Of a stretch of DNA of 64,000 nucleotides, positions 1 through 64,000 are shown in pieces. Source of the DNA: Erysipelothrix aquatica (lineage in GTDB: Bacteria; Bacillota_I; Bacilli_A; Erysipelotrichales; Erysipelotrichaceae). The stretch spans positions 1 to 64,000 of the forward strand of contig NZ_WTSY02000002.1 in NCBI RefSeq assembly GCF_009828775.2. The letters run 5' to 3'. The notes under the pieces were generated by a model, which worked only from the letters and a program-made list of their open reading frames with translations, had not been told where the DNA came from and did not search any database. Within the stretch, counting starts at the first letter, position 1, and each line of letters starts with the position of its first letter. The position numbers and the translations under genes were made by a program.

Positions 1-1
1 C

Positions 2-631
2 CTTAAAGCCGTAGCCCATCACGCATACCTTTATTATGATTTGCCGGACAACACTAAACTATTAGAAACAATTCCAGAACGGAAAAAGATTGACCACCCT
101 TTTTGGGATGCTGAGGAAATGACAAAAGTCTTGGATTCCATTTCTAATAGAACAACTCGACTTTTGGTGAAATCACTCTTCTATACAGGTGCAAGGCGAG
201 AAGAATTAAGGATGATGACTAAAAGTGACTTTGATATTAAGAATAATTCATTTATGATCCGAGATAACAAATACAGAACATTAAAAACCGCAGGCAGCAG
301 TCGCATCGTGAAGATTCATGAAGAGTTGGCCCTAGAGATAAAAGAAGTGCTCAAATTCGAAGGAGAGTTCATTTTCGGTGGCATTGAACCTATTTCCAAA
401 ACAACGCTCACAAGGCACTTTAAACAAGCAATTAAAGATAGTGGTGTGAAAGAAATCAGATTACATGATTTAAGGCACTCACACGCTACAATATTAATTA
501 ACCAGGGAGCCAATATTATTGCCGTTTCTAGACGACTTGGGCACTCAACAACCTCACAAACACTTAAAACCTACGCGCATTTAATGCAAAAGAGCGATGA
601 TGAATTACTTGATATAATTGAAAAAATCTAA
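2..631 (+). CDS. Tyrosine-type phage/ICE integrase, C-terminal catalytic domain (cut by window edge)
   Basis: Site-specific recombinase that integrates and excises a mobile element. The frame is open to the left edge, so this is the C-terminal part of a longer protein; a TTG at 41 is internal and not a credible start. Counting from that TTG, the tyrosine recombinase residues are all present: Arg52 (TGARREEL), Lys82, His142 and Arg145 (HDLRH), His168 (LGHS) and the nucleophile Tyr178 (TYAHL). The stop lies 75 bp from the 3' end of tRNA-Arg on the other strand, the usual position of an integrase beside its tRNA attachment site. The rest of the element should lie left of the window. The class is sure; phage versus conjugative element cannot be told. 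Confidence 0.93.
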   Translation, partial: LKAVAHHAYLYYDLPDNTKLLETIPERKKIDHPFWDAEEMTKVLDSISNRTTRLLVKSLFYTGARREELRMMTKSDFDIKNNSFMIRDNKYRTLKTAGSSRIVKIHEELALEIKEVLKFEGEFIFGGIEPISKTTLTRHFKQAIKDSGVKEIRLHDLRHSHATILINQGANIIAVSRRLGHSTTSQTLKTYAHLMQKSDDELLDIIEKI

Positions 632-633
632 GA

Positions 634-655
634 TTGTAGGGGTTTTGTAGGGGTT
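634..655. repeat. Tandem 11-bp repeat between integrase and tRNA-Arg
   Basis: Two adjacent copies of TTGTAGGGGTT follow directly after the integrase stop. Short direct repeats here often serve as arm-type integrase binding sites, but that role is inferred from position only. Confidence 0.5.
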
Positions 656-671
656 TTCTACATAAGGGTAC

Positions 672-695
672 AAAAAAACCCACTATTAAGTGGGT
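672..695 (-). terminator. Intrinsic terminator of tRNA-Arg(UCU)
   Basis: On the minus strand a 7-bp stem (ACCCACT/AGTGGGT) with a 4-nt loop is followed by seven T residues. It lies 12 bp beyond the CCA end of the tRNA. Confidence 0.8.
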
Positions 696-706
696 GTAAT
701 TTCAAT

Positions 707-782
707 TGGCGTCCTCGGAGGGATTTGAACCCCCGACCACACGCTTAGAAGGCGCGTGCTCTATCCACTGAGCTACGAAGAC
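707..782 (-). tRNA. tRNA-Arg (anticodon UCU)
   Basis: 76 nt with a complete cloverleaf: acceptor GTCTTCG/CGAGGAC, anticodon loop CTTCTAA giving UCU, T loop GGTTCAAATCC and encoded CCA. The adjacent integrase suggests that its 3' half is the attachment site of the element to the left. The gene is intact in this window. Confidence 0.95.
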
Positions 783-794
783 ACTGCGACTATT

Positions 795-823
795 ATAATA
801 ACAAATAGTACAGCCATTTACAA
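795..823 (-). promoter_or_regulatory. Promoter of tRNA-Arg(UCU)
   Basis: Minus-strand TTGTAA, 17-bp spacer, TATTAT, ending 13 bp before the tRNA. It lies immediately downstream of the yfcE-like gene. Confidence 0.55.
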
Positions 824-829
824 CGCCTT

Positions 830-1300
830 TTATAAATCTTTCGAAAATAATTTTTCAGCGGAGATTATGTCATTTTCTATCGTAATTTTGGCGTAACTTG
901 GGTCACTTCCATCACGATTATAATAGAGCGATCCTGGGTTAATGACAGTTACTCCATCAATCGTTCTAAAATCAAATTTATGGGTGTGCCCATAGCAAGC
1001 AATTTCACAGTCTTGGGCTTTTGCACGTGCGACTAAAGTCTCAATTGCTTTGCCATACGGAAGCGTATGACTGTGTGTAATGTAGATACGTTTTCCGCCA
1101 AGCGTCACTATCATGTATTCTGGAAATTTGAAGTAATAGTCGTTGTTACCCGTAACGACAGTAAAATTCTTTAAATCACGGGGATCCATCTCACTGTCGC
1201 CACAATGGATAAATCCTTCCGCATTTGGGTGTTTTTCCAAAATTTGTTGGAGTACCTTTGCATTGCCATGATTATCACTTACAACGATAAACTCTTTCAT
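830..1300 (-). CDS. YfcE/MJ0936-family metallophosphoesterase
   Basis: Small cytosolic calcineurin-like phosphodiesterase of 156 residues. The two-metal centre is complete: Asp9-x-His11 (SDNHG), Asp35 (HCGDSE), Asn52 (GNND), His76, and His105-x-His107 (GHTHK). Relatives hydrolyse phosphodiester model substrates, but the natural substrate is generally unknown. The start overlaps the end of murI by 4 bp, so it is the last gene of the cvpA-mutS2-uvrC-murI run. In bacilli a related gene (ysnB) also sits near racE. The family is firm; substrate is not known. Confidence 0.9.
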   Translation of the reverse strand: MKEFIVVSDNHGNAKVLQQILEKHPNAEGFIHCGDSEMDPRDLKNFTVVTGNNDYYFKFPEYMIVTLGGKRIYITHSHTLPYGKAIETLVARAKAQDCEIACYGHTHKFDFRTIDGVTVINPGSLYYNRDGSDPSYAKITIENDIISAEKLFSKDL

Positions 1301-2037
1301 ACGCCTTCAACCTCGATGTCTTCTAAAAATAATGCTTTGATTTGATCTCGCATAATATCAGGATTTCCACTCGTTACAACGCGAATGGATCCAACCTGAT
1401 TGCTTTCATAATGTTTTAATACCTTATAGATTGGTTCTCTTGAATCTACAATTTCCCCATGAAAGAAGCGTTCAAATGTATCTAATATCAAAGGGTAGTG
1501 TGTACAGCCTAGAATTAGCGTTGTTGCCTCTTGAATAGGTTCCAGTGCTTTTTGAAGATACTCTGACGGATCTTCCATGTTTTCTATATAGTTCACGAGG
1601 TCGCTCAACGGCAGACTCACAACATTATAGATACCACGAGCATGTAAAGATTTGGTATATGCCTTGGATCGATGTGTTGCCAATGTTGATACGACCGCCA
1701 CCGTTTCGTTGGTACTTGTCATTTGTGACGTCGTGAGATCAATAATCCCCATAATATTTAAAGCGGGATAGACTTCCGAGATTGCTGACATCGCAATCGA
1801 AGATACAGTATTACATGCAATCACGACATCAGTAATTCCTTGAGCTTCAAACCAAGCCATCGCATGAATTGTATGCTCAATAATTGCTTGATCACTCTGG
1901 TTTCCATATGGCGCATTTTTTTGATCCGCATAAAGCACGAGATTTAACGATGGTAGATGGGTTTTTAAGTATTGAAAGACGCTGTATCCACCCAATCCAG
2001 AATCAAAAAGTCCTATTGTCTTATTATTTCTCATCAT
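1297..2037 (-). CDS. murI: Glutamate racemase
   Basis: Interconverts L- and D-glutamate, supplying D-Glu for the peptidoglycan stem peptide. 246 residues, slightly shorter than the usual 260-270. The N-terminal motif GLFDSGLGG (9-17) and both catalytic cysteines are present: Cys75 in ACNT and Cys178 in GCTHYP. The gene overlaps uvrC by 14 bp and yfcE by 4 bp, which implies translational coupling. Two consecutive ATG codons are possible starts, at 2037 and 2034. Confidence 0.95.
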   Translation of the reverse strand: MMRNNKTIGLFDSGLGGYSVFQYLKTHLPSLNLVLYADQKNAPYGNQSDQAIIEHTIHAMAWFEAQGITDVVIACNTVSSIAMSAISEVYPALNIMGIIDLTTSQMTSTNETVAVVSTLATHRSKAYTKSLHARGIYNVVSLPLSDLVNYIENMEDPSEYLQKALEPIQEATTLILGCTHYPLILDTFERFFHGEIVDSREPIYKVLKHYESNQVGSIRVVTSGNPDIMRDQIKALFLEDIEVEGV

Positions 2038-3793
2038 TATGTTCCGTCCAATCTATATGAATTATATCATAGAGTTCGCGTGCAACATCTTCTGGAATAA
2101 CCGTTTCTAATGCTTCAATGCTTGCACCACGAATTCCACGAAGCGATCCAAATGTCTTAAAGAGTTGCTTCTGTCGTACCGGTCCTAAACCCGGAACCTC
2201 GTCTAATATTGATTTGGTCATTGCTTTTTTACGTAAATTTCGATGGTAACCAATAACGTAACGGTGGACCTCATCTTGCATATGCGTCATTAGTGCATAC
2301 AAGGATGATGTTTTATCGACGTTGAGAATCTCGCCACTTGCATTTAGTAGTGCATGTGTGCGGTGACGATCATCTTTCACAAGTCCTGCAACGGTTATGC
2401 TTAAATCTAACATTTCCATAATTTCAAGTGCAGCATTGACTTGCGGCTTCCCACCATCTACTAAAATTAAATCTGGAAAGACGCCATCTTCTTTCAAAAT
2501 TCTAAAATAACGACGGTATAGAACTTCTTTCATTGATGCTACATCATCATTACCTTGATGTAGACGGTATCGACGATATAACGATTTGTTCGGTTCCCCA
2601 TCATCAAAGACAACACATGCCGAAACGGCGAAGGTTCCTGAAATATGAGAGTTATCAAAAACCTCAATCCGATGAATTGTCTCAGAAAATGATAGTAATT
2701 GCGATAAGTGCAAGAGTGCTTCTTCTTTGAAATTTTGACGATTTTTGAGGAGTTGAAACTGATCATCCAATTGTTGGTGTGCATTCTTTTCAGCAATATC
2801 CATTAATGCTCGCTTTTTCCCACGTTGAGCATGCAAAACTTCGGTTTGAATCATCGCCTGTATCGAATCTTTATCTAGCAATTCTGGTACATATACGTAT
2901 TTAGGAGTGGGTTGGTTTTGGTAGAACTGTGCGATGAATGATGTCAGCGCATCTTCTGGTTCTTCGAGGCTTGCTTCAACCGCCATGGTTCGCTCAAGCA
3001 AACGACCTGCACGAACAAACAACCCGGTAATCGCAATGTATCCTTGATAATATGCATAGTTGAATACGTCAAAGTTTTCAGTGCGACTGAATTGGACTTG
3101 TTGGCGGTCTCCTACATATTCGATTGCCTGAAGTTTTTCTTTATAGCGTTGCGCTAACTCAAAATTCATATCTTGACTGGCTTCAAGCATCTTCGCTTCT
3201 AGAGCATCAATGAATGATTTCGAATTACCATTAAGGATGCTGATAACGTTTTGTCGCCATAACGATAACTCTTCTTTCGAGTATTTTTTTTCAGTCCGGT
3301 TAAAGCTATTGTAGATCGCTTGTGTATTAGGAAGTAAATCCTCTCCTGTTGGAATAGAATCATTTAGAACACTTGCCATTGCTCGAGCAGCAGTGGCATC
3401 CGGATATGGACCAAAGTAGGTGTAATTCGGCGAGTGTTTTTTATCACGGGAAACAATAACTTCCGGTTTTCCAGTGCGACTCACCTTGAGGTACGGATAT
3501 GATTTATCATCCATAAAAAGGATATTGAAGCGCGGACGGTGTTCTTTAATGAGGTTAATCTCGAGAATCAACGATTCCTTCTCTGTTGACGTTATAATTG
3601 TGTCAAAATCTCGCACTTGACTGACCATCTTGGTTGTCTTGTGATCATGCGCACCATGAAAATAGGAACTTACACGGTTCTTAAGTTTCTTTGCTTTACC
3701 AACGTAGATAATTTCTCCGTTTTTATCTTTCATGAGATAACAGCCGGGCTCTGTTGGAAGTAATGCTAGTTTTTCTTCAATTGTATGTTTCAT
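2024..3793 (-). CDS. uvrC: UvrABC system protein C (excinuclease subunit)
   Basis: Makes the dual incisions around bulky DNA lesions marked by UvrA and UvrB. 589 residues, normal length. In order: GIY-YIG nuclease domain (about 12-95, with PGCYLM and IIYVGKAK), the UVR domain that contacts UvrB (about 195-235), the RNase H-like C-terminal nuclease (EVFDNSHISG and LILVDGGKPQ) and terminal helix-hairpin-helix motifs (VPGLGPVRQKQL). Its ATG overlaps the mutS2 stop as ATGA. Confidence 0.97.
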   Translation of the reverse strand: MKHTIEEKLALLPTEPGCYLMKDKNGEIIYVGKAKKLKNRVSSYFHGAHDHKTTKMVSQVRDFDTIITSTEKESLILEINLIKEHRPRFNILFMDDKSYPYLKVSRTGKPEVIVSRDKKHSPNYTYFGPYPDATAARAMASVLNDSIPTGEDLLPNTQAIYNSFNRTEKKYSKEELSLWRQNVISILNGNSKSFIDALEAKMLEASQDMNFELAQRYKEKLQAIEYVGDRQQVQFSRTENFDVFNYAYYQGYIAITGLFVRAGRLLERTMAVEASLEEPEDALTSFIAQFYQNQPTPKYVYVPELLDKDSIQAMIQTEVLHAQRGKKRALMDIAEKNAHQQLDDQFQLLKNRQNFKEEALLHLSQLLSFSETIHRIEVFDNSHISGTFAVSACVVFDDGEPNKSLYRRYRLHQGNDDVASMKEVLYRRYFRILKEDGVFPDLILVDGGKPQVNAALEIMEMLDLSITVAGLVKDDRHRTHALLNASGEILNVDKTSSLYALMTHMQDEVHRYVIGYHRNLRKKAMTKSILDEVPGLGPVRQKQLFKTFGSLRGIRGASIEALETVIPEDVARELYDIIHIDWTEHNDEK

Positions 3794-6078
3794 GACTGTT
3801 TTAGTTTAACGACTGTAGCTCCCGAGCCACCTTCACCAATACTTCCCAGTTCGAATGAACCGACATGTTTATTCTTTCGAAGTCTATCGTGAACAGCGTT
3901 ACGAAGTTGTCCGGTTCCATGACCATGTACTATTCGGAATTGAACAACATTGTTCACAAGGGCATCATCAATAAATTTATCTACCATTGGAATTCCTTCC
4001 GCAACACGTTTACCGATTATATTTAGCTCTGTATTGAATGATGAACGGGCACTGATAGAATGTGATTTCCGTTGTTTTGATTTTACTTTTGGCGCTGGTC
4101 CAGCAATCTTCGTCAATTTTGATAAATCGACTTTAACTTTTAGACCTGAGATTGATACATGTGCCGTGTTCTTTTCAATACTTTCTACCACACCTACCTG
4201 ACTGGTTGATTTAAGTTTGACCCGATCACCAATCGCAATATCATCTACTACAATTTCACGTTGCATTGATTCAATCTTTTTGACAGCTTGCTTCCTAAAA
4301 TCAGGACGGCTTGATTGATTAATCACATCAAGTTGTTTCTGAGCTTCTGAAAGCATCTCTTCGAGATAGGATTCATTTTCTTCAACTAATTTTTCTTTCT
4401 CTTTTTCAAATGCACGCTGCATTGCTTCACGATCTAACAGAAGCTGCGCTTTGTCTTTTTCTAGTTCATTTTCTTTCTCATTCAGTTCAACAATTTTTTG
4501 TTCTTGCTCTTGAATTTTCGCCTCAAGAATTTCCATCATATGTTCGGTTTCATATTGACTTGCTTCTTTATATTCCTGGGCCTGGTTGATAATCGCTTCG
4601 TTTAAGCCAAGTCGTTTTGCAATTGCAAACGCATTCGATTCGCCCATAATGTTTTCACGGTAACGATACGTTGGCATTAAATTTTGAAGATCAAATTCAA
4701 CGCTAGCAATTAAGATATCCTCAAATTGTGTACCATATTGCTTTAATCTTGAAAAGTGCGTTGTTGCGACAACCCAGCATCCAACATCTCGGAAATGGTC
4801 AAGAATCGCCATTGAAAGACTCTCTCCTTCGAGAGGATCTGTTTGTGAACCGAGCTCGTCAAGCAGTACTATCGAATTGCGTGTTGCGTCTTCACTTACC
4901 GTTGTCATCGTTTGCATATGTGCTGAAAACGACGATAGCGACTTCTCAATAGATTGTTGATCCCCAATATCCACAAAGATTTTATCAACTAACATAACTT
5001 CCGCTTCTTCTGCGCACACTGGGAAGCCTGCTAAGGTCATCATAATACTCAAACCAATTGTTTTGAGCGACACCGATTTACCACCGGTGTTCGGTCCTGA
5101 AATGAGTATCATTCGGTGCGGGGGAATCATTTGATATGTATTTGAAACGACTGTTTTCGGATCAATTAGTGGATGACGTGCGTTCTTTAACTTTAAAGAA
5201 TCTTTGGTCAATGTTGCAACGACGGCGTCATTTTTATGGCCCCATTCTGCTTTCGCAAAGAGTGCATCAAGAATCCCAGCAGTATCAACATCAGCCTCTA
5301 ATTGTAGGGCTTCCCCAGCAATTAAACCCGATGTTTCACGACAAATTCGCTCAATTTCATCGGCTTCCTGATGATGTAAGCCTTGAAGTTCATTTTGCAT
5401 GCGAGATAAAAACGCAGGCTCAAAATATACAGACTGTCCACTTGCAGATTCTCCATATATTGTTCCATCGAGTTTGTTTTTCTCGGATGGCTTGATTAAG
5501 AATGTTTTACGGCCATGTTGTAATGAAACAACGGCTTCACTCAACATGGAACGATTTTTCGTCAAGAACTCTTGCGTTTGTTTATCAATATTTCCTTCAA
5601 GTTGTGTAATACTTCTTCGAATTGAAGAAAGTGTTGTACTTGCCCGATCAAGAACATTCCCTTGTTCTCCAAATGCATGATTGATATGGTCAAGAACTTT
5701 TACGTTCACAACTAAACTTTCAAACAAGTCGTCTAAAGCAGGATAACTGCCTTCAACTTTCTCGTATTGATTTTTTAATCGTTGAATCCCTTGCATAAAG
5801 CGACCGACATCGATGATTTCATCAATTGCGAGGGTTCCACCTTTTGCTGCGAACCCCAGTGCAAAATTAACATCGGTAATACCACCAAAAGATAATGATC
5901 CGTTGGTTATAACTAGTTGCAGTGCATCTTTTGCACGTGCTAAATCTCGACGAACGATTAAAGCAGAAAAAGAAGGCTCACTTTGTAGCACCTTCTCTTT
6001 CCCTAGTGAGAACGATGCGTAAAATGATACTCGTTCTAGTACTTTATCGAACTCGAGACGAGACGATATATTATTCAT
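3790..6078 (-). CDS. mutS2: Endonuclease MutS2
   Basis: MutS paralogue without the mismatch-recognition domain. Such proteins act on recombination intermediates or on collided ribosomes. 762 residues. The ATPase has a Walker A GPNTGGKS near residue 335 and Walker B VLLDELGSQTDP. A long charged coiled coil follows (about 510-620), then a basic linker and a C-terminal Smr domain with LNIIGKR and HGHGTGQLR. The last residues of cvpA overlap the start by 8 bp. Family assignment is certain; whether it acts in recombination control or ribosome rescue cannot be read from the sequence. Confidence 0.96.
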   Translation of the reverse strand: MNNISSRLEFDKVLERVSFYASFSLGKEKVLQSEPSFSALIVRRDLARAKDALQLVITNGSLSFGGITDVNFALGFAAKGGTLAIDEIIDVGRFMQGIQRLKNQYEKVEGSYPALDDLFESLVVNVKVLDHINHAFGEQGNVLDRASTTLSSIRRSITQLEGNIDKQTQEFLTKNRSMLSEAVVSLQHGRKTFLIKPSEKNKLDGTIYGESASGQSVYFEPAFLSRMQNELQGLHHQEADEIERICRETSGLIAGEALQLEADVDTAGILDALFAKAEWGHKNDAVVATLTKDSLKLKNARHPLIDPKTVVSNTYQMIPPHRMILISGPNTGGKSVSLKTIGLSIMMTLAGFPVCAEEAEVMLVDKIFVDIGDQQSIEKSLSSFSAHMQTMTTVSEDATRNSIVLLDELGSQTDPLEGESLSMAILDHFRDVGCWVVATTHFSRLKQYGTQFEDILIASVEFDLQNLMPTYRYRENIMGESNAFAIAKRLGLNEAIINQAQEYKEASQYETEHMMEILEAKIQEQEQKIVELNEKENELEKDKAQLLLDREAMQRAFEKEKEKLVEENESYLEEMLSEAQKQLDVINQSSRPDFRKQAVKKIESMQREIVVDDIAIGDRVKLKSTSQVGVVESIEKNTAHVSISGLKVKVDLSKLTKIAGPAPKVKSKQRKSHSISARSSFNTELNIIGKRVAEGIPMVDKFIDDALVNNVVQFRIVHGHGTGQLRNAVHDRLRKNKHVGSFELGSIGEGGSGATVVKLKQS

Positions 6079-6736
6079 ATTTATTTAAAAACTCCTTAAT
6101 TTCTTGATCTGTAAAATTATTATCGGTTAGCCATTTTACCATTGCCTGTTCTTGTTCATCGGGTAGTTTTTGTTCCATGATAATCGACTGAATTGCATCA
6201 TTTCGAACGATAAAGTCATCGACAATTGCAAGTACAGGCTGTCCAACTTCATTGACTTGTTTCAACCACGTATTATTAACGACATCTTGTCCGTTGATAA
6301 TTAATGGTGTTGAGAGTAGTAGAATCGCAATCATTAATTTAACCCCGAACATCACGACAGCAAACACACCGCCAATTGCTGAATTAACCTGTTTGATTAA
6401 TGGCATCTTGGAAATGAATGAAGCTAGTGGTGTTACAAGTAACAAGAGGATACGTATAACTACAAATAGAACTACGAACCAAATCAGTCGGTTAACCTGA
6501 TTGCCTACGAATTGATTGACCGTAACGAGTCCGTTACCATCTAACTTGACGAACGTGATGACTTTGGAAAATGCAGGAGAAAGAAGCCATGCTGCAAAAA
6601 GCGCAACGAACGTTCCTACTACGTCTACGATCTGCAAGAGCATTCCCCGTTTATAACCTCTGTATAGGTCAATGAGGAACCATATGATAATCACACCGTT
6701 TAAGTAGATCATCCAATCTGATGGAAATGTAATCAT
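6071..6736 (-). CDS. CvpA-family membrane protein
   Basis: Integral membrane protein of 221 residues with four predicted hydrophobic segments (about 10-28, 33-52, 80-105 and 118-140) and a charged C-terminal tail. CvpA was named for a role in colicin V production in E. coli; its general biochemical function is unresolved. The start is set at 6736 because AAAGGAG lies 7 bp upstream; an in-frame ATG at 6760 has no such site. A cvpA homologue directly before mutS2 is common in Firmicutes. Confidence 0.85.
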   Translation of the reverse strand: MITFPSDWMIYLNGVIIIWFLIDLYRGYKRGMLLQIVDVVGTFVALFAAWLLSPAFSKVITFVKLDGNGLVTVNQFVGNQVNRLIWFVVLFVVIRILLLLVTPLASFISKMPLIKQVNSAIGGVFAVVMFGVKLMIAILLLSTPLIINGQDVVNNTWLKQVNEVGQPVLAIVDDFIVRNDAIQSIIMEQKLPDEQEQAMVKWLTDNNFTDQEIKEFLNKYE

Positions 6737-6755
6737 TGTATCACTCCTTTGTTTA

Positions 6756-6784
6756 ATCATAATCTAAAAATATTTGTGATTCAA
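6756..6784 (-). promoter_or_regulatory. Promoter of the cvpA-mutS2-uvrC-murI-yfcE operon
   Basis: TTGAAT, 17-bp spacer, TATGAT on the minus strand, about 20 bp before the cvpA start. It is interleaved with the oppositely directed rnhC promoter. Confidence 0.6.
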
Positions 6785-6802
6785 CTTCAAATAGTCTATA
6801 TT
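6774..6802 (+). promoter_or_regulatory. Promoter of rnhC, predicting a leaderless mRNA
   Basis: TTGTGA, 17-bp spacer, TATATT on the plus strand. Only six bases separate the -10 element from the rnhC ATG, so transcription should start at or next to the start codon. No purine-rich ribosome binding site is present. Confidence 0.6.
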
Positions 6803-6808
6803 ATTGTT

Positions 6809-7711
6809 ATGAAACCAATCACATTAAAACTTACAAACGATCAAATCTTTGATCTTAAAAAGCGTTATTACGCTTACAAAATACGGACTGACTTACCATA
6901 CACACATTTCCAGATTCGTGGTGACGATTTTACAATTACCGCATACACAAGTGGAAAAGTAGTATTTCAAGGTCAGGCTGCTTTTTTTCATGCTTCTCTT
7001 TATGGATACGTCGAATCAGAGGTAACCCAATCGAGTAAGAAAGAATCTACACAAAGTAGCGCAACACCAACTCGCTATCCTATGTCAGGATCTGACGAGG
7101 TTGGTACTGGAGACTACTTTGGTCCAATAACCGTATGTGCTGCCTATCTTACGGATGCGGACTTAAATGTCCTTCCCGTCAGCAAAATCGTAGATTCTAA
7201 ACAGATTAATGACGACACGATTCGCCAACTCGCACCCGTAATCATGGAGACCATCACATATAGCCTGCTCGTATTAGAAAATGCAAAATATAACAGTGTC
7301 CATAAAACAATGAATATGAACGTTATCAAAGCAAAGCTTCATAATAAGGCTTTTCTGAATTTATCGAAGAAAATAACAATGCCCACTCTCTCCGTAATTG
7401 ATCAATTCATGCCTAAGGATGCTTATTTCAAAGCCCTTGCTCAAGAACCCGAAGTCTATAAAGACTTAACGTTTGAAACAAAGGCTGAGAATAAATATTT
7501 AGCTGTAGCATGTGCTGCAATCATTGCACGCTTTGCATTTCTCGAAGCACTCGACCAATTAGGAACACTTTATGATTTCGAATTCCCTAAAGGGGCTGGA
7601 GCACATGTAGATATTGCAGGTAAAGCATTTATCGAACGCCATGGGCAGGAGGCCTTACATAAGGTTGCCAAAACCCATTTCGCCAATACTCAAAAAATAA
7701 TTAATCTTTAA
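6809..7711 (+). CDS. rnhC: Ribonuclease HIII
   Basis: Degrades the RNA strand of RNA-DNA hybrids. 300 residues from the chosen ATG. It has an N-terminal TBP-like substrate-binding domain (about 1-80) and the RNase HII/III fold with GSDEVGTGDYFGP (Asp96, Glu97), then DSKQ and DQF segments holding the remaining acidic residues. An in-frame ATG at 6749 would add 20 hydrophobic residues unlike the family, so the start at 6809 is preferred although it lacks a Shine-Dalgarno sequence. Divergent from cvpA and convergent with the dCMP deaminase, with an 11-bp overlap of 3' ends. Confidence 0.93.
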   Translation: MKPITLKLTNDQIFDLKKRYYAYKIRTDLPYTHFQIRGDDFTITAYTSGKVVFQGQAAFFHASLYGYVESEVTQSSKKESTQSSATPTRYPMSGSDEVGTGDYFGPITVCAAYLTDADLNVLPVSKIVDSKQINDDTIRQLAPVIMETITYSLLVLENAKYNSVHKTMNMNVIKAKLHNKAFLNLSKKITMPTLSVIDQFMPKDAYFKALAQEPEVYKDLTFETKAENKYLAVACAAIIARFAFLEALDQLGTLYDFEFPKGAGAHVDIAGKAFIERHGQEALHKVAKTHFANTQKIINL

Positions 7712-8180
7712 CCAGTTCAATACGGACTGGTTTTTCTAAACGTCGTAACGAAACACCTGCGCTCGTAAGCATTCTTTTTGAAGCGATGACAGAATCCGTT
7801 GTCGCATACTTATCATCTTCATAGACAACTTCGGTAATGCCACTCTGAACTATCGCTTTCGTGCACTCATGACACGGAAATAGCGAAACATAAATCGAAC
7901 ATCCTCTTAAAGATGTCGTGGCATTCAGAATTGCATTGAGTTCAGCATGTACAACATAAGGATATTTTGTAGCTAACATTTCACCGTCCCGTTCCCACGG
8001 AAATTCATCATCACTTACTCCGATTGGAAATCCGTTGTATCCGATTCCGACAATTTTTTTGTGTGGATCAATGATTGCTGCTCCGACCTGGGTTGAGGGA
8101 TCCTTTGAGCGTTTAGCAGATAAATGTGCTAAACCCATAAAATATTCATCCCAAGAAATTGCATTTTGACGTTTCGACAT
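7701..8180 (-). CDS. Deoxycytidylate (dCMP) deaminase, ComEB-like
   Basis: Converts dCMP to dUMP, the precursor for thymidylate synthase. 159 residues. Zinc is bound by His78 and the proton shuttle is Glu80 (HAEL), with Cys103 and Cys106 (PCHEC). The TQVGAAI segment is typical of the family. It lies 8 bp after the rhomboid-like gene in the same orientation and shares its 3' end with convergent rnhC. Confidence 0.93.
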   Translation of the reverse strand: MSKRQNAISWDEYFMGLAHLSAKRSKDPSTQVGAAIIDPHKKIVGIGYNGFPIGVSDDEFPWERDGEMLATKYPYVVHAELNAILNATTSLRGCSIYVSLFPCHECTKAIVQSGITEVVYEDDKYATTDSVIASKRMLTSAGVSLRRLEKPVRIELVKD

Positions 8181-8188
8181 AAAGCCTC

Positions 8189-9379
8189 CTATGAAAGTAT
8201 ATTTTTTAAGTGTTCAGAATAGCCAGTAAATCCAAAACTATCCCATGATTTGATCAAATTCTCTGCAATCGTTGCATTACTGATTGCATCTCGTTGCATC
8301 ACCATGATCGCAATAAGCAGAATATAGAAAATAGGCATTAAAACTTTCAATCCTGTGCGAATGCTTTCCCAATCTCGACGCTTGGAGAACAAGAAGCCAA
8401 GAAGAAGACCTGCAAACAGGCCACCACCCATCGCTGTATAGCTAGAGCCTGGTAGCATCATAATCAAAATGTTCATGAACACAATCGAAGAAATTTGACT
8501 AAGAACACGTGGCACTTTATAAATTTGAGTTTCATATACATAGATTAGAAGTGCACCCAGTGTTGCCGCAAGTCCTGCAGCCATACCATATCCAATTGCA
8601 GTATCTTGCATGATGAAGAGGAACATATTTCCTGATATCGTTCCAACAAAGAATATGATTAGGAAACGTTTCCACCCAACAACGGGCTCTAACAATGTTG
8701 CAATGTTTCTTAGTATCATCAGATTTAGCAGAAGATGAAAGAAATCAATATGCACAAATGCTGATGTGACAAAACGCCACACTTCGTAACCATAGCCGAC
8801 TAAGGGTTTATAAAATCCGCCTGCCATGATCATAACACTATCAAAGTCGAAGCCCTGCATTGCCAAGAACAGTGCAAGTCCATACCCAATCATCGCCATA
8901 ATCATAATAGCATTAGTAGCTGGGAACATTTTTCGTTGGACTTGTTTTTGTGCTTTAAACATTGTTTTTCGCAGATCCATTACTGCTTTCGACAATGATT
9001 TTTCTGGATTACTACTCATTGAAATTGAGTTTTCAATGTTTGGAAATTGTTCCATGAATTTTGAATGCGATGTATATCCCGGTAACACAACGACATTTTC
9101 GTCATTACGTACCGTTGTATTGTCATCAACAGAAATATTAAGGCCCTTAGCCTCTGTTTTAAAAACTACAGCAAGCGATTCTCGATGCGCTTGAATTGCA
9201 AGTGGATCAATCGCCTGCAGCGGTTTGCTCGTAATCATAATAATTGGCAATGACGCATGTGTTGCATTGGTTAACCAAATCTCATCATTTGCTTTTGTCA
9301 TTGTAATCATTTGATAACCATGTTCTTTAATTAAATAATTTGAAAGTTCGATAAGCCATGCACCATAGAGCTTATTCAC
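8189..9379 (-). CDS. Rhomboid-family membrane protein lacking catalytic Ser and His (predicted pseudoprotease)
   Basis: A soluble N-terminal domain (about 1-150) is followed by a rhomboid core with seven or so membrane segments from about 155. The fold-defining motif H210-x4-H215-x3-N219 and the preceding WRFVTSAF are kept. Where active rhomboids such as YqgP have GASG, this protein reads G265-M-A267-A, so the nucleophilic serine is alanine. Where they have the catalytic GH(I)GG, it reads A316-M317-GGG, so the histidine is lost too. The layout resembles YqgP of Bacillus. It probably binds membrane substrates without cutting them, as iRhoms and derlins do, but its partner is unknown. The GTG start overlaps the preceding gene by 4 bp. 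Confidence 0.85.
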   Translation of the reverse strand: MNKLYGAWLIELSNYLIKEHGYQMITMTKANDEIWLTNATHASLPIIMITSKPLQAIDPLAIQAHRESLAVVFKTEAKGLNISVDDNTTVRNDENVVVLPGYTSHSKFMEQFPNIENSISMSSNPEKSLSKAVMDLRKTMFKAQKQVQRKMFPATNAIMIMAMIGYGLALFLAMQGFDFDSVMIMAGGFYKPLVGYGYEVWRFVTSAFVHIDFFHLLLNLMILRNIATLLEPVVGWKRFLIIFFVGTISGNMFLFIMQDTAIGYGMAAGLAATLGALLIYVYETQIYKVPRVLSQISSIVFMNILIMMLPGSSYTAMGGGLFAGLLLGFLFSKRRDWESIRTGLKVLMPIFYILLIAIMVMQRDAISNATIAENLIKSWDSFGFTGYSEHLKNILS

Positions 9380-10287
9380 GAATCGAGGCGTCTCACTTCA
9401 TCGATTGTATCTTGCATAATTTGTGGCATTTGACTTTCAAATTCTAGGGCTTCATGTGTAATAGGGTGCGTAAATTTAAGACGGAATGCATGAAGACATT
9501 GTCCTTGTGTATCCAGTGTATTTTTGTAACTGTAGGTTGCATCACCCACAATTGGGTGTTGGATATAACTGCAGTGAACACGAATTTGGTGCGTACGACC
9601 TGTTTCAAGTTTACATCTGAGTAAGCTATGATCTTTAAACTTTTCGACCAAGAAGAGGTGTGTAACTGCCTCTTTACTATTTTTATCTGTAACAGTCATT
9701 CGTTGACGATTACGGGTATCGCGACCGATTGGTGCATCTACAGTTGCACTTTGGTGTGGGAATGCATGGTGTACCAGTGCATAATACTCACGGGAAATCT
9801 CACGATTTTTTAAGGCCTCCACCAAAAGTTCATGTGCTTCATTTGTTTTAGCAACAATTAATAGACCTGATGTATCTTTATCAAGACGATGAACAATACC
9901 TGGGCGCAATTCACCATTTAAATCACTCAAATGGTTTGTGTGTGCAAGCAGTCCATGTACCAACGTCGCTTGATTTAGTGTCGACGGTGAAGGGTGAACA
10001 ATTAACCCTTTAGGTTTGTTTACGACCATGAGATGCTCATCTTCATATACGATATCTAAATCCATTTTTATCGGTTGAATTGTTGTATCTTTCTCTGTAA
10101 TTTCATAACTCACAACATCAGACTCTTTCAAGCGATAATTGCGCTTTGTTGTTTTATCATTGACGAGAATCTTCCCATCTTCAATCCATGCTTGAATAAC
10201 GCTACGGGAGTAATCTCCAAGCAGTAGTGCCATATACTGGTCAATGCGTATTCCTTCTAATTGTTCATCAATCATTATTTTGTTCAT
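9376..10287 (-). CDS. RluA/RluD-family pseudouridine synthase
   Basis: Isomerises uridine to pseudouridine in RNA, most likely 23S rRNA. 303 residues: S4 RNA-binding domain (about 10-65), then the catalytic domain with HRLDKDTSGLL, in which Asp136 is the catalytic residue. It resembles the RluD branch and, as in Bacillus (ylyB), lies directly after lspA, overlapping it by 20 bp. Exact target positions cannot be assigned from sequence. Confidence 0.92.
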   Translation of the reverse strand: MNKIMIDEQLEGIRIDQYMALLLGDYSRSVIQAWIEDGKILVNDKTTKRNYRLKESDVVSYEITEKDTTIQPIKMDLDIVYEDEHLMVVNKPKGLIVHPSPSTLNQATLVHGLLAHTNHLSDLNGELRPGIVHRLDKDTSGLLIVAKTNEAHELLVEALKNREISREYYALVHHAFPHQSATVDAPIGRDTRNRQRMTVTDKNSKEAVTHLFLVEKFKDHSLLRCKLETGRTHQIRVHCSYIQHPIVGDATYSYKNTLDTQGQCLHAFRLKFTHPITHEALEFESQMPQIMQDTIDEVRRLDS

Positions 10288-10741
10288 GTTTTAACCTCAT
10301 CTCCTCACGAAGAATAATCAATATTACTAAAAAAACTCCAAATACCACTGCCATGTCCGCAACATTGAAAACTGGGAAGGCATATCCAAATATATTAAAA
10401 CTAAACATATCTCTTACATATCCAAATACGACACGATCTACAAAATTCCCGACAGCACCAGCAAGTATAAAAGCAATTGCTGTTAAGTGGAGCGGTTCAG
10501 ATTGTTTTACGTAGTAATAGACTAATGCTCCAATAATAATTGGTGTCACAAATAAGAACACAAATTGCTTGCCTGATAATAGGCTCCATGCAGCACCATA
10601 ATTACGGACATATGTTAATTCGAAAAAATTAGGGATAATTGTTATAGATTGACCTAAGCGTAATGTCGATTCAATCCAATATTTTACGAATAAATCAAGT
10701 GCTAAGATTCCTGCACTTAATACCAATAATAGTTTTTTCAT
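10268..10741 (-). CDS. lspA: Lipoprotein signal peptidase (signal peptidase II)
   Basis: Aspartyl protease that removes signal peptides from prolipoproteins in the membrane. 157 residues with four membrane segments. The catalytic pair is Asp102 (GNFVDRV) and Asp129 (VFNVADM), and the conserved NYGAAWS motif lies at 47-53. GAGGAA lies just before the ATG. Confidence 0.95.
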   Translation of the reverse strand: MKKLLLVLSAGILALDLFVKYWIESTLRLGQSITIIPNFFELTYVRNYGAAWSLLSGKQFVFLFVTPIIIGALVYYYVKQSEPLHLTAIAFILAGAVGNFVDRVVFGYVRDMFSFNIFGYAFPVFNVADMAVVFGVFLVILIILREEMRLKHEQNND

Positions 10742-10804
10742 AAATTCCTCGCTTTATGATTTATTATAACACGCTATGCGTATCGTTGCATTAAAAAAGG
10801 ACCG

Positions 10805-11812
10805 CTAACCAGCGACCCTCACTAAAAATTCAACAAAGCGTTCAAATGTCATTTGCGACTGTTCGAGTGTCATGATAAATTGGTATTCGTGAACTAACTC
10901 CGCTTCAGATTCATCATAAAATGCTGCAGTCACATCAACCCCGAGATTTTCAAGTGCATCTACCAGTTTCAAACCATCTTGAGTGAATGTCATTGTATTG
11001 CCATCAGTAACGAAGGCAGGTGGAAAATCTTCATTTACATAATCGATGATAGTTAGTTCATCAATGTAGTCGCCTTGACGCCAATTTCTTTCTCCAAAGT
11101 ATGCCCAACCAATTCGCTCAAAGAAGAAATCCAATGCTCCTTTACCAAAATCGGCAAACGAAAGAATTTCATTCAAGTCATACGGACCACTGAATAATCC
11201 GACTCCTGCTATTGTATTCGGAGCCATCACAGACTTGATGCCTACTTTTTCTGAATAAGCAGCATCATTTTGAATGAGAACAAATTGTGACACTATGTGA
11301 GCACCGGCAGAATCTCCCGCATAAAACACTTTATCCATGTTCAGGTTGTACAAATCGCGATTGGATGACAAATGCGAGTAAAGCTCTCCAACTTGTATAA
11401 TTTGACTTGGGTAGTTTGCCTCTGGAGCACGTTGATAATTCATATTTGCCACAACAAAACCACGTTGTGCTAATAATACTGAATACTCTGTGATATCCGC
11501 CTTATCGCCACCTACAAATGCACCACCATGAACCCAAATTATGACCGGCTCCATTCCAGTTGCATTTTTGGGTTTATAGAGATCAAAGATGTTATCTATT
11601 TCAACTGATGGATAAACCAGATTTTCTTGGACATCAACTTGTGCTCGAATTTCATCATAATTTTCAGGCGGTTTCGCAATACCCACATCAAAAGCACGAC
11701 GAACCACCGTCGCAGATACATACGGATTAAAATAGATATAACCAAACAGCCCCGAAAAAACGATTGTGAGTGTTAGAAATATGCCAATAATGTTGCGTTG
11801 GTATTGTTTCAC
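10805..11812 (-). CDS. Membrane-anchored alpha/beta hydrolase (esterase/lipase, HSL-like)
   Basis: 335 residues with an N-terminal hydrophobic segment (about 8-28) that fits an uncleaved signal anchor, placing the enzyme outside the membrane. The oxyanion motif HGGAF is at 95-99 and the nucleophile is Ser168 in GDSAG; candidate Asp and His are in FVTDG and LVHEY near the C-terminus. These are marks of the hormone-sensitive-lipase/BD-FAE group of esterases. Substrate unknown. The GTG start overlaps the upstream hydrolase by 4 bp. A GC-rich hairpin followed by six T residues (about 10790-10820) overlaps the stop and probably ends the transcript. Confidence 0.85.
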   Translation of the reverse strand: MKQYQRNIIGIFLTLTIVFSGLFGYIYFNPYVSATVVRRAFDVGIAKPPENYDEIRAQVDVQENLVYPSVEIDNIFDLYKPKNATGMEPVIIWVHGGAFVGGDKADITEYSVLLAQRGFVVANMNYQRAPEANYPSQIIQVGELYSHLSSNRDLYNLNMDKVFYAGDSAGAHIVSQFVLIQNDAAYSEKVGIKSVMAPNTIAGVGLFSGPYDLNEILSFADFGKGALDFFFERIGWAYFGERNWRQGDYIDELTIIDYVNEDFPPAFVTDGNTMTFTQDGLKLVDALENLGVDVTAAFYDESEAELVHEYQFIMTLEQSQMTFERFVEFLVRVAG

Positions 11813-12342
11813 TCTTCAGTACCAACAATATCAATTTGGAATCCTGCCATAGCTTCCAATGCTTTTAAATCTAAGGATTCATCAAAACTCGATGTTAAAT
11901 TTCGATTCACAACAATCCGAGCTTCTGGAAGTGCAGCTTTCGCAATCGCAGCATTTGTGATGACGCAAATATTCGAGACTAAACCCATGATTTCAATTTC
12001 ATCAAAATTCTGTGTTTTTAAATAATTTCCCAGTTCGAGTGAGCCGAATGTTGGTTTATCAAATATCAGCGTCGTAGTTTTGATCCATGGCGATAATGCT
12101 TCAACGATTTCCCAACCATATGTTCCATGAATGCAATGAGGAATGGGTAATCGTATCCCTTCTTGCGTTTCTAAGTAGTTTTCAAAATGGGTGTCTCGTG
12201 TAAATACAACGACATCTTCAGGTTCAAGCTTTGTTTCTAATGTCGCGACGATTTGCTTCACAACATCCTCGGCTTTTTCAAATCCTAGCGCACCATCAAC
12301 AAAATCATTTTGTACATCAACTATCATATATAATTTTTTCAT
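11809..12342 (-). CDS. Isochorismatase-family cysteine hydrolase (nicotinamidase-like)
   Basis: 177 residues with the full catalytic triad of the family: Asp9 (VDVQNDF), Lys96 (FDKPTFGS) and Cys126 (VSNICV). Asp50-x-His52 and His69 can bind the metal as in PncA, so nicotinamide to nicotinate conversion in NAD salvage is the best guess. Other amidases of this fold remain possible. It forms a two-gene unit with the esterase downstream. Confidence 0.82.
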   Translation of the reverse strand: MKKLYMIVDVQNDFVDGALGFEKAEDVVKQIVATLETKLEPEDVVVFTRDTHFENYLETQEGIRLPIPHCIHGTYGWEIVEALSPWIKTTTLIFDKPTFGSLELGNYLKTQNFDEIEIMGLVSNICVITNAAIAKAALPEARIVVNRNLTSSFDESLDLKALEAMAGFQIDIVGTEE

Positions 12343-12432
12343 ACAACCACCTCGCTTTAATCATATCACAGCTCGTTTTTTACTGCCTTTTTTACACTTT
12401 AATTTCTGACTTTATTTTTATATCTTTTAGTA

Positions 12433-12461
12433 TTGTATAATGTGAAATCTAATGTTATAAT
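12433..12461 (+). promoter_or_regulatory. Promoter of tRNA-Leu, embedded in a palindrome
   Basis: TTGTAT, 17-bp spacer, TATAAT, 19 bp before tRNA-Leu. The -10 hexamer is the exact centre of an inverted repeat CTAATGT-TATAAT-ACATTAG (12449-12468). Confidence 0.65.
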
Positions 12462-12480
12462 ACATTAGCATTAAGGAAAT

Positions 12481-12564
12481 GCACCAGTGGCGGAACGGTA
12501 GACGCGCACGCTTGAGGGGCGTGTAGAGCAATCTGTGGAAGTTCAAATCTTCTCTGGTGCACCA
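12481..12564 (+). tRNA. tRNA-Leu (anticodon GAG)
   Basis: 84 nt with the long variable arm of class II tRNAs. Acceptor GCACCAG/CTGGTGC, anticodon loop TTGAGGG giving GAG, and encoded CCA. It is the only plus-strand tRNA in the window. Confidence 0.95.
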
Positions 12565-12577
12565 ATAAACAATTTAG

Positions 12578-12601
12578 CTGAGATTCACTCTCAGTTTTTT
12601 T
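12578..12601 (+). terminator. Terminator of tRNA-Leu
   Basis: Stem CTGAGA/TCTCAG with a five-base loop followed by seven T residues, 13 bp after the tRNA. Confidence 0.75.
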
Positions 12602-12612
12602 ATGCCTACGAG

Positions 12613-12653
12613 TAAAAAGATGGTAATCGTCTACGGATTCCATCTTTTTTTTA
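12613..12653 (-). terminator. Terminator of the RpiR-type regulator gene
   Basis: AGATGG...CCATCT hairpin with T-rich flanks on both sides. It directly follows the regulator stop on the minus strand and may also act on the plus strand. Confidence 0.7.
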
Positions 12654-13481
12654 TTATTTGAAATAATCTGAAACGACAATAGCTTTTTGCAAGCCATATC
12701 GGGTCACGTAAGCACTGTACAAGATATCGATTGCAATAAACTGTGCATAAATAGAATTTGTAAGTGCAGTTGGTTCGGTGCTTACCGGTGCAGTATAGAG
12801 ATTATAATCACTATTGTGTTCAATGCGGCTGTCTGCACGACGACTAATTGCTAATGTCTTAAACCCGATACTCTTCGCAAACAACATCAGTTCTAAGACT
12901 TTTGATGAGTTCCCTGAATTTGAAATTGCAACATAAACAGAGTCTTCCTTTTGCGAATACATGGTCACACGATCCGACCCTTGGTCGTTTACCACAAACA
13001 CCGCTTTACCAACACGTAACCATTTTTGTCTAAAGTTCTCAACAGCCAACACAGAAAATCCATCCCCATATAAGAATATGTTCTTCGCATGATAGAGTAA
13101 TTCAACAATGGGATTGATCTCTTCCATTGTCAAATCTTCTGTTGTTTGATTCATTGCCTCAAATGCTGATTTCAAAATATCATGCTTGGCTTCTTGTGGT
13201 TTTGAATAATGCAAGATTTCATTCGCCGACTTATAGCTGTGGCGCGCAAGTTCACTTGAAAGCATAACCTTGAATGTTTGAAAACTTTCGACTCCGATTT
13301 TACGGCATAAGCGACTCACCGCTGATGCACTCGTCTCTGTTTCAACCGCAAGGGTTTGAATTGACATACCGACGACGCGTTGGGGTTTCTCTAAAATAAA
13401 GTCAGCGAGTCTTTGCTCGGTTTGTGTTAAGTCTGCGCGATGGAATTCTAGGGCATCGAGAACGCGGAGTTGATTTCCCAT
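12654..13481 (-). CDS. MurR/RpiR-family transcriptional regulator
   Basis: 275 residues: N-terminal helix-turn-helix of the RpiR type (about 1-77, with SASAVSRLCRKIG) and a C-terminal SIS sugar-phosphate-binding domain (about 110-260, with GDGFS and ISNSGNSS). Family members sense phosphosugars such as MurNAc-6-P or GlcN-6-P and control their catabolism. No sugar gene is adjacent; the PTS genes at 15.3-16.6 kb and the MupG/PTS module at 43.6-47.4 kb are candidate targets. AAAGGAAG precedes the ATG. Confidence 0.88.
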   Translation of the reverse strand: MGNQLRVLDALEFHRADLTQTEQRLADFILEKPQRVVGMSIQTLAVETETSASAVSRLCRKIGVESFQTFKVMLSSELARHSYKSANEILHYSKPQEAKHDILKSAFEAMNQTTEDLTMEEINPIVELLYHAKNIFLYGDGFSVLAVENFRQKWLRVGKAVFVVNDQGSDRVTMYSQKEDSVYVAISNSGNSSKVLELMLFAKSIGFKTLAISRRADSRIEHNSDYNLYTAPVSTEPTALTNSIYAQFIAIDILYSAYVTRYGLQKAIVVSDYFK

Positions 13482-13638
13482 TTATTCTTCCTTTCTACAG
13501 TCTTGGTTGATAGACATACATATAGGCTATCTTATCACTATTTCCCCCATTTCTACAATCAATCCTTTTGATTATATGCAAATTATGTACTTTCAATTAG
13601 GTATCTTAACCATTTTTTATGAATTACGTACTCTTCGT

Positions 13639-13797
13639 TTAAAGAAACTCATAGATTAGAAAAAATATAATTGGTACAAGTAACAACAATAATAGAAATA
13701 CTTTAAGTTTATAATCACCTAAAACCTTGTCAATCTGTCGTCGAAAAACGACACCTATTATCAATGAAATAATGACCACGATATCTAGAATTTCCAT
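13639..13797 (-). CDS. Small membrane protein, 52 residues, unknown
   Basis: A short reading frame with a strong ribosome binding site (AAGGAG, 6 bp before ATG). The product has two hydrophobic segments (about 4-18 and 32-50) separated by a charged stretch RRQIDKVLGDYKLK, so it should be a two-pass membrane protein. It stands alone in the 613-bp gap between the RpiR-type gene and the next tRNA. Toxin-like and regulatory small membrane proteins have this shape, but no function is recognised. The rest of this gap holds no other gene that I can see. Confidence 0.6.
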   Translation of the reverse strand: MEILDIVVIISLIIGVVFRRQIDKVLGDYKLKVFLLLLLLVPIIFFLIYEFL

Positions 13798-13959
13798 GAT
13801 ATTCTCCTTTTTAACCATATTTCTTCACTAGATATCCACTATATCATGCCATTGGTCTACCCATAGAAGATAATGTTTATATAGTCATCTTTGGCGACTA
13901 AATCGCTATATAATTCCAGAGGAAATTTCAAAAGTTTCCTTAAGTGTCTTTTACGACAC

Positions 13960-13983
13960 TAAAAAACCCACGTTTAGGTGGGT
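13960..13983 (-). terminator. Terminator of tRNA-Arg(CCU)
   Basis: Stem ACCCAC/GTGGGT followed by TTTTTT on the minus strand, 12 bp after the tRNA. Confidence 0.75.
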
Positions 13984-13994
13984 TGGCTTGATAT

Positions 13995-14071
13995 TGGTGC
14001 GAACAACAGGAATCGAACCTGTGGCCTAGCGCTTAGGAGGCGCTCGCTCTATCCTACTGAGCTATGTCCGC
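13995..14071 (-). tRNA. tRNA-Arg (anticodon CCU)
   Basis: 77 nt; acceptor GCGGACA/TGTTCGC, anticodon loop CTCCTAA giving CCU, T loop GGTTCGATTCC and encoded CCA. Confidence 0.94.
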
Positions 14072-14105
14072 AAAAAAGAAATAGCAGATTTAAGCTATTT
14101 CTTTT
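14072..14105 (-). terminator. Terminator-like hairpin between coaD and tRNA-Arg(CCU)
   Basis: AAAGAAATAGC/GCTATTTCTTT stem followed by T residues directly against the 5' end of the tRNA. It overlaps the last codons of coaD. No separate tRNA promoter is obvious, so partial read-through and processing are possible. Confidence 0.65.
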
Positions 14106-14577
14106 GAGCATAGCGCTCGATGAGTCGATCCGCTACGTTGCACGGAACGAGTGATTTTAAATCGCCACCAAAGCGTGCAATTTCTCGAGCAACTGACGAC
14201 GAAATATATGAATAATGGGGATCTGCCACCAAAAATAGTGTTTCGATTTTAGGATTTAAGACTCGGTTCGTTGCAGCGTGTTGCAACTCATACTCGTAAT
14301 CCATAACCGCACGAATACCACGAATTAACAGTGTACAGTTTTCTTTAACTGCATAGTCCACGGTCAGACCATCACCAATTTTAACTTCAACATTGGATAG
14401 ATGTTTAACACTTTCTTGCGCTAACTCTAAACGTTCCGCCATCGAAAATGTTCCTTGCTTGCTGTCGTTACCCATAATTGCAACAACAACTTCTTCAAAC
14501 ATTCGAGAACAACGTTCAATTAAGTCAATGTGACCTAAAGTGATTGGATCAAATGACCCAGGATACATAACTCTCAT
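14095..14577 (-). CDS. coaD: Phosphopantetheine adenylyltransferase
   Basis: Fourth step of coenzyme A synthesis: ATP plus 4'-phosphopantetheine to dephospho-CoA. 160 residues with the nucleotidyltransferase motif GSFDPITLGH (about 7-16) and the ISSS segment (YISSSVAREIA) near residue 126. The start at 14577 has AGAGG 7 bp upstream; the ATG at 14598 would add seven unrelated residues. TATAAT at 14597-14602 is a possible -10 element. Confidence 0.95.
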   Translation of the reverse strand: MRVMYPGSFDPITLGHIDLIERCSRMFEEVVVAIMGNDSKQGTFSMAERLELAQESVKHLSNVEVKIGDGLTVDYAVKENCTLLIRGIRAVMDYEYELQHAATNRVLNPKIETLFLVADPHYSYISSSVAREIARFGGDLKSLVPCNVADRLIERYAQKK

Positions 14578-14612
14578 ATGAATACCTCTCGTTAACATTA
14601 TACGCTATGACA

Positions 14613-14763
14613 AACAAAAAACACACCCTACCGTGTGTTTTTATAAAGGAGACGATTCGTTGTTACTGATGGAGGAAATATAAATGTATTTCATTAGTTG
14701 AGGAAATAGTGTCAACGAATCTTCTTGAGGACAAGTATTATATAAGATAGTTTGGCTATCTAT
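14613..14763 (-). ncRNA. Candidate regulatory small RNA with four anti-Shine-Dalgarno motifs
   Basis: A transcription unit of about 150 nt with no protein-coding content. It starts below a near-consensus promoter (14770-14797) and ends at a strong intrinsic terminator. Read on the minus strand it can form a 5' hairpin (GATAG/CTATC), a small hairpin CUUG-UCCU-CAAG that shows UCCU in its loop (14724-14735), and a 9-bp stem (14713-14721 with 14654-14662) enclosing a second hairpin (14675-14692). Four pyrimidine-rich motifs complementary to ribosome binding sites occur: UCCU, UUUCCUC, UUUCCUCC and UCUCCUUU. This resembles RsaE/RoxS and csRNA-type sRNAs of Firmicutes in design, but no known family is recognised by sequence. 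Confidence 0.6.
14616..14642 (-). terminator. Terminator of the candidate small RNA
   Basis: Hairpin AACACAC/GTGTGTT followed by a T run on the minus strand, between the sRNA body and the coaD promoter. Confidence 0.8.
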
Positions 14764-14769
14764 GTTTAC

Positions 14770-14797
14770 ATTATACATTGAAAAATGTAAAAGTCAA
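14770..14797 (-). promoter_or_regulatory. Strong promoter of the candidate small RNA
   Basis: TTGACT, spacer of about 16-17 bp, TATAAT on the minus strand, 70-odd bp upstream of the first large stem and with no gene start behind it. The flavodoxin gene ends at 14846, so this is an independent promoter. Confidence 0.75.
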
Positions 14798-14845
14798 CGG
14801 ACTTTCACTATTTTTACACTATTTTTACATTATTTATGAAACAAA

Positions 14846-15268
14846 TTACATTTTGAAGTAAGACGTTACTTTTTCCTTCACATTTGCGAGTTGTTCATCG
14901 TTAGGTTCCCATTGGATTTGATAGCGATCAAGTACCTCTGCACCTGAATCAATCATCTCCTGATTCCAGCTGACCATCCATTCGCCATCACCCCAGTCGT
15001 ATGAACCAAAAAGAACGACTTTTTTTCCAGCAACATATGGGAGTAAATCGTCTAAAAATGGTCTAAACTCATATTCTTCAACAGCTTCACCGGACATCGA
15101 AGGACATCCCAAAAAGAATATATCAGAATCCTTTACGTCATCAGCAGTGACATCACTGACGTAATTACTTTCGCATTGCATTCCTAAGTCTTCAATTGCT
15201 TCTTGTATCGCTTCAGCGATAATTTGTGTGTTACCAGACCCTGTCCAGTATACGATTGATGGTTTCAT
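14846..15268 (-). CDS. Flavodoxin
   Basis: Short-chain FMN electron carrier of 140 residues. The phosphate-binding loop TGSGNT (9-14) is at the N-terminus. SYDWGDGEW near 92-100 is typical of the isoalloxazine loop. CAAGGAG precedes the ATG. A terminator separates it from the PTS IIB gene upstream. Its electron donor and acceptor cannot be told from the neighbours. Confidence 0.9.
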   Translation of the reverse strand: MKPSIVYWTGSGNTQIIAEAIQEAIEDLGMQCESNYVSDVTADDVKDSDIFFLGCPSMSGEAVEEYEFRPFLDDLLPYVAGKKVVLFGSYDWGDGEWMVSWNQEMIDSGAEVLDRYQIQWEPNDEQLANVKEKVTSYFKM

Positions 15269-15291
15269 ATTTTGCTCCTTGCTTTGACAAT

Positions 15292-15319
15292 AAAAAATGT
15301 TAGTTTCCTAACATTTTTA
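15292..15319 (-). terminator. Terminator after the PTS IIB gene
   Basis: AATGTTAG/CTAACATT hairpin followed by six T residues on the minus strand, between PTS IIB and flavodoxin. Confidence 0.75.
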
Positions 15320-15328
15320 GTGATTTAA

Positions 15329-15631
15329 TTAGTCACCCAATACTTTTTTAACTTCAGCAATAACTGCTTCACCGTTCATTGTTCCGTATGCGCGCATATC
15401 GATAACTTCGATTGGTTTTTCAGGAAGTTGTTTTTGAACTGTACTTAAGTTAAAACGAACTTGTGGTCCTAAAAGAACGATATCTGCATCCGCTCCAACA
15501 CGTGCAGCTTCACTTACTGAGTGAGCTGAGATTTCAACTTCATAACCTTGTGAGTCTGCTGACTCTTTCATTTTGTTCACTAAGATGCTTGTTGACATAC
15601 CAGCTGAACATAGTAGAATAATTTTTCTCAT
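15329..15631 (-). CDS. PTS lactose/cellobiose-family IIB component
   Basis: Cytosolic phosphocarrier that passes phosphate from IIA to the incoming sugar. 100 residues; the phosphocysteine is Cys8 in CSAGMSTS. The end (KKVLGD) and length are typical for the family. No IIC gene is adjacent; IIA lies 600 bp upstream on the same strand, and the only IIC of the cellobiose type in the window is 30 kb away at 46-47 kb. Sugar specificity is not resolvable. A TAGACT/TATAAT promoter, a near-cre site and a palindrome precede it. Confidence 0.93.
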   Translation of the reverse strand: MRKIILLCSAGMSTSILVNKMKESADSQGYEVEISAHSVSEAARVGADADIVLLGPQVRFNLSTVQKQLPEKPIEVIDMRAYGTMNGEAVIAEVKKVLGD

Positions 15632-15654
15632 AATACCCTCCTTGATACAAGAAC

Positions 15655-15683
15655 ATTATAACAATTTACGTTTCAATAGTCTA
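15655..15683 (-). promoter_or_regulatory. Promoter of the PTS IIB gene
   Basis: TAGACT, 17-bp spacer, TATAAT on the minus strand, about 24 bp before the start codon. Confidence 0.55.
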
Positions 15684-15685
15684 TA

Positions 15686-15699
15686 AGAAAGCGTTGACA
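15686..15699. promoter_or_regulatory. Near-consensus cre (CcpA) site at PTS IIB
   Basis: AGAAAGCGTTGACA matches the cre consensus TGWAANCGNTNWCA at all but the first fixed position. It lies just upstream of the -35 element. Confidence 0.55.
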
Positions 15700-15717
15700 T
15701 TGCACTAACTAGTGCAA
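15700..15717. repeat. Palindrome upstream of PTS IIB
   Basis: TTGCACTA-AC-TAGTGCAA, an 8-2-8 inverted repeat next to the near-cre site and 5 bp from the stop of the gene at 15722. No T run follows it, so an operator is more likely than a terminator. Confidence 0.45.
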
Positions 15718-15721
15718 ATCC

Positions 15722-16174
15722 TTAACGGAAATTTTTCCCAGCAAATTTTTGTTCAAGGGCCTTCATGTCTGTAAGTGGCATTCGTAGTTTGAAAGGTTGT
15801 CCCTTTAATAAGAAAGATAAGCGGCCTTTTTCATACTTAACACGTGTAATGTCCTTAACGTAAAATGAGTGTTCGAGTATAAAAATCACTTTTTTACCCC
15901 ATGCCACAACGCGACGTGTATGATAAAACGTCACAATGAGCATAATGAAACCATAAAAGGTCAAGAATGAAACATTAGCTTTCAAGTCTGGATAAATAAT
16001 AAAGCCAATATTCAGCACACCCACAACGACAATTTCGATCCAACTTCTTACGTCAAACTTCAATTTCAACGTATCATCAATACGTTTTCCGCGATTGTAT
16101 CGCATCATTTCAAATCCGTAGAGCGCTATGATTACAAATCGACAAATCATAACGACAATTTCACTCATGTTCAT
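15722..16174 (-). CDS. Membrane protein of unknown function, 150 residues
   Basis: Not recognised. The N-terminal two thirds contain three or four hydrophobic segments (about 4-20, 46-62, 68-85 and possibly 90-105). The C-terminal 45 residues are a hydrophilic, basic beta-rich stretch that should lie in the cytosol. GAGGAAAG precedes the ATG. It lies between the PTS IIB and IIA genes with terminator and promoter on either side, so it is probably its own unit. Confidence 0.7.
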   Translation of the reverse strand: MNMSEIVVMICRFVIIALYGFEMMRYNRGKRIDDTLKLKFDVRSWIEIVVVGVLNIGFIIYPDLKANVSFLTFYGFIMLIVTFYHTRRVVAWGKKVIFILEHSFYVKDITRVKYEKGRLSFLLKGQPFKLRMPLTDMKALEQKFAGKNFR

Positions 16175-16235
16175 TTTCTTTCCTCACTTTTGTACATTGT
16201 ATCATGTAGTCATATATTTTAGGCACTTTCTTAAC

Positions 16236-16260
16236 AAAAAACCACCCTAGGGTGGTTTTT
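16236..16260 (-). terminator. Terminator of the PTS IIA gene
   Basis: AAAAACCACC/GGTGGTTTTT hairpin directly after the IIA stop. Confidence 0.8.
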
Positions 16261-16261
16261 A

Positions 16262-16570
16262 TTACTGAATTCGTTTGTGAATATCAATAAGTTCAGCTGC
16301 AATAATTTTTAATACTTCTGCACTCATCATTTGATCTTCCGCATGGATTAACAATAAGTTGATTGCTGTATTTCCTTCTTGAGCTTCTTGTTGAATTAAT
16401 TGAGCGTGTACACGGTGTCCTTCAACGAATTGTTCTTCACCTTCTGCCATCAATTGTTCTGCACGATCGAAATCGCCTTCTTTTGCAGCTGCAATTGCTT
16501 CAATGAAGCATGAGCGTGCTGATCCGTTGAATGAGATCATTTGAAAACTTAGTAGTTCAATACCTTCCAT
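16262..16570 (-). CDS. PTS lactose/cellobiose-family IIA component
   Basis: Accepts phosphate from HPr and passes it to IIB. 102 residues, all-helical. His76 in LLIHAEDQMM is the phosphorylated histidine of the LacF/ChbA family. An extended -10 (TGTTATAAT) lies upstream and a terminator directly follows the stop, so it is transcribed alone. It probably serves the IIB component at 15329 and a IIC encoded elsewhere. Confidence 0.93.
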   Translation of the reverse strand: MEGIELLSFQMISFNGSARSCFIEAIAAAKEGDFDRAEQLMAEGEEQFVEGHRVHAQLIQQEAQEGNTAINLLLIHAEDQMMSAEVLKIIAAELIDIHKRIQ

Positions 16571-16667
16571 AGTTAATTACTCTCCTTTTATTACAGAATC
16601 ATTATAACAAATTTCATTTTGCTTTCCTAGTCAAATAGCCTTGTATTGCGTTTTCTTCCCATTACAT

Positions 16668-16694
16668 AAAAAAACTGTATGTTTACATACAGTG
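16668..16694 (-). terminator. Terminator of tRNA-Thr
   Basis: ACTGTATG/CATACAGT hairpin followed by seven T residues on the minus strand, 12 bp after the tRNA. Confidence 0.8.
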
Positions 16695-16705
16695 TACTTA
16701 GCAAA

Positions 16706-16781
16706 TGGTGCCGACTAGAGGACTTGAACCCCCAACCTACTGATTACGATTCAGTTGCTCTACCAATTGAGCTAAGTCGGC
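16706..16781 (-). tRNA. tRNA-Thr (anticodon CGU)
   Basis: 76 nt; acceptor GCCGACT/AGTCGGC, anticodon loop ATCGTAA giving CGU, T loop GGTTCAAGTCC and encoded CCA. Confidence 0.94.
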
Positions 16782-16789
16782 GTAAGATT

Positions 16790-16818
16790 ATTGTATTCCT
16801 TTTTGACACAGGTTTCAA
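16790..16818 (-). promoter_or_regulatory. Promoter of tRNA-Thr
   Basis: TTGAAA, 17-bp spacer, TACAAT on the minus strand, ending 8 bp before the tRNA. Confidence 0.65.
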
Positions 16819-16937
16819 TCTTTTTCGAATGATTTCGGATTAATTGATTTACTCAAGTTGCTGTCGTAAGAATACAAGAAGCGACAAAATTGCCGCTTTT
16901 GCTTTACTGTATTATTTTGATATTATAGGGCAACACA

Positions 16938-17429
16938 TTATTTAGCATTTAGGGTACTTATAATAAGTTGAGTAATTTCTAATGCATCTTGTTGTTCGTT
17001 AAGTAGGGTTTCATCAATATCACTGAGCAAATCACCCTTGACCCACCAGCGTTTTAAGGCATCTAACCCAAACTCTGCTGTATCTTTCATAAGATGACGT
17101 GTATAGCTTGCCTCAAACGACAAATCGAAATAGTAGAAATAAGTAGGGACTGCTAACGCCGTAATTTCTCGGAACATTTCCTGATATTTCCAACTGTTAA
17201 AAATTCCTTCCATCACAATTAAATCGTATTTTCCCAAACCAAATTTAAGCATATTAACAATAAGTGATACTGAGAGGTTTCCTTCAGTATCTTTTACATC
17301 GAGAATCTCTCGACGAATCACGTCTTGCGACAAGATCATTGTGGACCCAGAATAGTGCTCCCGAAGCATATGCGCAATCGTTGTTTTCCCACTACCACTG
17401 TTTCCTCGTATTACAACAATTTGTGTCAT
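16938..17429 (-). CDS. P-loop ATP-binding kinase-like protein, substrate unknown
   Basis: 163 residues with a Walker A GNSGSGKTT (9-17), a Walker B-like LIVMEGIF (about 73-80) and a lid-like basic stretch (about 105-130). The shape is that of small-molecule kinases (uridylate/adenylylsulfate/zeta-toxin type AAA_33). It follows genes for a PPC-domain protein and a nucleoside deoxyribosyltransferase, so a nucleoside is one possible substrate. GAGGA precedes the ATG. A weak hairpin (16881-16896) lies downstream. Confidence 0.7.
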   Translation of the reverse strand: MTQIVVIRGNSGSGKTTIAHMLREHYSGSTMILSQDVIRREILDVKDTEGNLSVSLIVNMLKFGLGKYDLIVMEGIFNSWKYQEMFREITALAVPTYFYYFDLSFEASYTRHLMKDTAEFGLDALKRWWVKGDLLSDIDETLLNEQQDALEITQLIISTLNAK

Positions 17430-17488
17430 TTCAACTGTCCTCGACTTTCCTTTCTATGGTAACACGAGATTCTATCACGGATCCTTAC

Positions 17489-17528
17489 AATAAAGTAAGG
17501 ACCGTGTATCAATCGTTACACGGTCCTT
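17489..17528 (-). terminator. Terminator of the PPC-domain gene
   Basis: A 12-bp perfect stem (AAGGACCGTGTA and its complement) with an eight-base loop, just after the stop. Confidence 0.75.
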
Positions 17529-17531
17529 GCT

Positions 17532-17948
17532 TTAGCCTTTTTGGCATTGATTGCTGATTTCGCGAATGCGTAATTCTTTAAAATCTGTTAGTTCGCCTTT
17601 CGTGCGCGACAACTCGTGATTTTCTAATTCTATGAGGACTATTTCTGCTGTCGATTTTACCTGACTCCCTTGAACGATGTGTCCGCCAAAGACTTTAAAC
17701 TCAGAATCACTCACAGATGCATGAATGTGCATCCCTTGCATGGACAATGTCCCAACACACGATACGATTTCAAATGGACCATCCATCACAAACATGGTCT
17801 GATTGTATCCTTTGCGGAATACAACTTTTTCAAGACTTCCGACGACAGTTCCAATGTATGCTGCTTTTATTTCATATTTTTTACAGTATTGATCCAACGC
17901 CACAATGATATCTTCACCAGGCATTAATTTAATAACATGTTCTTTCAT
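17532..17948 (-). CDS. PPC (DUF296) domain protein
   Basis: 138 residues covering one PPC/DUF296 domain. The metal-site histidines His74-x-His76 and His90 (GMHIHAS and GGH) are present. In plants this domain is joined to AT-hooks; stand-alone bacterial forms are trimeric and of unknown function, although often labelled DNA-binding. AAGGAAG lies before the ATG. It lies 23 bp after the deoxyribosyltransferase and is probably co-transcribed with it. Confidence 0.82.
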   Translation of the reverse strand: MKEHVIKLMPGEDIIVALDQYCKKYEIKAAYIGTVVGSLEKVVFRKGYNQTMFVMDGPFEIVSCVGTLSMQGMHIHASVSDSEFKVFGGHIVQGSQVKSTAEIVLIELENHELSRTKGELTDFKELRIREISNQCQKG

Positions 17949-17971
17949 ATCTACACTTCCTTAATTAGAGA

Positions 17972-18448
17972 TTAAATATAGTTTCCAATAAGTTCAATCA
18001 TACTTGCCTCATCATTAACAACAACTCCATTTAATTTGATGAGGCCGATAGTATAGAGGTTAACATATGAAAATTGAGACTCGCCTATTTCAGCTAAAGC
18101 AGCAATTTTTTTCGGATTTTCAAAACCTTGCTGACGGGAGTCTGTATACAAGCCAATCACTGGGATATTAGCGTGATACGCAACGCCAATTTCTGAAGCT
18201 ACGCCAGCATCGATACTAATACCATCGAGTACAGCCACAACAACATCGGATGCTAGCAATGCTTCTGTGTCAAATTTAGCAATCATCGTCGAATCTGCAT
18301 AGCTTGATTTATCGTTAATATCCCCTTGTTCTTGGGGCAAGTAAACTTCTAACTCGGGGTATGCTTTACGAATTTCAGCAACAACACTTGCGTTGTATCG
18401 AAACTCCATATTTGAGAATAGCGGACTTGCAAAATACATTTTTTTCAT
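17972..18448 (-). CDS. Nucleoside 2-deoxyribosyltransferase
   Basis: Exchanges the base of deoxyribonucleosides in purine/pyrimidine salvage. 158 residues with the family start KMYFASPLFS, an Asp-containing VVAVLDG strand and the nucleophile Glu86 in DAGVASEIG. AAGGAGG precedes the ATG. First gene of a unit with the PPC-domain gene. Confidence 0.9.
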   Translation of the reverse strand: MKKMYFASPLFSNMEFRYNASVVAEIRKAYPELEVYLPQEQGDINDKSSYADSTMIAKFDTEALLASDVVVAVLDGISIDAGVASEIGVAYHANIPVIGLYTDSRQQGFENPKKIAALAEIGESQFSYVNLYTIGLIKLNGVVVNDEASMIELIGNYI

Positions 18449-18507
18449 GAATGACGCCTCCTTGTGTTTCTTCTATTCTATCTAATCTTAATGAAATTGT
18501 CACGATA

Positions 18508-20193
18508 TCATTGTGATACTTCTAATGTCACATCTTTCAAAAGACCACCGTACACATACTCAGAAATATTAACAGCATGGCCACCAATCCGCACAAGTGT
18601 GGTCAATATGTCGATGAATAGCGAACTTGCATAGTTCGAGTCACAGGTTCCCTGTGCCATCCGCTTAAAGTGACGTTCTCGGTATTTCATGTCCATTAGG
18701 TGTAATGCGCGATTATTCTCAGCAAGAACAATAAAGTCTTGCATATCATCAGTCTCAAACATCTTTAATGCCTGATCTAACATAATTTTGACATGGTCGT
18801 ACATCGTGTTTAAATCTTGACGAGCTGCTTCACTCATTGATTCGCGGTTATTAAAAATTGTTTGGTAAATACCTACAAGACTCGTTGATAAATCCGCAAC
18901 ACGTTCTAAGTTTTTTACTGTGTCCAAACTAATTGCATACTCTTCAGCAAAATAATCGGTTGTCGAAACCTTTTTCGCAATTTCAAGAAGGTATCGTGTC
19001 AATTGCTTGTCGAGATCATTAATCATCTCTTCAAGTTGCATAACAATATCAAACTCTTCTTCATCTCTTGAGTTTAGATAACTCTTAGAAGTCTCAAAAG
19101 ACTCTATCACAAGATCAGACATACTTGCGATACCTTGCTTTGCAAGTTGCTTCGCCCCTTCTGGATAGCTTTCGATTAGATTGTAATCAAGTGGTTTAAT
19201 TTTCTCGCGTTCTTTGATTCGATCCTCACCTGGAATAACTTTCTCCAAAATACGGATACAGAATGGAATGAATGGAATAATGCCTACAACCCAAATTAAA
19301 TTAAATACGAAATGATTGAGTCCAACCGCCATTTCTGGCGAACCACCCATCGATGCATTCAACGATATAATAAAGTCCGAATAGATTCCGATGAACGGCA
19401 TCATAACCAAGGCACCTAGAATATTATAGAGAGCATGGAACCATCCAGCACGGCGTGTTGACACGGAACCTCCGACCGAAGCAAGCACCGCAGTCAGCGT
19501 GGTTCCGACGTTTGACCCAAAGACAAATGCGGATGCAGCCACCATAGTCATGCCACCTGCTCCATAAATAGTTTGCACCAAAACGATAACAGCCATTGAA
19601 GAGTTGATTAAAGCAGTAGCGAGAGTACCCGCAAGCAATGCAAGCCAAGGGTTTTGAGACATGTACACCATGAATGATTCAAATTCAGGTAACGTTGACA
19701 GAATAATCAGTTCATTACTCATCAGTTGGAGTCCCACAAAGGTAATTCCAAACCCAAAGATAATTTGTGCGTAGGCTTTAATTTGATTTCGTTTGACAAA
19801 CATTAGCATAAAAGCACCCACAAATACGAAATAGTACCCAAAGGCTTCGATATTTAACCCAACCATCAAAGCAGTCACAGTTGTACCAAGGTTTGCTCCT
19901 ACTGAAATACCAATTGCTTGTTCAAGTCGCATTAAGCCCGCTCTAACAAGACTTATTGAAATTACGGTCGCTGCAGTACTTGACTGCATCAATGCAGTTA
20001 ATATTGTACCGACTAGAATTGCCGAAAAGATATTCCCGGTATATTTCTCGATATAGTCACGTATTCGAGGTCCCGCGGCGTCCTTAAAACCATCACCCAG
20101 TAATTTGATTCCTAATAGAAATAAACCAAATCCACCAAGGATTACATTAAATTGTATATCTGACAAACTTCCTAGACTTGACGTTACATCCAT
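18508..20193 (-). CDS. Na/phosphate cotransporter family protein with PhoU domain (copy 1)
   Basis: 561 residues. The N-terminal half (about 10-330) is the NptA/NPT2-type transporter with the duplicated QSS/NSS repeats (ALMQSSTAATV and ALINSSMAVIV). The C-terminal half (about 345-555) is a PhoU-like helical domain that may regulate it. Such proteins export or import phosphate with sodium. The start is set at 20193 because GGAGG lies 8 bp upstream. A close paralogue follows upstream (20304-21989), so a gene duplication is likely. Transport direction is not known. Confidence 0.88.
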   Translation of the reverse strand: MDVTSSLGSLSDIQFNVILGGFGLFLLGIKLLGDGFKDAAGPRIRDYIEKYTGNIFSAILVGTILTALMQSSTAATVISISLVRAGLMRLEQAIGISVGANLGTTVTALMVGLNIEAFGYYFVFVGAFMLMFVKRNQIKAYAQIIFGFGITFVGLQLMSNELIILSTLPEFESFMVYMSQNPWLALLAGTLATALINSSMAVIVLVQTIYGAGGMTMVAASAFVFGSNVGTTLTAVLASVGGSVSTRRAGWFHALYNILGALVMMPFIGIYSDFIISLNASMGGSPEMAVGLNHFVFNLIWVVGIIPFIPFCIRILEKVIPGEDRIKEREKIKPLDYNLIESYPEGAKQLAKQGIASMSDLVIESFETSKSYLNSRDEEEFDIVMQLEEMINDLDKQLTRYLLEIAKKVSTTDYFAEEYAISLDTVKNLERVADLSTSLVGIYQTIFNNRESMSEAARQDLNTMYDHVKIMLDQALKMFETDDMQDFIVLAENNRALHLMDMKYRERHFKRMAQGTCDSNYASSLFIDILTTLVRIGGHAVNISEYVYGGLLKDVTLEVSQ

Positions 20194-20221
20194 CGTCATT
20201 TCCTCCACCCATATGTGTTCT

Positions 20222-20250
20222 ATTATACATCGTTTCCGATGTATCTTGAA
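20222..20250 (-). promoter_or_regulatory. Promoter with palindromic spacer before Na/Pi transporter copy 1
   Basis: TTCAAG, 17-bp spacer, TATAAT on the minus strand. An 8-4-8 perfect inverted repeat ATACATCG-TTTC-CGATGTAT (20225-20244) fills the spacer and enters the -10, as expected for a repressor site. Confidence 0.5.
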
Positions 20251-20274
20251 AGCGAAAAATTAATGCTGTATACA

Positions 20275-20299
20275 GAAAAAGCAGCCATGACGACTGCTC
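20275..20299 (-). terminator. Terminator of Na/Pi transporter copy 2
   Basis: AGCAG/CTGCT hairpin followed by TTTTTC on the minus strand, right after the stop. Confidence 0.6.
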
Positions 20300-20303
20300 T
20301 ATT

Positions 20304-21989
20304 CTAAAGTTCATTATCACTATCGTGACGTTTTACTGTTGAAACCATATAACGTGAGACATTGACACCATGATCCCCAATCCGTTCTAAGATTCCAAGA
20401 ATATCAATAAAGATACTACTTGCAACTTTTGTTTCACAGATTCCTTCTGCAAGACGTTGGAAATGTTTCTCACGGTATTTTTCTTCAATCAGATCAAGAT
20501 ATTCTTCATCTTTAGAAAGTTTTTCAAAGCGCGAGATATCTTCTGTCTTAAAGATTTTCAACGAACGACGTAACATGTCATCGAGGAGTTGATACATTGT
20601 ATCTAAATCTCGAATTGCTTCACTCGAGAAATCCTCACGATTATCAAACGCTAATTGATAAAGTTCAACTAAATTTGTCGATAAATCACTCATACGTTCG
20701 TAGTTTTTAATAATTTCGAGCTGACGTGTGTATGCTTCTGCAATGTTTGGTTGATTGCCTGCAGACTTCATAATTTTCAGAAGATAAGCAGTCAGGTTGG
20801 TATCAATTTTATTTACCATTTCCTCCAACTGCATTACGACATCGTAATCTTCTTTATCTTTCGTACGCAAATAACTTTGCGATGCTTCTAGAGATTCATG
20901 AACTAAATCAGCCATAACGATTGTACGGTCCTTCACAAGGCGTAGTGCACCTTCTGGGAATCGTGAAATAATTTCTTCATCCAACGGTTCGAGTTTATCT
21001 CGGTTCTTAATCTTATCTTCCCCTGGAATAATAACTTTCAAGAGTTTGATAAATGATGGAACAAACGGTATTACAAGAATACAGAAGATTAAGTTAAAGA
21101 AGAAATGCGCAACACCGATAGCCATCGCATTTGATCCACCCATCATTCCATTTACATAAAGAATAAAGTTAGAATAAGGAACAATGAAGAACATCATAAT
21201 CACTGCGCCAAACACGTTGAAGAGTGTATGGAACAAGGATGCACGGCGTGCGGATGCCGATCCTCCAATGGATGCAAAAAATGCTGTAATTGTCGTTCCA
21301 ATGTTTGATCCAAAAACAAAGGCAACAGCTGCAATAATTGACATTCCACCATTTTCGTAAATCTTTTGCACAACAGCAATCGTCGCCGACGATGAGTTAA
21401 CAATCGCAGTTAATCCCGCACCGCCCAACATTGACCACCATGGATGTTCTGAAAGTTGAAGCATCATTGCTTCAAACCAAGGCATTTGTTGTACTAAAAG
21501 TAGTTTATCACTCATAATTTGTAATCCGACAAAGGTCATCCCAAATGCCAAGACAACTTTGCCATAGTTTTTAATTGATTGTTTTCCTGAAAAGAGTAAC
21601 ATCATAGCACCTAAGAATAGGAAGAAATAACCCATTTCGTCAACATTGAGACCAATAATAATTGCAGTCATTGTTGTTCCAATGTTTGCTCCTAAAGAAA
21701 TTCCAATTGCTTGATCCAATCGCATTAATCCCGCACGGACGAGACTGATTGAAATTACGGTTGCTGCTGAACTTGACTGCATAATCCCAGTCATGATCGC
21801 TCCTACTAAAATTGCTGATAATAAGTTGCTTGTATATTTGTCGATATAGTCCCGCATGCGGTCTCCCGCAACTGCCTTGAAACCATCCCCTAAAAGGGTG
21901 ATTCCCAGCATGAACAAGCCAAATCCCCCTAAAATAATATGTATTCCCAAATCCATCCAGGTTTGAGTAAATGCATTAATAAGCTCCAT
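20304..21989 (-). CDS. Na/phosphate cotransporter family protein with PhoU domain (copy 2)
   Basis: Paralogue of the gene at 18508, same length (561 residues) and same order: transporter repeats with MQSSSAATVISISLVRAG and VNSSSATIAVV, then a PhoU-like domain from about 345. The two copies are alike over their whole length but clearly diverged. GGAGG lies 6 bp before the ATG at 21989. Each copy has its own promoter region and terminator, which suggests separate control. Confidence 0.88.
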   Translation of the reverse strand: MELINAFTQTWMDLGIHIILGGFGLFMLGITLLGDGFKAVAGDRMRDYIDKYTSNLLSAILVGAIMTGIMQSSSAATVISISLVRAGLMRLDQAIGISLGANIGTTMTAIIIGLNVDEMGYFFLFLGAMMLLFSGKQSIKNYGKVVLAFGMTFVGLQIMSDKLLLVQQMPWFEAMMLQLSEHPWWSMLGGAGLTAIVNSSSATIAVVQKIYENGGMSIIAAVAFVFGSNIGTTITAFFASIGGSASARRASLFHTLFNVFGAVIMMFFIVPYSNFILYVNGMMGGSNAMAIGVAHFFFNLIFCILVIPFVPSFIKLLKVIIPGEDKIKNRDKLEPLDEEIISRFPEGALRLVKDRTIVMADLVHESLEASQSYLRTKDKEDYDVVMQLEEMVNKIDTNLTAYLLKIMKSAGNQPNIAEAYTRQLEIIKNYERMSDLSTNLVELYQLAFDNREDFSSEAIRDLDTMYQLLDDMLRRSLKIFKTEDISRFEKLSKDEEYLDLIEEKYREKHFQRLAEGICETKVASSIFIDILGILERIGDHGVNVSRYMVSTVKRHDSDNEL

Positions 21990-22033
21990 GAGCATCCTCC
22001 ATCAATATAGACCATGCTCATAATATCATGAAA

Positions 22034-22053
22034 TTTTCACAATAGTGTGAAAA
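22034..22053. repeat. Perfect palindrome upstream of Na/Pi transporter copy 2
   Basis: TTTTCACA-ATAG-TGTGAAAA, an 8-4-8 inverted repeat between the GNAT gene and the transporter. It lacks a T run and could be an operator. Confidence 0.45.
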
Positions 22054-22066
22054 GAAATTAACAATT

Positions 22067-22507
22067 CTATTGTGACTGATACTTCATGTGAAGCATCGGA
22101 TTACGATTTCCTGCTTGATCGATTGGATTAACCCGATCCAGCTTGAATCCCAAATTTTGATAGAACAGTTTTTCGTGTAAATTTGTCTCTGGAATATCCA
22201 CTGTAATTGTTTGACTGAGCTGTAAAACTTCTCGAACCAGTGAACCTGCAATATCTTTGTTACGAAACTCTGGACTTACGTACAACATCTCGATTGCGCC
22301 ATTTAGAACCCCAATAAATCCTTGCATGAAGCGGTTGCTTTCGAAAACATAGACAGCATCCATTGACGCGAGTCCAGTAAGTATTGTTGGGCGCATTGAT
22401 TCAATCATAGATTCATTGATTGTCGTATGCGTCGCTTTTACAGATTGTTCCCAAACATCAAGTAACCGATTCAAATCATCTTCTAAAACATTAATTTTTG
22501 TAATCAT
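22067..22507 (-). CDS. GNAT-family N-acetyltransferase
   Basis: 146 residues of the acetyl-CoA-dependent GNAT fold. The acetyl-CoA loop is about 83-95 (SPEFRNKDIAGSLV, a degenerate Q/RxxGxG/A) and the C-terminal YQNLGFKLD is typical. AAGGGG lies before the ATG. Substrate not known. Confidence 0.82.
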   Translation of the reverse strand: MITKINVLEDDLNRLLDVWEQSVKATHTTINESMIESMRPTILTGLASMDAVYVFESNRFMQGFIGVLNGAIEMLYVSPEFRNKDIAGSLVREVLQLSQTITVDIPETNLHEKLFYQNLGFKLDRVNPIDQAGNRNPMLHMKYQSQ

Positions 22508-22575
22508 TGTGCCACCCCTTTGTATCTTTATTATAACGTGTCTTGATGTAGAAGTATAATGGACGTTTCAGGAAC

Positions 22576-22602
22576 AAAAAAAGACACCCGTTATGGATGT
22601 CG
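22576..22602 (-). terminator. Terminator of tRNA-Ile/tRNA-Ala array 1
   Basis: GACATCC/GGGTGTC hairpin followed by seven T residues on the minus strand. Confidence 0.75.
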
Positions 22603-22614
22603 TTATTTTAAATA

Positions 22615-22690
22615 TGGTGGAGCTTAGCGGGATCGAACCGCTGACCTCCTGCGTGCAAGGCAGGCGCTCTCCCAGCTGAGCTAAAGCCCC
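22615..22690 (-). tRNA. tRNA-Ala (anticodon UGC), copy 1
   Basis: 76 nt; anticodon loop CTTGCAC giving UGC; encoded CCA. Second gene of the Ile-Ala array. Identical in sequence to the other three tRNA-Ala genes here. Confidence 0.96.
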
Positions 22691-22716
22691 ATATATTATG
22701 TTATTACTTAAAGAAA

Positions 22717-22793
<77 letters not shown>

Positions 22794-22811
22794 ATTCCTT
22801 ATTGCTAAGAT

Positions 22812-22840
22812 AATATATCATTCTGAATTGGGAGTGTCAA
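22812..22840 (-). promoter_or_regulatory. Promoter of tRNA array 1
   Basis: TTGACA, 17-bp spacer, TATATT on the minus strand, 18 bp before tRNA-Ile. The same hexamers and spacing recur at arrays 2 and 3. Confidence 0.85.
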
Positions 22841-22946
22841 CACGTTTTCATAATTATTCCCAATTAATCCTAAATCCATCGAAAATCATCCCAACATTAC
22901 ATTCTTTTGTCTGTTTTTACAGAAATTTCATCGCATAATTCGTGAA

Positions 22947-22966
22947 TAGTGAAATAATAATCACTA
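22947..22966. promoter_or_regulatory. Distal operator candidate upstream of the NADH oxidase
   Basis: TAGTGA, eight bases, TCACTA. The half-sites are the same as in the proximal palindrome at 23069-23085, 122 bp downstream. Confidence 0.4.
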
Positions 22967-23057
22967 TCATACCCTTTCATGGATTATGTATGCTATTTGT
23001 TAAGAACATTTTTATAATTCTCTATTTTCAAACACATTCATCAAATATTCGCAGTGC

Positions 23058-23063
23058 TATACT
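23058..23063 (+). promoter_or_regulatory. Candidate -10 element of the NADH oxidase gene
   Basis: TATACT, with transcription predicted to start near 23070. No clear -35 element is seen, which would suit an activated or weak promoter. Confidence 0.4.
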
Positions 23064-23068
23064 AACTA

Positions 23069-23085
23069 TAGTGAACGATTCACTA
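23069..23085. promoter_or_regulatory. Proximal operator candidate of the NADH oxidase
   Basis: TAGTGAA-CGA-TTCACTA, a perfect 7-3-7 palindrome over the predicted transcription start and 5 bp before the ribosome binding site. Placement suggests repression. Confidence 0.5.
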
Positions 23086-23099
23086 CAGGAGGAAGTAAA

Positions 23100-24434
23100 A
23101 TGAGTAAAGTAGTTTTAATTGGTGCAAACCATGCTGGAATTGCAGCAGCAAATACGATCTTGGACAACTATCCAGATCACACATTAACAATACTTGACCG
23201 TAACACAAACCTTAGTTATTTAGGTTGTGGTACAGCTCTATGGGTGGGGCAACAAATTGATTCTTCTGACCAATTGTTCTATACGAACAAAGATGCATTT
23301 ATCGCTAAAGGTGCTGATGTGCATATGCAAACAAACGTTGATCACGTTGACTTTGCGGCAAAGAAGATTCACTATGTTGACTCCGAAAATCGTGAAACAG
23401 TCATCGATTATGACCAATTAATTTTGGCAACTGGATCACTACCAATTACACCAAAATTACCAGGTATGGATTTAGGCGGGGTTCACTTCGTCAAACTCTT
23501 CCAAGACTCACAAAAAGTTGACGCATTATTAAGTCAAGACCATGTTAAAAATGTTGTTGTCGTTGGTGCTGGATATATTGGTGTTGAAATGGCAGAAGCT
23601 GCGCGCCGTCGCGGTAAAAATGTTCGAATCGTCGAATCTGCATCGACATGCTTAAGTAGCTACTATGATGAATGGTTCTCTAAAGACATGGACAAAGTTA
23701 TGAGCGATAAGGGCATTGATCTTAACTATGGCGAAATGGTTACTGCCTTCGAGGGTGATGGCAATGTTTCAAAAGTTGTTACAGATAAAGGTTCTTATGA
23801 TGCTGAACTTGTCATCATGGCAATTGGCTTTAGACCAAATAATGAATTAGGCAAGAACGATCTTAGATTATTTAACAATGGCGCTTACCTTGTTGATTTA
23901 CAACAACGTACAAGCTTACCAGATGTATATGCTGTCGGTGACTGTGCAACATTGTATTCAAATGCCTTACAAGAAACAACATATATTGCGCTTGCTACGA
24001 ACGCTGTGCGTTCAGGAATTGTTGCTGGACATAATGTTGGAGGAACACCTCTTAAATCATTAGGGGTCCAAGGTTCAAATGGTATTTCTATTTACGGATA
24101 TAACATGGTTTCGACAGGTCTTAACATCGAAGCAGCTAAAAAAGCAGGTATTGATGTTGTCTACACAGACTTTGAAGATCTTCAAAAACCTGGCTTCATG
24201 AGCGAGAATAATAAAGTCAAGATCCGTATTCTATACGAACGTGCAAGCCGCCGCGTAATCGGAGCACAACTTGCGTCTTACACTGATATTTCAATGACCA
24301 TCCATATGTTCTCATTAGCAATCATGAAAGAAGTCACAATTGAAGAAATCCAACTCTTAGATATCTTCTTCTTACCTCACTTCAATCAACCTTACAACTA
24401 CATTACGATGGCTGCACTTTCAGCTAAAGAGTAA
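23100..24434 (+). CDS. nox: NADH oxidase / CoA-disulfide reductase family FAD enzyme
   Basis: 444 residues of the peroxidase-reductase family of flavoproteins. FAD-binding GANHAGIAAA is at 8-17 and NAD-binding VVGAGYIGVEMAE at about 156. His11 and the redox Cys43 in YLGCGTALWVG match water-forming NADH oxidases. It would reoxidise NADH with oxygen, for example NADH made by the pyruvate dehydrogenase complex encoded downstream. AGGAGG precedes the ATG. NADH peroxidase or CoA-disulfide reductase activity cannot be excluded by sequence alone. Confidence 0.87.
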   Translation: MSKVVLIGANHAGIAAANTILDNYPDHTLTILDRNTNLSYLGCGTALWVGQQIDSSDQLFYTNKDAFIAKGADVHMQTNVDHVDFAAKKIHYVDSENRETVIDYDQLILATGSLPITPKLPGMDLGGVHFVKLFQDSQKVDALLSQDHVKNVVVVGAGYIGVEMAEAARRRGKNVRIVESASTCLSSYYDEWFSKDMDKVMSDKGIDLNYGEMVTAFEGDGNVSKVVTDKGSYDAELVIMAIGFRPNNELGKNDLRLFNNGAYLVDLQQRTSLPDVYAVGDCATLYSNALQETTYIALATNAVRSGIVAGHNVGGTPLKSLGVQGSNGISIYGYNMVSTGLNIEAAKKAGIDVVYTDFEDLQKPGFMSENNKVKIRILYERASRRVIGAQLASYTDISMTIHMFSLAIMKEVTIEEIQLLDIFFLPHFNQPYNYITMAALSAKE

Positions 24435-24442
24435 ATTTTTAC

Positions 24443-24469
24443 TAAGGAGTCTTCAAGACTCCTTTTTTA
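24443..24469 (+). terminator. Terminator of the NADH oxidase gene
   Basis: AAGGAGTCTT/AAGACTCCTT hairpin followed by six T residues. Confidence 0.85.
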
Positions 24470-24538
24470 TGCGCCGAATTGTATCATATTAATCCAACGC
24501 TACTATTTAGATTCAATCATCTATTCAATCCATAATAA

Positions 24539-24570
24539 TAAAACGAATCCTGGCATTGGATTCGTTTTAT
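24539..24570 (-). terminator. Terminator of the LysR gene
   Basis: TAAAACGAATCC/GGATTCGTTTTA hairpin at the end of the LysR reading frame, followed by T-rich sequence on the minus strand. Confidence 0.75.
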
Positions 24571-25478
24571 TTCGATGTTGACTCAGTACTGAGAAGTGTC
24601 TGTTGGAAACTATTATAGAAAATTCGGTTATCGTAGTCCTTTAAATCAAGACTTGTGATCAAAACCACATTGAAGCGAGCAACTTCAGCATCTTCCAAGG
24701 GAATCCATACAATATCATCCCGTTGTAAGACATCTTGGATTGCGAATGGAAGGAATGTTACCGATTTATATGTCGCAACATGTTCAACGATAACCTCCCA
24801 ATTTTCATTCACGAAGACAATGTCAGGATAGTAACCAAGATTAATGCAACGTTTCTCGATCTCGTTTCCCATTGCAAAGGCATTTGTCATCATACTGAAT
24901 CGTTCATTTTTAAGCTGTTCAAGCGATAAGGAGGTTGCTTGACACAGACGATGCCCCTTTGGCAAAACGACGGCAACGTCATAATAGTAGTCATCAAGAA
25001 TTACTTTTGATTCATTGAGAATCGGAAAATAAATTGGTGTTGAGACCATCCCAATATCCAACTGTCCATTTGCGACGAGTTGCTGAATTTCTTTTGAACC
25101 GCGTTGCGTATAGTCAAGGCGATAGTCGGGATAGAACTCTGTAAATTTTTGAAAGATACTCATGTATTCAATTGAAGAGAGTATTGTTAATCCAAAACGA
25201 ATACGCCGTTTTTGAAGTTGACCAGCATAACGAACTGAACGCATTAGGTTATCTGCATCCATTAGTAAAGTTTTCGCACCTGTATAGAGCGCATTTCCTG
25301 CCTCAGTTATTTCAATGCCGGTTGTTGATCTTTTAACCAACTGGGTTCCCATCATTTCTTCAAGTTCTTTAACATTCCAACTAAGTGCTGGTTGTGTTAT
25401 ATATAGTGCTTTCGCAGCACGAGAAAAATTACCTTCTTCAACTAATGTTACAAAATACCCTAATTTTTTTAGGTCCAT
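24567..25478 (-). CDS. LysR-family transcriptional regulator
   Basis: 303 residues: winged helix-turn-helix (1-60, with NFSRAAKALYITQPALS) and a two-lobed effector-binding domain (about 90-295). It lies 8 bp after buk in the same orientation as the pyruvate dehydrogenase operon, so it may be its last gene and a regulator of it. Its targets and effector are inferred from position only. Confidence 0.9.
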   Translation of the reverse strand: MDLKKLGYFVTLVEEGNFSRAAKALYITQPALSWNVKELEEMMGTQLVKRSTTGIEITEAGNALYTGAKTLLMDADNLMRSVRYAGQLQKRRIRFGLTILSSIEYMSIFQKFTEFYPDYRLDYTQRGSKEIQQLVANGQLDIGMVSTPIYFPILNESKVILDDYYYDVAVVLPKGHRLCQATSLSLEQLKNERFSMMTNAFAMGNEIEKRCINLGYYPDIVFVNENWEVIVEHVATYKSVTFLPFAIQDVLQRDDIVWIPLEDAEVARFNVVLITSLDLKDYDNRIFYNSFQQTLLSTESTSK

Positions 25479-25486
25479 GCTGCCCC

Positions 25487-26554
25487 CTACGTGTTTCTTT
25501 TGAAACGCTGTACAGGCTCCTCTTGTTTATAGGCACGATAACCACCCATTGATAATGCTTCAAGTTCATACTCACCTGGGTAAATGACTACCTCAGCAAG
25601 GAAAGAAACACGCTCTGTTACCCAGTTCATGACGCGGGCAGAACGAGAGAAACCACCACTTATTACGATTGCATCAATGTCTCCCGATAAAACTGGAGCT
25701 AGTGTTCCAACACTCTTCGCAATCTGATATGCCATTGCTTCGAGAATGAGTGCTGCTTCGGTATTACCAGCATCAATTAATGCTTCAACATCACGAACGT
25801 CGTTAGTGTCAAAATATGATACTAACCCCCCACGATGGCGAATGTCTTTCGTAACCGATTCTTTAGGTTTATTATAGCATAAATCCATAAATGGTCGTAG
25901 TGGCAATCCTCCAGACCGCTCTGGTGAAAATGCGCCTTCATCATCACCTACAAGATCAATCATACGACCACGTTGGTGTGCTGTCACAGTTATACCAGTT
26001 CCAGCATGTACAACAATCAAATTTAATGAGTTGTAAGGTTTATTCGAGTCTTTTGCATATTTATGAGCAACGGCACGAGAATTAAGCATGTGACCCACAC
26101 TCTTTCGCTCTATACCGTTAAGTCCCGAAATACGGGCAATATCATTTAACTGATCTACGGATATAGGGTCATAGACATACGCCTTACCCTTTCCGTTTGC
26201 ATCAACAATCCGTTTCGCCATTGCTGCTGCTAGATTTGCTGGATGTGACACGCTAGATTCATTCAAAAGATATGATACAAGTGCGTCATCAATTTCGATG
26301 GCGCCTGCATCAACGGGTGGAAGTATTCCTCCACGAGCAACAACCACATCAATATCTGAAACAGAATATCCATGCTTACGAATTGCTTCTAAAATGGAGT
26401 CATAGCGCATCTCCAACTGATCAATGAGGCGATTGTAGGATTCAATTTGTTTGATATCATAGCGCACTTCATCCGTAAATACTTCAGTTGTATCTTTATA
26501 TAATGCGCACTTTGTTGATGTCGCACCAGGATTAATACTTAGAATGTATGTCAT
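25487..26554 (-). CDS. buk: Butyrate kinase-family acyl kinase
   Basis: Transfers phosphate from a short-chain acyl phosphate to ADP. 355 residues of the ASKHA fold: INPGATSTK at 7-15, HAGTGITV at about 180-187 and an SGGFSR motif near the C-terminus. The start at 26554 is preferred because GAGGA lies upstream; the ATG at 26575 lies inside the ptb gene. It follows ptb by one base, the classical ptb-buk pair. True substrate could be butyryl, isobutyryl or another acyl phosphate. Confidence 0.92.
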   Translation of the reverse strand: MTYILSINPGATSTKCALYKDTTEVFTDEVRYDIKQIESYNRLIDQLEMRYDSILEAIRKHGYSVSDIDVVVARGGILPPVDAGAIEIDDALVSYLLNESSVSHPANLAAAMAKRIVDANGKGKAYVYDPISVDQLNDIARISGLNGIERKSVGHMLNSRAVAHKYAKDSNKPYNSLNLIVVHAGTGITVTAHQRGRMIDLVGDDEGAFSPERSGGLPLRPFMDLCYNKPKESVTKDIRHRGGLVSYFDTNDVRDVEALIDAGNTEAALILEAMAYQIAKSVGTLAPVLSGDIDAIVISGGFSRSARVMNWVTERVSFLAEVVIYPGEYELEALSMGGYRAYKQEEPVQRFKRNT

Positions 26555-26555
26555 G

Positions 26556-27455
26556 TTAGGATTCCTCATTTCCAATAAAGCACGAGAGCAAAATGGAATT
26601 TATTTTTTCATCTAATGTCGAACCCCTTGAGGTAAGAACAATCGGTACTTTCGCACCTTGAACGATTCCTGCCATTTTCCCTTCTGTAAATAGCGTTCCA
26701 ACCTTTCCCAGTATATTTCCGCTAATGATATCTGGAACTACGAGAATATTTGCATCGCCTTGAATTTTACCCGTGTATTTCTTTGTGTTAGCGATGGTAG
26801 CAGATACTGCCAAATCGATCGAAATCGGGCCTTCGACAGTTGCATCCTTCCAAGTTTTTTGTGAAAGATTCTCCGAGTCGAGTGAGGCTTGTATGTGTGG
26901 ATTGGTGTGTTCAGCCGCATCAATGAGTGCAACTTTCGGTACTTCAACCCCCAAAGCATGTGCAACGTGCACAGCATTTTCAATAATACCTATTTTTTGT
27001 TCATAATTTGGATAAGGGATCATTCCGCCATCAGTAATCATAAACATACGTTCCAAATATGGAATCTCAACCAAAGCAACATGTGATAGAACCGGCTGAT
27101 TACGAATGCCAGTATCACGATTCACCACTTCACGCAAGAGATCACTTGTCTGAATAAAGCCTTTCATTAAAATATCTGCATCCCCGTCGCGAACGCATTC
27201 AACGGCTTTAAAAGCTGCTTCTTTATCAGTATCTGCATGTATAATTTTGAGGACATCGCGTATTTTATGAGCTTCAAGTATTTCCAATATTTGAGGTTCA
27301 TCACCAATTAACGTTGGCTTAATATAGCCTCGTTTCATAATTTCAACAACTGATAATAGTGATGCTTCCTCATGAGCATTCACAAGCACAAGTTTGCGCG
27401 GTTTTATTTTATTTCGAATTAGGAGCGTTTCGAGTTCGACAAAGTTTTTAATCAT
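26556..27455 (-). CDS. ptb: Phosphate butyryltransferase-family enzyme
   Basis: Exchanges CoA for phosphate on short-chain acyl-CoA to give the substrate of Buk. 299 residues of the phosphate acetyl/butyryl-transferase family, with MKGFIQTSDLLREV and a C-terminal LTSRGSTLDEKINS. The start at 27455 has GAGG upstream; the ATG at 27494 lies inside the preceding gene. In Enterococcus a ptb-buk pair lies in the branched-chain ketoacid dehydrogenase operon, and the arrangement here is similar. Confidence 0.92.
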   Translation of the reverse strand: MIKNFVELETLLIRNKIKPRKLVLVNAHEEASLLSVVEIMKRGYIKPTLIGDEPQILEILEAHKIRDVLKIIHADTDKEAAFKAVECVRDGDADILMKGFIQTSDLLREVVNRDTGIRNQPVLSHVALVEIPYLERMFMITDGGMIPYPNYEQKIGIIENAVHVAHALGVEVPKVALIDAAEHTNPHIQASLDSENLSQKTWKDATVEGPISIDLAVSATIANTKKYTGKIQGDANILVVPDIISGNILGKVGTLFTEGKMAGIVQGAKVPIVLTSRGSTLDEKINSILLSCFIGNEES

Positions 27456-27456
27456 A

Positions 27457-28512
27457 TTATTGCACCTCGATTTTGTAATCCTCTGGCGAAACAATTGGTT
27501 TCATTGTTGTAAAGACATAGCGGAAAATGAAAGCAAGCGCGACCGGAACAACAATGAATGCAATGATTGCTTGAAGAATATTGATGAATGTCCAACCACC
27601 TGCAAGATTAATAGCATTGATTGGTCCGATAAATCCACTAATTCCAAAGCCTGCTGACATCGGCGTTCCTTGTTGACCAAGAATCGCTCCAATCATCCCT
27701 GCAATTGCAGCATTACAGACAATTGGCAACATAATTTTTGGTTTTTTGATAACGTTAGCCATTGCCATTTTCGGCGAACCGGCCATAAGTGCAATACTGA
27801 TACCTGTTGAGTTTGCTTTCCAGCCTGTGATTGCCAGTCCAAAAGCAGTTGCACAGATTCCAATATTAGCAGCTGCCGACCCAATTCCCGTTAAGTTGAT
27901 AGCAAGTGCTATACCGACCGTTGAAATTGGCGAAACAATCATCACTGCAAAGATTGATGCCATGAGTAGCGACATAATAATTGGTTGGAAATCCATTAAT
28001 GATCCAATCATCGATGCCAATCCACCGGTGAACATTTTGACATAAGGTAACGTCAAGACACCAATTCCACCCGCAATAATCAACACAAGTGTTGGTGTTA
28101 AAAGTAGCGTATATGCTTTAAACCGACCATTTATGTATAAAATCATGATCGTCGCAATAGTTGCGGTAATGGAAATGTTTATGATATCTCCACTTCCTGC
28201 AAAGAGGAAACCGCCCCCTTCCGCAAATTTCCATGCTCCTGACCCTAGACCTGCTGCCATAGCAACAGAAGCCGTTTCAATCGGTGTAAATTTAAACTGC
28301 ATAGATATTGCGTATCCAATAACCACCGCCATCATCGTCATCGCTAAGGATGTTGCATCTAAGACAAATTGTCCTTGTGGAAAGATTGGCAGAAGGGCTT
28401 TGAATAGCTCATTAAGTAACGCTCCAGGTATTAATACAACAACGGACCCGACAGCGATACCATTCAATATTTTCATCCCAAATCCTTTTTCAAAAATTGG
28501 TTTTTTTGTCAT
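27457..28512 (-). CDS. PTS IIC-like membrane transporter (PTS_EIIC_2 type)
   Basis: 351 residues with about ten hydrophobic segments and conserved glycine/proline-rich loops (FGISGFIGPINAIN, ANSTGISIALMAGSPK). It resembles the EIIC_2 group that is called a PTS permease but has no IIA or IIB domains or neighbours here. Its place between the dihydrolipoyl dehydrogenase and ptb genes suggests transport of a 2-oxoacid, fatty acid or related substrate of the operon. That is inference; no substrate is established from the sequence. Confidence 0.75.
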   Translation of the reverse strand: MTKKPIFEKGFGMKILNGIAVGSVVVLIPGALLNELFKALLPIFPQGQFVLDATSLAMTMMAVVIGYAISMQFKFTPIETASVAMAAGLGSGAWKFAEGGGFLFAGSGDIINISITATIATIMILYINGRFKAYTLLLTPTLVLIIAGGIGVLTLPYVKMFTGGLASMIGSLMDFQPIIMSLLMASIFAVMIVSPISTVGIALAINLTGIGSAAANIGICATAFGLAITGWKANSTGISIALMAGSPKMAMANVIKKPKIMLPIVCNAAIAGMIGAILGQQGTPMSAGFGISGFIGPINAINLAGGWTFINILQAIIAFIVVPVALAFIFRYVFTTMKPIVSPEDYKIEVQ

Positions 28513-28521
28513 ATTTTTCTC

Positions 28522-29928
28522 CTATATGTGTATTGGAAGTCCTTTCGCAAGTTCACTCGCATCCATAATTGATTCAGATAAAGAAGGGTGAACATGAATG
28601 ATTAGGCTAATATCATCAAGAGTCAGTTGCGTTTCTATTGCCATTGTTAACTCAGCAATTAACTCACTTGCTTGTTCCCCAACAAGCTCGGCACCAAGAA
28701 TTGATGAAGTCTCAGTATCTACAGTAATTCGAACAAATCCTTGTGTTTTTCCCATTGAAAGTGCACGACCATTCGCCTGAAGCGGGAATGTAAATCCTTT
28801 TGCTTTAAATCCTGATTTTTTTGCTGAATCGACGGTATGACCTACGACCGCAATTTCTGGATCTGTAAAACTCACTGCTGGAATCGCAGTATAGTCAAAT
28901 CCCGCTGCTTGTCCAGCAATTACTTCAGCAACAACTTTTCCTTCATAACTTGCTTTATGTGCAAGCTGAGGACCAGGAATCACATCACCGATAGCATAAA
29001 TATGATCGACAGATGTTCTACCTTGGGTATCAACCTCAATTATTCCACGTTGATCTTTTTTAACATCTGTATATTCCAAACCGATTTCATCGGTGTTAAC
29101 GCTTCGGCCTACTGTTACCAAGACGTAATCAGCGGATATCGATTCTTGTTTGCCATTGGTTTCGAATGACACCGTTACAAGATCAGGTTCAGATACAGCT
29201 TTTGTAGCTTTGACATTTGTCAGAATTTCAACACCTTTGTGCTCAAAATTTCGAATCACCTCTTTGACAAGATCTTTACTAAATGTCGGCAAAATTGTTG
29301 ACGTTCCTTCTAGTATTGTGACCTTCGTTCCGAGATTCGCGTACACACCTGCGAGCTCACTTCCAATGTATCCACCACCAACGATAACCATTGATTGTGG
29401 TACTTCTTTGAGGTTAAGGGCTCCGGTTGAATCTAAAATGCGATTACCAAATTTAAATCCTGGTATTTCGATTGGTCGGCTTCCAGTGGCAATAATTGCA
29501 TTGTCGAAAGAGAATGTTTGACCTTCACTTCCACCCACCACGCGTACTTTTTCGTTGCCAATGAACATCGCTTCACCATATACAACAGAAATTTTATTTT
29601 TTTTCATGAGTGCGGCAATTCCACCAGTTAGTACATCCACAACTTGAGTCTTTTTCCATTGTTGTGTCTGAACCATATCTAGCGTTGATGGACCATAAGT
29701 TAATCCAAACTCATTTTTTTCTTGTGTAGCTCGGAATTCTTTACTCACATGAATCATCGCTTTTGATGGAATACACCCTACATTGAGACAAACTCCACCT
29801 AAAGTATCTTTTTCAATTAAAGTAACCTTTTGTCCCAGCTGGGCTGCGCGTATCGCAGCCACATAACCACCAGGACCTCCTCCAATAACAAGGGTTTGAG
29901 CGTGTTTACTAAAATCTCCTACTACCAT
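28522..29928 (-). CDS. lpdA: Dihydrolipoyl dehydrogenase (E3)
   Basis: Reoxidises the lipoyl arm of E2 with NAD+. 468 residues: FAD motif GGGPGGYVAA (16-25), redox disulfide Cys47/Cys52 (GGVCLNVGC), NAD motif GGGYIGSE and C-terminal catalytic HVHPSLSE. No lipoyl domain precedes it. It follows E2 by six bases in the PDH operon. Confidence 0.95.
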   Translation of the reverse strand: MVVGDFSKHAQTLVIGGGPGGYVAAIRAAQLGQKVTLIEKDTLGGVCLNVGCIPSKAMIHVSKEFRATQEKNEFGLTYGPSTLDMVQTQQWKKTQVVDVLTGGIAALMKKNKISVVYGEAMFIGNEKVRVVGGSEGQTFSFDNAIIATGSRPIEIPGFKFGNRILDSTGALNLKEVPQSMVIVGGGYIGSELAGVYANLGTKVTILEGTSTILPTFSKDLVKEVIRNFEHKGVEILTNVKATKAVSEPDLVTVSFETNGKQESISADYVLVTVGRSVNTDEIGLEYTDVKKDQRGIIEVDTQGRTSVDHIYAIGDVIPGPQLAHKASYEGKVVAEVIAGQAAGFDYTAIPAVSFTDPEIAVVGHTVDSAKKSGFKAKGFTFPLQANGRALSMGKTQGFVRITVDTETSSILGAELVGEQASELIAELTMAIETQLTLDDISLIIHVHPSLSESIMDASELAKGLPIHI

Positions 29929-29934
29929 ATAACC

Positions 29935-31212
29935 CTACCCTTCTAAGACGATTTTATTTGGATCAGCTAAGAGTGATTTTAATTCGTCTAGTGCTTTCTG
30001 TGCTTCGACACCGTCAATGACACGATGATCAAATGTGAATGAAAGTTTCATAACTGGTGCTACTTCAAGTTCACGATCCGCATTTACGACCGGTTCATAC
30101 GTAATACGGGATGTTCCCAAAATTGCAACCTCTGGGTAATTAATAATCGGTGTTGAGTAAACGGAATCTTTTGAAACCCCGCCGATATTCGTAATTGTAA
30201 ATGAGCCATCACGCATACTTGATCCCGGTAATTTTCCTTCAGTAGCAAGTTCTGCATTTTTTTGGATTTCCTCGGAAATTTCAAATAAGTTTTTCGAATC
30301 TGCATGTTTGATGTTTGGTACATATAAACCACCATCCGTATTGGTTGCTACACCAATGTTGATTGCATTTCGATATACAATTTCAAAGTTTTTCTCATCT
30401 ACAAACGCATTGAATATTGGATATTTTTTTAACATCGCTGTCGCTGCTTTTACAAAATAAGCTGTATAGGTTAAATTAACACCCTTTTCTTTTGCATATG
30501 CTTTGTAGTTCTCACGATGTTCCACTAATTTTGTGGCATTCAAGTCTGCAAAAACTGTGACACGCGGAATTTCATTTGCTGAACGAACCATCGCTTGCAT
30601 CGTTGCTTTACGCATTGGTGACATAGTTTCGCGACGGTAACCACCGCTATCCACAGTTATTTCAGGTTCAAATACAGGTGCAACAGGTGCTGAAGATTCA
30701 ACGACCGAAGCCACTACAGGTGCACCATTTAGGAATAAATCAATATCCTCACGCGTCACAGTATTATTTCTACCTGTAGCGGGGATTCCGTTAATATCTA
30801 CACCCTTTTCACGCGCATATTTTCTAACCGATGGAATTGCTTTCGCCTTAGCTAAGACTACACCTTCTTTTGGTGCAACAACTGCTGTCTGAACCTCAGC
30901 CACTGAAACTTCTGGTTCAGTTTCTACATGCGCTTCACCTTCAATTTTGAAACCTGTTTTTGCGGCCCATGCATCGTCAACATCAATTTCTACTAATACT
31001 TGACCGACTGTCGCAATGTTTCCATCATCAATAAAAATTGATTTAACCAAACCAGTTACTGGTGATGGTACTTCTATAGTCGTTTTATCATTCGCAACTT
31101 CAAGCAGTAGATCGTCTTGCTTAATTGTATCGCCATTTTTAACACCCCAGCTTACAATTTCACTTTCTGTAATTCCTTCTCCAAGATCGGGAAGTCTATA
31201 TTGAAATTTCAT
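29935..31212 (-). CDS. pdhC: 2-oxoacid dehydrogenase E2 (dihydrolipoyl acyltransferase)
   Basis: 425 residues: one N-terminal lipoyl domain (1-80, lipoylated Lys43 in ANDKTTIEV), an Ala/Pro/Val-rich linker, an E1/E3-binding domain (about 120-160, with [14 protein letters not shown]) and the catalytic trimer domain ending in FDHRVIDG near 397. Core of the complex; it carries the acyl group to CoA. The E1 sequence points to pyruvate as the substrate. Confidence 0.93.
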
Positions 31213-31220
31213 ACAATCAC

Positions 31221-32201
31221 CTAGTATCCTTCCTTAACAGTTTTTACTGCATCCATAATATCCTTTGCATTTGGTAGCCAAATCGTTTCAGCTGCAGGCA
31301 ATGGATAAGTTGTATCCGGTGCAGAGACTCGTGTAACAGGCGCAAGTAAATCCAAGAAGAATCGCTCATTAATTTCTGATACGACATTCGCGGAAATACC
31401 CGCCTGACGTTGTGCCTCTTGAACTACAACGACTCGGCCTGTTTTACCAACGGAAGCTCCGATTGTTTCATAATCTGGATGTGATACAGTTCGCAAATCG
31501 ATCACTTCAACACTAATGCCTTCATCAACGAGTGCTTCTGCAGCTTTAAGTGCTTCAATTACCATTGCACCGTAAGCAATAACAGTTACATCTGTACCCT
31601 CTTTTGTAACCGCAGCTTTATCTAATGGCACTTCATAGAGCCCTTCTGGAACCTCCATTTTTGCACCACGGTAGAGTTTTAAATGTTCTAAGAAAACAAC
31701 TGGATCATTGCTACGAATTGAAGAAACGAGTAAACCTTTTGCATCATAGGCGTTCGTTGGGACGACAACACGTATTCCCGGCATTTGAGCCACGATACCC
31801 TCATAACTATCAGAGTGAATTTCAGGAGTTGCGACACCCCCACCGAAGGGACTGCGGATCGTAATTGGAGCCGTGATGTTTCCTTCTGTTCTAAAACGCA
31901 TACGTGCCATTTGATTTGTAAGTGAGTCAATGGCTTCTGTTACAAACCCAAAGAATTGAATTTCAGGAATTGGACGGAAACCCACTGCGGCCAATCCAAT
32001 AGCAAGTCCTAAAATTGCAGATTCTGCAAGCGGTGTATCAAAGACTCGGCTATCTGTATGAATTTGTTGTAATCCATTAGTAGCGCGGAAAACGCCACCA
32101 TTTAATCCAACATCTTCACCAAATATAAGTGTTTTCTCGTCTTCTTTTAAAATTTCATCCAATGCATTTGTGATTGCTTCAACCATATTGAGTTGTGCCA
32201 T
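31221..32201 (-). CDS. pdhB: Pyruvate dehydrogenase E1 component, beta subunit
   Basis: 326 residues of the transketolase-like E1-beta fold, with [15 protein letters not shown] near the start and [11 protein letters not shown] and a C-terminal transketolase domain. With E1-alpha it binds thiamin diphosphate and decarboxylates the 2-oxoacid. Its ATG overlaps the E1-alpha stop by one base (TAATG). GGAGGAGC is the ribosome binding site. Confidence 0.94.
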
Positions 32202-33310
32202 TATTCTTGCTCCTCCTTAATTTTGAATGCTTCGTATTGTTCTTTTACAGAAGGCGGCATGACTTCAAACATATTTTTCAGGTAACCTGAGACTGTTTGT
32301 TTCTCTGCTTTACGTGCGATTTCAAGTGCTTCCTTAACTTCTGCTTGCGTTTTTTCTAGAACAGCTTCCTCTTTTTCTTCATTCCAAAGGCCGCGTTCCG
32401 TTAAGAAATTACGCATTCTAATAAGTTGATCTTTTGGCAACCAGCGCTCGACCATTTCATTTTCACGATAACGACGTGGATCATCACTTAAAGTATGCGG
32501 CCCATATCGGAATGTTAAGAATTCGAGCAGTACTGGACCATGACCATTCACTGCATGATCACGAGCCGCTTTTGTTGCAGCATATACCGCAAGAGGGTCC
32601 ATACCATCCACAAATAAGTGTGCAATTCCGACGCCATGACCTTTTTGTGATAATGTTGCGGAGCGTGTTTGGAAACTACGTGGAACCGAAATTCCAAATC
32701 CATTATTCTGTGCTACGAAGATGACCGGCGCATCATAAACACCAGCAAAGTTTAGACCTTCATAAAAGTCACCTTGCGATGTACCCCCGTCACCAATGTA
32801 GGTTAGGGCGACATTTTTCTTATTATTTTTTTTCAACCCTAAACCAACACCTGTTGCTTGGACAATTTGAGCCCCAATGATAACTTGTGGTGGGAATGAT
32901 TTAATTTCTTTGTCATAGGAGAAGCCATTAGTATGACCAATATACCAGTTCATTGCTTGAGACATTGGAACACCATGACGAATCATTGGTGGAACATCTC
33001 GATAGCTTGGTAATAGCCAATCACCTTTTTCTAAGACATATTGACTAATCAACTGACTTGCTTCCTGGCCTTCTGTTGGCGGAAGATTACCAATAATTCC
33101 TTGGCGACTGAGAATACTGACTCGATTATTGTATTCTCGACCCCACACCATGATTTCCATCATTTCAACAAGTTGCTCATCAGTGAGTTCTGGCATATAA
33201 GCCTCATTCACAATTTTTCCAGTTTCGTCCATGATTTGAAATAAATCTGGAAGTTTGTTTGATTCTTCTAGAATCTCTTTAAAATCTAATACTTTACTTT
33301 TTTTAGACAT
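32201..33310 (-). CDS. pdhA: Pyruvate dehydrogenase E1 component, alpha subunit
   Basis: 369 residues. The thiamin diphosphate motif [18 protein letters not shown] is at about 165-182, and the [14 protein letters not shown] segment is that of Gram-positive PdhA. This similarity argues for pyruvate and not branched-chain ketoacids, despite the ptb-buk neighbours. The start at 33310 has GAGAGG upstream; the ATG at 33349 does not. First gene of an eight-gene unit ending in the LysR gene. Confidence 0.92.
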
Positions 33311-33378
33311 ACGATTTCCTCTCTTTTTCGCATTTAAAAATGACAGCAATAAACTTCTGACTTCCTGAAACTTAGAAT

Positions 33379-33392
33379 TGTAAGCGCTAACA
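33379..33392. promoter_or_regulatory. cre site (CcpA operator) of the pyruvate dehydrogenase operon
   Basis: TGTAAGCGCTAACA matches the cre consensus TGWAANCGNTNWCA at every fixed position. It lies just downstream of the predicted transcription start, which is the typical place for repression. Confidence 0.8.
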
Positions 33393-33404
33393 ACTTCTAT
33401 CCAA

Positions 33405-33434
33405 ATTATAGTTTGTATGCCCTTTCATGACCAA
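33405..33434 (-). promoter_or_regulatory. Promoter of the pyruvate dehydrogenase operon
   Basis: TTGGTC, 18-bp spacer, TATAAT on the minus strand. The -10 is consensus, the -35 weak. A leader of about 90 nt with the cre site follows. Confidence 0.5.
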
Positions 33435-33473
33435 TAGAAATTATTTTAACCTATAAAATAAATTTATAAGTCG

Positions 33474-33506
33474 ATAAAAAAGCTGAAGAACGAATGTTCC
33501 TCAGCT
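33474..33506 (-). terminator. Terminator of the alpha/beta hydrolase gene
   Basis: GCTGAGGAAC/GTTCTTCAGC imperfect hairpin followed by seven T residues on the minus strand. Confidence 0.7.
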
Positions 33507-33512
33507 TCATGA

Positions 33513-34349
33513 TTACAGTATTAAATCAAGGTATTTTTTATATTGGATTGGTTCTTCTAGCATTGGGTTATGGCCACTTGCTTGAAACTGTCCATAGATT
33601 ATGTTTGCATTATCAAAGACTATGTCTTTCCATAAACTTGTTGGTGCAACTAAATAGTCATATGGTGACAAGAGAAGCAAGACCGTTTTTTGATACTTTG
33701 TTAGAAATGATTCCGTATCGAACGTAGCAAATGCTTCGCCCCACAAATGATCTAAAGCAGGCATGTTATTCACAACATCATCCCACAAGTATGCACCATC
33801 AAATGTATAATCATAGAAACTGTGCGCTTGCATCGCTATATTCATCAATGAGAAACGGTCCGATTCATTACCTTGAACCGACTCTTGGAAGGCTTCCCAT
33901 GCTCGATAAAACATTGCTTTACGTTCTACTGATGCCATGTCTTCAAAGTATTGAATGCTACCTTGCTGTCTTTCTGCGGTATTAGTTGGTGCTAAGTTTG
34001 ACAGTATTAGTGTCGCTACATGATCAGGATAGGCTTTCGCATAGGCCATAGCCATGAATCCGTGTCCAGAGTGACCCAACACATGCATCGTGTCGATTCC
34101 AAGTATTATACGCATTGCCTCAATATCTTCAACAATTGCATCAAGATTATAGGGCGCTCCATCATCTACAGATTTTGAAAACCCTCTGTGGTCTGCAAAG
34201 ACAAAGTTTGTCGAATCAAAAATTGAGTCTGCAAAAAGTTTGGGGTAATATACCGAACTACCGATTACAAATATCGGAGTATCTGTATCCTTTCTCATAT
34301 CATTAATATTTAGTGTGTAACCATCTCGGTTAATTGATAATTTATTCAT
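33513..34349 (-). CDS. Alpha/beta hydrolase fold protein
   Basis: 278 residues, cytosolic. Nucleophile Ser94 in LGHSGHG, oxyanion region VIGSSVYYP, Asp in SPYDYLVAP and a terminal His in SGHNPMLEEP, so a full triad. DHRGFSKS is typical of epoxide hydrolase/haloalkane dehalogenase and proline iminopeptidase-like groups. Substrate unknown. AAAGGAG precedes the ATG. It is preceded by a strong promoter and a 19-codon ORF. Confidence 0.83.
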   Translation of the reverse strand: MNKLSINRDGYTLNINDMRKDTDTPIFVIGSSVYYPKLFADSIFDSTNFVFADHRGFSKSVDDGAPYNLDAIVEDIEAMRIILGIDTMHVLGHSGHGFMAMAYAKAYPDHVATLILSNLAPTNTAERQQGSIQYFEDMASVERKAMFYRAWEAFQESVQGNESDRFSLMNIAMQAHSFYDYTFDGAYLWDDVVNNMPALDHLWGEAFATFDTESFLTKYQKTVLLLLSPYDYLVAPTSLWKDIVFDNANIIYGQFQASGHNPMLEEPIQYKKYLDLIL

Positions 34350-34398
34350 TGCTTTTCTCCTTTTAGTTTTAAATAAATTGTGTCGTTTAAAATTGAAA

Positions 34399-34422
34399 GA
34401 AGTAAATTATTCACGCTACTTC
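34399..34422 (-). other. Hairpin between the short ORF and the alpha/beta hydrolase gene
   Basis: GAAGTA/TACTTC stem with a 12-nt loop, just after the short ORF stop; outer ATTG/CAAT bases could extend it past a bulge. No strong T run follows, so an attenuator role is only possible. Confidence 0.35.
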
Positions 34423-34424
34423 AA

Positions 34425-34484
34425 TCAATTATCAAAAATTGAGTAGCTATACGCTTTTACACGCTTATCTATACCGAAATACAT
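34425..34484 (-). CDS. Short ORF (19 codons) upstream of the alpha/beta hydrolase, possible leader peptide
   Basis: Encodes MYFGIDKRVKAYSYSIFDN. AAGGAG lies 8 bp before the ATG and a strong promoter places the transcription start about 16 bp upstream. The product has no recognisable function. The distance, size and position match a leader peptide, but the hydrolase ribosome binding site is not clearly hidden in a local stem. Its SD forms part of a DNA palindrome CTCCTTAAGGAG. Confidence 0.45.
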   Translation of the reverse strand: MYFGIDKRVKAYSYSIFDN

Positions 34485-34506
34485 AGTATCAACTCCTTAA
34501 GGAGAT

Positions 34507-34535
34507 ATTATATCCAAAAAAGAATATAACGTCAA
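34507..34535 (-). promoter_or_regulatory. Promoter of the short ORF and alpha/beta hydrolase
   Basis: TTGACG, 17-bp spacer, TATAAT on the minus strand. Its -35 overlaps the T run of the tRNA terminator. Confidence 0.7.
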
Positions 34536-34557
34536 AAAAAACCATCTTACGATGGTC
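34534..34557 (-). terminator. Terminator of tRNA array 2
   Basis: ACCATC/GATGGT hairpin with a four-base loop followed by eight T residues. Confidence 0.8.
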
Positions 34558-34573
34558 TGTGATTTACAATTTA

Positions 34574-34649
34574 TGGTGGAGCTTAGCGGGATCGAACCGC
34601 TGACCTCCTGCGTGCAAGGCAGGCGCTCTCCCAGCTGAGCTAAAGCCCC
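34574..34649 (-). tRNA. tRNA-Ala (anticodon UGC), copy 2
   Basis: 76 nt, identical to copy 1. Third gene of array 2 (Ile-Ala-Ala). Confidence 0.96.
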
Positions 34650-34690
34650 ATAATTTGGTTACAGATACTGTAACCATTCAATTGTAAATT

Positions 34691-34766
34691 TGGTGGAGCT
34701 TAGCGGGATCGAACCGCTGACCTCCTGCGTGCAAGGCAGGCGCTCTCCCAGCTGAGCTAAAGCCCC
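34691..34766 (-). tRNA. tRNA-Ala (anticodon UGC), copy 3
   Basis: 76 nt, identical to copy 2, from which it is separated by 41 bp; a local tandem duplication. Confidence 0.96.
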
Positions 34767-34789
34767 AAATATTTAGCAATCATTAGAAA

Positions 34790-34866
<77 letters not shown>

Positions 34867-34885
34867 ATATCTCGACTGCTTAATT

Positions 34886-34914
34886 AATATACCATTATGG
34901 CCTGTAAGTGTCAA
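34886..34914 (-). promoter_or_regulatory. Promoter of tRNA array 2
   Basis: TTGACA, 17-bp spacer, TATATT on the minus strand, 19 bp before tRNA-Ile. The following 190 bp up to the rhodanese operator hold no recognised feature. Confidence 0.85.
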
Positions 34915-35105
34915 CAAAATTTGAACAATATCAGTCAAAAAAAGAGAACTTTATTTTCCAATTGAATTCCTCTCTGAAAAACCTACAAATTTAGCACGCT
35001 CTGGTCGATTCTAAGCCACCACAAACCGCGGTGTACGTTACTTTTTATACGAGGTACTAAATCTCTTAAATTGTTGTAATCGAGCTCTTTTTATGAGCAT
35101 ATTAC

Positions 35106-35134
35106 TTTACCAAATATACCCCATAGGGTATATT
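35106..35134 (+). promoter_or_regulatory. Rhodanese promoter overlapped by a CsoR/CstR-type operator
   Basis: TTTACC, 17-bp spacer, TATATT. The palindrome TATACCC-CATA-GGGTATA (35115-35132) covers spacer and -10. TACCC/GGGTA palindromes with a short central spacer are bound by CsoR-family repressors; the CstR branch senses persulfides and controls rhodanese genes. No such regulator gene lies in the window. Confidence 0.65.
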
Positions 35135-35161
35135 GTATTTATGAAATCAAGGAGGCAATCA

Positions 35162-35431
35162 ATGTTTTTCAATAAAGTTCCATCAGTCGCTTATCACGAA
35201 TTACCTGCAAATGCAGTCATTATAGACGTTCGCGAACGACATGAGTACCAACAACATAAACTACCACGGACAAAAAATGTACCTTTGAGTCAGCTTGATG
35301 GGTTTCATAGTTCAAAAACAGTCTATGTAATCTGTGCAAGCGGCGCAAGGAGTAAACGCGCTGTGAAGTCATTACGCCAACGCAATATTGATGCCATTAA
35401 TATTCGCGGCGGCATGATGCACATACGATAG
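35162..35431 (+). CDS. Rhodanese-like sulfurtransferase 1
   Basis: Single rhodanese domain of 89 residues. The active-site loop is CASGARS with Cys near residue 61, and the DVRERHEY motif (about 22-29) is typical. Start at 35162 chosen for AAGGAGG; the ATG at 35093 lies upstream of the promoter and is rejected. Transfers sulfane sulfur, likely in persulfide metabolism given the operator. Confidence 0.88.
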   Translation: MFFNKVPSVAYHELPANAVIIDVRERHEYQQHKLPRTKNVPLSQLDGFHSSKTVYVICASGARSKRAVKSLRQRNIDAINIRGGMMHIR

Positions 35432-35440
35432 GAGATAATT

Positions 35441-35722
35441 ATGTTTCAAACTATACTCATCAATGAGTTCAAATATAATCAACAGGAACATCACGTTATT
35501 GATGTTCGCGAACCTATTGAGTTTGCTATGGGTTCAATACCAAATGCACTCAATATTCCACTTCAGACGATTCCTTACAATTTAGGATTGCTGGATAAGA
35601 GTAAAACTTATCACATTGTTTGCCAAAGCGGGTCTCGCTCCTACACTGCGGCACAATTCTTAGCGCAGCAAGGGTATAAAGTCGTCAATATGTTAGGCGG
35701 CATGTCTGCATATCGCGGATAG
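35441..35722 (+). CDS. Rhodanese-like sulfurtransferase 2
   Basis: Second single-domain rhodanese, 93 residues, nine bases after the first. Active-site loop CQSGSRS (Cys near 66), DVREPIEF and LGGMSAYRG at the end. GGAGA precedes the ATG. The two are homologous but not near-identical, so the pair may share a sulfur relay or act on different partners. Confidence 0.9.
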   Translation: MFQTILINEFKYNQQEHHVIDVREPIEFAMGSIPNALNIPLQTIPYNLGLLDKSKTYHIVCQSGSRSYTAAQFLAQQGYKVVNMLGGMSAYRG

Positions 35723-35725
35723 AAA

Positions 35726-35750
35726 ACATCCATTTAGGGTGTTTTTTATA
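35726..35750 (+). terminator. Terminator of the rhodanese pair
   Basis: AAACATCC/GGGTGTTT hairpin (one T-G pair) followed by T residues, directly after the stop. Confidence 0.75.
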
Positions 35751-35811
35751 GGCCTGTCCCAGAATTAGTTATTCCGTCAAACAACTTTGTTATTATACTT
35801 ATCAAGTTGAA

Positions 35812-35840
35812 TAAAAAAAACTTTCTAAAGTAGAAAGTTG
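35812..35840 (-). terminator. Terminator of tRNA array 3
   Basis: AACTTTCT/AGAAAGTT hairpin followed by eight T residues on the minus strand. Confidence 0.75.
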
Positions 35841-35853
35841 ATTTAATATTTTA

Positions 35854-35929
35854 TGGTGGAGCTTAGCGGGATCGAACCGCTGACCTCCTGCGTGCAAGGC
35901 AGGCGCTCTCCCAGCTGAGCTAAAGCCCC
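35854..35929 (-). tRNA. tRNA-Ala (anticodon UGC), copy 4
   Basis: 76 nt, identical to the other copies. The spacer to tRNA-Ile is nearly identical to that of array 1. Confidence 0.96.
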
Positions 35930-35955
35930 ATATATTTTGTTATTATTTAAAGAAA

Positions 35956-36032
<77 letters not shown>

Positions 36033-36050
36033 ATTTCTGACTGCCTTAAT

Positions 36051-36079
36051 AATATACCACTCGCATTTAGGGGTGTCAA
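36051..36079 (-). promoter_or_regulatory. Promoter of tRNA array 3
   Basis: TTGACA, 17-bp spacer, TATATT on the minus strand, 18 bp before tRNA-Ile. Confidence 0.85.
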
Positions 36080-36163
36080 CCGGAATTGAACTTTATTTCA
36101 TAATATCTCAAGTATTTAAGATATCCCATAAGACACCATCTAAATTTACACTATTATAACTGT

Positions 36164-36196
36164 AAGAAAGGCGTCATCATCTGATGAACGCCTCTT
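36164..36196 (-). terminator. Terminator of the acetyltransferase gene
   Basis: AGGCGT(T)CATCA/TGATGACGCCT hairpin with one bulge, followed by TTTCTT on the minus strand. Confidence 0.65.
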
Positions 36197-36198
36197 AT

Positions 36199-36852
36199 TT
36201 ATATTAAATTATGACTCTGTGCAAATTGATACAATGCGTCTACATCACCACTTGAAATGTAAGGCAATGCCGAGACAATAATATCATGAGACCACGTATA
36301 CCAAGCAATCTCATTTAACATCGAAATCTCCGACTCACTGAAGCGCATTTTAAGCCTTTTCGCAGGATTACCGCCCACAACTTCATAATCCGCCACATCA
36401 CGCGTTACAACCGCTCCAGATGCGATAATAGCACCATTCCCGATCGTTACGCCAGGCATAATTGTTGCTCCCATCCCGATCCATGAGTCATGCCCAATTA
36501 TTGTATTACCTTTCGGTGAATACGATGCTTGAATCGTTTCCGCAAATGGATAGAGTGAAATCCATTCTGTATTATGGTTATTGTTTCCTCCCATAAGAAT
36601 TACAACCTCACTAGCAATGCAGACATAGTTTCCAATTATTAATTGATCCAGTTCCCACTGATTTGATTCAATTGGGTTAAACAAAGTCCTTGAAAATGCA
36701 TCTCCCCATAAAAAGCGAACACATCCATCTTCAAAATCATCAGACCCATAATAGCCTGAATAATACGAATATTCTCCGACCTCAATTAGGGGATTTGTAA
36801 TTATATCTTTTAAGTATCTTGGCTCCGACCAATGTCGATAATCTATTTTCAT
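36199..36852 (-). CDS. CatB/Vat-like xenobiotic O-acetyltransferase
   Basis: 217 residues of the left-handed beta-helix acetyltransferase group that includes CatB (chloramphenicol) and Vat (streptogramin A). The N-terminal NPLIEVGEYSYYSGYYG is the hallmark of that group. Hexapeptide repeats run from about 72 to 160, His93 (NNNHNTEW) sits where the catalytic His does, and VVGGNPAKRLKMRF follows the helix. Closest by eye to CatB. The actual drug is not known, and many chromosomal members are uncharacterised. Translation appears to be controlled: a leader ORF and an SD-hiding stem precede it. GAGAGG, partly in the stem, is its ribosome binding site. Confidence 0.87.
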   Translation of the reverse strand: MKIDYRHWSEPRYLKDIITNPLIEVGEYSYYSGYYGSDDFEDGCVRFLWGDAFSRTLFNPIESNQWELDQLIIGNYVCIASEVVILMGGNNNHNTEWISLYPFAETIQASYSPKGNTIIGHDSWIGMGATIMPGVTIGNGAIIASGAVVTRDVADYEVVGGNPAKRLKMRFSESEISMLNEIAWYTWSHDIIVSALPYISSGDVDALYQFAQSHNLI

Positions 36853-36860
36853 GATAATAC

Positions 36861-36891
36861 CTCTCTTCTATCGATTTTACTTAGAAGAGAG
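36861..36891 (-). promoter_or_regulatory. SD-sequestering stem-loop of the acetyltransferase (translational attenuator)
   Basis: Perfect 10-bp inverted repeat (CTCTCTTCTA and its complement) with an 11-nt loop. In the mRNA the 3' arm carries most of the GAGAGG ribosome binding site, and the 5' arm is formed by the last codons of the leader ORF, whose stop lies in the loop. A ribosome halted in the leader would open the stem. This is the arrangement of inducible erm and cat genes. Confidence 0.75.
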
Positions 36892-36936
36892 CACGACCAC
36901 TGCGACATTTCTGAGCTGTTTTAGTTTTTGAACCAA
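36877..36936 (-). CDS. Leader peptide (19 residues) of the acetyltransferase
   Basis: Encodes MVQKLKQLRNVAVVVLSSK from a TTG start. GAGGTGAT, which matches the anti-SD end of 16S rRNA over eight bases, lies at proper distance from this TTG. The promoter puts the transcription start about 17 bp upstream. The VAVVV run recalls stalling motifs in erm leader peptides (IAVV of ErmA leader), but stalling is not shown. An ATG five bases upstream would give a six-residue peptide in another frame and is the alternative. Confidence 0.6.
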   Translation of the reverse strand: MVQKLKQLRNVAVVVLSSK

Positions 36937-36959
36937 CTCATCACCTCATTTGTTTAAAC

Positions 36960-36987
36960 ATTATGCCATAATTTTACGTCATGTCAA
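36960..36987 (-). promoter_or_regulatory. Promoter of leader peptide and acetyltransferase
   Basis: TTGACA, 16-bp spacer, CATAAT on the minus strand, just after the rpsI terminator. Confidence 0.75.
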
Positions 36988-37014
36988 ATAAAAAGACTTC
37001 CCAAAGGAAGTCTT
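36988..37014 (-). terminator. Terminator of the rplM-rpsI operon
   Basis: AAGACTTCC/GGAAGTCTT hairpin followed by TTTTTA on the minus strand. Confidence 0.8.
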
Positions 37015-37037
37015 GATAGTCTCTAAAGTTAATAGTA

Positions 37038-37439
37038 TTAACGTTTTGAGAATTGTGGTGCACGACGAGCGCCGCGAAGACCTGGTTTTTTACGTTCTTT
37101 AGCACGTGGGTCACGTGTAACGAATCCAGCTGCTTTGAGGGCAGGACGGTAATCTGCTGATGCTTCGATTAAAGCACGAGTAATTCCGTGACGGATTGCT
37201 CCGGCTTGACCTGTAAGTCCTCCACCTTTAACGTTAACATTAACGTCAAATTGGTCAACAGTTGATGTCACTTCAAAAGGTGAACGAACTGTCATTTGTA
37301 ATAATTCTGAAGGCAAATGCGCTTCAATAGGTTTGTGGTTAATTGTAATAACACCAGTTCCTGGAGTCAAATAGACACGAGCAACGGATGTCTTACGACG
37401 ACCTGTACCTAAGTAAGTTACTTTGTTTTTTGTTGTCAT
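37038..37439 (-). CDS. rpsI: 30S ribosomal protein S9 (uS9)
   Basis: 133 residues, normal length. Starts with [15 protein letters not shown] and ends in the family-typical [17 protein letters not shown] tail that reaches the P-site tRNA. Nine bases after rplM; the pair forms the usual L13-S9 operon. Confidence 0.98.
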
Positions 37440-37448
37440 ACTCTTCTC

Positions 37449-37886
37449 CTATCCCTTGATTACCATTTCCACTGGTTGTTGAGCTGCATGTGGGTGGTTT
37501 TCACCTTTGTAAACAAATAAATGTTTACGTTGAACATCGCCCAAGCTTGTGTGTGGTAACATACCGTGAATAGCTCTTTCGACCCATTCTACTGTGTATG
37601 CTTCACGCATTACACGTGTTGAACGTGTACGCATTCCACCAGGGTAGTGTGAGTGATTGTAGTAGAATTTTTTGAATTCTTGATCTCCGCTGACTTTAAT
37701 TTTGTCTGCATTGATAACGATTACGTAATCTCCACCGTCTACGTTAGGTGTGTAAGTTGGTTTGTGCTTTCCACGTAATACTGTTGCAACTTCACTTGCA
37801 AGACGTCCTAGAGTCTTGTCAGTTCCATCAACAACATACCATTGGCGCATAACATCTGCTGGTTTCGTCATAGTTGTTTGACGCAT
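37449..37886 (-). CDS. rplM: 50S ribosomal protein L13 (uL13)
   Basis: 145 residues. The start at 37886 (MRQTTM) follows AGGAGG; the ATG at 37934 would run through the leader and is rejected. WYVVDGTDKTLGRLAS and GMLPHTSLG are family motifs. Preceded by a promoter and a structured leader. Confidence 0.98.
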   Translation of the reverse strand: MRQTTMTKPADVMRQWYVVDGTDKTLGRLASEVATVLRGKHKPTYTPNVDGGDYVIVINADKIKVSGDQEFKKFYYNHSHYPGGMRTRSTRVMREAYTVEWVERAIHGMLPHTSLGDVQRKHLFVYKGENHPHAAQQPVEMVIKG

Positions 37887-37944
37887 AAAATTTCCTCCTA
37901 AACCAAAAGTAGTTTCCGGGGCTACTATTGGCATAAAGTGCCGA
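37887..37944 (-). ncRNA. Putative L13 leader (autoregulatory 5' UTR)
   Basis: 58-nt leader with two small hairpins (GGCAC/GCC-type and AGTAG/CTACT) followed by the ribosome binding site. Firmicutes carry an L13 leader in this position; the match here is by position and general shape. Confidence 0.5.
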
Positions 37945-37949
37945 TATAA

Positions 37950-37978
37950 ATTATATGTTCTTTGGCAATAAAAGTCAA
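37950..37978 (-). promoter_or_regulatory. Promoter of rplM-rpsI
   Basis: TTGACT, 17-bp spacer, TATAAT on the minus strand. It overlaps no coding sequence and starts a 5' UTR of about 58 nt. Confidence 0.8.
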
Positions 37979-37986
37979 GAAACTAA

Positions 37987-38724
37987 TTAGGAATTGTACG
38001 TGACTTTTTCTAAATAAAGACCACACCCAGGCACATTGTGTTTTGCAATATCTTTGTCCTTAGCATCTCGGTACATTTTGACCGTATCAGGACTTATTTT
38101 TTCAGATCCGACCATGACCATCGATGCGATGATCATACGTACCATATATCTTAAAAATCCAGTTCCCGTAATCCGAAATTCAAGAATATCATCCGAAACA
38201 GTCATATCAAAACTATGAACTGTACGAATTTGATTGGGAAACAAGTCAAGTGGTGAACTATTGAAACTTGTAAAATCATGCTCGCCCACAATATATTCCA
38301 TTGCTTCTTCAATTTTTGAAAGGTTAAGCGGGTTATTGAACTGGTAAACATAGTTTCGTTCAAAGACATTGTACGGCCCGACATTAATTCGGTAAACGTA
38401 CGTCTTTGCAATTGCATCATGGCGAGCATGAAATGTATCATCAACACTTTCCACTTTGAGAATATTAATTGCATCTGAGGTTTGCGTGTTAAGTGCCTTA
38501 ATCCAATTTGTAATTGGCATGTTTATATCCGAATCAAAATGAAAGACTTGAGCCAATGCATGAACCTGTGTATCAGTTCGACCCGATCCATGAATTGGTA
38601 CTGATTTACGATGGAGCCTTTTTAGTGCTCCTTCAATATCGTCTTGTACACTATCTTTCGATGGCTGTTTTTGCCATCCTGAGAAGGCGGACCCATCATA
38701 AGCAACCGTCACTTTGTAGCGCAT
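37987..38724 (-). CDS. truA: tRNA pseudouridine(38-40) synthase
   Basis: Modifies uridines 38-40 in the anticodon arm. 245 residues from the ATG at 38724, which overlaps the ecfT stop as TAATG. Catalytic Asp51 in GSGRTDTQVHA. An ATG at 38787 would give 21 unrelated residues within ecfT and is rejected. Standard order ecfA1-ecfA2-ecfT-truA-rplM-rpsI. Confidence 0.95.
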   Translation of the reverse strand: MRYKVTVAYDGSAFSGWQKQPSKDSVQDDIEGALKRLHRKSVPIHGSGRTDTQVHALAQVFHFDSDINMPITNWIKALNTQTSDAINILKVESVDDTFHARHDAIAKTYVYRINVGPYNVFERNYVYQFNNPLNLSKIEEAMEYIVGEHDFTSFNSSPLDLFPNQIRTVHSFDMTVSDDILEFRITGTGFLRYMVRMIIASMVMVGSEKISPDTVKMYRDAKDKDIAKHNVPGCGLYLEKVTYNS

Positions 38725-39521
38725 TAGATACGTCCAATCATAATTGTTGCTATGAGGATAGCAACTGATAGAACAATAAACATCCAATCGCTTGCTTTTA
38801 CTTCAAGTTGTTTATAACGTGTTCGTGTTTTTCCTGGGTAATATCCACGTGCTTCCATCGCATCTGCTAAATCTTCCGCACGCATATAACTCATCATGAA
38901 TAGAGGACTGATCATCGAAACGATTCCGGCTATTTTTTCTTTTAGCGACCCTTCATCTAAATCTACACCACGGCTTGCTTGCGCATTCATAATCCGTTGT
39001 GTGTCTTCAATTAAAGTTGGTATATAGCGAAGCACAATTGAGATCATCATTGCTATCTCGTGCGCGGGAACTTTAATGCGACGTAAAGGACTTAGTAAAT
39101 CCTCTATTCCAAGTGTCAATTCTAATGGCTGAGTTGTTGCTGTCAAAAGTGTTGTTACCATGATCATCTGTATTAAACGGCTAACGATGAACAATGTTGA
39201 AAAAATAGCACCGCTGTAAATATTCCATCCAAAAATCGAAACAAGAACATAGCCTTCTCGGATTGCAAACATATTTAGAATGAATAAGAAAATCAACATA
39301 AACATCATCGGTTTCATCGATTTTAAAATAAATTTGAATGTGAGTTTCGACGCAAGAATTGCTGCACCTAAAATAACAAACATAAAGATACTTCCGGCAG
39401 CATTATTGACATTAAAGATAGCAATCATCAAGATAATCATTGCCACCATTTTAAAACGCGGATCCATTTTATGGATTTTTGAATCGAGCGGAACGTAACG
39501 TCCTAATGCAATATTATTCAT
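38724..39521 (-). CDS. ecfT: ECF transporter transmembrane protein EcfT
   Basis: Couples the ATPases EcfA1/EcfA2 to exchangeable vitamin-binding S components. 265 residues with five or six membrane segments and the two conserved Ala-Arg-Gly motifs (AQASRGVDL and AMEARGYYPG). Start at 39521 follows AAGGAGGG; 8 bp overlap with ecfA2. Confidence 0.95.
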   Translation of the reverse strand: MNNIALGRYVPLDSKIHKMDPRFKMVAMIILMIAIFNVNNAAGSIFMFVILGAAILASKLTFKFILKSMKPMMFMLIFLFILNMFAIREGYVLVSIFGWNIYSGAIFSTLFIVSRLIQMIMVTTLLTATTQPLELTLGIEDLLSPLRRIKVPAHEIAMMISIVLRYIPTLIEDTQRIMNAQASRGVDLDEGSLKEKIAGIVSMISPLFMMSYMRAEDLADAMEARGYYPGKTRTRYKQLEVKASDWMFIVLSVAILIATIMIGRI

Positions 39522-40365
39522 GACGTCCCTCCTTAACCATTTGCGCAATGATAGCAAGGTCGAGTTCTGTTCCTGTATCGATGCCTCTTTGTTTCAAAGA
39601 TGCTTTCAGTTGTAAGACTTTTGGGACAACAAATTCTAAACTATCCAAACGACTGGTATCTTCAAAGAAGTTCTGAGTTGTTCCGCTAAAGAACACCTGA
39701 CCATCTTTTAGAACAAGGACTTCGTCTGCGTAGTTTAGTACATGATCCATATCATGAGTTACCATGATAACTGTCTTGTTATAGTCTTTATTGAGTGTCA
39801 TAAACAATTGCATCATATCACGACTTCCTTGCGGATCAAGACCAGCAGTTGGTTCGTCTAGTACGATAATTTCTGGGTCTGTTGCCAAAACACCTGCAAT
39901 TGCGACACGTCGTTTTTGACCGCCAGAAAGGTCAAAGGGAGATTGTTGCCATAACGCTTCATCAATTCCGACTAAACGGAGCGCACGTTCTACATTTGTT
40001 TTAATTGTCTCGTCACTGAACCCAAAGTTCTTAGGACCAAATGCAACATCTTGATAAATTGTTTCTTCGAACAATTGCATTTCTGGAAACTGAAAAACCA
40101 ATCCAACTTTAGAACGCAATGCTTTCAATTTAGAGGGCTTTTCATTCGCGACATGTATATGGTCAAGAATTTGAACTTCGCCTGCTGTAGGGCGCAACAA
40201 ACCGTTTAGGTGTTGGACAAGCGTCGATTTCCCACTACCCGTAGCACCAATAATTGCGGTAACCACACCTGGGTTGATTGTGGCATTAATATCACGCAAA
40301 GCTACATATGCAAAAGGCGATTTCGGAGCATACTCAAAACCAACATTTTTAAATGTTATTGCCAT
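39514..40365 (-). CDS. ecfA2: ECF transporter ATP-binding protein EcfA2
   Basis: 283 residues: Walker A GATGSGKST (about 39-47), signature LSGGQKRR and Walker B IIVLDEPTAGLDPQG. C-terminal extension typical for the EcfA2 class. Forms a heterodimer with EcfA1. Overlaps ecfA1 by 10 bp. Confidence 0.95.
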   Translation of the reverse strand: MAITFKNVGFEYAPKSPFAYVALRDINATINPGVVTAIIGATGSGKSTLVQHLNGLLRPTAGEVQILDHIHVANEKPSKLKALRSKVGLVFQFPEMQLFEETIYQDVAFGPKNFGFSDETIKTNVERALRLVGIDEALWQQSPFDLSGGQKRRVAIAGVLATDPEIIVLDEPTAGLDPQGSRDMMQLFMTLNKDYNKTVIMVTHDMDHVLNYADEVLVLKDGQVFFSGTTQNFFEDTSRLDSLEFVVPKVLQLKASLKQRGIDTGTELDLAIIAQMVKEGRHE

Positions 40366-41168
40366 AATTCCTCAATCATCCTTTCTACATCATACATCTC
40401 TTCCAGTTCAATTCCCTGGACCTTCAGTGCATTATAAAACTTAACACTGAAAGGAATATCTAATTGTAACTTTACAAGCGTTTCGGCTTGGTTCAAGATA
40501 CTCTCTGGTGTTCCTTGCATTGCAATTGACCCACCGCTCATAACAATGACATAATCGGACATCAATACTTCTTCAATGTCATGCGTGATGGATAAGATTG
40601 TCATTTTATTTTTGTGGTGTAATTCATGCACCAAATCATTTACTTCTTTACGGCCTTTGGGGTCTAACATACTCGTTGCTTCATCCAAAACCAAAAGTTC
40701 TGGACTCATCGCAAGAGCCCCTGCGATTGCTACTCGTTGTTTTTGTCCACCTGACAGTTTGGTCGGCTCATGACCTAAATAATCGAGCATTCCGACACGA
40801 CCTGCAAATGTTTCAATAACACCATCCATAAGTGCAGGTTCTACTGTACGATTTTCTAGCCCAAATGCGATATCATCACGGACCGTGGATCCGATAAATT
40901 GATTATCTGGATTTTGGAATACAATTGCGATTTTTTCGCGGACGTCATAAACATTATCATGTGTAAGGATCATGTCATCGATTTGGATTTTCCCTTCATC
41001 AGCTTCAAGTAAACCGATGATGAGTTTCGCAACAGTAGATTTTCCACTTCCATTATGGCCAATAATTGTTACATAATCTCCTTTGTTAACCTCAAAATCA
41101 ATGCCATCGACAGCATTGACTTTTTTGTTATAGGAGAATTTTAAATTACTTACTGTTAATTGTTTCAA
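40356..41168 (-). CDS. ecfA1: ECF transporter ATP-binding protein EcfA1
   Basis: 270 residues: Walker A GHNGSGKST, Q-loop VFQNPDNQF, signature LSGGQKQRVAIA and Walker B LLVLDEATSMLDP. The start is set at TTG 41168, which has GGAG 8 bp upstream; a GTG at 41177 lies too near any ribosome binding site. It follows pepT by 15 bp. Confidence 0.93.
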   Translation of the reverse strand: MKQLTVSNLKFSYNKKVNAVDGIDFEVNKGDYVTIIGHNGSGKSTVAKLIIGLLEADEGKIQIDDMILTHDNVYDVREKIAIVFQNPDNQFIGSTVRDDIAFGLENRTVEPALMDGVIETFAGRVGMLDYLGHEPTKLSGGQKQRVAIAGALAMSPELLVLDEATSMLDPKGRKEVNDLVHELHHKNKMTILSITHDIEEVLMSDYVIVMSGGSIAMQGTPESILNQAETLVKLQLDIPFSVKFYNALKVQGIELEEMYDVERMIEELWQ

Positions 41169-41183
41169 ATTACTCACTCCAAA

Positions 41184-42410
41184 CTATTGAATTGCATTTA
41201 ATTTTGATATTGCAATAATAACCTCAGTTGCTTTTTCCATCGTTTCAACAACGGCAAATTCATGTTTTCCGTGGAAATTCTCACCACCTGTAAAGATATT
41301 AGGTGTCGGTAACCCCATGTAAGAAAGTCTTGAACCGTCAGTCCCTCCACGTACAGGTGCAATGATAGGTTCAATATCACAAGCAAGCATTGCTTCTTTT
41401 GCTAGTTCAACAATACTCATATCTTTTTCAATGATATTACGCATATTATAGTATGTTTCTTCTGTTTCTACCATTACTGTACCCGCGCCATATTTAGCAT
41501 TAAGATTCGCTGCAATGGTATCCATAAGGTCCATACGTGCTTCAAATTTACTATCATCATGATCACGGATAATAAATATCATCTTCGCATCTTCAACAGT
41601 CGATTCCATATCTGACATCATAAAGAAACCTTCATAATCTTCAGTATGCTCTGGACGTTCTAGTGGCGGGAGTTGATTAAAGAATTCCATCGCTACAACA
41701 CCCGCGTTAATCATGGTATCTTTGGCGGACCCAGGATGAACACTGACTCCCTTAATGGTTACAAGTGATTCCGCAGCATTAAAAGTTTCATATTCCATTT
41801 CACCCAATCCGCCACCATCTACAGTGTATGCAAAATCTGCTTCAAATCCTTCGACATCGAAAGCATCAGCACCAGTGCCAATTTCCTCATCAATCGTAAA
41901 TGCGATTCGGACATCACCATGCTCTACTTCTGGGTGTTGTACTAAGTATTCCATGGCCGTCATAATTTCAGCAATTCCTGCTTTATTGTCAGCACCAAGA
42001 AGTGTCGTCCCATCAGTAACAACCAGTGTCTTTCCAACATATTTTTTTAAATTCGGGAACACATCAACTTTCGTTACAATATTTAATGCTTCATTCAAGA
42101 CAATATCGCGACCATCGTAATTTTCGATGATTCGTGGCTGTACATTTTCCGAGTTAAAATCAGCTGTATCCATATGAGAAATGAAACCTACAGTACGAAC
42201 ATCTCTATCCACATTTGAAGGCAACAAAGCAGTCACAATAGCATTATCATCGATTTTAACTTTTTCTAAACCAATCGCAATACATTCTTGATAAAGCATT
42301 TTCGCCAAATCAAATTGTATTTGGGTTGAAGGGGTTGTCATAGATCCACTATCTGATCGAGTGTTTATTTTAGTATAACGTACTAAGCGTTCAATTAAAG
42401 TATCTTTCAT
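41184..42410 (-). CDS. pepT: Peptidase T (tripeptidase)
   Basis: Di-zinc M20 peptidase that removes the N-terminal residue of tripeptides. 408 residues. Zinc-site motifs SHMDTAD, GADNKAGIAEIM and TIDEEIGTGAD are present. GAGGT precedes the ATG. It lies upstream of the ecf genes in the same orientation and may be co-transcribed. Confidence 0.95.
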   Translation of the reverse strand: MKDTLIERLVRYTKINTRSDSGSMTTPSTQIQFDLAKMLYQECIAIGLEKVKIDDNAIVTALLPSNVDRDVRTVGFISHMDTADFNSENVQPRIIENYDGRDIVLNEALNIVTKVDVFPNLKKYVGKTLVVTDGTTLLGADNKAGIAEIMTAMEYLVQHPEVEHGDVRIAFTIDEEIGTGADAFDVEGFEADFAYTVDGGGLGEMEYETFNAAESLVTIKGVSVHPGSAKDTMINAGVVAMEFFNQLPPLERPEHTEDYEGFFMMSDMESTVEDAKMIFIIRDHDDSKFEARMDLMDTIAANLNAKYGAGTVMVETEETYYNMRNIIEKDMSIVELAKEAMLACDIEPIIAPVRGGTDGSRLSYMGLPTPNIFTGGENFHGKHEFAVVETMEKATEVIIAISKLNAIQ

Positions 42411-42488
42411 AGTCTCTACCTCGCTAGTCTGTTGTTATTTTACCATATTTGATAACGGAAATGTTACAGAGTGATAGGGTAACCTCAT

Positions 42489-42514
42489 AAAAAAATCCAC
42501 TATTCAGTGGATTA
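42489..42514 (-). terminator. Terminator of the 60-residue protein gene
   Basis: AATCCACT/AGTGGATT hairpin followed by seven T residues on the minus strand. Confidence 0.8.
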
Positions 42515-42524
42515 ATTGATAATG

Positions 42525-42707
42525 CTATTCTGTTGGTTCTTCTACAACTTCATTGGCAAGATCTAAGACTGCGTTTTCTGCCTCTTGACTGATTGCATCT
42601 AAAGCATCAATTGTCTTCTCGACATGCTTTTTATTATTTGCGTTTAGATAGTATGCTGCAGCACCAACTGCACTACCGATAATTACGAGTGGTAAGAATT
42701 TTTTCAT
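42525..42707 (-). CDS. Small single-pass membrane protein, 60 residues
   Basis: An N-terminal hydrophobic segment (4-20, LPLVIIGSAVGAAAYYL) precedes a charged helical tail rich in Glu and Asp, in the style of YtxH-type proteins. GGAGA precedes the ATG and a terminator follows the stop, so it is a real unit of its own. Function unknown. Confidence 0.7.
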   Translation of the reverse strand: MKKFLPLVIIGSAVGAAAYYLNANNKKHVEKTIDALDAISQEAENAVLDLANEVVEEPTE

Positions 42708-42789
42708 TGAATCTCCTGCCTTTCTTCTATTATTAGTGTATCATACTCATACTTGTTTAGAAAGTGAAGATATCACGAACTCTTTGAAT

Positions 42790-43608
42790 CTAACGGTCTT
42801 CTGATATGACATATTTATAGATTGCATGTGCGAATCCATGCTCCGTATTTTTTTCTGTTTGAAATTGAGCAGCATCACGAACGGCTTGGTGTGCATTTCC
42901 CATTGCCACGGAAATCCCTGCGATTTTTAACATCGCGATATCATTCGAGTCATCTCCGATCGCAAATACATCATCCATGCTCAGACCCAAATGTTCGCAT
43001 AGGATTTGGAGTGAGCGTCCTTTGTTTGCACCTTCTTGTGTTATTTCATAATAACGATTAGCGGACATTGGATAAGAAATGCATTTGAGCGGTTCTAACT
43101 CTGATAAGACCCGTTCTAATTTTCGGTGTGACAAGGTAAATATTTGAATTTTTTCGACTTCGTAATTATTGTCCTTGATGAAAGTCGCCAAATCACGAAC
43201 TGTTGGATGCGATTTGAAATCATTATGAAAAAGGATTTTTCGTCCCATTTTTTGAAACCAGGATTGATCATAACATTCACCATTGATATGTAACGATGTC
43301 CACACACGATAAGGTTTTACAATTTCCACAATTTTGATTGCAAGTTCAGTGGACATTAAATCCGAATCAATATCTTCCATTGTACGTAAATTTGTAATCC
43401 GAGCACCGTTTGAACTTATTGCATAATCGCAAATATTTAAATCACGAATCGGTTTCGGAATCCCGTCTAAAGAGCGTCCAGTTGTAGGCACAAGTATGTA
43501 ACCACGCTTTGAAAGATCAATCAGGGCTTTCAATGTTGATTGATCTACTTTTCGATAGTTATTGATGGTTGTACCATCGATGTCAAACGCAATAATTTTT
43601 GGTTTCAT
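42790..43608 (-). CDS. Cof-type HAD-IIB phosphatase
   Basis: 272 residues. Catalytic DIDGT at 9-13, motif II TTGRS (about 40-44), IIB cap domain in the middle, and motif IV GDDSNDIAML at about 220. Likely acts on phosphosugars or phosphoric cofactors. It adjoins a sugar kinase and MupG-like hydrolase; a link to sugar-phosphate metabolism is possible. Confidence 0.87.
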   Translation of the reverse strand: MKPKIIAFDIDGTTINNYRKVDQSTLKALIDLSKRGYILVPTTGRSLDGIPKPIRDLNICDYAISSNGARITNLRTMEDIDSDLMSTELAIKIVEIVKPYRVWTSLHINGECYDQSWFQKMGRKILFHNDFKSHPTVRDLATFIKDNNYEVEKIQIFTLSHRKLERVLSELEPLKCISYPMSANRYYEITQEGANKGRSLQILCEHLGLSMDDVFAIGDDSNDIAMLKIAGISVAMGNAHQAVRDAAQFQTEKNTEHGFAHAIYKYVISEDR

Positions 43609-43635
43609 TGAGTACCTCGTATACTACTAACTATA

Positions 43636-43662
43636 TAAAAAAACTTGCCTTATGACAAGTTT
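43636..43662 (-). terminator. Terminator after the sugar kinase gene
   Basis: AAACTTG/CAAGTTT hairpin followed by T residues on the minus strand, directly after the kinase stop. Confidence 0.75.
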
Positions 43663-44529
43663 TTACTGGAATAATAAATATGCTGCATATTCCACTGGAT
43701 GATCACTGGTAACAACTTCAAAATCAGGGGATAAGTTCTTCACGACTGCATTGTAGACATGTTTATTGTTCAATAAAACGCCACCGCCGAATGCAATCTT
43801 TGTTTTACCATTTAATTCGAAGTTATTTGCGAGATCGGCTAGTTCTTGTCCTGCACGTTCGTAAACATTATCAGCATGAACACTTTGAACATTTCCTGCA
43901 ATCTTACTGAATTGAGCAACCCATGTTCTATAATCACTTTGATGATTGTTTGCGATGCTGATGAGGTCATACGCTTCCGTCAATTCAAAATGATGCATAA
44001 TTGCTGTATATAAATCCGTTCGTGGTAAACGTCCATCAGCTTCTTTTGTAAATACTTCAAGGATGCGCTTACCAATCCAAAAAGCACTTCCTTCATCAGC
44101 CAATAGGTATCCGAACCCTCCGCGACGATCATAGTTACAATCCTGTTTGCGGAATGCAATTGAACCTGTTCCAGAAATTAGGTAAACACCATCATTCATG
44201 GATAGTGCTGATGCCATCGCAAATTTTGCATCGTTCATGATAACTGCTTTAGGGAAAACACCCCATATTGCATCTTCAATTCCTTTGCGTACTTGCTGAT
44301 CCTCTCCATAACCAGCAGTACCAATTGCTACACCCATCGATTCAAAATCATAACCTCGTTTTTCAAACTCTAAACGAACTTCTTCAAGTACCTTTTTAAT
44401 ACCATCAAAGCCCACCCGCATAAAGTGGATACTATCACGATCAATTCGGTCAATGTTTACACCTTTATCATCAAAGATGAGGAAACGCGTATGCGTTCCC
44501 CCTGCATCAATACCGAGGTATTGTTTCAT
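43663..44529 (-). CDS. BadF/BadG-family kinase, likely N-acetylglucosamine/MurNAc kinase
   Basis: 288 residues of the ASKHA fold: phosphate-1 loop GIDAGGTHTRF (6-16), LISGTGSIAF near 112 and AFGGGVLLN near 260. Sugar kinases NagK and MurK belong to this family. The start at 44529 overlaps the MupG stop as ATGA, implying coupling. With MupG upstream, GlcNAc released from the disaccharide is the most reasonable substrate. Confidence 0.8.
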   Translation of the reverse strand: MKQYLGIDAGGTHTRFLIFDDKGVNIDRIDRDSIHFMRVGFDGIKKVLEEVRLEFEKRGYDFESMGVAIGTAGYGEDQQVRKGIEDAIWGVFPKAVIMNDAKFAMASALSMNDGVYLISGTGSIAFRKQDCNYDRRGGFGYLLADEGSAFWIGKRILEVFTKEADGRLPRTDLYTAIMHHFELTEAYDLISIANNHQSDYRTWVAQFSKIAGNVQSVHADNVYERAGQELADLANNFELNGKTKIAFGGGVLLNNKHVYNAVVKNLSPDFEVVTSDHPVEYAAYLLFQ

Positions 44530-45614
44530 AGTGTAAACTCGAATTTTTGCCATGGTTTAATCTTGTCGAGTAAGAATACTTCTTCTTCAACAACATGACC
44601 GACAACGTTTGAACGGCCTGTATTAACCATATCACGTTTCGCAATATTCAATTCACCTGCATAGTGTCCAAAATTATCACTCTCGATTACGATGTCTCCA
44701 CGTTTAATCATCTCAGGAGCATTGAAGACTGGGAAGCCTTGCCCTTTGTATTTAACACGTGACATTGTTGAACGGAGTAGATAGTCATTGACATCCCCAC
44801 GGTTGAAATGTGGTTCTTCAAGGACGATTTTTTTCATGAGCTCAGGAATATCATTAACAAGTTCAACTTGTAAGTTTAATTTTGTAAGGTTTACTTTTTT
44901 CACTTCAGCCATTTCTGCATCTGAAGGAACAAAGTTTGAGATAATAATGTCATCTAAAACATTACGTGCAACATAGTCTTTCATTTGGACGTGAAGTGGT
45001 AAATTACGATGTGACTCGAGTGTTACCAAACCGTAGTCTACAGGCCATGGTCCGTAAGCTTCAGGACTTTGACTTGCAACGAATGCAGCCGTACGTAAGC
45101 CATATTTTGTAAAACGTTTTGTTGTATTTACAAATTGTTCTTCATTCAATCCTGAGTAAGGGTGTGGATAGAAGTTATGGCATGCAATCAAGTTATATTG
45201 ATTTGGTTGGTAATCCATAATTGTATCGATGTAATGCGTATCGTTACTCATATTGATTTCAATTTTGAGATCAAATTCATTGAATGTCATCATTGATTCT
45301 TGATGACCACCAAATCCTGCATCGAGGCGAACGCCATCAGCACCTATTTCATGGAAGAAAGTTAAATCATCATAGCTAATTCCTAAGTCAGCGAAAACTT
45401 TAGGACTAACGTCAACAATGATTTCAAACCCATGATCACGTGCAAAATTATTGATTTCAATAAATTCTGCTTTGATTTCTTCTTGTGGCTTTTCGACAGA
45501 AAGTAAGCATGAGAAGATACGTGAGAACCCTGCATCTGCTGCTTTAACAATATAGTCTTTCATTTCTTCAACTGTTGATTTATCTGGATAAATCGATATT
45601 CCTAATTTTCTCAT
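44526..45614 (-). CDS. MupG-family (DUF871) 6-phospho-N-acetylmuramidase-like protein
   Basis: 362 residues: N-terminal TIM barrel (about 1-240, starting KLGISIYPDKS) and C-terminal barrel-like domain of DUF871. The best studied member, MupG of Staphylococcus, splits MurNAc-6-P-GlcNAc during peptidoglycan recycling. AAAGGAG precedes the ATG. No MurQ etherase or MurP is seen in the window, so the substrate is inferred only from family and the neighbouring kinase. Confidence 0.8.
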   Translation of the reverse strand: MRKLGISIYPDKSTVEEMKDYIVKAADAGFSRIFSCLLSVEKPQEEIKAEFIEINNFARDHGFEIIVDVSPKVFADLGISYDDLTFFHEIGADGVRLDAGFGGHQESMMTFNEFDLKIEINMSNDTHYIDTIMDYQPNQYNLIACHNFYPHPYSGLNEEQFVNTTKRFTKYGLRTAAFVASQSPEAYGPWPVDYGLVTLESHRNLPLHVQMKDYVARNVLDDIIISNFVPSDAEMAEVKKVNLTKLNLQVELVNDIPELMKKIVLEEPHFNRGDVNDYLLRSTMSRVKYKGQGFPVFNAPEMIKRGDIVIESDNFGHYAGELNIAKRDMVNTGRSNVVGHVVEEEVFLLDKIKPWQKFEFTL

Positions 45615-45645
45615 AAAAACTCCTTTTATTTGTACCTACAATCTT

Positions 45646-45674
45646 AGTTTAACCAAACATTATAATGTTGTCAA
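45646..45674 (-). promoter_or_regulatory. Promoter with palindromic spacer of mupG-kinase genes
   Basis: TTGACA, 17-bp spacer, TAAACT on the minus strand, the same hexamers as the PTS IIC promoter at 47404. The spacer holds a perfect 14-bp palindrome AACATTATAATGTT (45656-45669), a candidate operator. Confidence 0.6.
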
Positions 45675-45705
45675 ATCTGCAGACTTGCAACATTCTTGTG
45701 GTTGA

Positions 45706-46020
45706 CTAGATTGGGTAAATATTGAATATCCAATAGTAGGATATAAACATTGATAGTATTGCAATAAGTCCAAAAACAATCCAAAATCCTTTTTGCATTC
45801 CTTTGTTGGAATCAACAAAATACAAGCAGTATGCGATGACACCACCTGAAGTAACTCCAATTACGATTACGCGGAGAAAGTTTAGTTGCAATCCGAATGC
45901 ATCGAGCAACAAGGGAAACCCTAATGTTGATGCTAAGATTCCAAACATCACTATAAATGAACTTTTGAATGAAAAACGTGTTATGGAACTTGTCTTCTTT
46001 TCTGCTTTTCTTCTTGCCAT
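45706..46020 (-). CDS. Membrane protein of unknown function, 104 residues
   Basis: Basic N-terminus (MARRKAEKK) then three hydrophobic segments (about 21-40, 47-66 and 78-98). AGAAGGAG precedes the ATG. It lies between the PTS IIC terminator and the MupG promoter. No family recognised. Confidence 0.65.
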   Translation of the reverse strand: MARRKAEKKTSSITRFSFKSSFIVMFGILASTLGFPLLLDAFGLQLNFLRVIVIGVTSGGVIAYCLYFVDSNKGMQKGFWIVFGLIAILSMFISYYWIFNIYPI

Positions 46021-46035
46021 ATTGACTCCTTCTAA

Positions 46036-46067
46036 TTAAAAGGTCTTGCTCAATGCAAGACCTTTTA
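46036..46067 (-). terminator. Terminator after the PTS IIC gene
   Basis: AAAAGGTCTTGC/GCAAGACCTTTT hairpin with T-rich end. Also T-rich on the other side, so it could work in both directions; the 104-residue protein gene starts just beyond it. Confidence 0.75.
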
Positions 46068-46084
46068 AGCATTTATTGTATTTA

Positions 46085-47365
46085 TTATTTACCTTGTTCT
46101 TCAGCAACCAATGAGTTGTCATAGATTTTGTAGAATGGTAAGTACATTAGAGTAGCAATGATAATTAGAACGACGCTAAGTACGGCTGCTCTCCAATCAA
46201 ATCCTGTAGCCATGTAAGCACCGATTGGTCCAGGCAATGTCCATGGAGCAATTTGTGTTACTTGGTTTACAAATCCCCATTTTGTTGCGAACCATGCAAT
46301 TGTACCAAGTACAAGTGGTGTTACGACAAATGGAATCATTAAAACAGGGTTCATAACAACAGGTGTACCGAACATTAATGGTTCGTTGATGTTGAATAAA
46401 GCAGGAACGAATACTGTTTTTCCTAATGATTTTGAGAATGCTGATTTACCAACAATAAGCATTGATAATGCAAGTCCGATTGTTGCTCCTGATCCACCGA
46501 TGTAGATGAACCATTGGAAGAAAGGCTCAGCAGCAATAGCTGGTAATGCTTGCCCTGCTTCTAAAGCGATTTGGTTGTTTTCTAACAATACAACCCAGAT
46601 TGGACGTGCGATGTTTCCGACGATTGATGCACCGTGGATACCAAATACCCAGAAGAATGAGTTCAAGAATGTTTGAATCATTACTGAAGCGTAGCTGTCA
46701 GCTGCTGAGATAAGTGGTGATACTAATTGAGCAATAAATGTATGCCAGTTAAAGCCTAACCAGTAAGTAATTGATCCGAAAAGGATTAATACGATTGTTG
46801 TTGGGAATAAAGCTTCAAATGAACGTGCAACTGATGGGGGCACTTGTTCTGGCATTGAAATTTTAATTCCTGAACGGTCTGTAAATCTGAAGATTTCAAC
46901 TGCTAACATTGATGTAAGGATTGCTACGAACATTCCTCCACCACCAAGGTTTGCCATTGGTAATACCCAGCCAGCGATTCCAGCATTTAAAGTTGCAGGA
47001 ACGTTTACAGGTGTGAAAGTTAGTAAGAATGCAAGTGTACCTAAGATACCACCTGACAATCCGTCTAAGTCATATGACTCAGCTAAGCTGAAGCCAATAC
47101 CAAATGTTGCATATAATGCCATGATTCCCATTGATAAACGGTAAGGCAATACGATGTTTGCAGCATTTTCTTTCAAGAAAATTTGAATTCCCCAGTCTGC
47201 AGGGAAAGGTAAGTTTCCTCCAATAATTAAGAAGAACGAACCGACGATGATGATTGGCAATGTAGCAACCATTCCGTCACGAATTGCTCGCAAATGTCTC
47301 TGGTTTGCAAGTTTCGTCATTGGACCACCAAGTTTTTGGTCCATGAAATTTGTTAAAGCTTCCAT
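46085..47365 (-). CDS. PTS lactose/cellobiose-family IIC permease
   Basis: 426 residues, ten or so membrane segments. FVPALFNINEPLMFGTPVVMNP is the substrate-binding signature of the family. Carries no IIA/IIB domain, so it needs separate partners such as the IIB and IIA at 15.3 and 16.3 kb. Start at 47365 chosen for GAGAGGAG upstream. With MupG and kinase downstream, a GlcNAc-containing disaccharide is a possible substrate, but MurNAc import normally uses the glucose family, so this is uncertain. Confidence 0.9.
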   Translation of the reverse strand: MEALTNFMDQKLGGPMTKLANQRHLRAIRDGMVATLPIIIVGSFFLIIGGNLPFPADWGIQIFLKENAANIVLPYRLSMGIMALYATFGIGFSLAESYDLDGLSGGILGTLAFLLTFTPVNVPATLNAGIAGWVLPMANLGGGGMFVAILTSMLAVEIFRFTDRSGIKISMPEQVPPSVARSFEALFPTTIVLILFGSITYWLGFNWHTFIAQLVSPLISAADSYASVMIQTFLNSFFWVFGIHGASIVGNIARPIWVVLLENNQIALEAGQALPAIAAEPFFQWFIYIGGSGATIGLALSMLIVGKSAFSKSLGKTVFVPALFNINEPLMFGTPVVMNPVLMIPFVVTPLVLGTIAWFATKWGFVNQVTQIAPWTLPGPIGAYMATGFDWRAAVLSVVLIIIATLMYLPFYKIYDNSLVAEEQGK

Positions 47366-47378
47366 ATTCTCTCCTCTC

Positions 47379-47394
47379 GATACATGCATGTATC
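47379..47394. promoter_or_regulatory. Operator-like palindrome upstream of the PTS IIC gene
   Basis: GATACATGCATGTATC, a perfect 16-bp palindrome between predicted transcription start and ribosome binding site. Confidence 0.55.
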
Positions 47395-47403
47395 AACAGT
47401 ATT

Positions 47404-47432
47404 AGTTTACTCATTTATGTAAGCGATGTCAA
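47404..47432 (-). promoter_or_regulatory. Promoter of the PTS IIC gene with overlapping cre site
   Basis: TTGACA, 17-bp spacer, TAAACT on the minus strand. On the plus strand TGTAAGCGATGTCA (47418-47431) is a full match to the cre consensus and covers the -35, so CcpA should block RNA polymerase. Confidence 0.75.
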
Positions 47433-47525
47433 CGATATTTCACTCATTCACACATTCGGATGAAATATTATTACCCATAAGCCATTTCTTGTCATTTTTA
47501 ATCGGAAATAATCAACTCGAGTAAA

Positions 47526-47551
47526 GAAAAAGCTATCCGAAGATAGCTTTT
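47526..47551 (-). terminator. Terminator of the ribosomal cluster after rplQ
   Basis: AAGCTATC-TTCG-GATAGCTT hairpin with a stable UUCG loop, then a T run. Confidence 0.85.
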
Positions 47552-47561
47552 GAATCGAATA

Positions 47562-47924
47562 TTAAACGAATTCGATGATTGCCATTGGAGCAGCATCACC
47601 ACGACGCATTTCAGTTTTGATTACGCGTGTGTATCCACCTTGACGATCAGCATATTTTGGTCCGATTTCATCAAAGAGTTTTTGTAAAGCTGTTTGGCCT
47701 GTTTTCTCGTCTGCTACAACGTTAAATACGATACGAGCTGCTTGACGACGTGCGTGAAGATCACCACGTTTTGCAAGTGTTACGAGTTTGTCAGCTACTG
47801 AACGAAGTTCTTTAGCTTTCATTTCTGTTGTTTCAATACGTCCTGAGACGATTAAACTTGTTGAAAGGTTACGAAGTAACGCTTTACGATGAGCGGCGTC
47901 ACGACCTAATTTACGGTTTCTCAT
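47562..47924 (-). CDS. rplQ: 50S ribosomal protein L17 (bL17)
   Basis: 120 residues starting [20 protein letters not shown]. Last gene of the S10-spc-alpha cluster, 11 bp after rpoA. In many Firmicutes it is followed by ecfA1; here other genes intervene. Confidence 0.98.
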
Positions 47925-47935
47925 TCTATATCCTC

Positions 47936-48895
47936 CTATTCAAATGATTTAAAGCCTAGTCCAAGATCATGGAGTTTGTCTTTAACTTCTTTTAATGACT
48001 TTTTACCCAGGTTACGGATACGCATCATTTCATCCTCTGATTTGAGTGTTAACTCTTCAACAGTTTGGATTCCTGCACGTTTGAGGCAGTTATATGAACG
48101 TACTGATAGATCGAGATCTTCGATCATCATTGTGGACATAGGGTTTTCTACACCTGATACATCAGGGCGAATTACTGACTCACTTTCGTAAACTGAATCT
48201 TTGATTGCTACGATTTGTTCCAAGTGATCCATTAAGATTTTTGAACCTAATGAAAGTGCAACCTGAGGTTGTACTGCTCCATTTGTCCAAATTTCCATAA
48301 TTAAACGATCATACTTTGAATCTTGACCAACGCGTGTTGGCTCGACAAGATATTTAACTCTTTCGATTGGAGTATAAATAGAATCTGTGAAAATCGTGCC
48401 AATCCCTTGGGATGCGTTTTGATAGATTAGTTTGTTCTCATCGGAACTAACATAACCACGACCATTACGAGCTTTCAGTTCCATTTCTAAAACAGCACCT
48501 TCAGCTAATGTAGCGATAATGTGATCTTTATTCAAGATTTCCACATTTGTTGGGCATTCAATGTCAGCTGCGGTTACAACCTTTGGACCTTTTTGTGATA
48601 TACGAAGTGTATATACTTCATCATCTGCAATATTAATTACAAGGTCTTTTACATTTAAAACAATACCAGTTACATCTTCTCCGACTCCAGCAATTGATGT
48701 GAACTCATGGTAAACACCTTCAATTTTAATTGAATAAACTGCTGCGCCTGGTAGTGATGAAAGAAGTACGCGTCTTAAGGCATTTCCGATTGTATTTCCG
48801 AACCCTCTTTCGAGAGGCTCGATTACAAACTTACCGTAATTTGCTGTTTCATCGAATTCTTTAACTTCAAATTTCGCACGTTCAAACTTGTTCAT
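47936..48895 (-). CDS. rpoA: DNA-directed RNA polymerase subunit alpha
   Basis: 319 residues. N-terminal dimerisation domain (about 1-230, [20 protein letters not shown]), linker, and C-terminal domain (about 250-310, [30 protein letters not shown]) that contacts DNA and regulators. Confidence 0.98.
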
Positions 48896-48934
48896 CTATG
48901 AATACCTCCTGGTTTTTTTACTAGTTTAAAAATT

Positions 48935-49324
48935 TTATCCACGTGGACGTTTTGGTGGACGGCATCCGTTATGTGGAACTGGAGTAACGTCGTTAATTAC
49001 GCTAATCTCAAGACCAGCAACTTGTAATGCACGAACTGCTGACTCACGTCCAGGACCAGGTCCTTTAACACTTACTTCTACAGTTTTCATTCCATGATCA
49101 ACTGCCGCTCTTGCTGCTGCTTCTGAAGCCATTTGAGCTGCATATGGTGTTGACTTACGTGAACCCTTAAATCCAAGAGCCCCAGCACTTGACCAAGCGA
49201 GAACATTTCCTTGTTCATCCGAAATTGTAACGATTGTGTTGTTAAATGTCGAATGGATATGTGCAACTCCGCGAGCTATATTCTTGCGGACACGGCGTTT
49301 ACGTGTAACTTTTTGCTTTGCCAT
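48935..49324 (-). CDS. rpsK: 30S ribosomal protein S11 (uS11)
   Basis: 129 residues; contains [18 protein letters not shown] and ends in [11 protein letters not shown] as the family does. Located between rpsM and rpoA. Confidence 0.98.
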
Positions 49325-49344
49325 TATGATTTCCTCCTACTTAA

Positions 49345-49710
49345 TTATTTTTTCTTGTTCGCAACTGTACGACGAGGTCCTTTACGTGTACGTGCATTTG
49401 TTTTTGTACGTTGTCCACGAACTGGTAATCCACGACGGTGGCGGATTCCACGGAAGCTTCCGATTTCCATGAGACGTTTGATGTTAAGGTTTACTTCACG
49501 ACGAAGATCCCCTTCAACTTTGATTTGTTCTACTTCACGACGAATTGCGTTAACTTGATCTTCAGTTAGATCTTTAACACGGATGTTCTCATCAATGTTT
49601 GTTTTCGCTAAGATTTCTTGTGATGTTGGTAAACCAACTCCGTAGATATATGTTAATGAGACAACTACACGTTTGTTACGTGGAATGTCAATTCCTGCTA
49701 TACGAGCCAT
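49345..49710 (-). CDS. rpsM: 30S ribosomal protein S13 (uS13)
   Basis: 121 residues; [15 protein letters not shown] start and [16 protein letters not shown] tail. Contacts P-site tRNA and L5 in the subunit bridge. Confidence 0.98.
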
Positions 49711-49725
49711 TAATATGACGTCCTC

Positions 49726-49839
49726 CTATCCTTGTCTTTGTTTGTGTTTTGGATTTTCACAAATTATCATTACTCTACCATTGCGTCGAATAACTCTACA
49801 TTTTTCACACATTGGTTTTACAGATGGTCTTACTTTCAT
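49726..49839 (-). CDS. rpmJ: 50S ribosomal protein L36 (bL36), zinc-binding form
   Basis: 37 residues from ATG at 49839, preceded by AGGAGG. The zinc ribbon is present: Cys11, Cys14, Cys27 and His32. It lies between infA and rpsM in the usual order. Too short to be found by simple length cut-offs. Confidence 0.97.
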
Positions 49840-49860
49840 AGTATATCCTCCTAAAACTAT

Positions 49861-50079
49861 CTATTTATGTCTAAATGTAATGCGCCCACGTGATAAATCG
49901 TAAGGCGAAATCTCAACAGTCACGCGGTCTCCCGGTAAAATGCGAATGTAGTGCATACGGATTTTACCAGATACGTGAGCTAAAATTTCATGACCATTAC
50001 TGAGTTCCACCTTAAACATTGCACCTGGCAATGTATCAAGTACTACTCCATCTACTTCAATTACGTTTTCTTTGCTCAT
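49861..50079 (-). CDS. infA: Translation initiation factor IF-1
   Basis: 72 residues, S1-like OB fold. [22 protein letters not shown] is the family motif. The start overlaps map by 4 bp. Confidence 0.98.
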
Positions 50080-50846
50080 GAGTGTTTATATGCCTCCTTT
50101 GTTCGAGTGAGAATTTCAAATTCATTCTCTAGAATTAGTACAGTATGTTCAAAATGAGCCGTCAATGATCGATCTGCGGAAACCACATTCCAACCATCTT
50201 CAAGCACTTCTGTTTTACTTGTACCAACTTGAACCATTGGTTCAATAGCGATAACCATATTTTTTCTAAGTAATGCACCTTTTCCAGGTACCCCTACATT
50301 AGGGACATAAGGAGCTTCATGCATTGATGTTCCTAAGCCATGTCCTGAATATTCAACAGGTAAACCATAACCATGTGGTGTAACAACGCCCATAACTGCA
50401 TGACCGATATCACCAACACGATTTCCCGCAATTGCAGCTTCAATACCTGCAAAAAGAGATGCTTCCGAAACTTCCAATAGATGTTTGGCTTCATCACTAA
50501 TTTGTCCGACTGGATATGTCCACGCATGATCACTATAGTATCCTTTGTAAACAGCTCCAACGTCAATCGTAATGATATCTCCATCTTTGAGAATTACATC
50601 CGAACTAGGGATTCCATGAACTAATACTTCGTTCACTGAAGCACATATGGATCCGGTAAATCCTTCGTAACCAAGAAACGCTGGTGTTGCACCCTGACTT
50701 ATTATATACGTGTGTGCTAAATCGTCAAGATGTTTTGTCGAAACGCCTGGCTTAATAGCCTGACGAACAACCTCTTGTGCTTCGAAAGCGATACGACCTG
50801 CTTCACGCATTAAGTCTAATTCACGTTCAGACTTGGTTGTAATCAT
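50076..50846 (-). CDS. map: Methionine aminopeptidase, type I
   Basis: 256 residues; removes initiator Met. Metal ligands sit in the motifs [24 protein letters not shown] and VIAIEP. No N-terminal zinc-finger extension. Overlaps adk by 4 bp. Confidence 0.97.
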
Positions 50847-51493
50847 TTAACCGCCTCCAAAATGTTTCTAATTTCATTCATAACTGCTTCAGCATCTTGA
50901 GATGCATCAATGTCACGAACTAAGCCTTTTTCTCTGAAATACTCGATTGAAGGCTCTGTTTGTTTTGTATATTCTTCAAAGCGTACTGCTAGTTTCTCTT
51001 CTGTATCATCTGATCGTTGATACAGTTCTCCACCATCAATGTCGCATACATTTTCGACTTTAGATGGTTTGTAGTGAATATTGTATATTGCACCACATGT
51101 TTTGCAGAGACGACGTCCTGTAATTCGTTTTACAAGTGTATCGTAATTAACTTGTAGATTGATAACGAGATCGATTGGTTTTCCAATTTCACGAGCCATT
51201 TCTTCTACAGCGTTTGCTTGATGTAAGTTACGTGGATAACCATCTAAGAGATATCCATTTACTGTATCATCTTGCATAATACGCTCTTTAACCATACGAT
51301 CAGTAACATCATCAGGTACTAAGTTACCATTATCCAAGTATGTTTTTGCTTCTAAACCTACAGGTGTTCCGTTCGCAATTGCAGAACGGAACATATCACC
51401 TGTAGAGATATGAGCAATGCCAAACTCTTCAACGATTTTCGCTGACATTGTTCCTTTACCGCTACCAGCAGGACCCATAATTAATAAATTCAT
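50843..51493 (-). CDS. adk: Adenylate kinase, zinc-lid form
   Basis: 216 residues. P-loop GPAGSGKGT at 7-15; AMP site around DGYPRN. The lid carries Cys-x2-Cys (CKTC) and a later Cys-x2-Asp, the zinc-binding set of Gram-positive adenylate kinases. Confidence 0.97.
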   Translation of the reverse strand: MNLLIMGPAGSGKGTMSAKIVEEFGIAHISTGDMFRSAIANGTPVGLEAKTYLDNGNLVPDDVTDRMVKERIMQDDTVNGYLLDGYPRNLHQANAVEEMAREIGKPIDLVINLQVNYDTLVKRITGRRLCKTCGAIYNIHYKPSKVENVCDIDGGELYQRSDDTEEKLAVRFEEYTKQTEPSIEYFREKGLVRDIDASQDAEAVMNEIRNILEAVK

Positions 51494-51501
51494 AGTTCCT
51501 C

Positions 51502-52794
51502 CTATCGGCTGAATAAACCTTTATATGAACGTTCAGTTAAACGTCCTTTTAATTCTTTAACAGTTTCAAGTGCTACCCCAACAACGATGATGATACCAGT
51601 TCCACCAATAGCTGTTGATGCAGGAATTCTGCCGTCAGTAATCATTGGTAAGATATGTGGTAATACAGCGATAAATGTTAAGAATAATGCACCTAGCACA
51701 GTAATTCGATTTAATATTGTACTGATGTAATTCTTAGTATCTTTCCCTGGGCGAACCCCTGGAATGTAAGAATTATTTTTCGCAAAGTCTTCTGAGATTT
51801 TCTCAGGATCAACTTGCAAGTGAGTGTAGAAGAATGTGAATGCGATTGTAAGTACAGCATAAATTGCAAGACCCACTGGGTGAGATGTTACAAAGTATGT
51901 TGACAAGAATTGATAGACACTTCCTTGATTTACCCAACTTAATGCGATAATCGGTGCTTGCATGATTGCTCCTGCAAAGATAACCGGAATAACACTCGCT
52001 GAGTTAATCATTAATGGTAAGTGGTTCATTCCTTTTCCACGCATCGTTCCGCCAGCACTCGAAGTGTATTGGATTGATATTTTACGAACGGCACCGCTCA
52101 TAAAAGTTACCAAGATGATAATTGCAATAAATGATATAACGTAAAGTGTAAACCATAACCATCCTAAGCTTCCACCATTTGTAACCATTGCGTTAAACGC
52201 ACTTACAAATGAATTTGGCATTGCAGATACAATACCAGCAAAGATAATTAATGAAGTACCATTACCAACACCTTTAGTAGTGATTTGATCAGCTATCCAA
52301 AGTAAGAACATAGTTCCCGCTGTCATGACTGTTCCCATGAAGAAATAGTCGGCAGGAGTTGTACTCAATAAGATTCCATATTGAGAATTAAATACGTATA
52401 AAATACCAATTGCTTGCACATATGCCAATACCACACCTAAATAACGCGTAATACGATCAAGTTGTTGTTTTCCACTTTGACCGGATTTTGTTAATTCAGT
52501 GAGATAAGGTATAACGTCCATTGCTAATAATTGAACGATAATTGATGCTGTGATGTATGGTCCCACTCCAAGCGAGAAAATTGATAACGACTGAAGTAGT
52601 CCACCACCAAGAATATTCATCATTCCAACTAAGTTGTTAGACTCTAATGCAGATACCATCCCTGAAAGCTTAACGCTATCAACGTTAGGAACAGGTACAA
52701 CTGTTCCTAAACGATAAAGTAATAGCATCGCAAGTGTGAAAATGATTCTTATTCTGATTTCTTTGTTTTTGAATAAATCAGTGATAAATCTCAT
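51502..52794 (-). CDS. secY: Protein translocase subunit SecY
   Basis: 430 residues with ten membrane segments; central pore of the Sec translocon. GIGPYITASII-type signature is present as GVGPYITASIIVQLL near 75. Overlaps rplO by one base. Confidence 0.97.
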   Translation of the reverse strand: MRFITDLFKNKEIRIRIIFTLAMLLLYRLGTVVPVPNVDSVKLSGMVSALESNNLVGMMNILGGGLLQSLSIFSLGVGPYITASIIVQLLAMDVIPYLTELTKSGQSGKQQLDRITRYLGVVLAYVQAIGILYVFNSQYGILLSTTPADYFFMGTVMTAGTMFLLWIADQITTKGVGNGTSLIIFAGIVSAMPNSFVSAFNAMVTNGGSLGWLWFTLYVISFIAIIILVTFMSGAVRKISIQYTSSAGGTMRGKGMNHLPLMINSASVIPVIFAGAIMQAPIIALSWVNQGSVYQFLSTYFVTSHPVGLAIYAVLTIAFTFFYTHLQVDPEKISEDFAKNNSYIPGVRPGKDTKNYISTILNRITVLGALFLTFIAVLPHILPMITDGRIPASTAIGGTGIIIVVGVALETVKELKGRLTERSYKGLFSR

Positions 52795-53234
52795 TAGATC
52801 ACCTCTGCTTTTCCACCCATTTTTTCGATAATTTCAACTGCTGATTTTGAGAAGACATTAGCTTTAACAACTAATTTTTTCTCTAATTCACCTTGGCCTA
52901 AGATTTTTACGCCATCAAGTGTTTTGTTGATAATACGTTTTTCTAATAACATTTCAATTGTAACTTCTGTACCATCTTCAAATACGTTTAATGATGATAC
53001 GTTAACAATTGCGTGCTCTACACGGTTAACGTTTTTAAATCCACGTTTTGGAATACGTTTGAATAATGGTGTTTGTCCACCTTCGAACCCTAAAGCAACT
53101 CCACCGCCACTACGTGCGTTTTGTCCTTTGTGTCCTTTACCCGCTGTTTTTCCATTTCCTGATCCGTGTCCACGACCGATACGTTTACGATCTTGGCGTG
53201 CACCTTCATTGTATTTTAATTCATGTAGTTTCAT
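52794..53234 (-). CDS. rplO: 50S ribosomal protein L15 (uL15)
   Basis: 146 residues; [22 protein letters not shown] start and GFEGGQTPL. It lies only 13 bp after rpsE, leaving no space for rpmD, which normally sits between them. Confidence 0.97.
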
Positions 53235-53247
53235 AAAGGTCCCCTTC

Positions 53248-53754
53248 CTATCGTACGTCTTGGACTTTAATTTCGCGTAATTTCGCTACTTCGTCTACAG
53301 TTGTCATTGATTCTAAAGCATCAAATGTTGCACGAACCATGTTGATTGGTGTGCGTGATCCGATACATTTTGTAAGAACGTCAGTAACTCCTGCTAACTC
53401 CATAACGTCACGGATTGCTCCACCAGCGATAACACCAGTACCTTCGATAGCTGGACGTACAAAGACTTCTCCTGCTCCGAATTTACCTGTGTTTGTATGT
53501 GGTAAACTTCCGTTTACAAGTTTAACATTGATTAAGTTTTTCTTAGCTGCTTCAACACCCTTACGGATTGCATCTGGAACTTCGTTTGCTTTACCTGTTC
53601 CAAATCCTACGCGGCCTTTTTTATCACCAACTACGACTAGAGCTGCAAAGCGGAAACGACGACCACCTTTAACAACCTTAGTAACACGATTGATGACAAC
53701 AACACGTTCTTCGAATTCTTGTTCGCGTGCTTCTCTTCTAGGTTTACGATTCAT
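53248..53754 (-). CDS. rpsE: 30S ribosomal protein S5 (uS5)
   Basis: 168 residues from the second of two ATG codons, which has GGAGG at 6 bp; the first at 53757 lies only 3 bp away. Double-stranded RNA-binding fold and C-terminal S5 domain; [17 protein letters not shown] is typical. Followed directly by rplO. Confidence 0.96.
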
Positions 53755-53768
53755 CATGCGCCTCCTTA

Positions 53769-54125
53769 TTAAAATTCTAGTCCGGCTTCACGAGCTGCTT
53801 CTGCAACTGCCTGAACACGTCCATGATAGATGTATCCACCACGGTCAAATACTACAGTAGTAATGCCTTTGTCTTTAGCAAGTTTTGCAACTTCTGCACC
53901 GACTTTTTTAGCTGCTTCGATGTTTCCACCGTTTTCAAGTTTAAGAGCTACTGATCCTGTAGCAACAAGAGTTGTCTTAGCTACATCGTCAATAATTTGT
54001 ACCGCAATGTGTGTATTTGAACGATACACGCTAAGACGTGGGCGTTCTTGCGTTCCACTGACTTTACGACGAACGCGTGCATGACGACGAACACGTTCCT
54101 GATTTCTAGATAATTTTTTTGCCAT
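53769..54125 (-). CDS. rplR: 50S ribosomal protein L18 (uL18)
   Basis: 118 residues; [18 protein letters not shown] and [14 protein letters not shown] are family motifs. Binds 5S rRNA. Confidence 0.97.
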
Positions 54126-54146
54126 AATTCAATTTCTCCTTTCCCA

Positions 54147-54692
54147 CTATTTCTTAGCTGCAGTTTTACCCTCTTTACGACGGATAACTTCATTTTTGTA
54201 TTTAATACCTTTACCGAGGTAAGGTTCTGGTTTACGAGTTGCGCGAACGTTTGCTGCGAATTCTCCTACCATTTGTTTGTCAATTCCACTAACAACGATT
54301 GATGTTGCTGATGGTACTTCAACTTCTAGTCCTTCTGTTACATCGAACTCGATTGGATGTGAGTATCCAACATTCAAGACTAATGTATTCCCTGACTTAG
54401 ATGCACGATACCCGATACCAACAAGGTCAAGTTCTTTTTTAAAGCCTTCGTGAACACCTTCGATCATGTTGTTTAACAATGAACGTGTAGTTCCGTGAAT
54501 CTGTTTTACTAATTTTGTATCATTCGGACGAATAACGTTGATTTCGCCTTCAGCGATTTCGATTGTGTAAAGTTCATTGAACTGACGTGTTAAAGTTCCT
54601 TTAGGACCTTTAACTGTCACCTCATTACCAGCCTTTACTTCGACTTCAACGCCAGCCGGAATGGTAATCGTTTTATTTCCGATACGTGACAT
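54147..54692 (-). CDS. rplF: 50S ribosomal protein L6 (uL6)
   Basis: 181 residues with the duplicated L6 fold; starts MSRIGNKTITIPAGVEV and ends KYKNEVIRRKEGKTAAKK. Confidence 0.98.
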   Translation of the reverse strand: MSRIGNKTITIPAGVEVEVKAGNEVTVKGPKGTLTRQFNELYTIEIAEGEINVIRPNDTKLVKQIHGTTRSLLNNMIEGVHEGFKKELDLVGIGYRASKSGNTLVLNVGYSHPIEFDVTEGLEVEVPSATSIVVSGIDKQMVGEFAANVRATRKPEPYLGKGIKYKNEVIRRKEGKTAAKK

Positions 54693-54707
54693 AGTGTGTC
54701 TCCTCTC

Positions 54708-55106
54708 TTACCAAACGTAAGCTAACACTTCTCCACCAACATGTTTTTGGCGAGCTTGTTTATCTGTTAGCAATCCGTCTGATGTTGTGATGATTGCGAT
54801 TCCGAGTCCATTAAGAACACGTGGCACTTCATTCACTTTTGCATAAACGCGTTTTCCAGGTTTTGAGATACGTTTTAATCCGCTGATTACTCGTTCTCCA
54901 TTTGCACCATATTTTAGTACAACTGTGATTGATTGTTTGTATCCCTCACCATTAATGAGGAAGTCACGAATAAAACCTTCTTCTTTTAAAATTCTTACGA
55001 TTTCTACTTTTTCTTTACTTGCAGGAATTTCAACAATATCGTGTTTCGCTTGAACAGCGTTACGAATACGTGTTAATAAATCCGCAATTGGATCTGTTAC
55101 ATACAT
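54708..55106 (-). CDS. rpsH: 30S ribosomal protein S8 (uS8)
   Basis: 132 residues; [14 protein letters not shown] start and [28 protein letters not shown] end. Central binder of 16S rRNA. Confidence 0.98.
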
Positions 55107-55122
55107 GAAAAGTTCCTCCTTG

Positions 55123-55392
55123 CTACCAGCTAGCCTTACGTACGCCCGGAATTTGCCCTTTATGAGCTAATTCACGGAAACGAATACGTGACATACCATA
55201 TTTACGTAAATATCCACGAGGACGGCCATCGACTTTATCGCGATTATGTAAACGAACTGGTGAAGCATCACGTGGTAATTTTTGTAACCCGATGTAATCA
55301 CCTTCAGCTTTTAATGCTGCACGTTTTTCGGCATAGCGAGCAACAACTTCTTGACGTTGCATTTCACGAGCAATCTTTGATTTTTTAGCCAT
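55123..55392 (-). CDS. rpsN: 30S ribosomal protein S14 (uS14), zinc-free long form
   Basis: 89 residues and no cysteine. This is the C-minus long type; many Firmicutes have in this operon the 61-residue form with a CxxC zinc ribbon. [33 protein letters not shown] is the usual C-terminus. One-base overlap with rplE. Confidence 0.97.
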
Positions 55393-55937
55393 TAGTTACC
55401 CTCCTTCTTAAAAGGCATTCCTAACTCTTTTAATAGAGCGTATCCTTCTTCATCTGTTTGAGCTGTGGTAACAATAGTGATATCCATACCACGAACTTTA
55501 TTAATTTTATCATAATCAATTTCTGGGAAGATTAATTGTTCTTTAACACCCATTGTGTAGTTTCCACGTCCATCGAATGATCCACCGTTAATTCCACGGA
55601 AGTCACGTACACGAGGGAGTGCAACTTTGATTAATTTTTCTAAGAAATCATGCATTTTTTCGCCACGTAAAGTAACTTTAACACCGATTGGCATTCCTTC
55701 ACGCAACTTAAAGTTAGCGATTGATTTTTTAGCTTTTGTAACTACAGGTTTTTGTCCTGTAATCATTTCCATGTCAGCAACTGCGTCGTCGATTGCTTTC
55801 GCATTATTGATTGCTTCTCCGACACCCATGTTGACAACGATTTTTTCAAGTTTTGGAACTTGCATTACTGAAGTATAGTTAAATTGTTTAACTAAAGTTC
55901 CAACTACTTCTGTTTTGTATTGTTCTTTTAATTTCAT
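55392..55937 (-). CDS. rplE: 50S ribosomal protein L5 (uL5)
   Basis: 181 residues; [17 protein letters not shown] and [17 protein letters not shown] motifs. Contacts 5S rRNA and S13. Confidence 0.98.
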
Positions 55938-55951
55938 CTAGCTATACCTCC

Positions 55952-56260
55952 TTATTTAACTACGCTGCCTGATTTTTTGTAGACGCGTACTTTCTTACCT
56001 TTTTCTTCTTTGAATCCTACACGGCTAGCTGCTTTAGCTTTAGCATCGTATAGCATTACGTTTGAAACATGAATCCATGCTTCTTGTTCAATGATTCCAC
56101 CATCTGGATTCATTTGAGTTGGTTTCATATGTTTCTTAACTAAGTTAACACCTTCGATTTTGACTTTGTCAGTTTTAGGACTTGCTTCAATGACATCGCC
56201 GATGGTTCCTTTATATGATCCAGTGATAACTTGAACTTTATCGCCACGTTTGATTTTCAT
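55952..56260 (-). CDS. rplX: 50S ribosomal protein L24 (uL24)
   Basis: 102 residues with an N-terminal KOW motif ([16 protein letters not shown]). Assembly initiator of the large subunit. Confidence 0.97.
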
Positions 56261-56270
56261 AAAAGCCTCC

Positions 56271-56639
56271 TTATAACACTTCAGGAGCTAATGAGACGAT
56301 CTTCATGAAGTTTTTTTCACGAAGCTCACGAGCTACTGGTCCAAAGATACGTGTTCCTTTTGGTGTCATATCATCTTTTAAGATAACAACTGCGTTGTCA
56401 TCAAATTTGATGTATGAACCATTTCCACGACGAACACCGTATTTTGTGCGCACGACAACTGCTTTAACAACGTCACCTTTTTTAACACTTCCACCTGGGA
56501 TTGCTTCTTTAACTGTACCAACAACGATATCACCGATGTTTGATGTACGGCGGAAGCTTCCACCTAGTGAACGGATAACTAAGATTTCTTTTGCACCAGT
56601 GTTGTCTGCAACTTTACATCTTGATTCATTTTGTATCAT
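56271..56639 (-). CDS. rplN: 50S ribosomal protein L14 (uL14)
   Basis: 122 residues; [18 protein letters not shown] start and [15 protein letters not shown]. Normal length. Confidence 0.98.
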
Positions 56640-56651
56640 CTTGACAACCTC

Positions 56652-56912
56652 CTACAATACAACAGCTTTTTCGAGTAAACGAATTACACGGAAATGTTTT
56701 GTAGCTGATAATGGACGTGTTTCCATAATTTCTACGATATCTCCGACTTTAATTTCATTTTTCTCGTCATGAGCTTTGAATTTTTTTGAATAGTTTACAC
56801 GTTTTCCATAGAGTGGATGACGTTTTGATGTTTTAACTTCAACGACTACCGTTTTGTCCATTGCATCAGATACAACAGTACCACGGTAAACTTTACGTTT
56901 ATTTCTTTCCAT
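56652..56912 (-). CDS. rpsQ: 30S ribosomal protein S17 (uS17)
   Basis: 86 residues, OB fold; [14 protein letters not shown] and [20 protein letters not shown] motifs. Confidence 0.98.
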
Positions 56913-56926
56913 CGCTTTGTGACCTC

Positions 56927-57130
56927 CTACTTATTGTCACTAAGCTGACGCTCAGTGATTACTGTTTTGATGCGTGCAATCGTTTTACGGATTTCACGTA
57001 AACGAGCAGGGTTCTCAAGTTGACCAATAGCTTGTTGGAAACGTAAGTCAAATAATTCTTCTTTTAATGTGTCGATTTGAACTAATAAATCTGTATTATT
57101 AGCTTCACGGATTTCTTTCAATGATGTCAT
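56927..57130 (-). CDS. rpmC: 50S ribosomal protein L29 (uL29)
   Basis: 67 residues, two-helix coiled coil; [32 protein letters not shown]. Overlaps rplP by 4 bp. Confidence 0.97.
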
Positions 57131-57549
57131 ACTTGTTCCTCCTCTCCCTTACGGACGAATCGAGTTTTAACTGCTAACTTGTGTGATGCAAGACGGAACG
57201 CTTCACGCGCAACTTCTTCTGGTACACCAGCAACTTCGAACATTACTCGACCTGGTTTAACTACTGCTACCCATCCTTCAGGTGCCCCTTTACCGGAACC
57301 CATTCGGACTTCAAGTGGTTTTCTTGTAATTGCTAAGTGAGGGAAAATTTTGATCCAAACTTTTCCGCCACGTTTCATATAACGTGTCATTGCAATACGA
57401 GCAGCTTCGATTTGTCTGTTGCTTACGTAGTTTCCTGATTCAGCAACTAAACCATATTCTCCAAAAGCAACTGTACGTCCTGCTTTTGAACGTCCTTCGT
57501 ATGAAAGACGGTGTGGTTTTCTATATTTAGTACGTTTAGGCATCAACAT
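57127..57549 (-). CDS. rplP: 50S ribosomal protein L16 (uL16)
   Basis: 140 residues; [14 protein letters not shown] matches the MLxPKR start of the family, so the first ATG is kept (AGGAGG 9 bp upstream). Lies near the peptidyl transferase centre. Confidence 0.97.
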
Positions 57550-57551
57550 AA

Positions 57552-58331
57552 CTAATTACCTCCTTGCTCGTCTTTTGATGCTGCTTGAGCATCGTTGCGT
57601 TGTGGACGGTTATTTGGGCGACGGTCGTTACGGTCATTGCGACGACGACGTGGTCGATCAAATTTTCCACCTTTTGGTGCTTCTGGTTCTTGTACTAATT
57701 GTCCTGGCAATACTTCACCACGGCAGATCCAAACTTTAACACCTAAGATACCGAATTGTGTATTTGCTTCATAGTGAGCATAGTCGATATCAGCACGTAA
57801 TGTATGAAGTGGTACGATTCCTTCTGAGTATCCCTCAGTACGAGCCATATCAGCTCCACCTAAACGTCCGGAAACAGCAGTTTTAATTCCTTTTGCTCCT
57901 GAACGCATTGTACGTTGGATTGTACGTTTTTGTGCAGTTCTGAATGAAGCACGTTGTTCCAATTGCTCAGCAATGTTACGAGCAACAAGATGTGCATCTA
58001 AATCAGGATTTCCAACTTCTAATACTTTAACATTTACTGTGTTTCCTTCTGAAATCTTAGCGATTGCAGCTTTTGTTTTTTCAATGTTTGCTCCGTTAAC
58101 ACCGATTACAACACCTGGGCGGGCTGTACGGATGATAACATCAACGCGGTTTTTTGAACGTTCGATTTCTACGCGTGAAACGTATGCATCTTTAAGATTT
58201 TTAAAGATGTATTCACGGATAAGTGTGTCTTCGTGGAGAAGGTCTGCGAAATTATTTTCTGCATACCAACGTGATTCCCAATCACGAATAACACCAACGC
58301 GCATACCGATCGGATTTACTTTTTGTCCCAT
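57552..58331 (-). CDS. rpsC: 30S ribosomal protein S3 (uS3) with long charged tail
   Basis: 259 residues, against about 218 in Bacillus. KH domain (about 39-107, [11 protein letters not shown]) and C-terminal S3 domain, then an extra tail (from about 222) made of Arg, Asn, Asp, Pro and Gln repeats such as [11 protein letters not shown]. The tail is disordered by composition. Its role is not known. Confidence 0.96.
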
Positions 58332-58344
58332 TGTGTTTCCTCCC

Positions 58345-58680
58345 TTACACGCGTTCCGAAACCACGATAGTAATGTGGCTTGTACGCTTCATAATTGGCG
58401 CTGCATTCCCCTTGGCACGAGGTCTGAAACGTTTCATTGTCATTCCTTCGTCAGCATAGCATGCTGAGATGAATAATTTATCTTCTTCTAATTGATGATT
58501 GTTTGTAGCGTTAGCAACTGCTGACTTTAAAACTTTCTCAATGATTTTTGATGCGTTATTTGGTGAGTATTTTAGAATTGCTGCTGCATGATCAACATCA
58601 AGACCGCGAATTTCGTCTAATACTAAACGCGCTTTACGTGATGTAACACGTACTGTTTTTGCTACTGCTTTAACTTCCAT
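58345..58680 (-). CDS. rplV: 50S ribosomal protein L22 (uL22)
   Basis: 111 residues; [17 protein letters not shown] start, and the [19 protein letters not shown] loop that lines the exit tunnel. One-base overlap with rpsS. Confidence 0.98.
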
Positions 58681-58958
58681 TATTTACGACCCGCCTTTTT
58701 ATCTGCTGCGTGACCTGTATAACGACGTGTTGGAACAAATTCACCTAATTTGTGTCCTACCATGTCTTCTGATACAAACACTGGAACGTGTTCTTTACCA
58801 TTGTGCACCGCAAACGTATGTTCTACGAATTGAGGGAAAATAGTTGAACGACGTGACCATGTTTTGATAACTTCTTTTTTACCTGATTCATTTAGTTTTT
58901 CTACTTTATTCATCAAGTGTAAATCACAAAATGGACCTTTTTTTAAACTACGACTCAT
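58680..58958 (-). CDS. rpsS: 30S ribosomal protein S19 (uS19)
   Basis: 92 residues; [11 protein letters not shown] start and [25 protein letters not shown] end. Confidence 0.98.
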
Positions 58959-58978
58959 TTCTCTTTCCTTCCTTTCGT

Positions 58979-59815
58979 TTATTTCTCATTACGACGACGA
59001 ACGATTAGTTTTGTCGAAGATTTCTTAGTGCGACGAGTTTTAACACCCATAGCTTTTTTACCCCATGGAGTCATTGGTGATTTACGTCCAATTGGTGTAC
59101 GTCCTTCACCACCACCGTGTGGGTGATCAACCGGGTTCATTACAGAACCACGAACTGTTGGGCGAATACCCATGTGACGGCTACGTCCAGCTTTACCAAT
59201 GTTTACAAGTGAGTGCTCTGAGTTTCCAACTTCACCGATTGTTGCACGGCATGTTGATAAAATCTTACGTACTTCACCTGAAGCAAGTTGAACTGTAACA
59301 TATTTGTCTTCAACACCAAGAACTTGTGCTGATGTTCCAGCTGAACGCACTAATTGTGCTCCACGTCCTGGTTTTAATTCGATATTGTGAACTGTAGTAC
59401 CTTCTGGCATTTGTCCAAGTTCTTTAGCGTTACCAACAATGATGTCAGCTTCTGATCCACTAACAACTTTGTCACCAACTTTTAGCCCTTTAGGAGCTAA
59501 GATATAACGTTTTTCACCATCAGCATAATTTAATAAAGCAATGTTTGCTGAACGGTTTGGATCGTATTCGATTGTTGCAACAGTTGCAGGAATTGCATCT
59601 TTGTTACGTTTGAAATCGATAATACGGTACTGACGTTTGTGTCCTCCACCAATATGACGAGTTGTGATACGACCTAAGTTGTTACGACCACCAGTCTTGA
59701 TTAATGGAGCTACTAATGAACGCTCAGGGTTGTTTCCTTTAGTTAATGTTTCATTAGCTAAAGTAGTCATCCCGCGACGTCCAGGAGTAGTTGGCTTATA
59801 TTTTTTGATTGCCAT
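58979..59815 (-). CDS. rplB: 50S ribosomal protein L2 (uL2)
   Basis: 278 residues; [21 protein letters not shown] and the conserved [15 protein letters not shown] segment. Required for peptidyl transferase assembly. A 72-bp spacer with a CGGAA/TTCCG hairpin separates it from rplW. Confidence 0.98.
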
Positions 59816-59887
59816 TTTAATAATTCCTCCTACGCAAATTGTCCGGAAATAGCGTTATTCTTCCGATAAGTGTTATTGTTCTTCTTA

Positions 59888-60172
59888 TTAAAGAACGTCG
59901 ATGTTAGAACCTTCAGCAAGTTTAACAATAGCTTTACGTACTGATTTTGTAGTTCCTTCGTATTTACCTACGCGTTTTGTGCGAGGTTTTTGGTTGATCA
60001 TATTTACTGATTCAACTTTTACATTGAAGATTTCTTCAATTGCTTGACGAACTTCAATTTTGTTTGAGCCTTTAGCAACTTCAAATGTAACTTTGTTATC
60101 ATTTTGTTGCATCATTACTGTTTTTTCAGTGATGATTGGGCGCAAGATAATATCTCTAGGGTTACGTTTCAT
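59888..60172 (-). CDS. rplW: 50S ribosomal protein L23 (uL23)
   Basis: 94 residues; docking site for trigger factor and SRP at the exit tunnel. IILRPIITEKTVMM start. Overlaps rplD by one base. Confidence 0.97.
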   Translation of the reverse strand: MKRNPRDIILRPIITEKTVMMQQNDNKVTFEVAKGSNKIEVRQAIEEIFNVKVESVNMINQKPRTKRVGKYEGTTKSVRKAIVKLAEGSNIDVL

Positions 60173-60801
60173 TATGCTAGTACCTCTCCAGCTACTTCCG
60201 CAGCTTTTGCTGTGAATACTAAAGTATCAGCGTTAACGATGTCATATGTGTTCAAGTCTTGAACAGTTAATAACATTGTGTTTGGTAAGTTACGCATTGA
60301 TAAGTAAGCGTTAATCACATCTTCTTCGTCTGCGACGATGAATAATGTTTTACGGTTAAGTTCTAATGTACTCATAACTTTTGCAAATTCTTTTGTTTTC
60401 ACGTTTTCGAATGTTAAGTCAGCAACAACTTTCATTGTTGAATCAATAACGTGTTGTGATAATGCTGAACGAACAGCTAAACGACGAACCTTACGGTTGA
60501 GGTTGTATTTGTAACTTCTTGGTTTCGGTCCAAATACAATTCCACCACCACGCCATTGAGGAGAACGGATTGACCCTTGACGAGCACGTCCTGTTCCTTT
60601 TTGACGCCATGGTTTACGTCCACCACCGCGAACTTCTGTACGGTTTTTTGTTGAGTGAGTTCCTTGACGAACTGATGCACGTTGCATGACAACAGCTTCA
60701 AAGATTGTTTGGTTATTTGGTTCAATTCCAAATACTGCTTCGCTTAATTCAATTGCGCTAACAGTTTTACCTTCTAAGTTTAGAACATCTAGCTTAGGCA
60801 T
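60172..60801 (-). CDS. rplD: 50S ribosomal protein L4 (uL4)
   Basis: 209 residues from ATG at 60801, which has AAGGAGG at 9 bp; the ATG at 60828 lies within rplC and is rejected. Loop [20 protein letters not shown] lines the exit tunnel and is a site of macrolide resistance changes in other species; no such change can be judged here. 8 bp overlap with rplC. Confidence 0.97.
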
Positions 60802-61480
60802 TGTTTGAATCCTCCTTAGCGTAGTCAACTAGTTCAACTGGATCTTTTGATTTCACGCGTTTTACTGTTGATTTAATTTCAACAAATCCACGACGTGGTC
60901 CAGGAATGTTTCCTTTAATTAAGATGTAGTTGTTTTCTTCATCAATTTTGACAATTTCAAGGTGTTGGTTTGTTGTAGTAAATCCACCATGTTGTCCTGG
61001 CATTACTCCACCTTTTTTGATTGTTGGGATAATACCTTGTGATGCTAATGAACCGATTCCACGGTGGTATCCTGAACCGTGAGCTTTAGGTCCAGTTTTT
61101 TGGTTTCCACGGACGATTGCCCCGTTGTAACCTTTTCCACGTGATGTTCCCGAGACATCAACAAATTCCCCAGCAGCAAATACTCCTGCTGTTAATACTG
61201 CTCCTACCTCGTGTTCCATCATTTCTGATCCACGAATTTCGCGAACGAATTTCTTTGGAGCTGTGTTTGCTTTAGCAGCGTGAGCAATCTCAGATTTGTT
61301 TGCACGTTGTTCTTTCACATCGGCAACACCTAATTGAACTGCTTCATAGTTATCTGATTCCATTGTTTTCTTTTGAAGAACAACGTTTGGTAATACTTCA
61401 ACTACGCTAACAGGAATTAGAGTTCCATCTGCTGTAAAGACTTGAGTCATTCCTAATTTACGTCCTAATAATCCTTTCAT
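60794..61480 (-). CDS. rplC: 50S ribosomal protein L3 (uL3)
   Basis: 228 residues, slightly longer than the usual 206-210. [13 protein letters not shown] start and [19 protein letters not shown]. The extra C-terminal 15-20 residues are charged. Confidence 0.97.
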
Positions 61481-61495
61481 GATTTCTCCCTTCTA

Positions 61496-61807
61496 CTAAA
61501 GTTTTATCTCGATATCGACACCACTTGGGAGATCAAGACGACTTAATGCGTCGATTGTCTCTGCTGTAGGTCCAACAATTTCAATCAATCTCTTATGAGT
61601 TCTTGATTCAAATTGTTCACGAGAATCCTTGTTTACGTGTACCGATCGTAAAACTGTTACGACTTGTTTTTCAGTTGGTAATGGTACTGGTCCAACTACT
61701 TTCTTTGCACCGTGATCGTTTGCTGCTTGAACAATTTTTTGTGCCGCACTATCAATTGTACGGTGTTCATAAGCTTTTAGACGAATACGAATAAAATTCT
61801 TTGCCAT
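61496..61807 (-). CDS. rpsJ: 30S ribosomal protein S10 (uS10)
   Basis: 103 residues from the ATG at 61807 with AAGGAGG upstream; an ATG at 61882 runs through the leader and is rejected. [20 protein letters not shown] start. First gene of the cluster. Confidence 0.98.
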
Positions 61808-61925
61808 GGAAATCCTCCTTCTTCCGCCTATTAAATAGGCCTGCTCCATGCGAATTCCCCGACTTCTCACTGACCATGACAACGCTCTTCAGTGTGCCGG
61901 CAACCTCGCACTTCTATGCAGTCGC
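61808..61925 (-). ncRNA. Structured leader of the S10 operon
   Basis: About 118 nt between promoter and rpsJ. It contains a perfect 7-1-7 hairpin GCCTATT/AATAGGC (61826-61840) before the ribosome binding site and a GC-rich upstream part with GTGCGAGGTTGCCGGCACAC. By position and motif it resembles the S10-operon leader of Firmicutes, which is probably a regulatory element for ribosomal protein synthesis. Ligand not known from the sequence. Confidence 0.55.
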
Positions 61926-61931
61926 TTAAGT

Positions 61932-61959
61932 ATTATACACTAAATACATATAGAATCAA
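61932..61959 (-). promoter_or_regulatory. Promoter of the S10-spc-alpha cluster
   Basis: TTGATT, 16-bp spacer, TATAAT on the minus strand. Confidence 0.75.
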
Positions 61960-62039
61960 GGGATTTTGTAATATTTATTCGACTTTTTTTACATTCCTCA
62001 AAATCAATCAAAATGCGCAGTATTCAGAGGGTATTTTAA

Positions 62040-62067
62040 GAAAAAAGAGCTTGAGTAAATCAAGCTC
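62040..62067 (-). terminator. Terminator after the LicC-like gene
   Basis: GAGCTTGA/TCAAGCTC hairpin and six T residues; it overlaps the last codons of the gene. Confidence 0.8.
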
Positions 62068-62941
62068 CTTTGTATCGTTCATCAATTTCGCACAACTCAG
62101 CAAATGTATCAATTTCAACAATATCTTCGAGTGTAACTTTGCGCAAATATATCTTGTATTTTTCGCGATTATAACGCAATGCAACTTCATCCCAATATAA
62201 TTGCTTTCCATTTTCAGATTCAAATGCACGTTTGAGGTCTTCAGATAACGTTTTTGCATCATCTTGATTCCAATAAGATATTCCTACCATCTGATTTGTA
62301 TTCGTTCCAGTAATACCAATGTCAACAATTAGGTCACCTTCAGTTTCAAGGATCCAGTCATCGCTTTCCGCCATAGGAATTCCCATATACATACTTCTGT
62401 ACTCGTACTTGCGAATTATTTTAGAATTATACAAAAGCAAATCCGATTCAAGTACAAGTGCATTATCCAATATATCACGGATCAAATACGCACTTGAAAT
62501 GTTATTGGCTTTATTATAACCATCATTATCAATGAAACGAATTTGCGGGTACTTAACACGTAATGCCTCAAAGGAATCTTTTAGATACCCCCGAACAATT
62601 ACGACTTCTTCAATTCCCGCATCTATCACTGCGTCAATAAGACGATCAATTAAACGATTGCCATTGACTTGGATTAACGGTTTCGGTGTGCTCAACGTCA
62701 CCGGCACCAACCTTGACCCAAATCCAGCAGCCAAGAAAATCGCACGTTTTACTCGGTATGGTTCGAGTGCCTCAATTCCTTTTTGAGTTATTTGCACCAT
62801 CTCTTCATTCACAAGAAGTCCCATTAACAGTAATTCGTTGAAAGTTTTCTCCACAAAATAAGGATTTTCTTTTACGGTCGTATACGCTACTGCACCATCG
62901 TGAACTGAACATAATATTTCAAACTGATTCAAATCGATCAT
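62060..62941 (-). CDS. LicC-like nucleotidyltransferase with N-terminal winged-helix-like domain
   Basis: 293 residues from ATG at 62941 (GGAGG upstream). Residues 1-62 look like a small winged helix (YFVEKTFNELLLMGLLVNEEMVQITQKG). The rest is a sugar/CTP nucleotidyltransferase: FLAAGFGSRL (69-78), TPKPLI (85-90), an ESDLLL metal-binding aspartate near 155. Closest by eye to LicC and PntC, which make CDP-choline or CDP-aminoethylphosphonate for surface decoration. Start lies 1 base from the ABC permease stop. Confidence 0.85.
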   Translation of the reverse strand: MIDLNQFEILCSVHDGAVAYTTVKENPYFVEKTFNELLLMGLLVNEEMVQITQKGIEALEPYRVKRAIFLAAGFGSRLVPVTLSTPKPLIQVNGNRLIDRLIDAVIDAGIEEVVIVRGYLKDSFEALRVKYPQIRFIDNDGYNKANNISSAYLIRDILDNALVLESDLLLYNSKIIRKYEYRSMYMGIPMAESDDWILETEGDLIVDIGITGTNTNQMVGISYWNQDDAKTLSEDLKRAFESENGKQLYWDEVALRYNREKYKIYLRKVTLEDIVEIDTFAELCEIDERYKGA

Positions 62942-62942
62942 T

Positions 62943-64000
62943 CTAAACCTCCGCCTCTTTTTCATGTTTCTTCACTAACGACACCGCTACTTTCGCAATC
63001 ACATTTACAAGTAGAATTAAAATAGAAATAAATGCTGTTGATTCAATCATTGATTGAGAGTCTAGCTGTGGTATCAAAAGTGATAAAGGTTGGTTTCGCA
63101 TATTCGCTAGGAACGAAACCGCAGATATCGTAATCATAGCATTAATAAAGAAGTAGAGAAACATCTCCAAAACCGTTTCTTTCGTACTTGGGATATAAAC
63201 ATCAAACAGTAGACGCATTTTCGATATACCCAAAGTATTAGCAGTATCTTCCAAATTTTGATTAAACTTCTGTAGTGAATTATACGCCATTAAGTACGGT
63301 GATGCAAAGAAATGGATGATATTGACAAGCACAAGAATTGCTATCGTACCATAGATAATGGAACCATTAAAAAGCATAACATAACTCAGACCTAAGACGA
63401 CACCAGGTATGGCAAGTGTCGTTAGTGAAATAAAATGAATCGCTAGTGCGCTTAGTTTCTTATCACTTCGAGCAGTAATATATGCCGTTAAATAGGTTAT
63501 GACAACTCCAATTAGTCCTGTGAACAACGCCACAGCCAATGAGTTTAGCAAATACATTCCCACTCCTATATCAAATGCTTTTTCGATATTGACCAATGAG
63601 AACGTTAAATCAACCGGATATTTTGTAACTAGTGACAATATTAAGAAGCTTATCAGTGGTGTAACAATCACAATCCCCAAGACCGTGCAAAAGAGAATTG
63701 CAATGCGATCTCTTTTCTTGTTTTTTTCGACTATATATTCTTTCGTTATTGTGGAAGCACTCGTCGTTTTCTCACTCTTTAAATCAATAATAAAAGCAAT
63801 GATTGCTGGTATTAGCAAGAACGCTCCAATTACCGCCCCTTTCGAGAAATTTAAAAGTCCAATTACTTCACGATACATGTACGTCGACAATGTCATCGTT
63901 TTGCCTCCAACTGCGAGTGGAACACCATAATCTGTAAAAATCATTGTAAAGACTGCGAAGAAAGCTGCAATTAACGGAACTTTCAAATTCGGTAGTGTTA
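62943..64000 (-). CDS. ABC transporter permease (2-aminoethylphosphonate/iron/spermidine type), partial at window end
   Basis: The frame is open to the right edge. The visible 350 or so residues hold the second half of a fused FbpB-like permease: at least seven membrane segments, with the binding-protein-dependent transport signature near ANTLGISKMRLLFDVYIPS. A TTG at 63986 is an internal codon and not the start. Fused permeases of this size are found in phosphonate, iron(III) and thiamine importers; the adjacent LicC-like gene favours a phosphonate or choline-type substrate. Confidence 0.82.
   Translation of the reverse strand, partial: TLPNLKVPLIAAFFAVFTMIFTDYGVPLAVGGKTMTLSTYMYREVIGLLNFSKGAVIGAFLLIPAIIAFIIDLKSEKTTSASTITKEYIVEKNKKRDRIAILFCTVLGIVIVTPLISFLILSLVTKYPVDLTFSLVNIEKAFDIGVGMYLLNSLAVALFTGLIGVVITYLTAYITARSDKKLSALAIHFISLTTLAIPGVVLGLSYVMLFNGSIIYGTIAILVLVNIIHFFASPYLMAYNSLQKFNQNLEDTANTLGISKMRLLFDVYIPSTKETVLEMFLYFFINAMITISAVSFLANMRNQPLSLLIPQLDSQSMIESTAFISILILLVNVIAKVAVSLVKKHEKEAEV

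What the first reader, a model, noticed from the sequence alone, without database searches (positions are those of the whole stretch)
14612..14800. Candidate small RNA carrying four anti-Shine-Dalgarno motifs
A near-consensus promoter (TTGACT/TATAAT) is followed by about 150 nt without a reading frame and a strong terminator. Four CU-rich motifs (UCCU, UUUCCUC, UUUCCUCC, UCUCCUUU) are placed in loops or single-stranded linkers of a predicted fold. One is the exact tetraloop of CUUG-UCCU-CAAG. This design fits a translation-repressing sRNA that binds many ribosome binding sites.
Basis: partly seen in the sequence, partly recalled or inferred. Interest (0 to 1): 0.7.

Follow-up and report, generated by a model that had tools for sequence, protein, structure and literature searches.

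The report
Conserved Erysipelothrix CU-motif small RNA
A ~150-nucleotide non-coding RNA gene, kept in the same place in every sufficiently complete Erysipelothrix genome examined and absent from the Rfam catalogue of known RNA families, displays several pyrimidine-rich loops that match ribosome-binding sites, so it is most likely a regulator that blocks translation of a set of messenger RNAs.

Summary
The organism is an Erysipelothrix (CoaD 99% identical to E. anatis). A covariance model finds the RNA once per genome in 12 of 13 genus members, E 1e-13 to 1e-25, at the flavodoxin-[RNA]-coaD position where inspected. The 13th genome is incomplete and gave no CoaD hit. There is no credible hit elsewhere in the family or order, and none in Rfam. 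The structure is supported: the long-range stem keeps pairing although its sequence is rewritten between species (native arms -13.6 kcal/mol on average, swapped -6.6; 2 of 40,320 permutations as good). CU motifs 2 and 3 stay in the loop it closes. Motif 1 is conserved as sequence (ACUUGUCC), but the exact CUUG-UCCU-CAAG hairpin is not; motif 4 occurs in five genomes. It is not a coaD leader: coaD has its own -10 box after the terminator. Best reading: a trans-acting sRNA that blocks Shine-Dalgarno sequences, a new family working like LhrC, csRNAs and RoxS but related to none by the tests run. Targets are unknown: a two-genome prediction did no better than motif-preserving shuffles. A TGTAAA half-site cluster upstream hints at response-regulator control (weak).

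The parts
14802..14829 (-). Upstream cluster of TGTAAA/TGAAAG half-sites in 11-nt steps (TGTAAA-AATAG-TGTAAA-AATAG-TGAAAG), possible response-regulator site
   Evidence: 28 TGTWAH half-sites in the 75 nt upstream of -35 over 12 orthologs against 7.4 expected from mononucleotide shuffles; the strict 11-nt direct repeat is not conserved; orthologs are not independent
14770..14797 (-). Promoter of the small RNA: TTGACT, 16-bp spacer, TATAAT
   Evidence: 11 of 12 matches; conserved in 12 orthologs, spacer 16 (18 in one) and 6-nt discriminator
14612..14763 (-). Small RNA gene, inferred start A14763 (ATAGAT...), about 150 nt
   Evidence: Model R1 hit 14614-14763 minus, 114.3 bits, E 9e-21; same RNA in 12 of 13 genus genomes
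14745..14761 (-). 5' hairpin P1 (AGATAG-CCAAA-CUAUCU)
   Evidence: Minimum-energy fold of each ortholog
14724..14735 (-). CU motif 1, within ACUUGUCCUC, here in a CUUG-UCCU-CAAG hairpin
   Evidence: ACUUGUCC/AUGUCC sequence kept in all but one of the ten orthologs aligned (absent in G006); exact hairpin found only here and in the near-identical E. anatis copy
14713..14721 (-). Long-range stem P3, 5' arm GAUUCGUUG
14700..14706 (-). CU motif 2, UUUCCUC, in the loop closed by P3
   Evidence: Present in all orthologs (ACUCCUUA in G010); unpaired probability 0.89 here
14671..14678 (-). CU motif 3, UUUCCUCC, in the loop closed by P3
   Evidence: Present in all orthologs (UUUCCUUCC in G006); complement GGAGGA in 13% of G002 start regions, about 0.03% of CDS windows, start calling biased to SD
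14654..14662 (-). Long-range stem P3, 3' arm CAACGAAUC
   Evidence: Arm-swap test
14645..14652 (-). CU motif 4, UCUCCUUU, linker before the terminator
   Evidence: Only in G000, G004, G003, G012, G010; paired in G012
14612..14642 (-). Intrinsic terminator and T-run
   Evidence: 6 of 12 consensus pairs with compensatory changes
14597..14602 (-). -10 box (TATAAT) of coaD, downstream of the terminator
   Evidence: TATAAT or TATACT 25-40 nt before the coaD ATG in all 12 orthologs
14095..14577 (-). coaD (phosphopantetheine adenylyltransferase), downstream neighbour
   Evidence: gene name from own reading of the translation
14846..15268 (-). Flavodoxin-like gene, upstream neighbour on the same strand
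   Evidence: same neighbour seen upstream in orthologs whose flanks were read; function name from own reading of the translation

Best explanation
An independent, non-coding, trans-acting small RNA gene of the genus Erysipelothrix. Transcribed from its own promoter and ended by an intrinsic terminator, the ~150-nt RNA folds into a 5' hairpin, a long-range stem that closes a large open loop, and the terminator hairpin. [quoted passage not shown] Shown: gene unit, conservation, fold, exposed motifs, complementarity to start regions. Inferred: transcription, translational repression, target identity, induction by a response regulator binding TGTAAA-type half-sites.
For: Genus-wide single-copy conservation by covariance model (12 of 13) at the flavodoxin-coaD position; conserved promoter geometry; terminator with compensatory changes; P3 arms rewritten between species yet pairing with their own partner (2 of 40,320 permutations as good); motifs 2 and 3 in every ortholog with unpaired probability 0.68-0.99, motif 1 in all but one with 0.76-0.99; the 6-mers complementary to start regions coincide with the CU motifs and their flanks; no conserved ORF; separate coaD -10 box after the terminator. 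The same design in LhrC (three redundant CU-rich sites shown to bind target mRNA, PMC4132741) and in csRNAs (anti-SD in unpaired regions, PMC3091779).
Against: No transcript evidence. Target prediction over 197 ortholog pairs of two genomes gave no more shared top targets than flank-shuffled motif-bearing RNAs (1-3 against 3.0 +/- 1.5; energy correlation 0.22 against 0.33), though only 620 kb of the second genome were available and accessibility was ignored. CU motifs could also serve protein or sponge binding.
Confidence: 0.75

Rival explanations
1. The RNA acts mainly by binding a protein or another RNA through its repeated CU motifs (a sponge), not by direct mRNA repression.
For: Repeated short motifs in loops are also the design of protein-titrating RNAs (PMC4132741 makes this comparison for LhrC); no conserved mRNA target set was found.
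Against: The conserved cores match the Shine-Dalgarno complement specifically; the motifs differ in flanks and in spacing, as pairing sites do.
Confidence: 0.13
2. The structure is a cis-acting leader/attenuator of coaD, the terminator being a regulated switch.
For: It lies directly upstream of coaD on the same strand with a terminator between, in every ortholog with a flank read.
Against: coaD has its own TATAAT/TATACT 25-40 nt before its ATG in all 12 orthologs; no competing antiterminator stem was seen in the predicted folds; in G002, G005, G009 more than 100 nt of extra sequence separate terminator and coaD, and in G007 an IS element interrupts them.
Confidence: 0.05
3. A small protein gene or an unexpressed relic rather than a functional RNA.
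For: Short ORFs exist (17-24 codons).
Against: ORFs and their products differ between species and lack conservation; P3 covariation and motif conservation require selection on RNA.
Confidence: 0.03

Closest known systems
LhrC1-5 family (Listeria monocytogenes)
   Same: [quoted passage not shown] controlled by a two-component system (LisRK) (PMC4132741)
   Different: LhrC has five copies; this RNA has one per genome. No Rfam match to any family. Motif is UUUCCUC(C) rather than CUCCC...UUUU; two motifs sit in a loop closed by a long-range stem. Some orthologs (G002, G005, G009) do carry CUCCC in the terminator loop, this one does not.
csRNAs of streptococci (CiaRH regulon)
   Same: Anti-SD stretches in unpaired regions between hairpins; response-regulator direct repeat near the promoter (PMC3091779)
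   Different: No TTTAAG-N5-TTTAAG upstream; no conserved anti-start CAU (here CAU precedes the CCUCC of motif 3 by 8 nt, but not in the other diverged orthologs read); single copy; different fold
RoxS/RsaE (Bacillus, Staphylococcus)
   Same: C-rich regions pairing with SD sequences of mRNAs; two-component control (PMC8216469)
   Different: No Rfam match at E up to 10; motifs UUCCUC rather than CCC-rich; different genomic place and fold (RoxS details partly from own knowledge)

Membership tests
LhrC family | Match to an Rfam covariance model of a described sRNA | tested here: not met
   cmscan of the locus up to E 10 and of eight orthologs up to E 5: no bacterial sRNA family over the RNA at a meaningful score; presence of the LhrC model in the library not separately checked
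LhrC family | Several genomic copies | tested here: not met
   One significant hit per genome
LhrC family | CU-rich sites shown to bind mRNA SD regions | not testable with these tools
   Sites present and exposed; binding needs experiment
csRNA (CiaR regulon) | TTTAAG-N5-TTTAAG direct repeat upstream of the promoter | tested here: not met
   Absent in the 75 nt upstream of -35 printed for 12 orthologs
csRNA (CiaR regulon) | Anti-SD sequence in an unpaired region | tested here: met
csRNA (CiaR regulon) | Anti-start codon (CAU) with the anti-SD | tested here: inconclusive
   CAU 8 nt before CCUCC of motif 3 in this genome and E. anatis; not in the other orthologs on reading the alignment
RoxS/RsaE | Match to the described family by sequence and structure | tested here: not met
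   No Rfam match; presence of that model in the library not separately checked
coaD leader/attenuator | coaD transcribed only through the element | tested here: not met
   Conserved -10 box between terminator and coaD in all orthologs; transcript mapping not available

The most novel reading that the evidence does not exclude
The RNA is a broad translation brake: its two to four interchangeable anti-Shine-Dalgarno sites let one molecule engage many start regions at once, lowering translation generally under envelope or redox stress sensed by a response regulator, rather than repressing a few chosen genes.
Probability: 0.12. Interest if true: 0.75.

Novelty: new member of a known kind. Interest (0 to 1): 0.5.

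Why it matters
No regulatory small RNA of Erysipelothrix turned up in the paper library searched, and Rfam has no family here. This is a clear, single-copy, genus-wide candidate in an animal pathogen genus, with defined motifs that make its mechanism directly testable. It also adds an apparently independent case of firmicutes using multi-site CU-rich RNAs against Shine-Dalgarno sequences.

Tried and rejected
WalR-type box TGTWAH-N5-TGTWAH: one match in the window, exactly upstream of this promoter, but 1.1 expected by chance and the strict 11-nt repeat is not conserved in orthologs, so kept only as a lead. RNAalifold on the MAFFT alignment recovered only the terminator because P3 arms are misaligned; replaced by the arm-swap test. 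Homologs outside the genus: best family/order hit E 0.0097 in 195 and 294 genomes searched, what chance gives; in more distant coaD loci no such element is seen upstream and the model finds nothing there. Possible second copy at 16128-16262 (+) scored 22.5 bits: it covers a short hairpin that looks like an ordinary bidirectional terminator, judged chance. Coding potential: rejected.

Full report
Observation. The finding is real and lies on the minus strand. TTGACT (14797-14792), a 16-bp spacer and TATAAT (14775-14770) precede a ~150-nt region ending in a 10-pair terminator (14642-14617) with a T-run. The RNA folds at -30.2 kcal/mol, z = -3.3, none of 200 shuffles as stable. Promoter-like matches of the lower quality accepted by the scan are as frequent as in shuffles (6 against 5.4), but this one is by far the best (11 of 12), and terminator-like sites exceed shuffles (5 against 1.3). 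The stronger evidence is conservation.

Organism and homologs. CoaD next door is 99% identical to Erysipelothrix anatis, and relatives found include E. inopinata. A direct sequence search and then a covariance model (R1, ten orthologs) find the RNA once per genome in 12 of 13 genomes of the genus with 82-136 bits (E 1e-13 to 1e-25); the 13th is 88% complete and gave no CoaD hit either. Over 195 family and 294 order genomes there is no credible hit outside the genus (best E 0.0097). Where flanks were read, the order is flavodoxin-like gene, RNA, coaD. More distant coaD loci show no such element. Rfam has no match for the window element or for eight orthologs.

Anatomy. Promoter geometry is fixed: TTGAC, spacer 16 (18 in one), TATAAT, 6 nt, then invariant ATAGAT, which places the start at about A14763. 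Each ortholog's own minimum-energy fold contains a 5' hairpin P1, a long-range stem P3 and the terminator. P3 is the key test: its arms were defined by the flanking motifs, not by folding, and pairing energies were computed for native and swapped arms of eight diverged species. Native pairs average -13.6, swapped pairs -6.6 kcal/mol, and only 2 of 40,320 assignments (the native one included) do as well. The terminator has compensatory changes in 6 of 12 pairs. Between P3's arms lie motif 2 (UUUCCUC) and motif 3 (UUUCCUCC), kept in all species (with variants in G010 and G006); motif 1 (ACUUGUCC) lies in the linker before P3 and is missing only in G006. Their mean unpaired probabilities are 0.68-0.99 against 0.37-0.54 for the RNAs as a whole. 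Some species have CUCCC or UUCCUC in the terminator loop instead (sequences).

Anti-Shine-Dalgarno character. Among all 6-mers of the RNA, those whose complements are strongly enriched in the 20 nt before 1,624 start codons of genome G002 fall at the CU motifs and their flanks (for example GGAGGA in 13% of start regions, about 0.03% of coding windows). Because starts were chosen partly by Shine-Dalgarno match, the size of the enrichment is inflated, not its place.

Mechanism. An independent unit (own promoter, terminator, coaD -10 box after the terminator in all orthologs) without a conserved ORF, with exposed conserved anti-SD motifs in a covarying scaffold, is best explained as a trans-acting sRNA that occludes ribosome-binding sites. 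This follows how LhrC (PMC4132741), csRNAs (PMC3091779) and RoxS (PMC8216469) work; transcription, repression and targets are inferred. A target screen over 197 ortholog pairs did not find a conserved target set beyond flank-shuffled controls; ribosomal protein genes, a PyrR-like gene and a phosphate-transporter-like gene score high but cannot be called targets.

Regulation (lead only). The 75 nt upstream of -35 hold 28 TGTWAH half-sites over 12 orthologs against 7.4 in mononucleotide shuffles, many about 11 nt upstream of -35. This resembles sites of OmpR-family response regulators (own knowledge); but the spacing varies and the orthologs are related, so no regulator is assigned.

Comparison and novelty. 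It works like the CU-rich firmicute sRNAs, but is not a member of any by the tests run: no Rfam match, single copy, no CiaR repeat, different scaffold. It is a new family of a known kind, restricted to Erysipelothrix. No earlier report of a regulatory sRNA in this genus was found in the paper library searched, which does not hold most subscription journals.

Noticed in passing
L058:1501-2940 (genome G007): In one species an element that looks like an IS3-family transposon (own reading of the sequence) is inserted inside the terminator hairpin of this small RNA; promoter and RNA body remain, the terminator's 3' half lies beyond the element.
   Followed up: partly
window 22615-22793, 34574-34866, 35854-36032: Three tRNA-Ile(GAU)/tRNA-Ala(UGC) clusters stand without rRNA genes beside them (Rfam finds no rRNA in the window); two small rhodanese-like genes sit between the last two.
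   Followed up: partly
window 12481-12564: ARAGORN calls a tRNA-Leu(GAG) on the + strand that Rfam's tRNA model does not list at gathering threshold.
   Followed up: no
window 14802-14829: Direct repeat TGTAAAAATAG/TGTAAAAATAG/TGAAAG directly upstream of the small RNA promoter, holding the only TGTWAH-N5-TGTWAH match in the window.
   Followed up: partly
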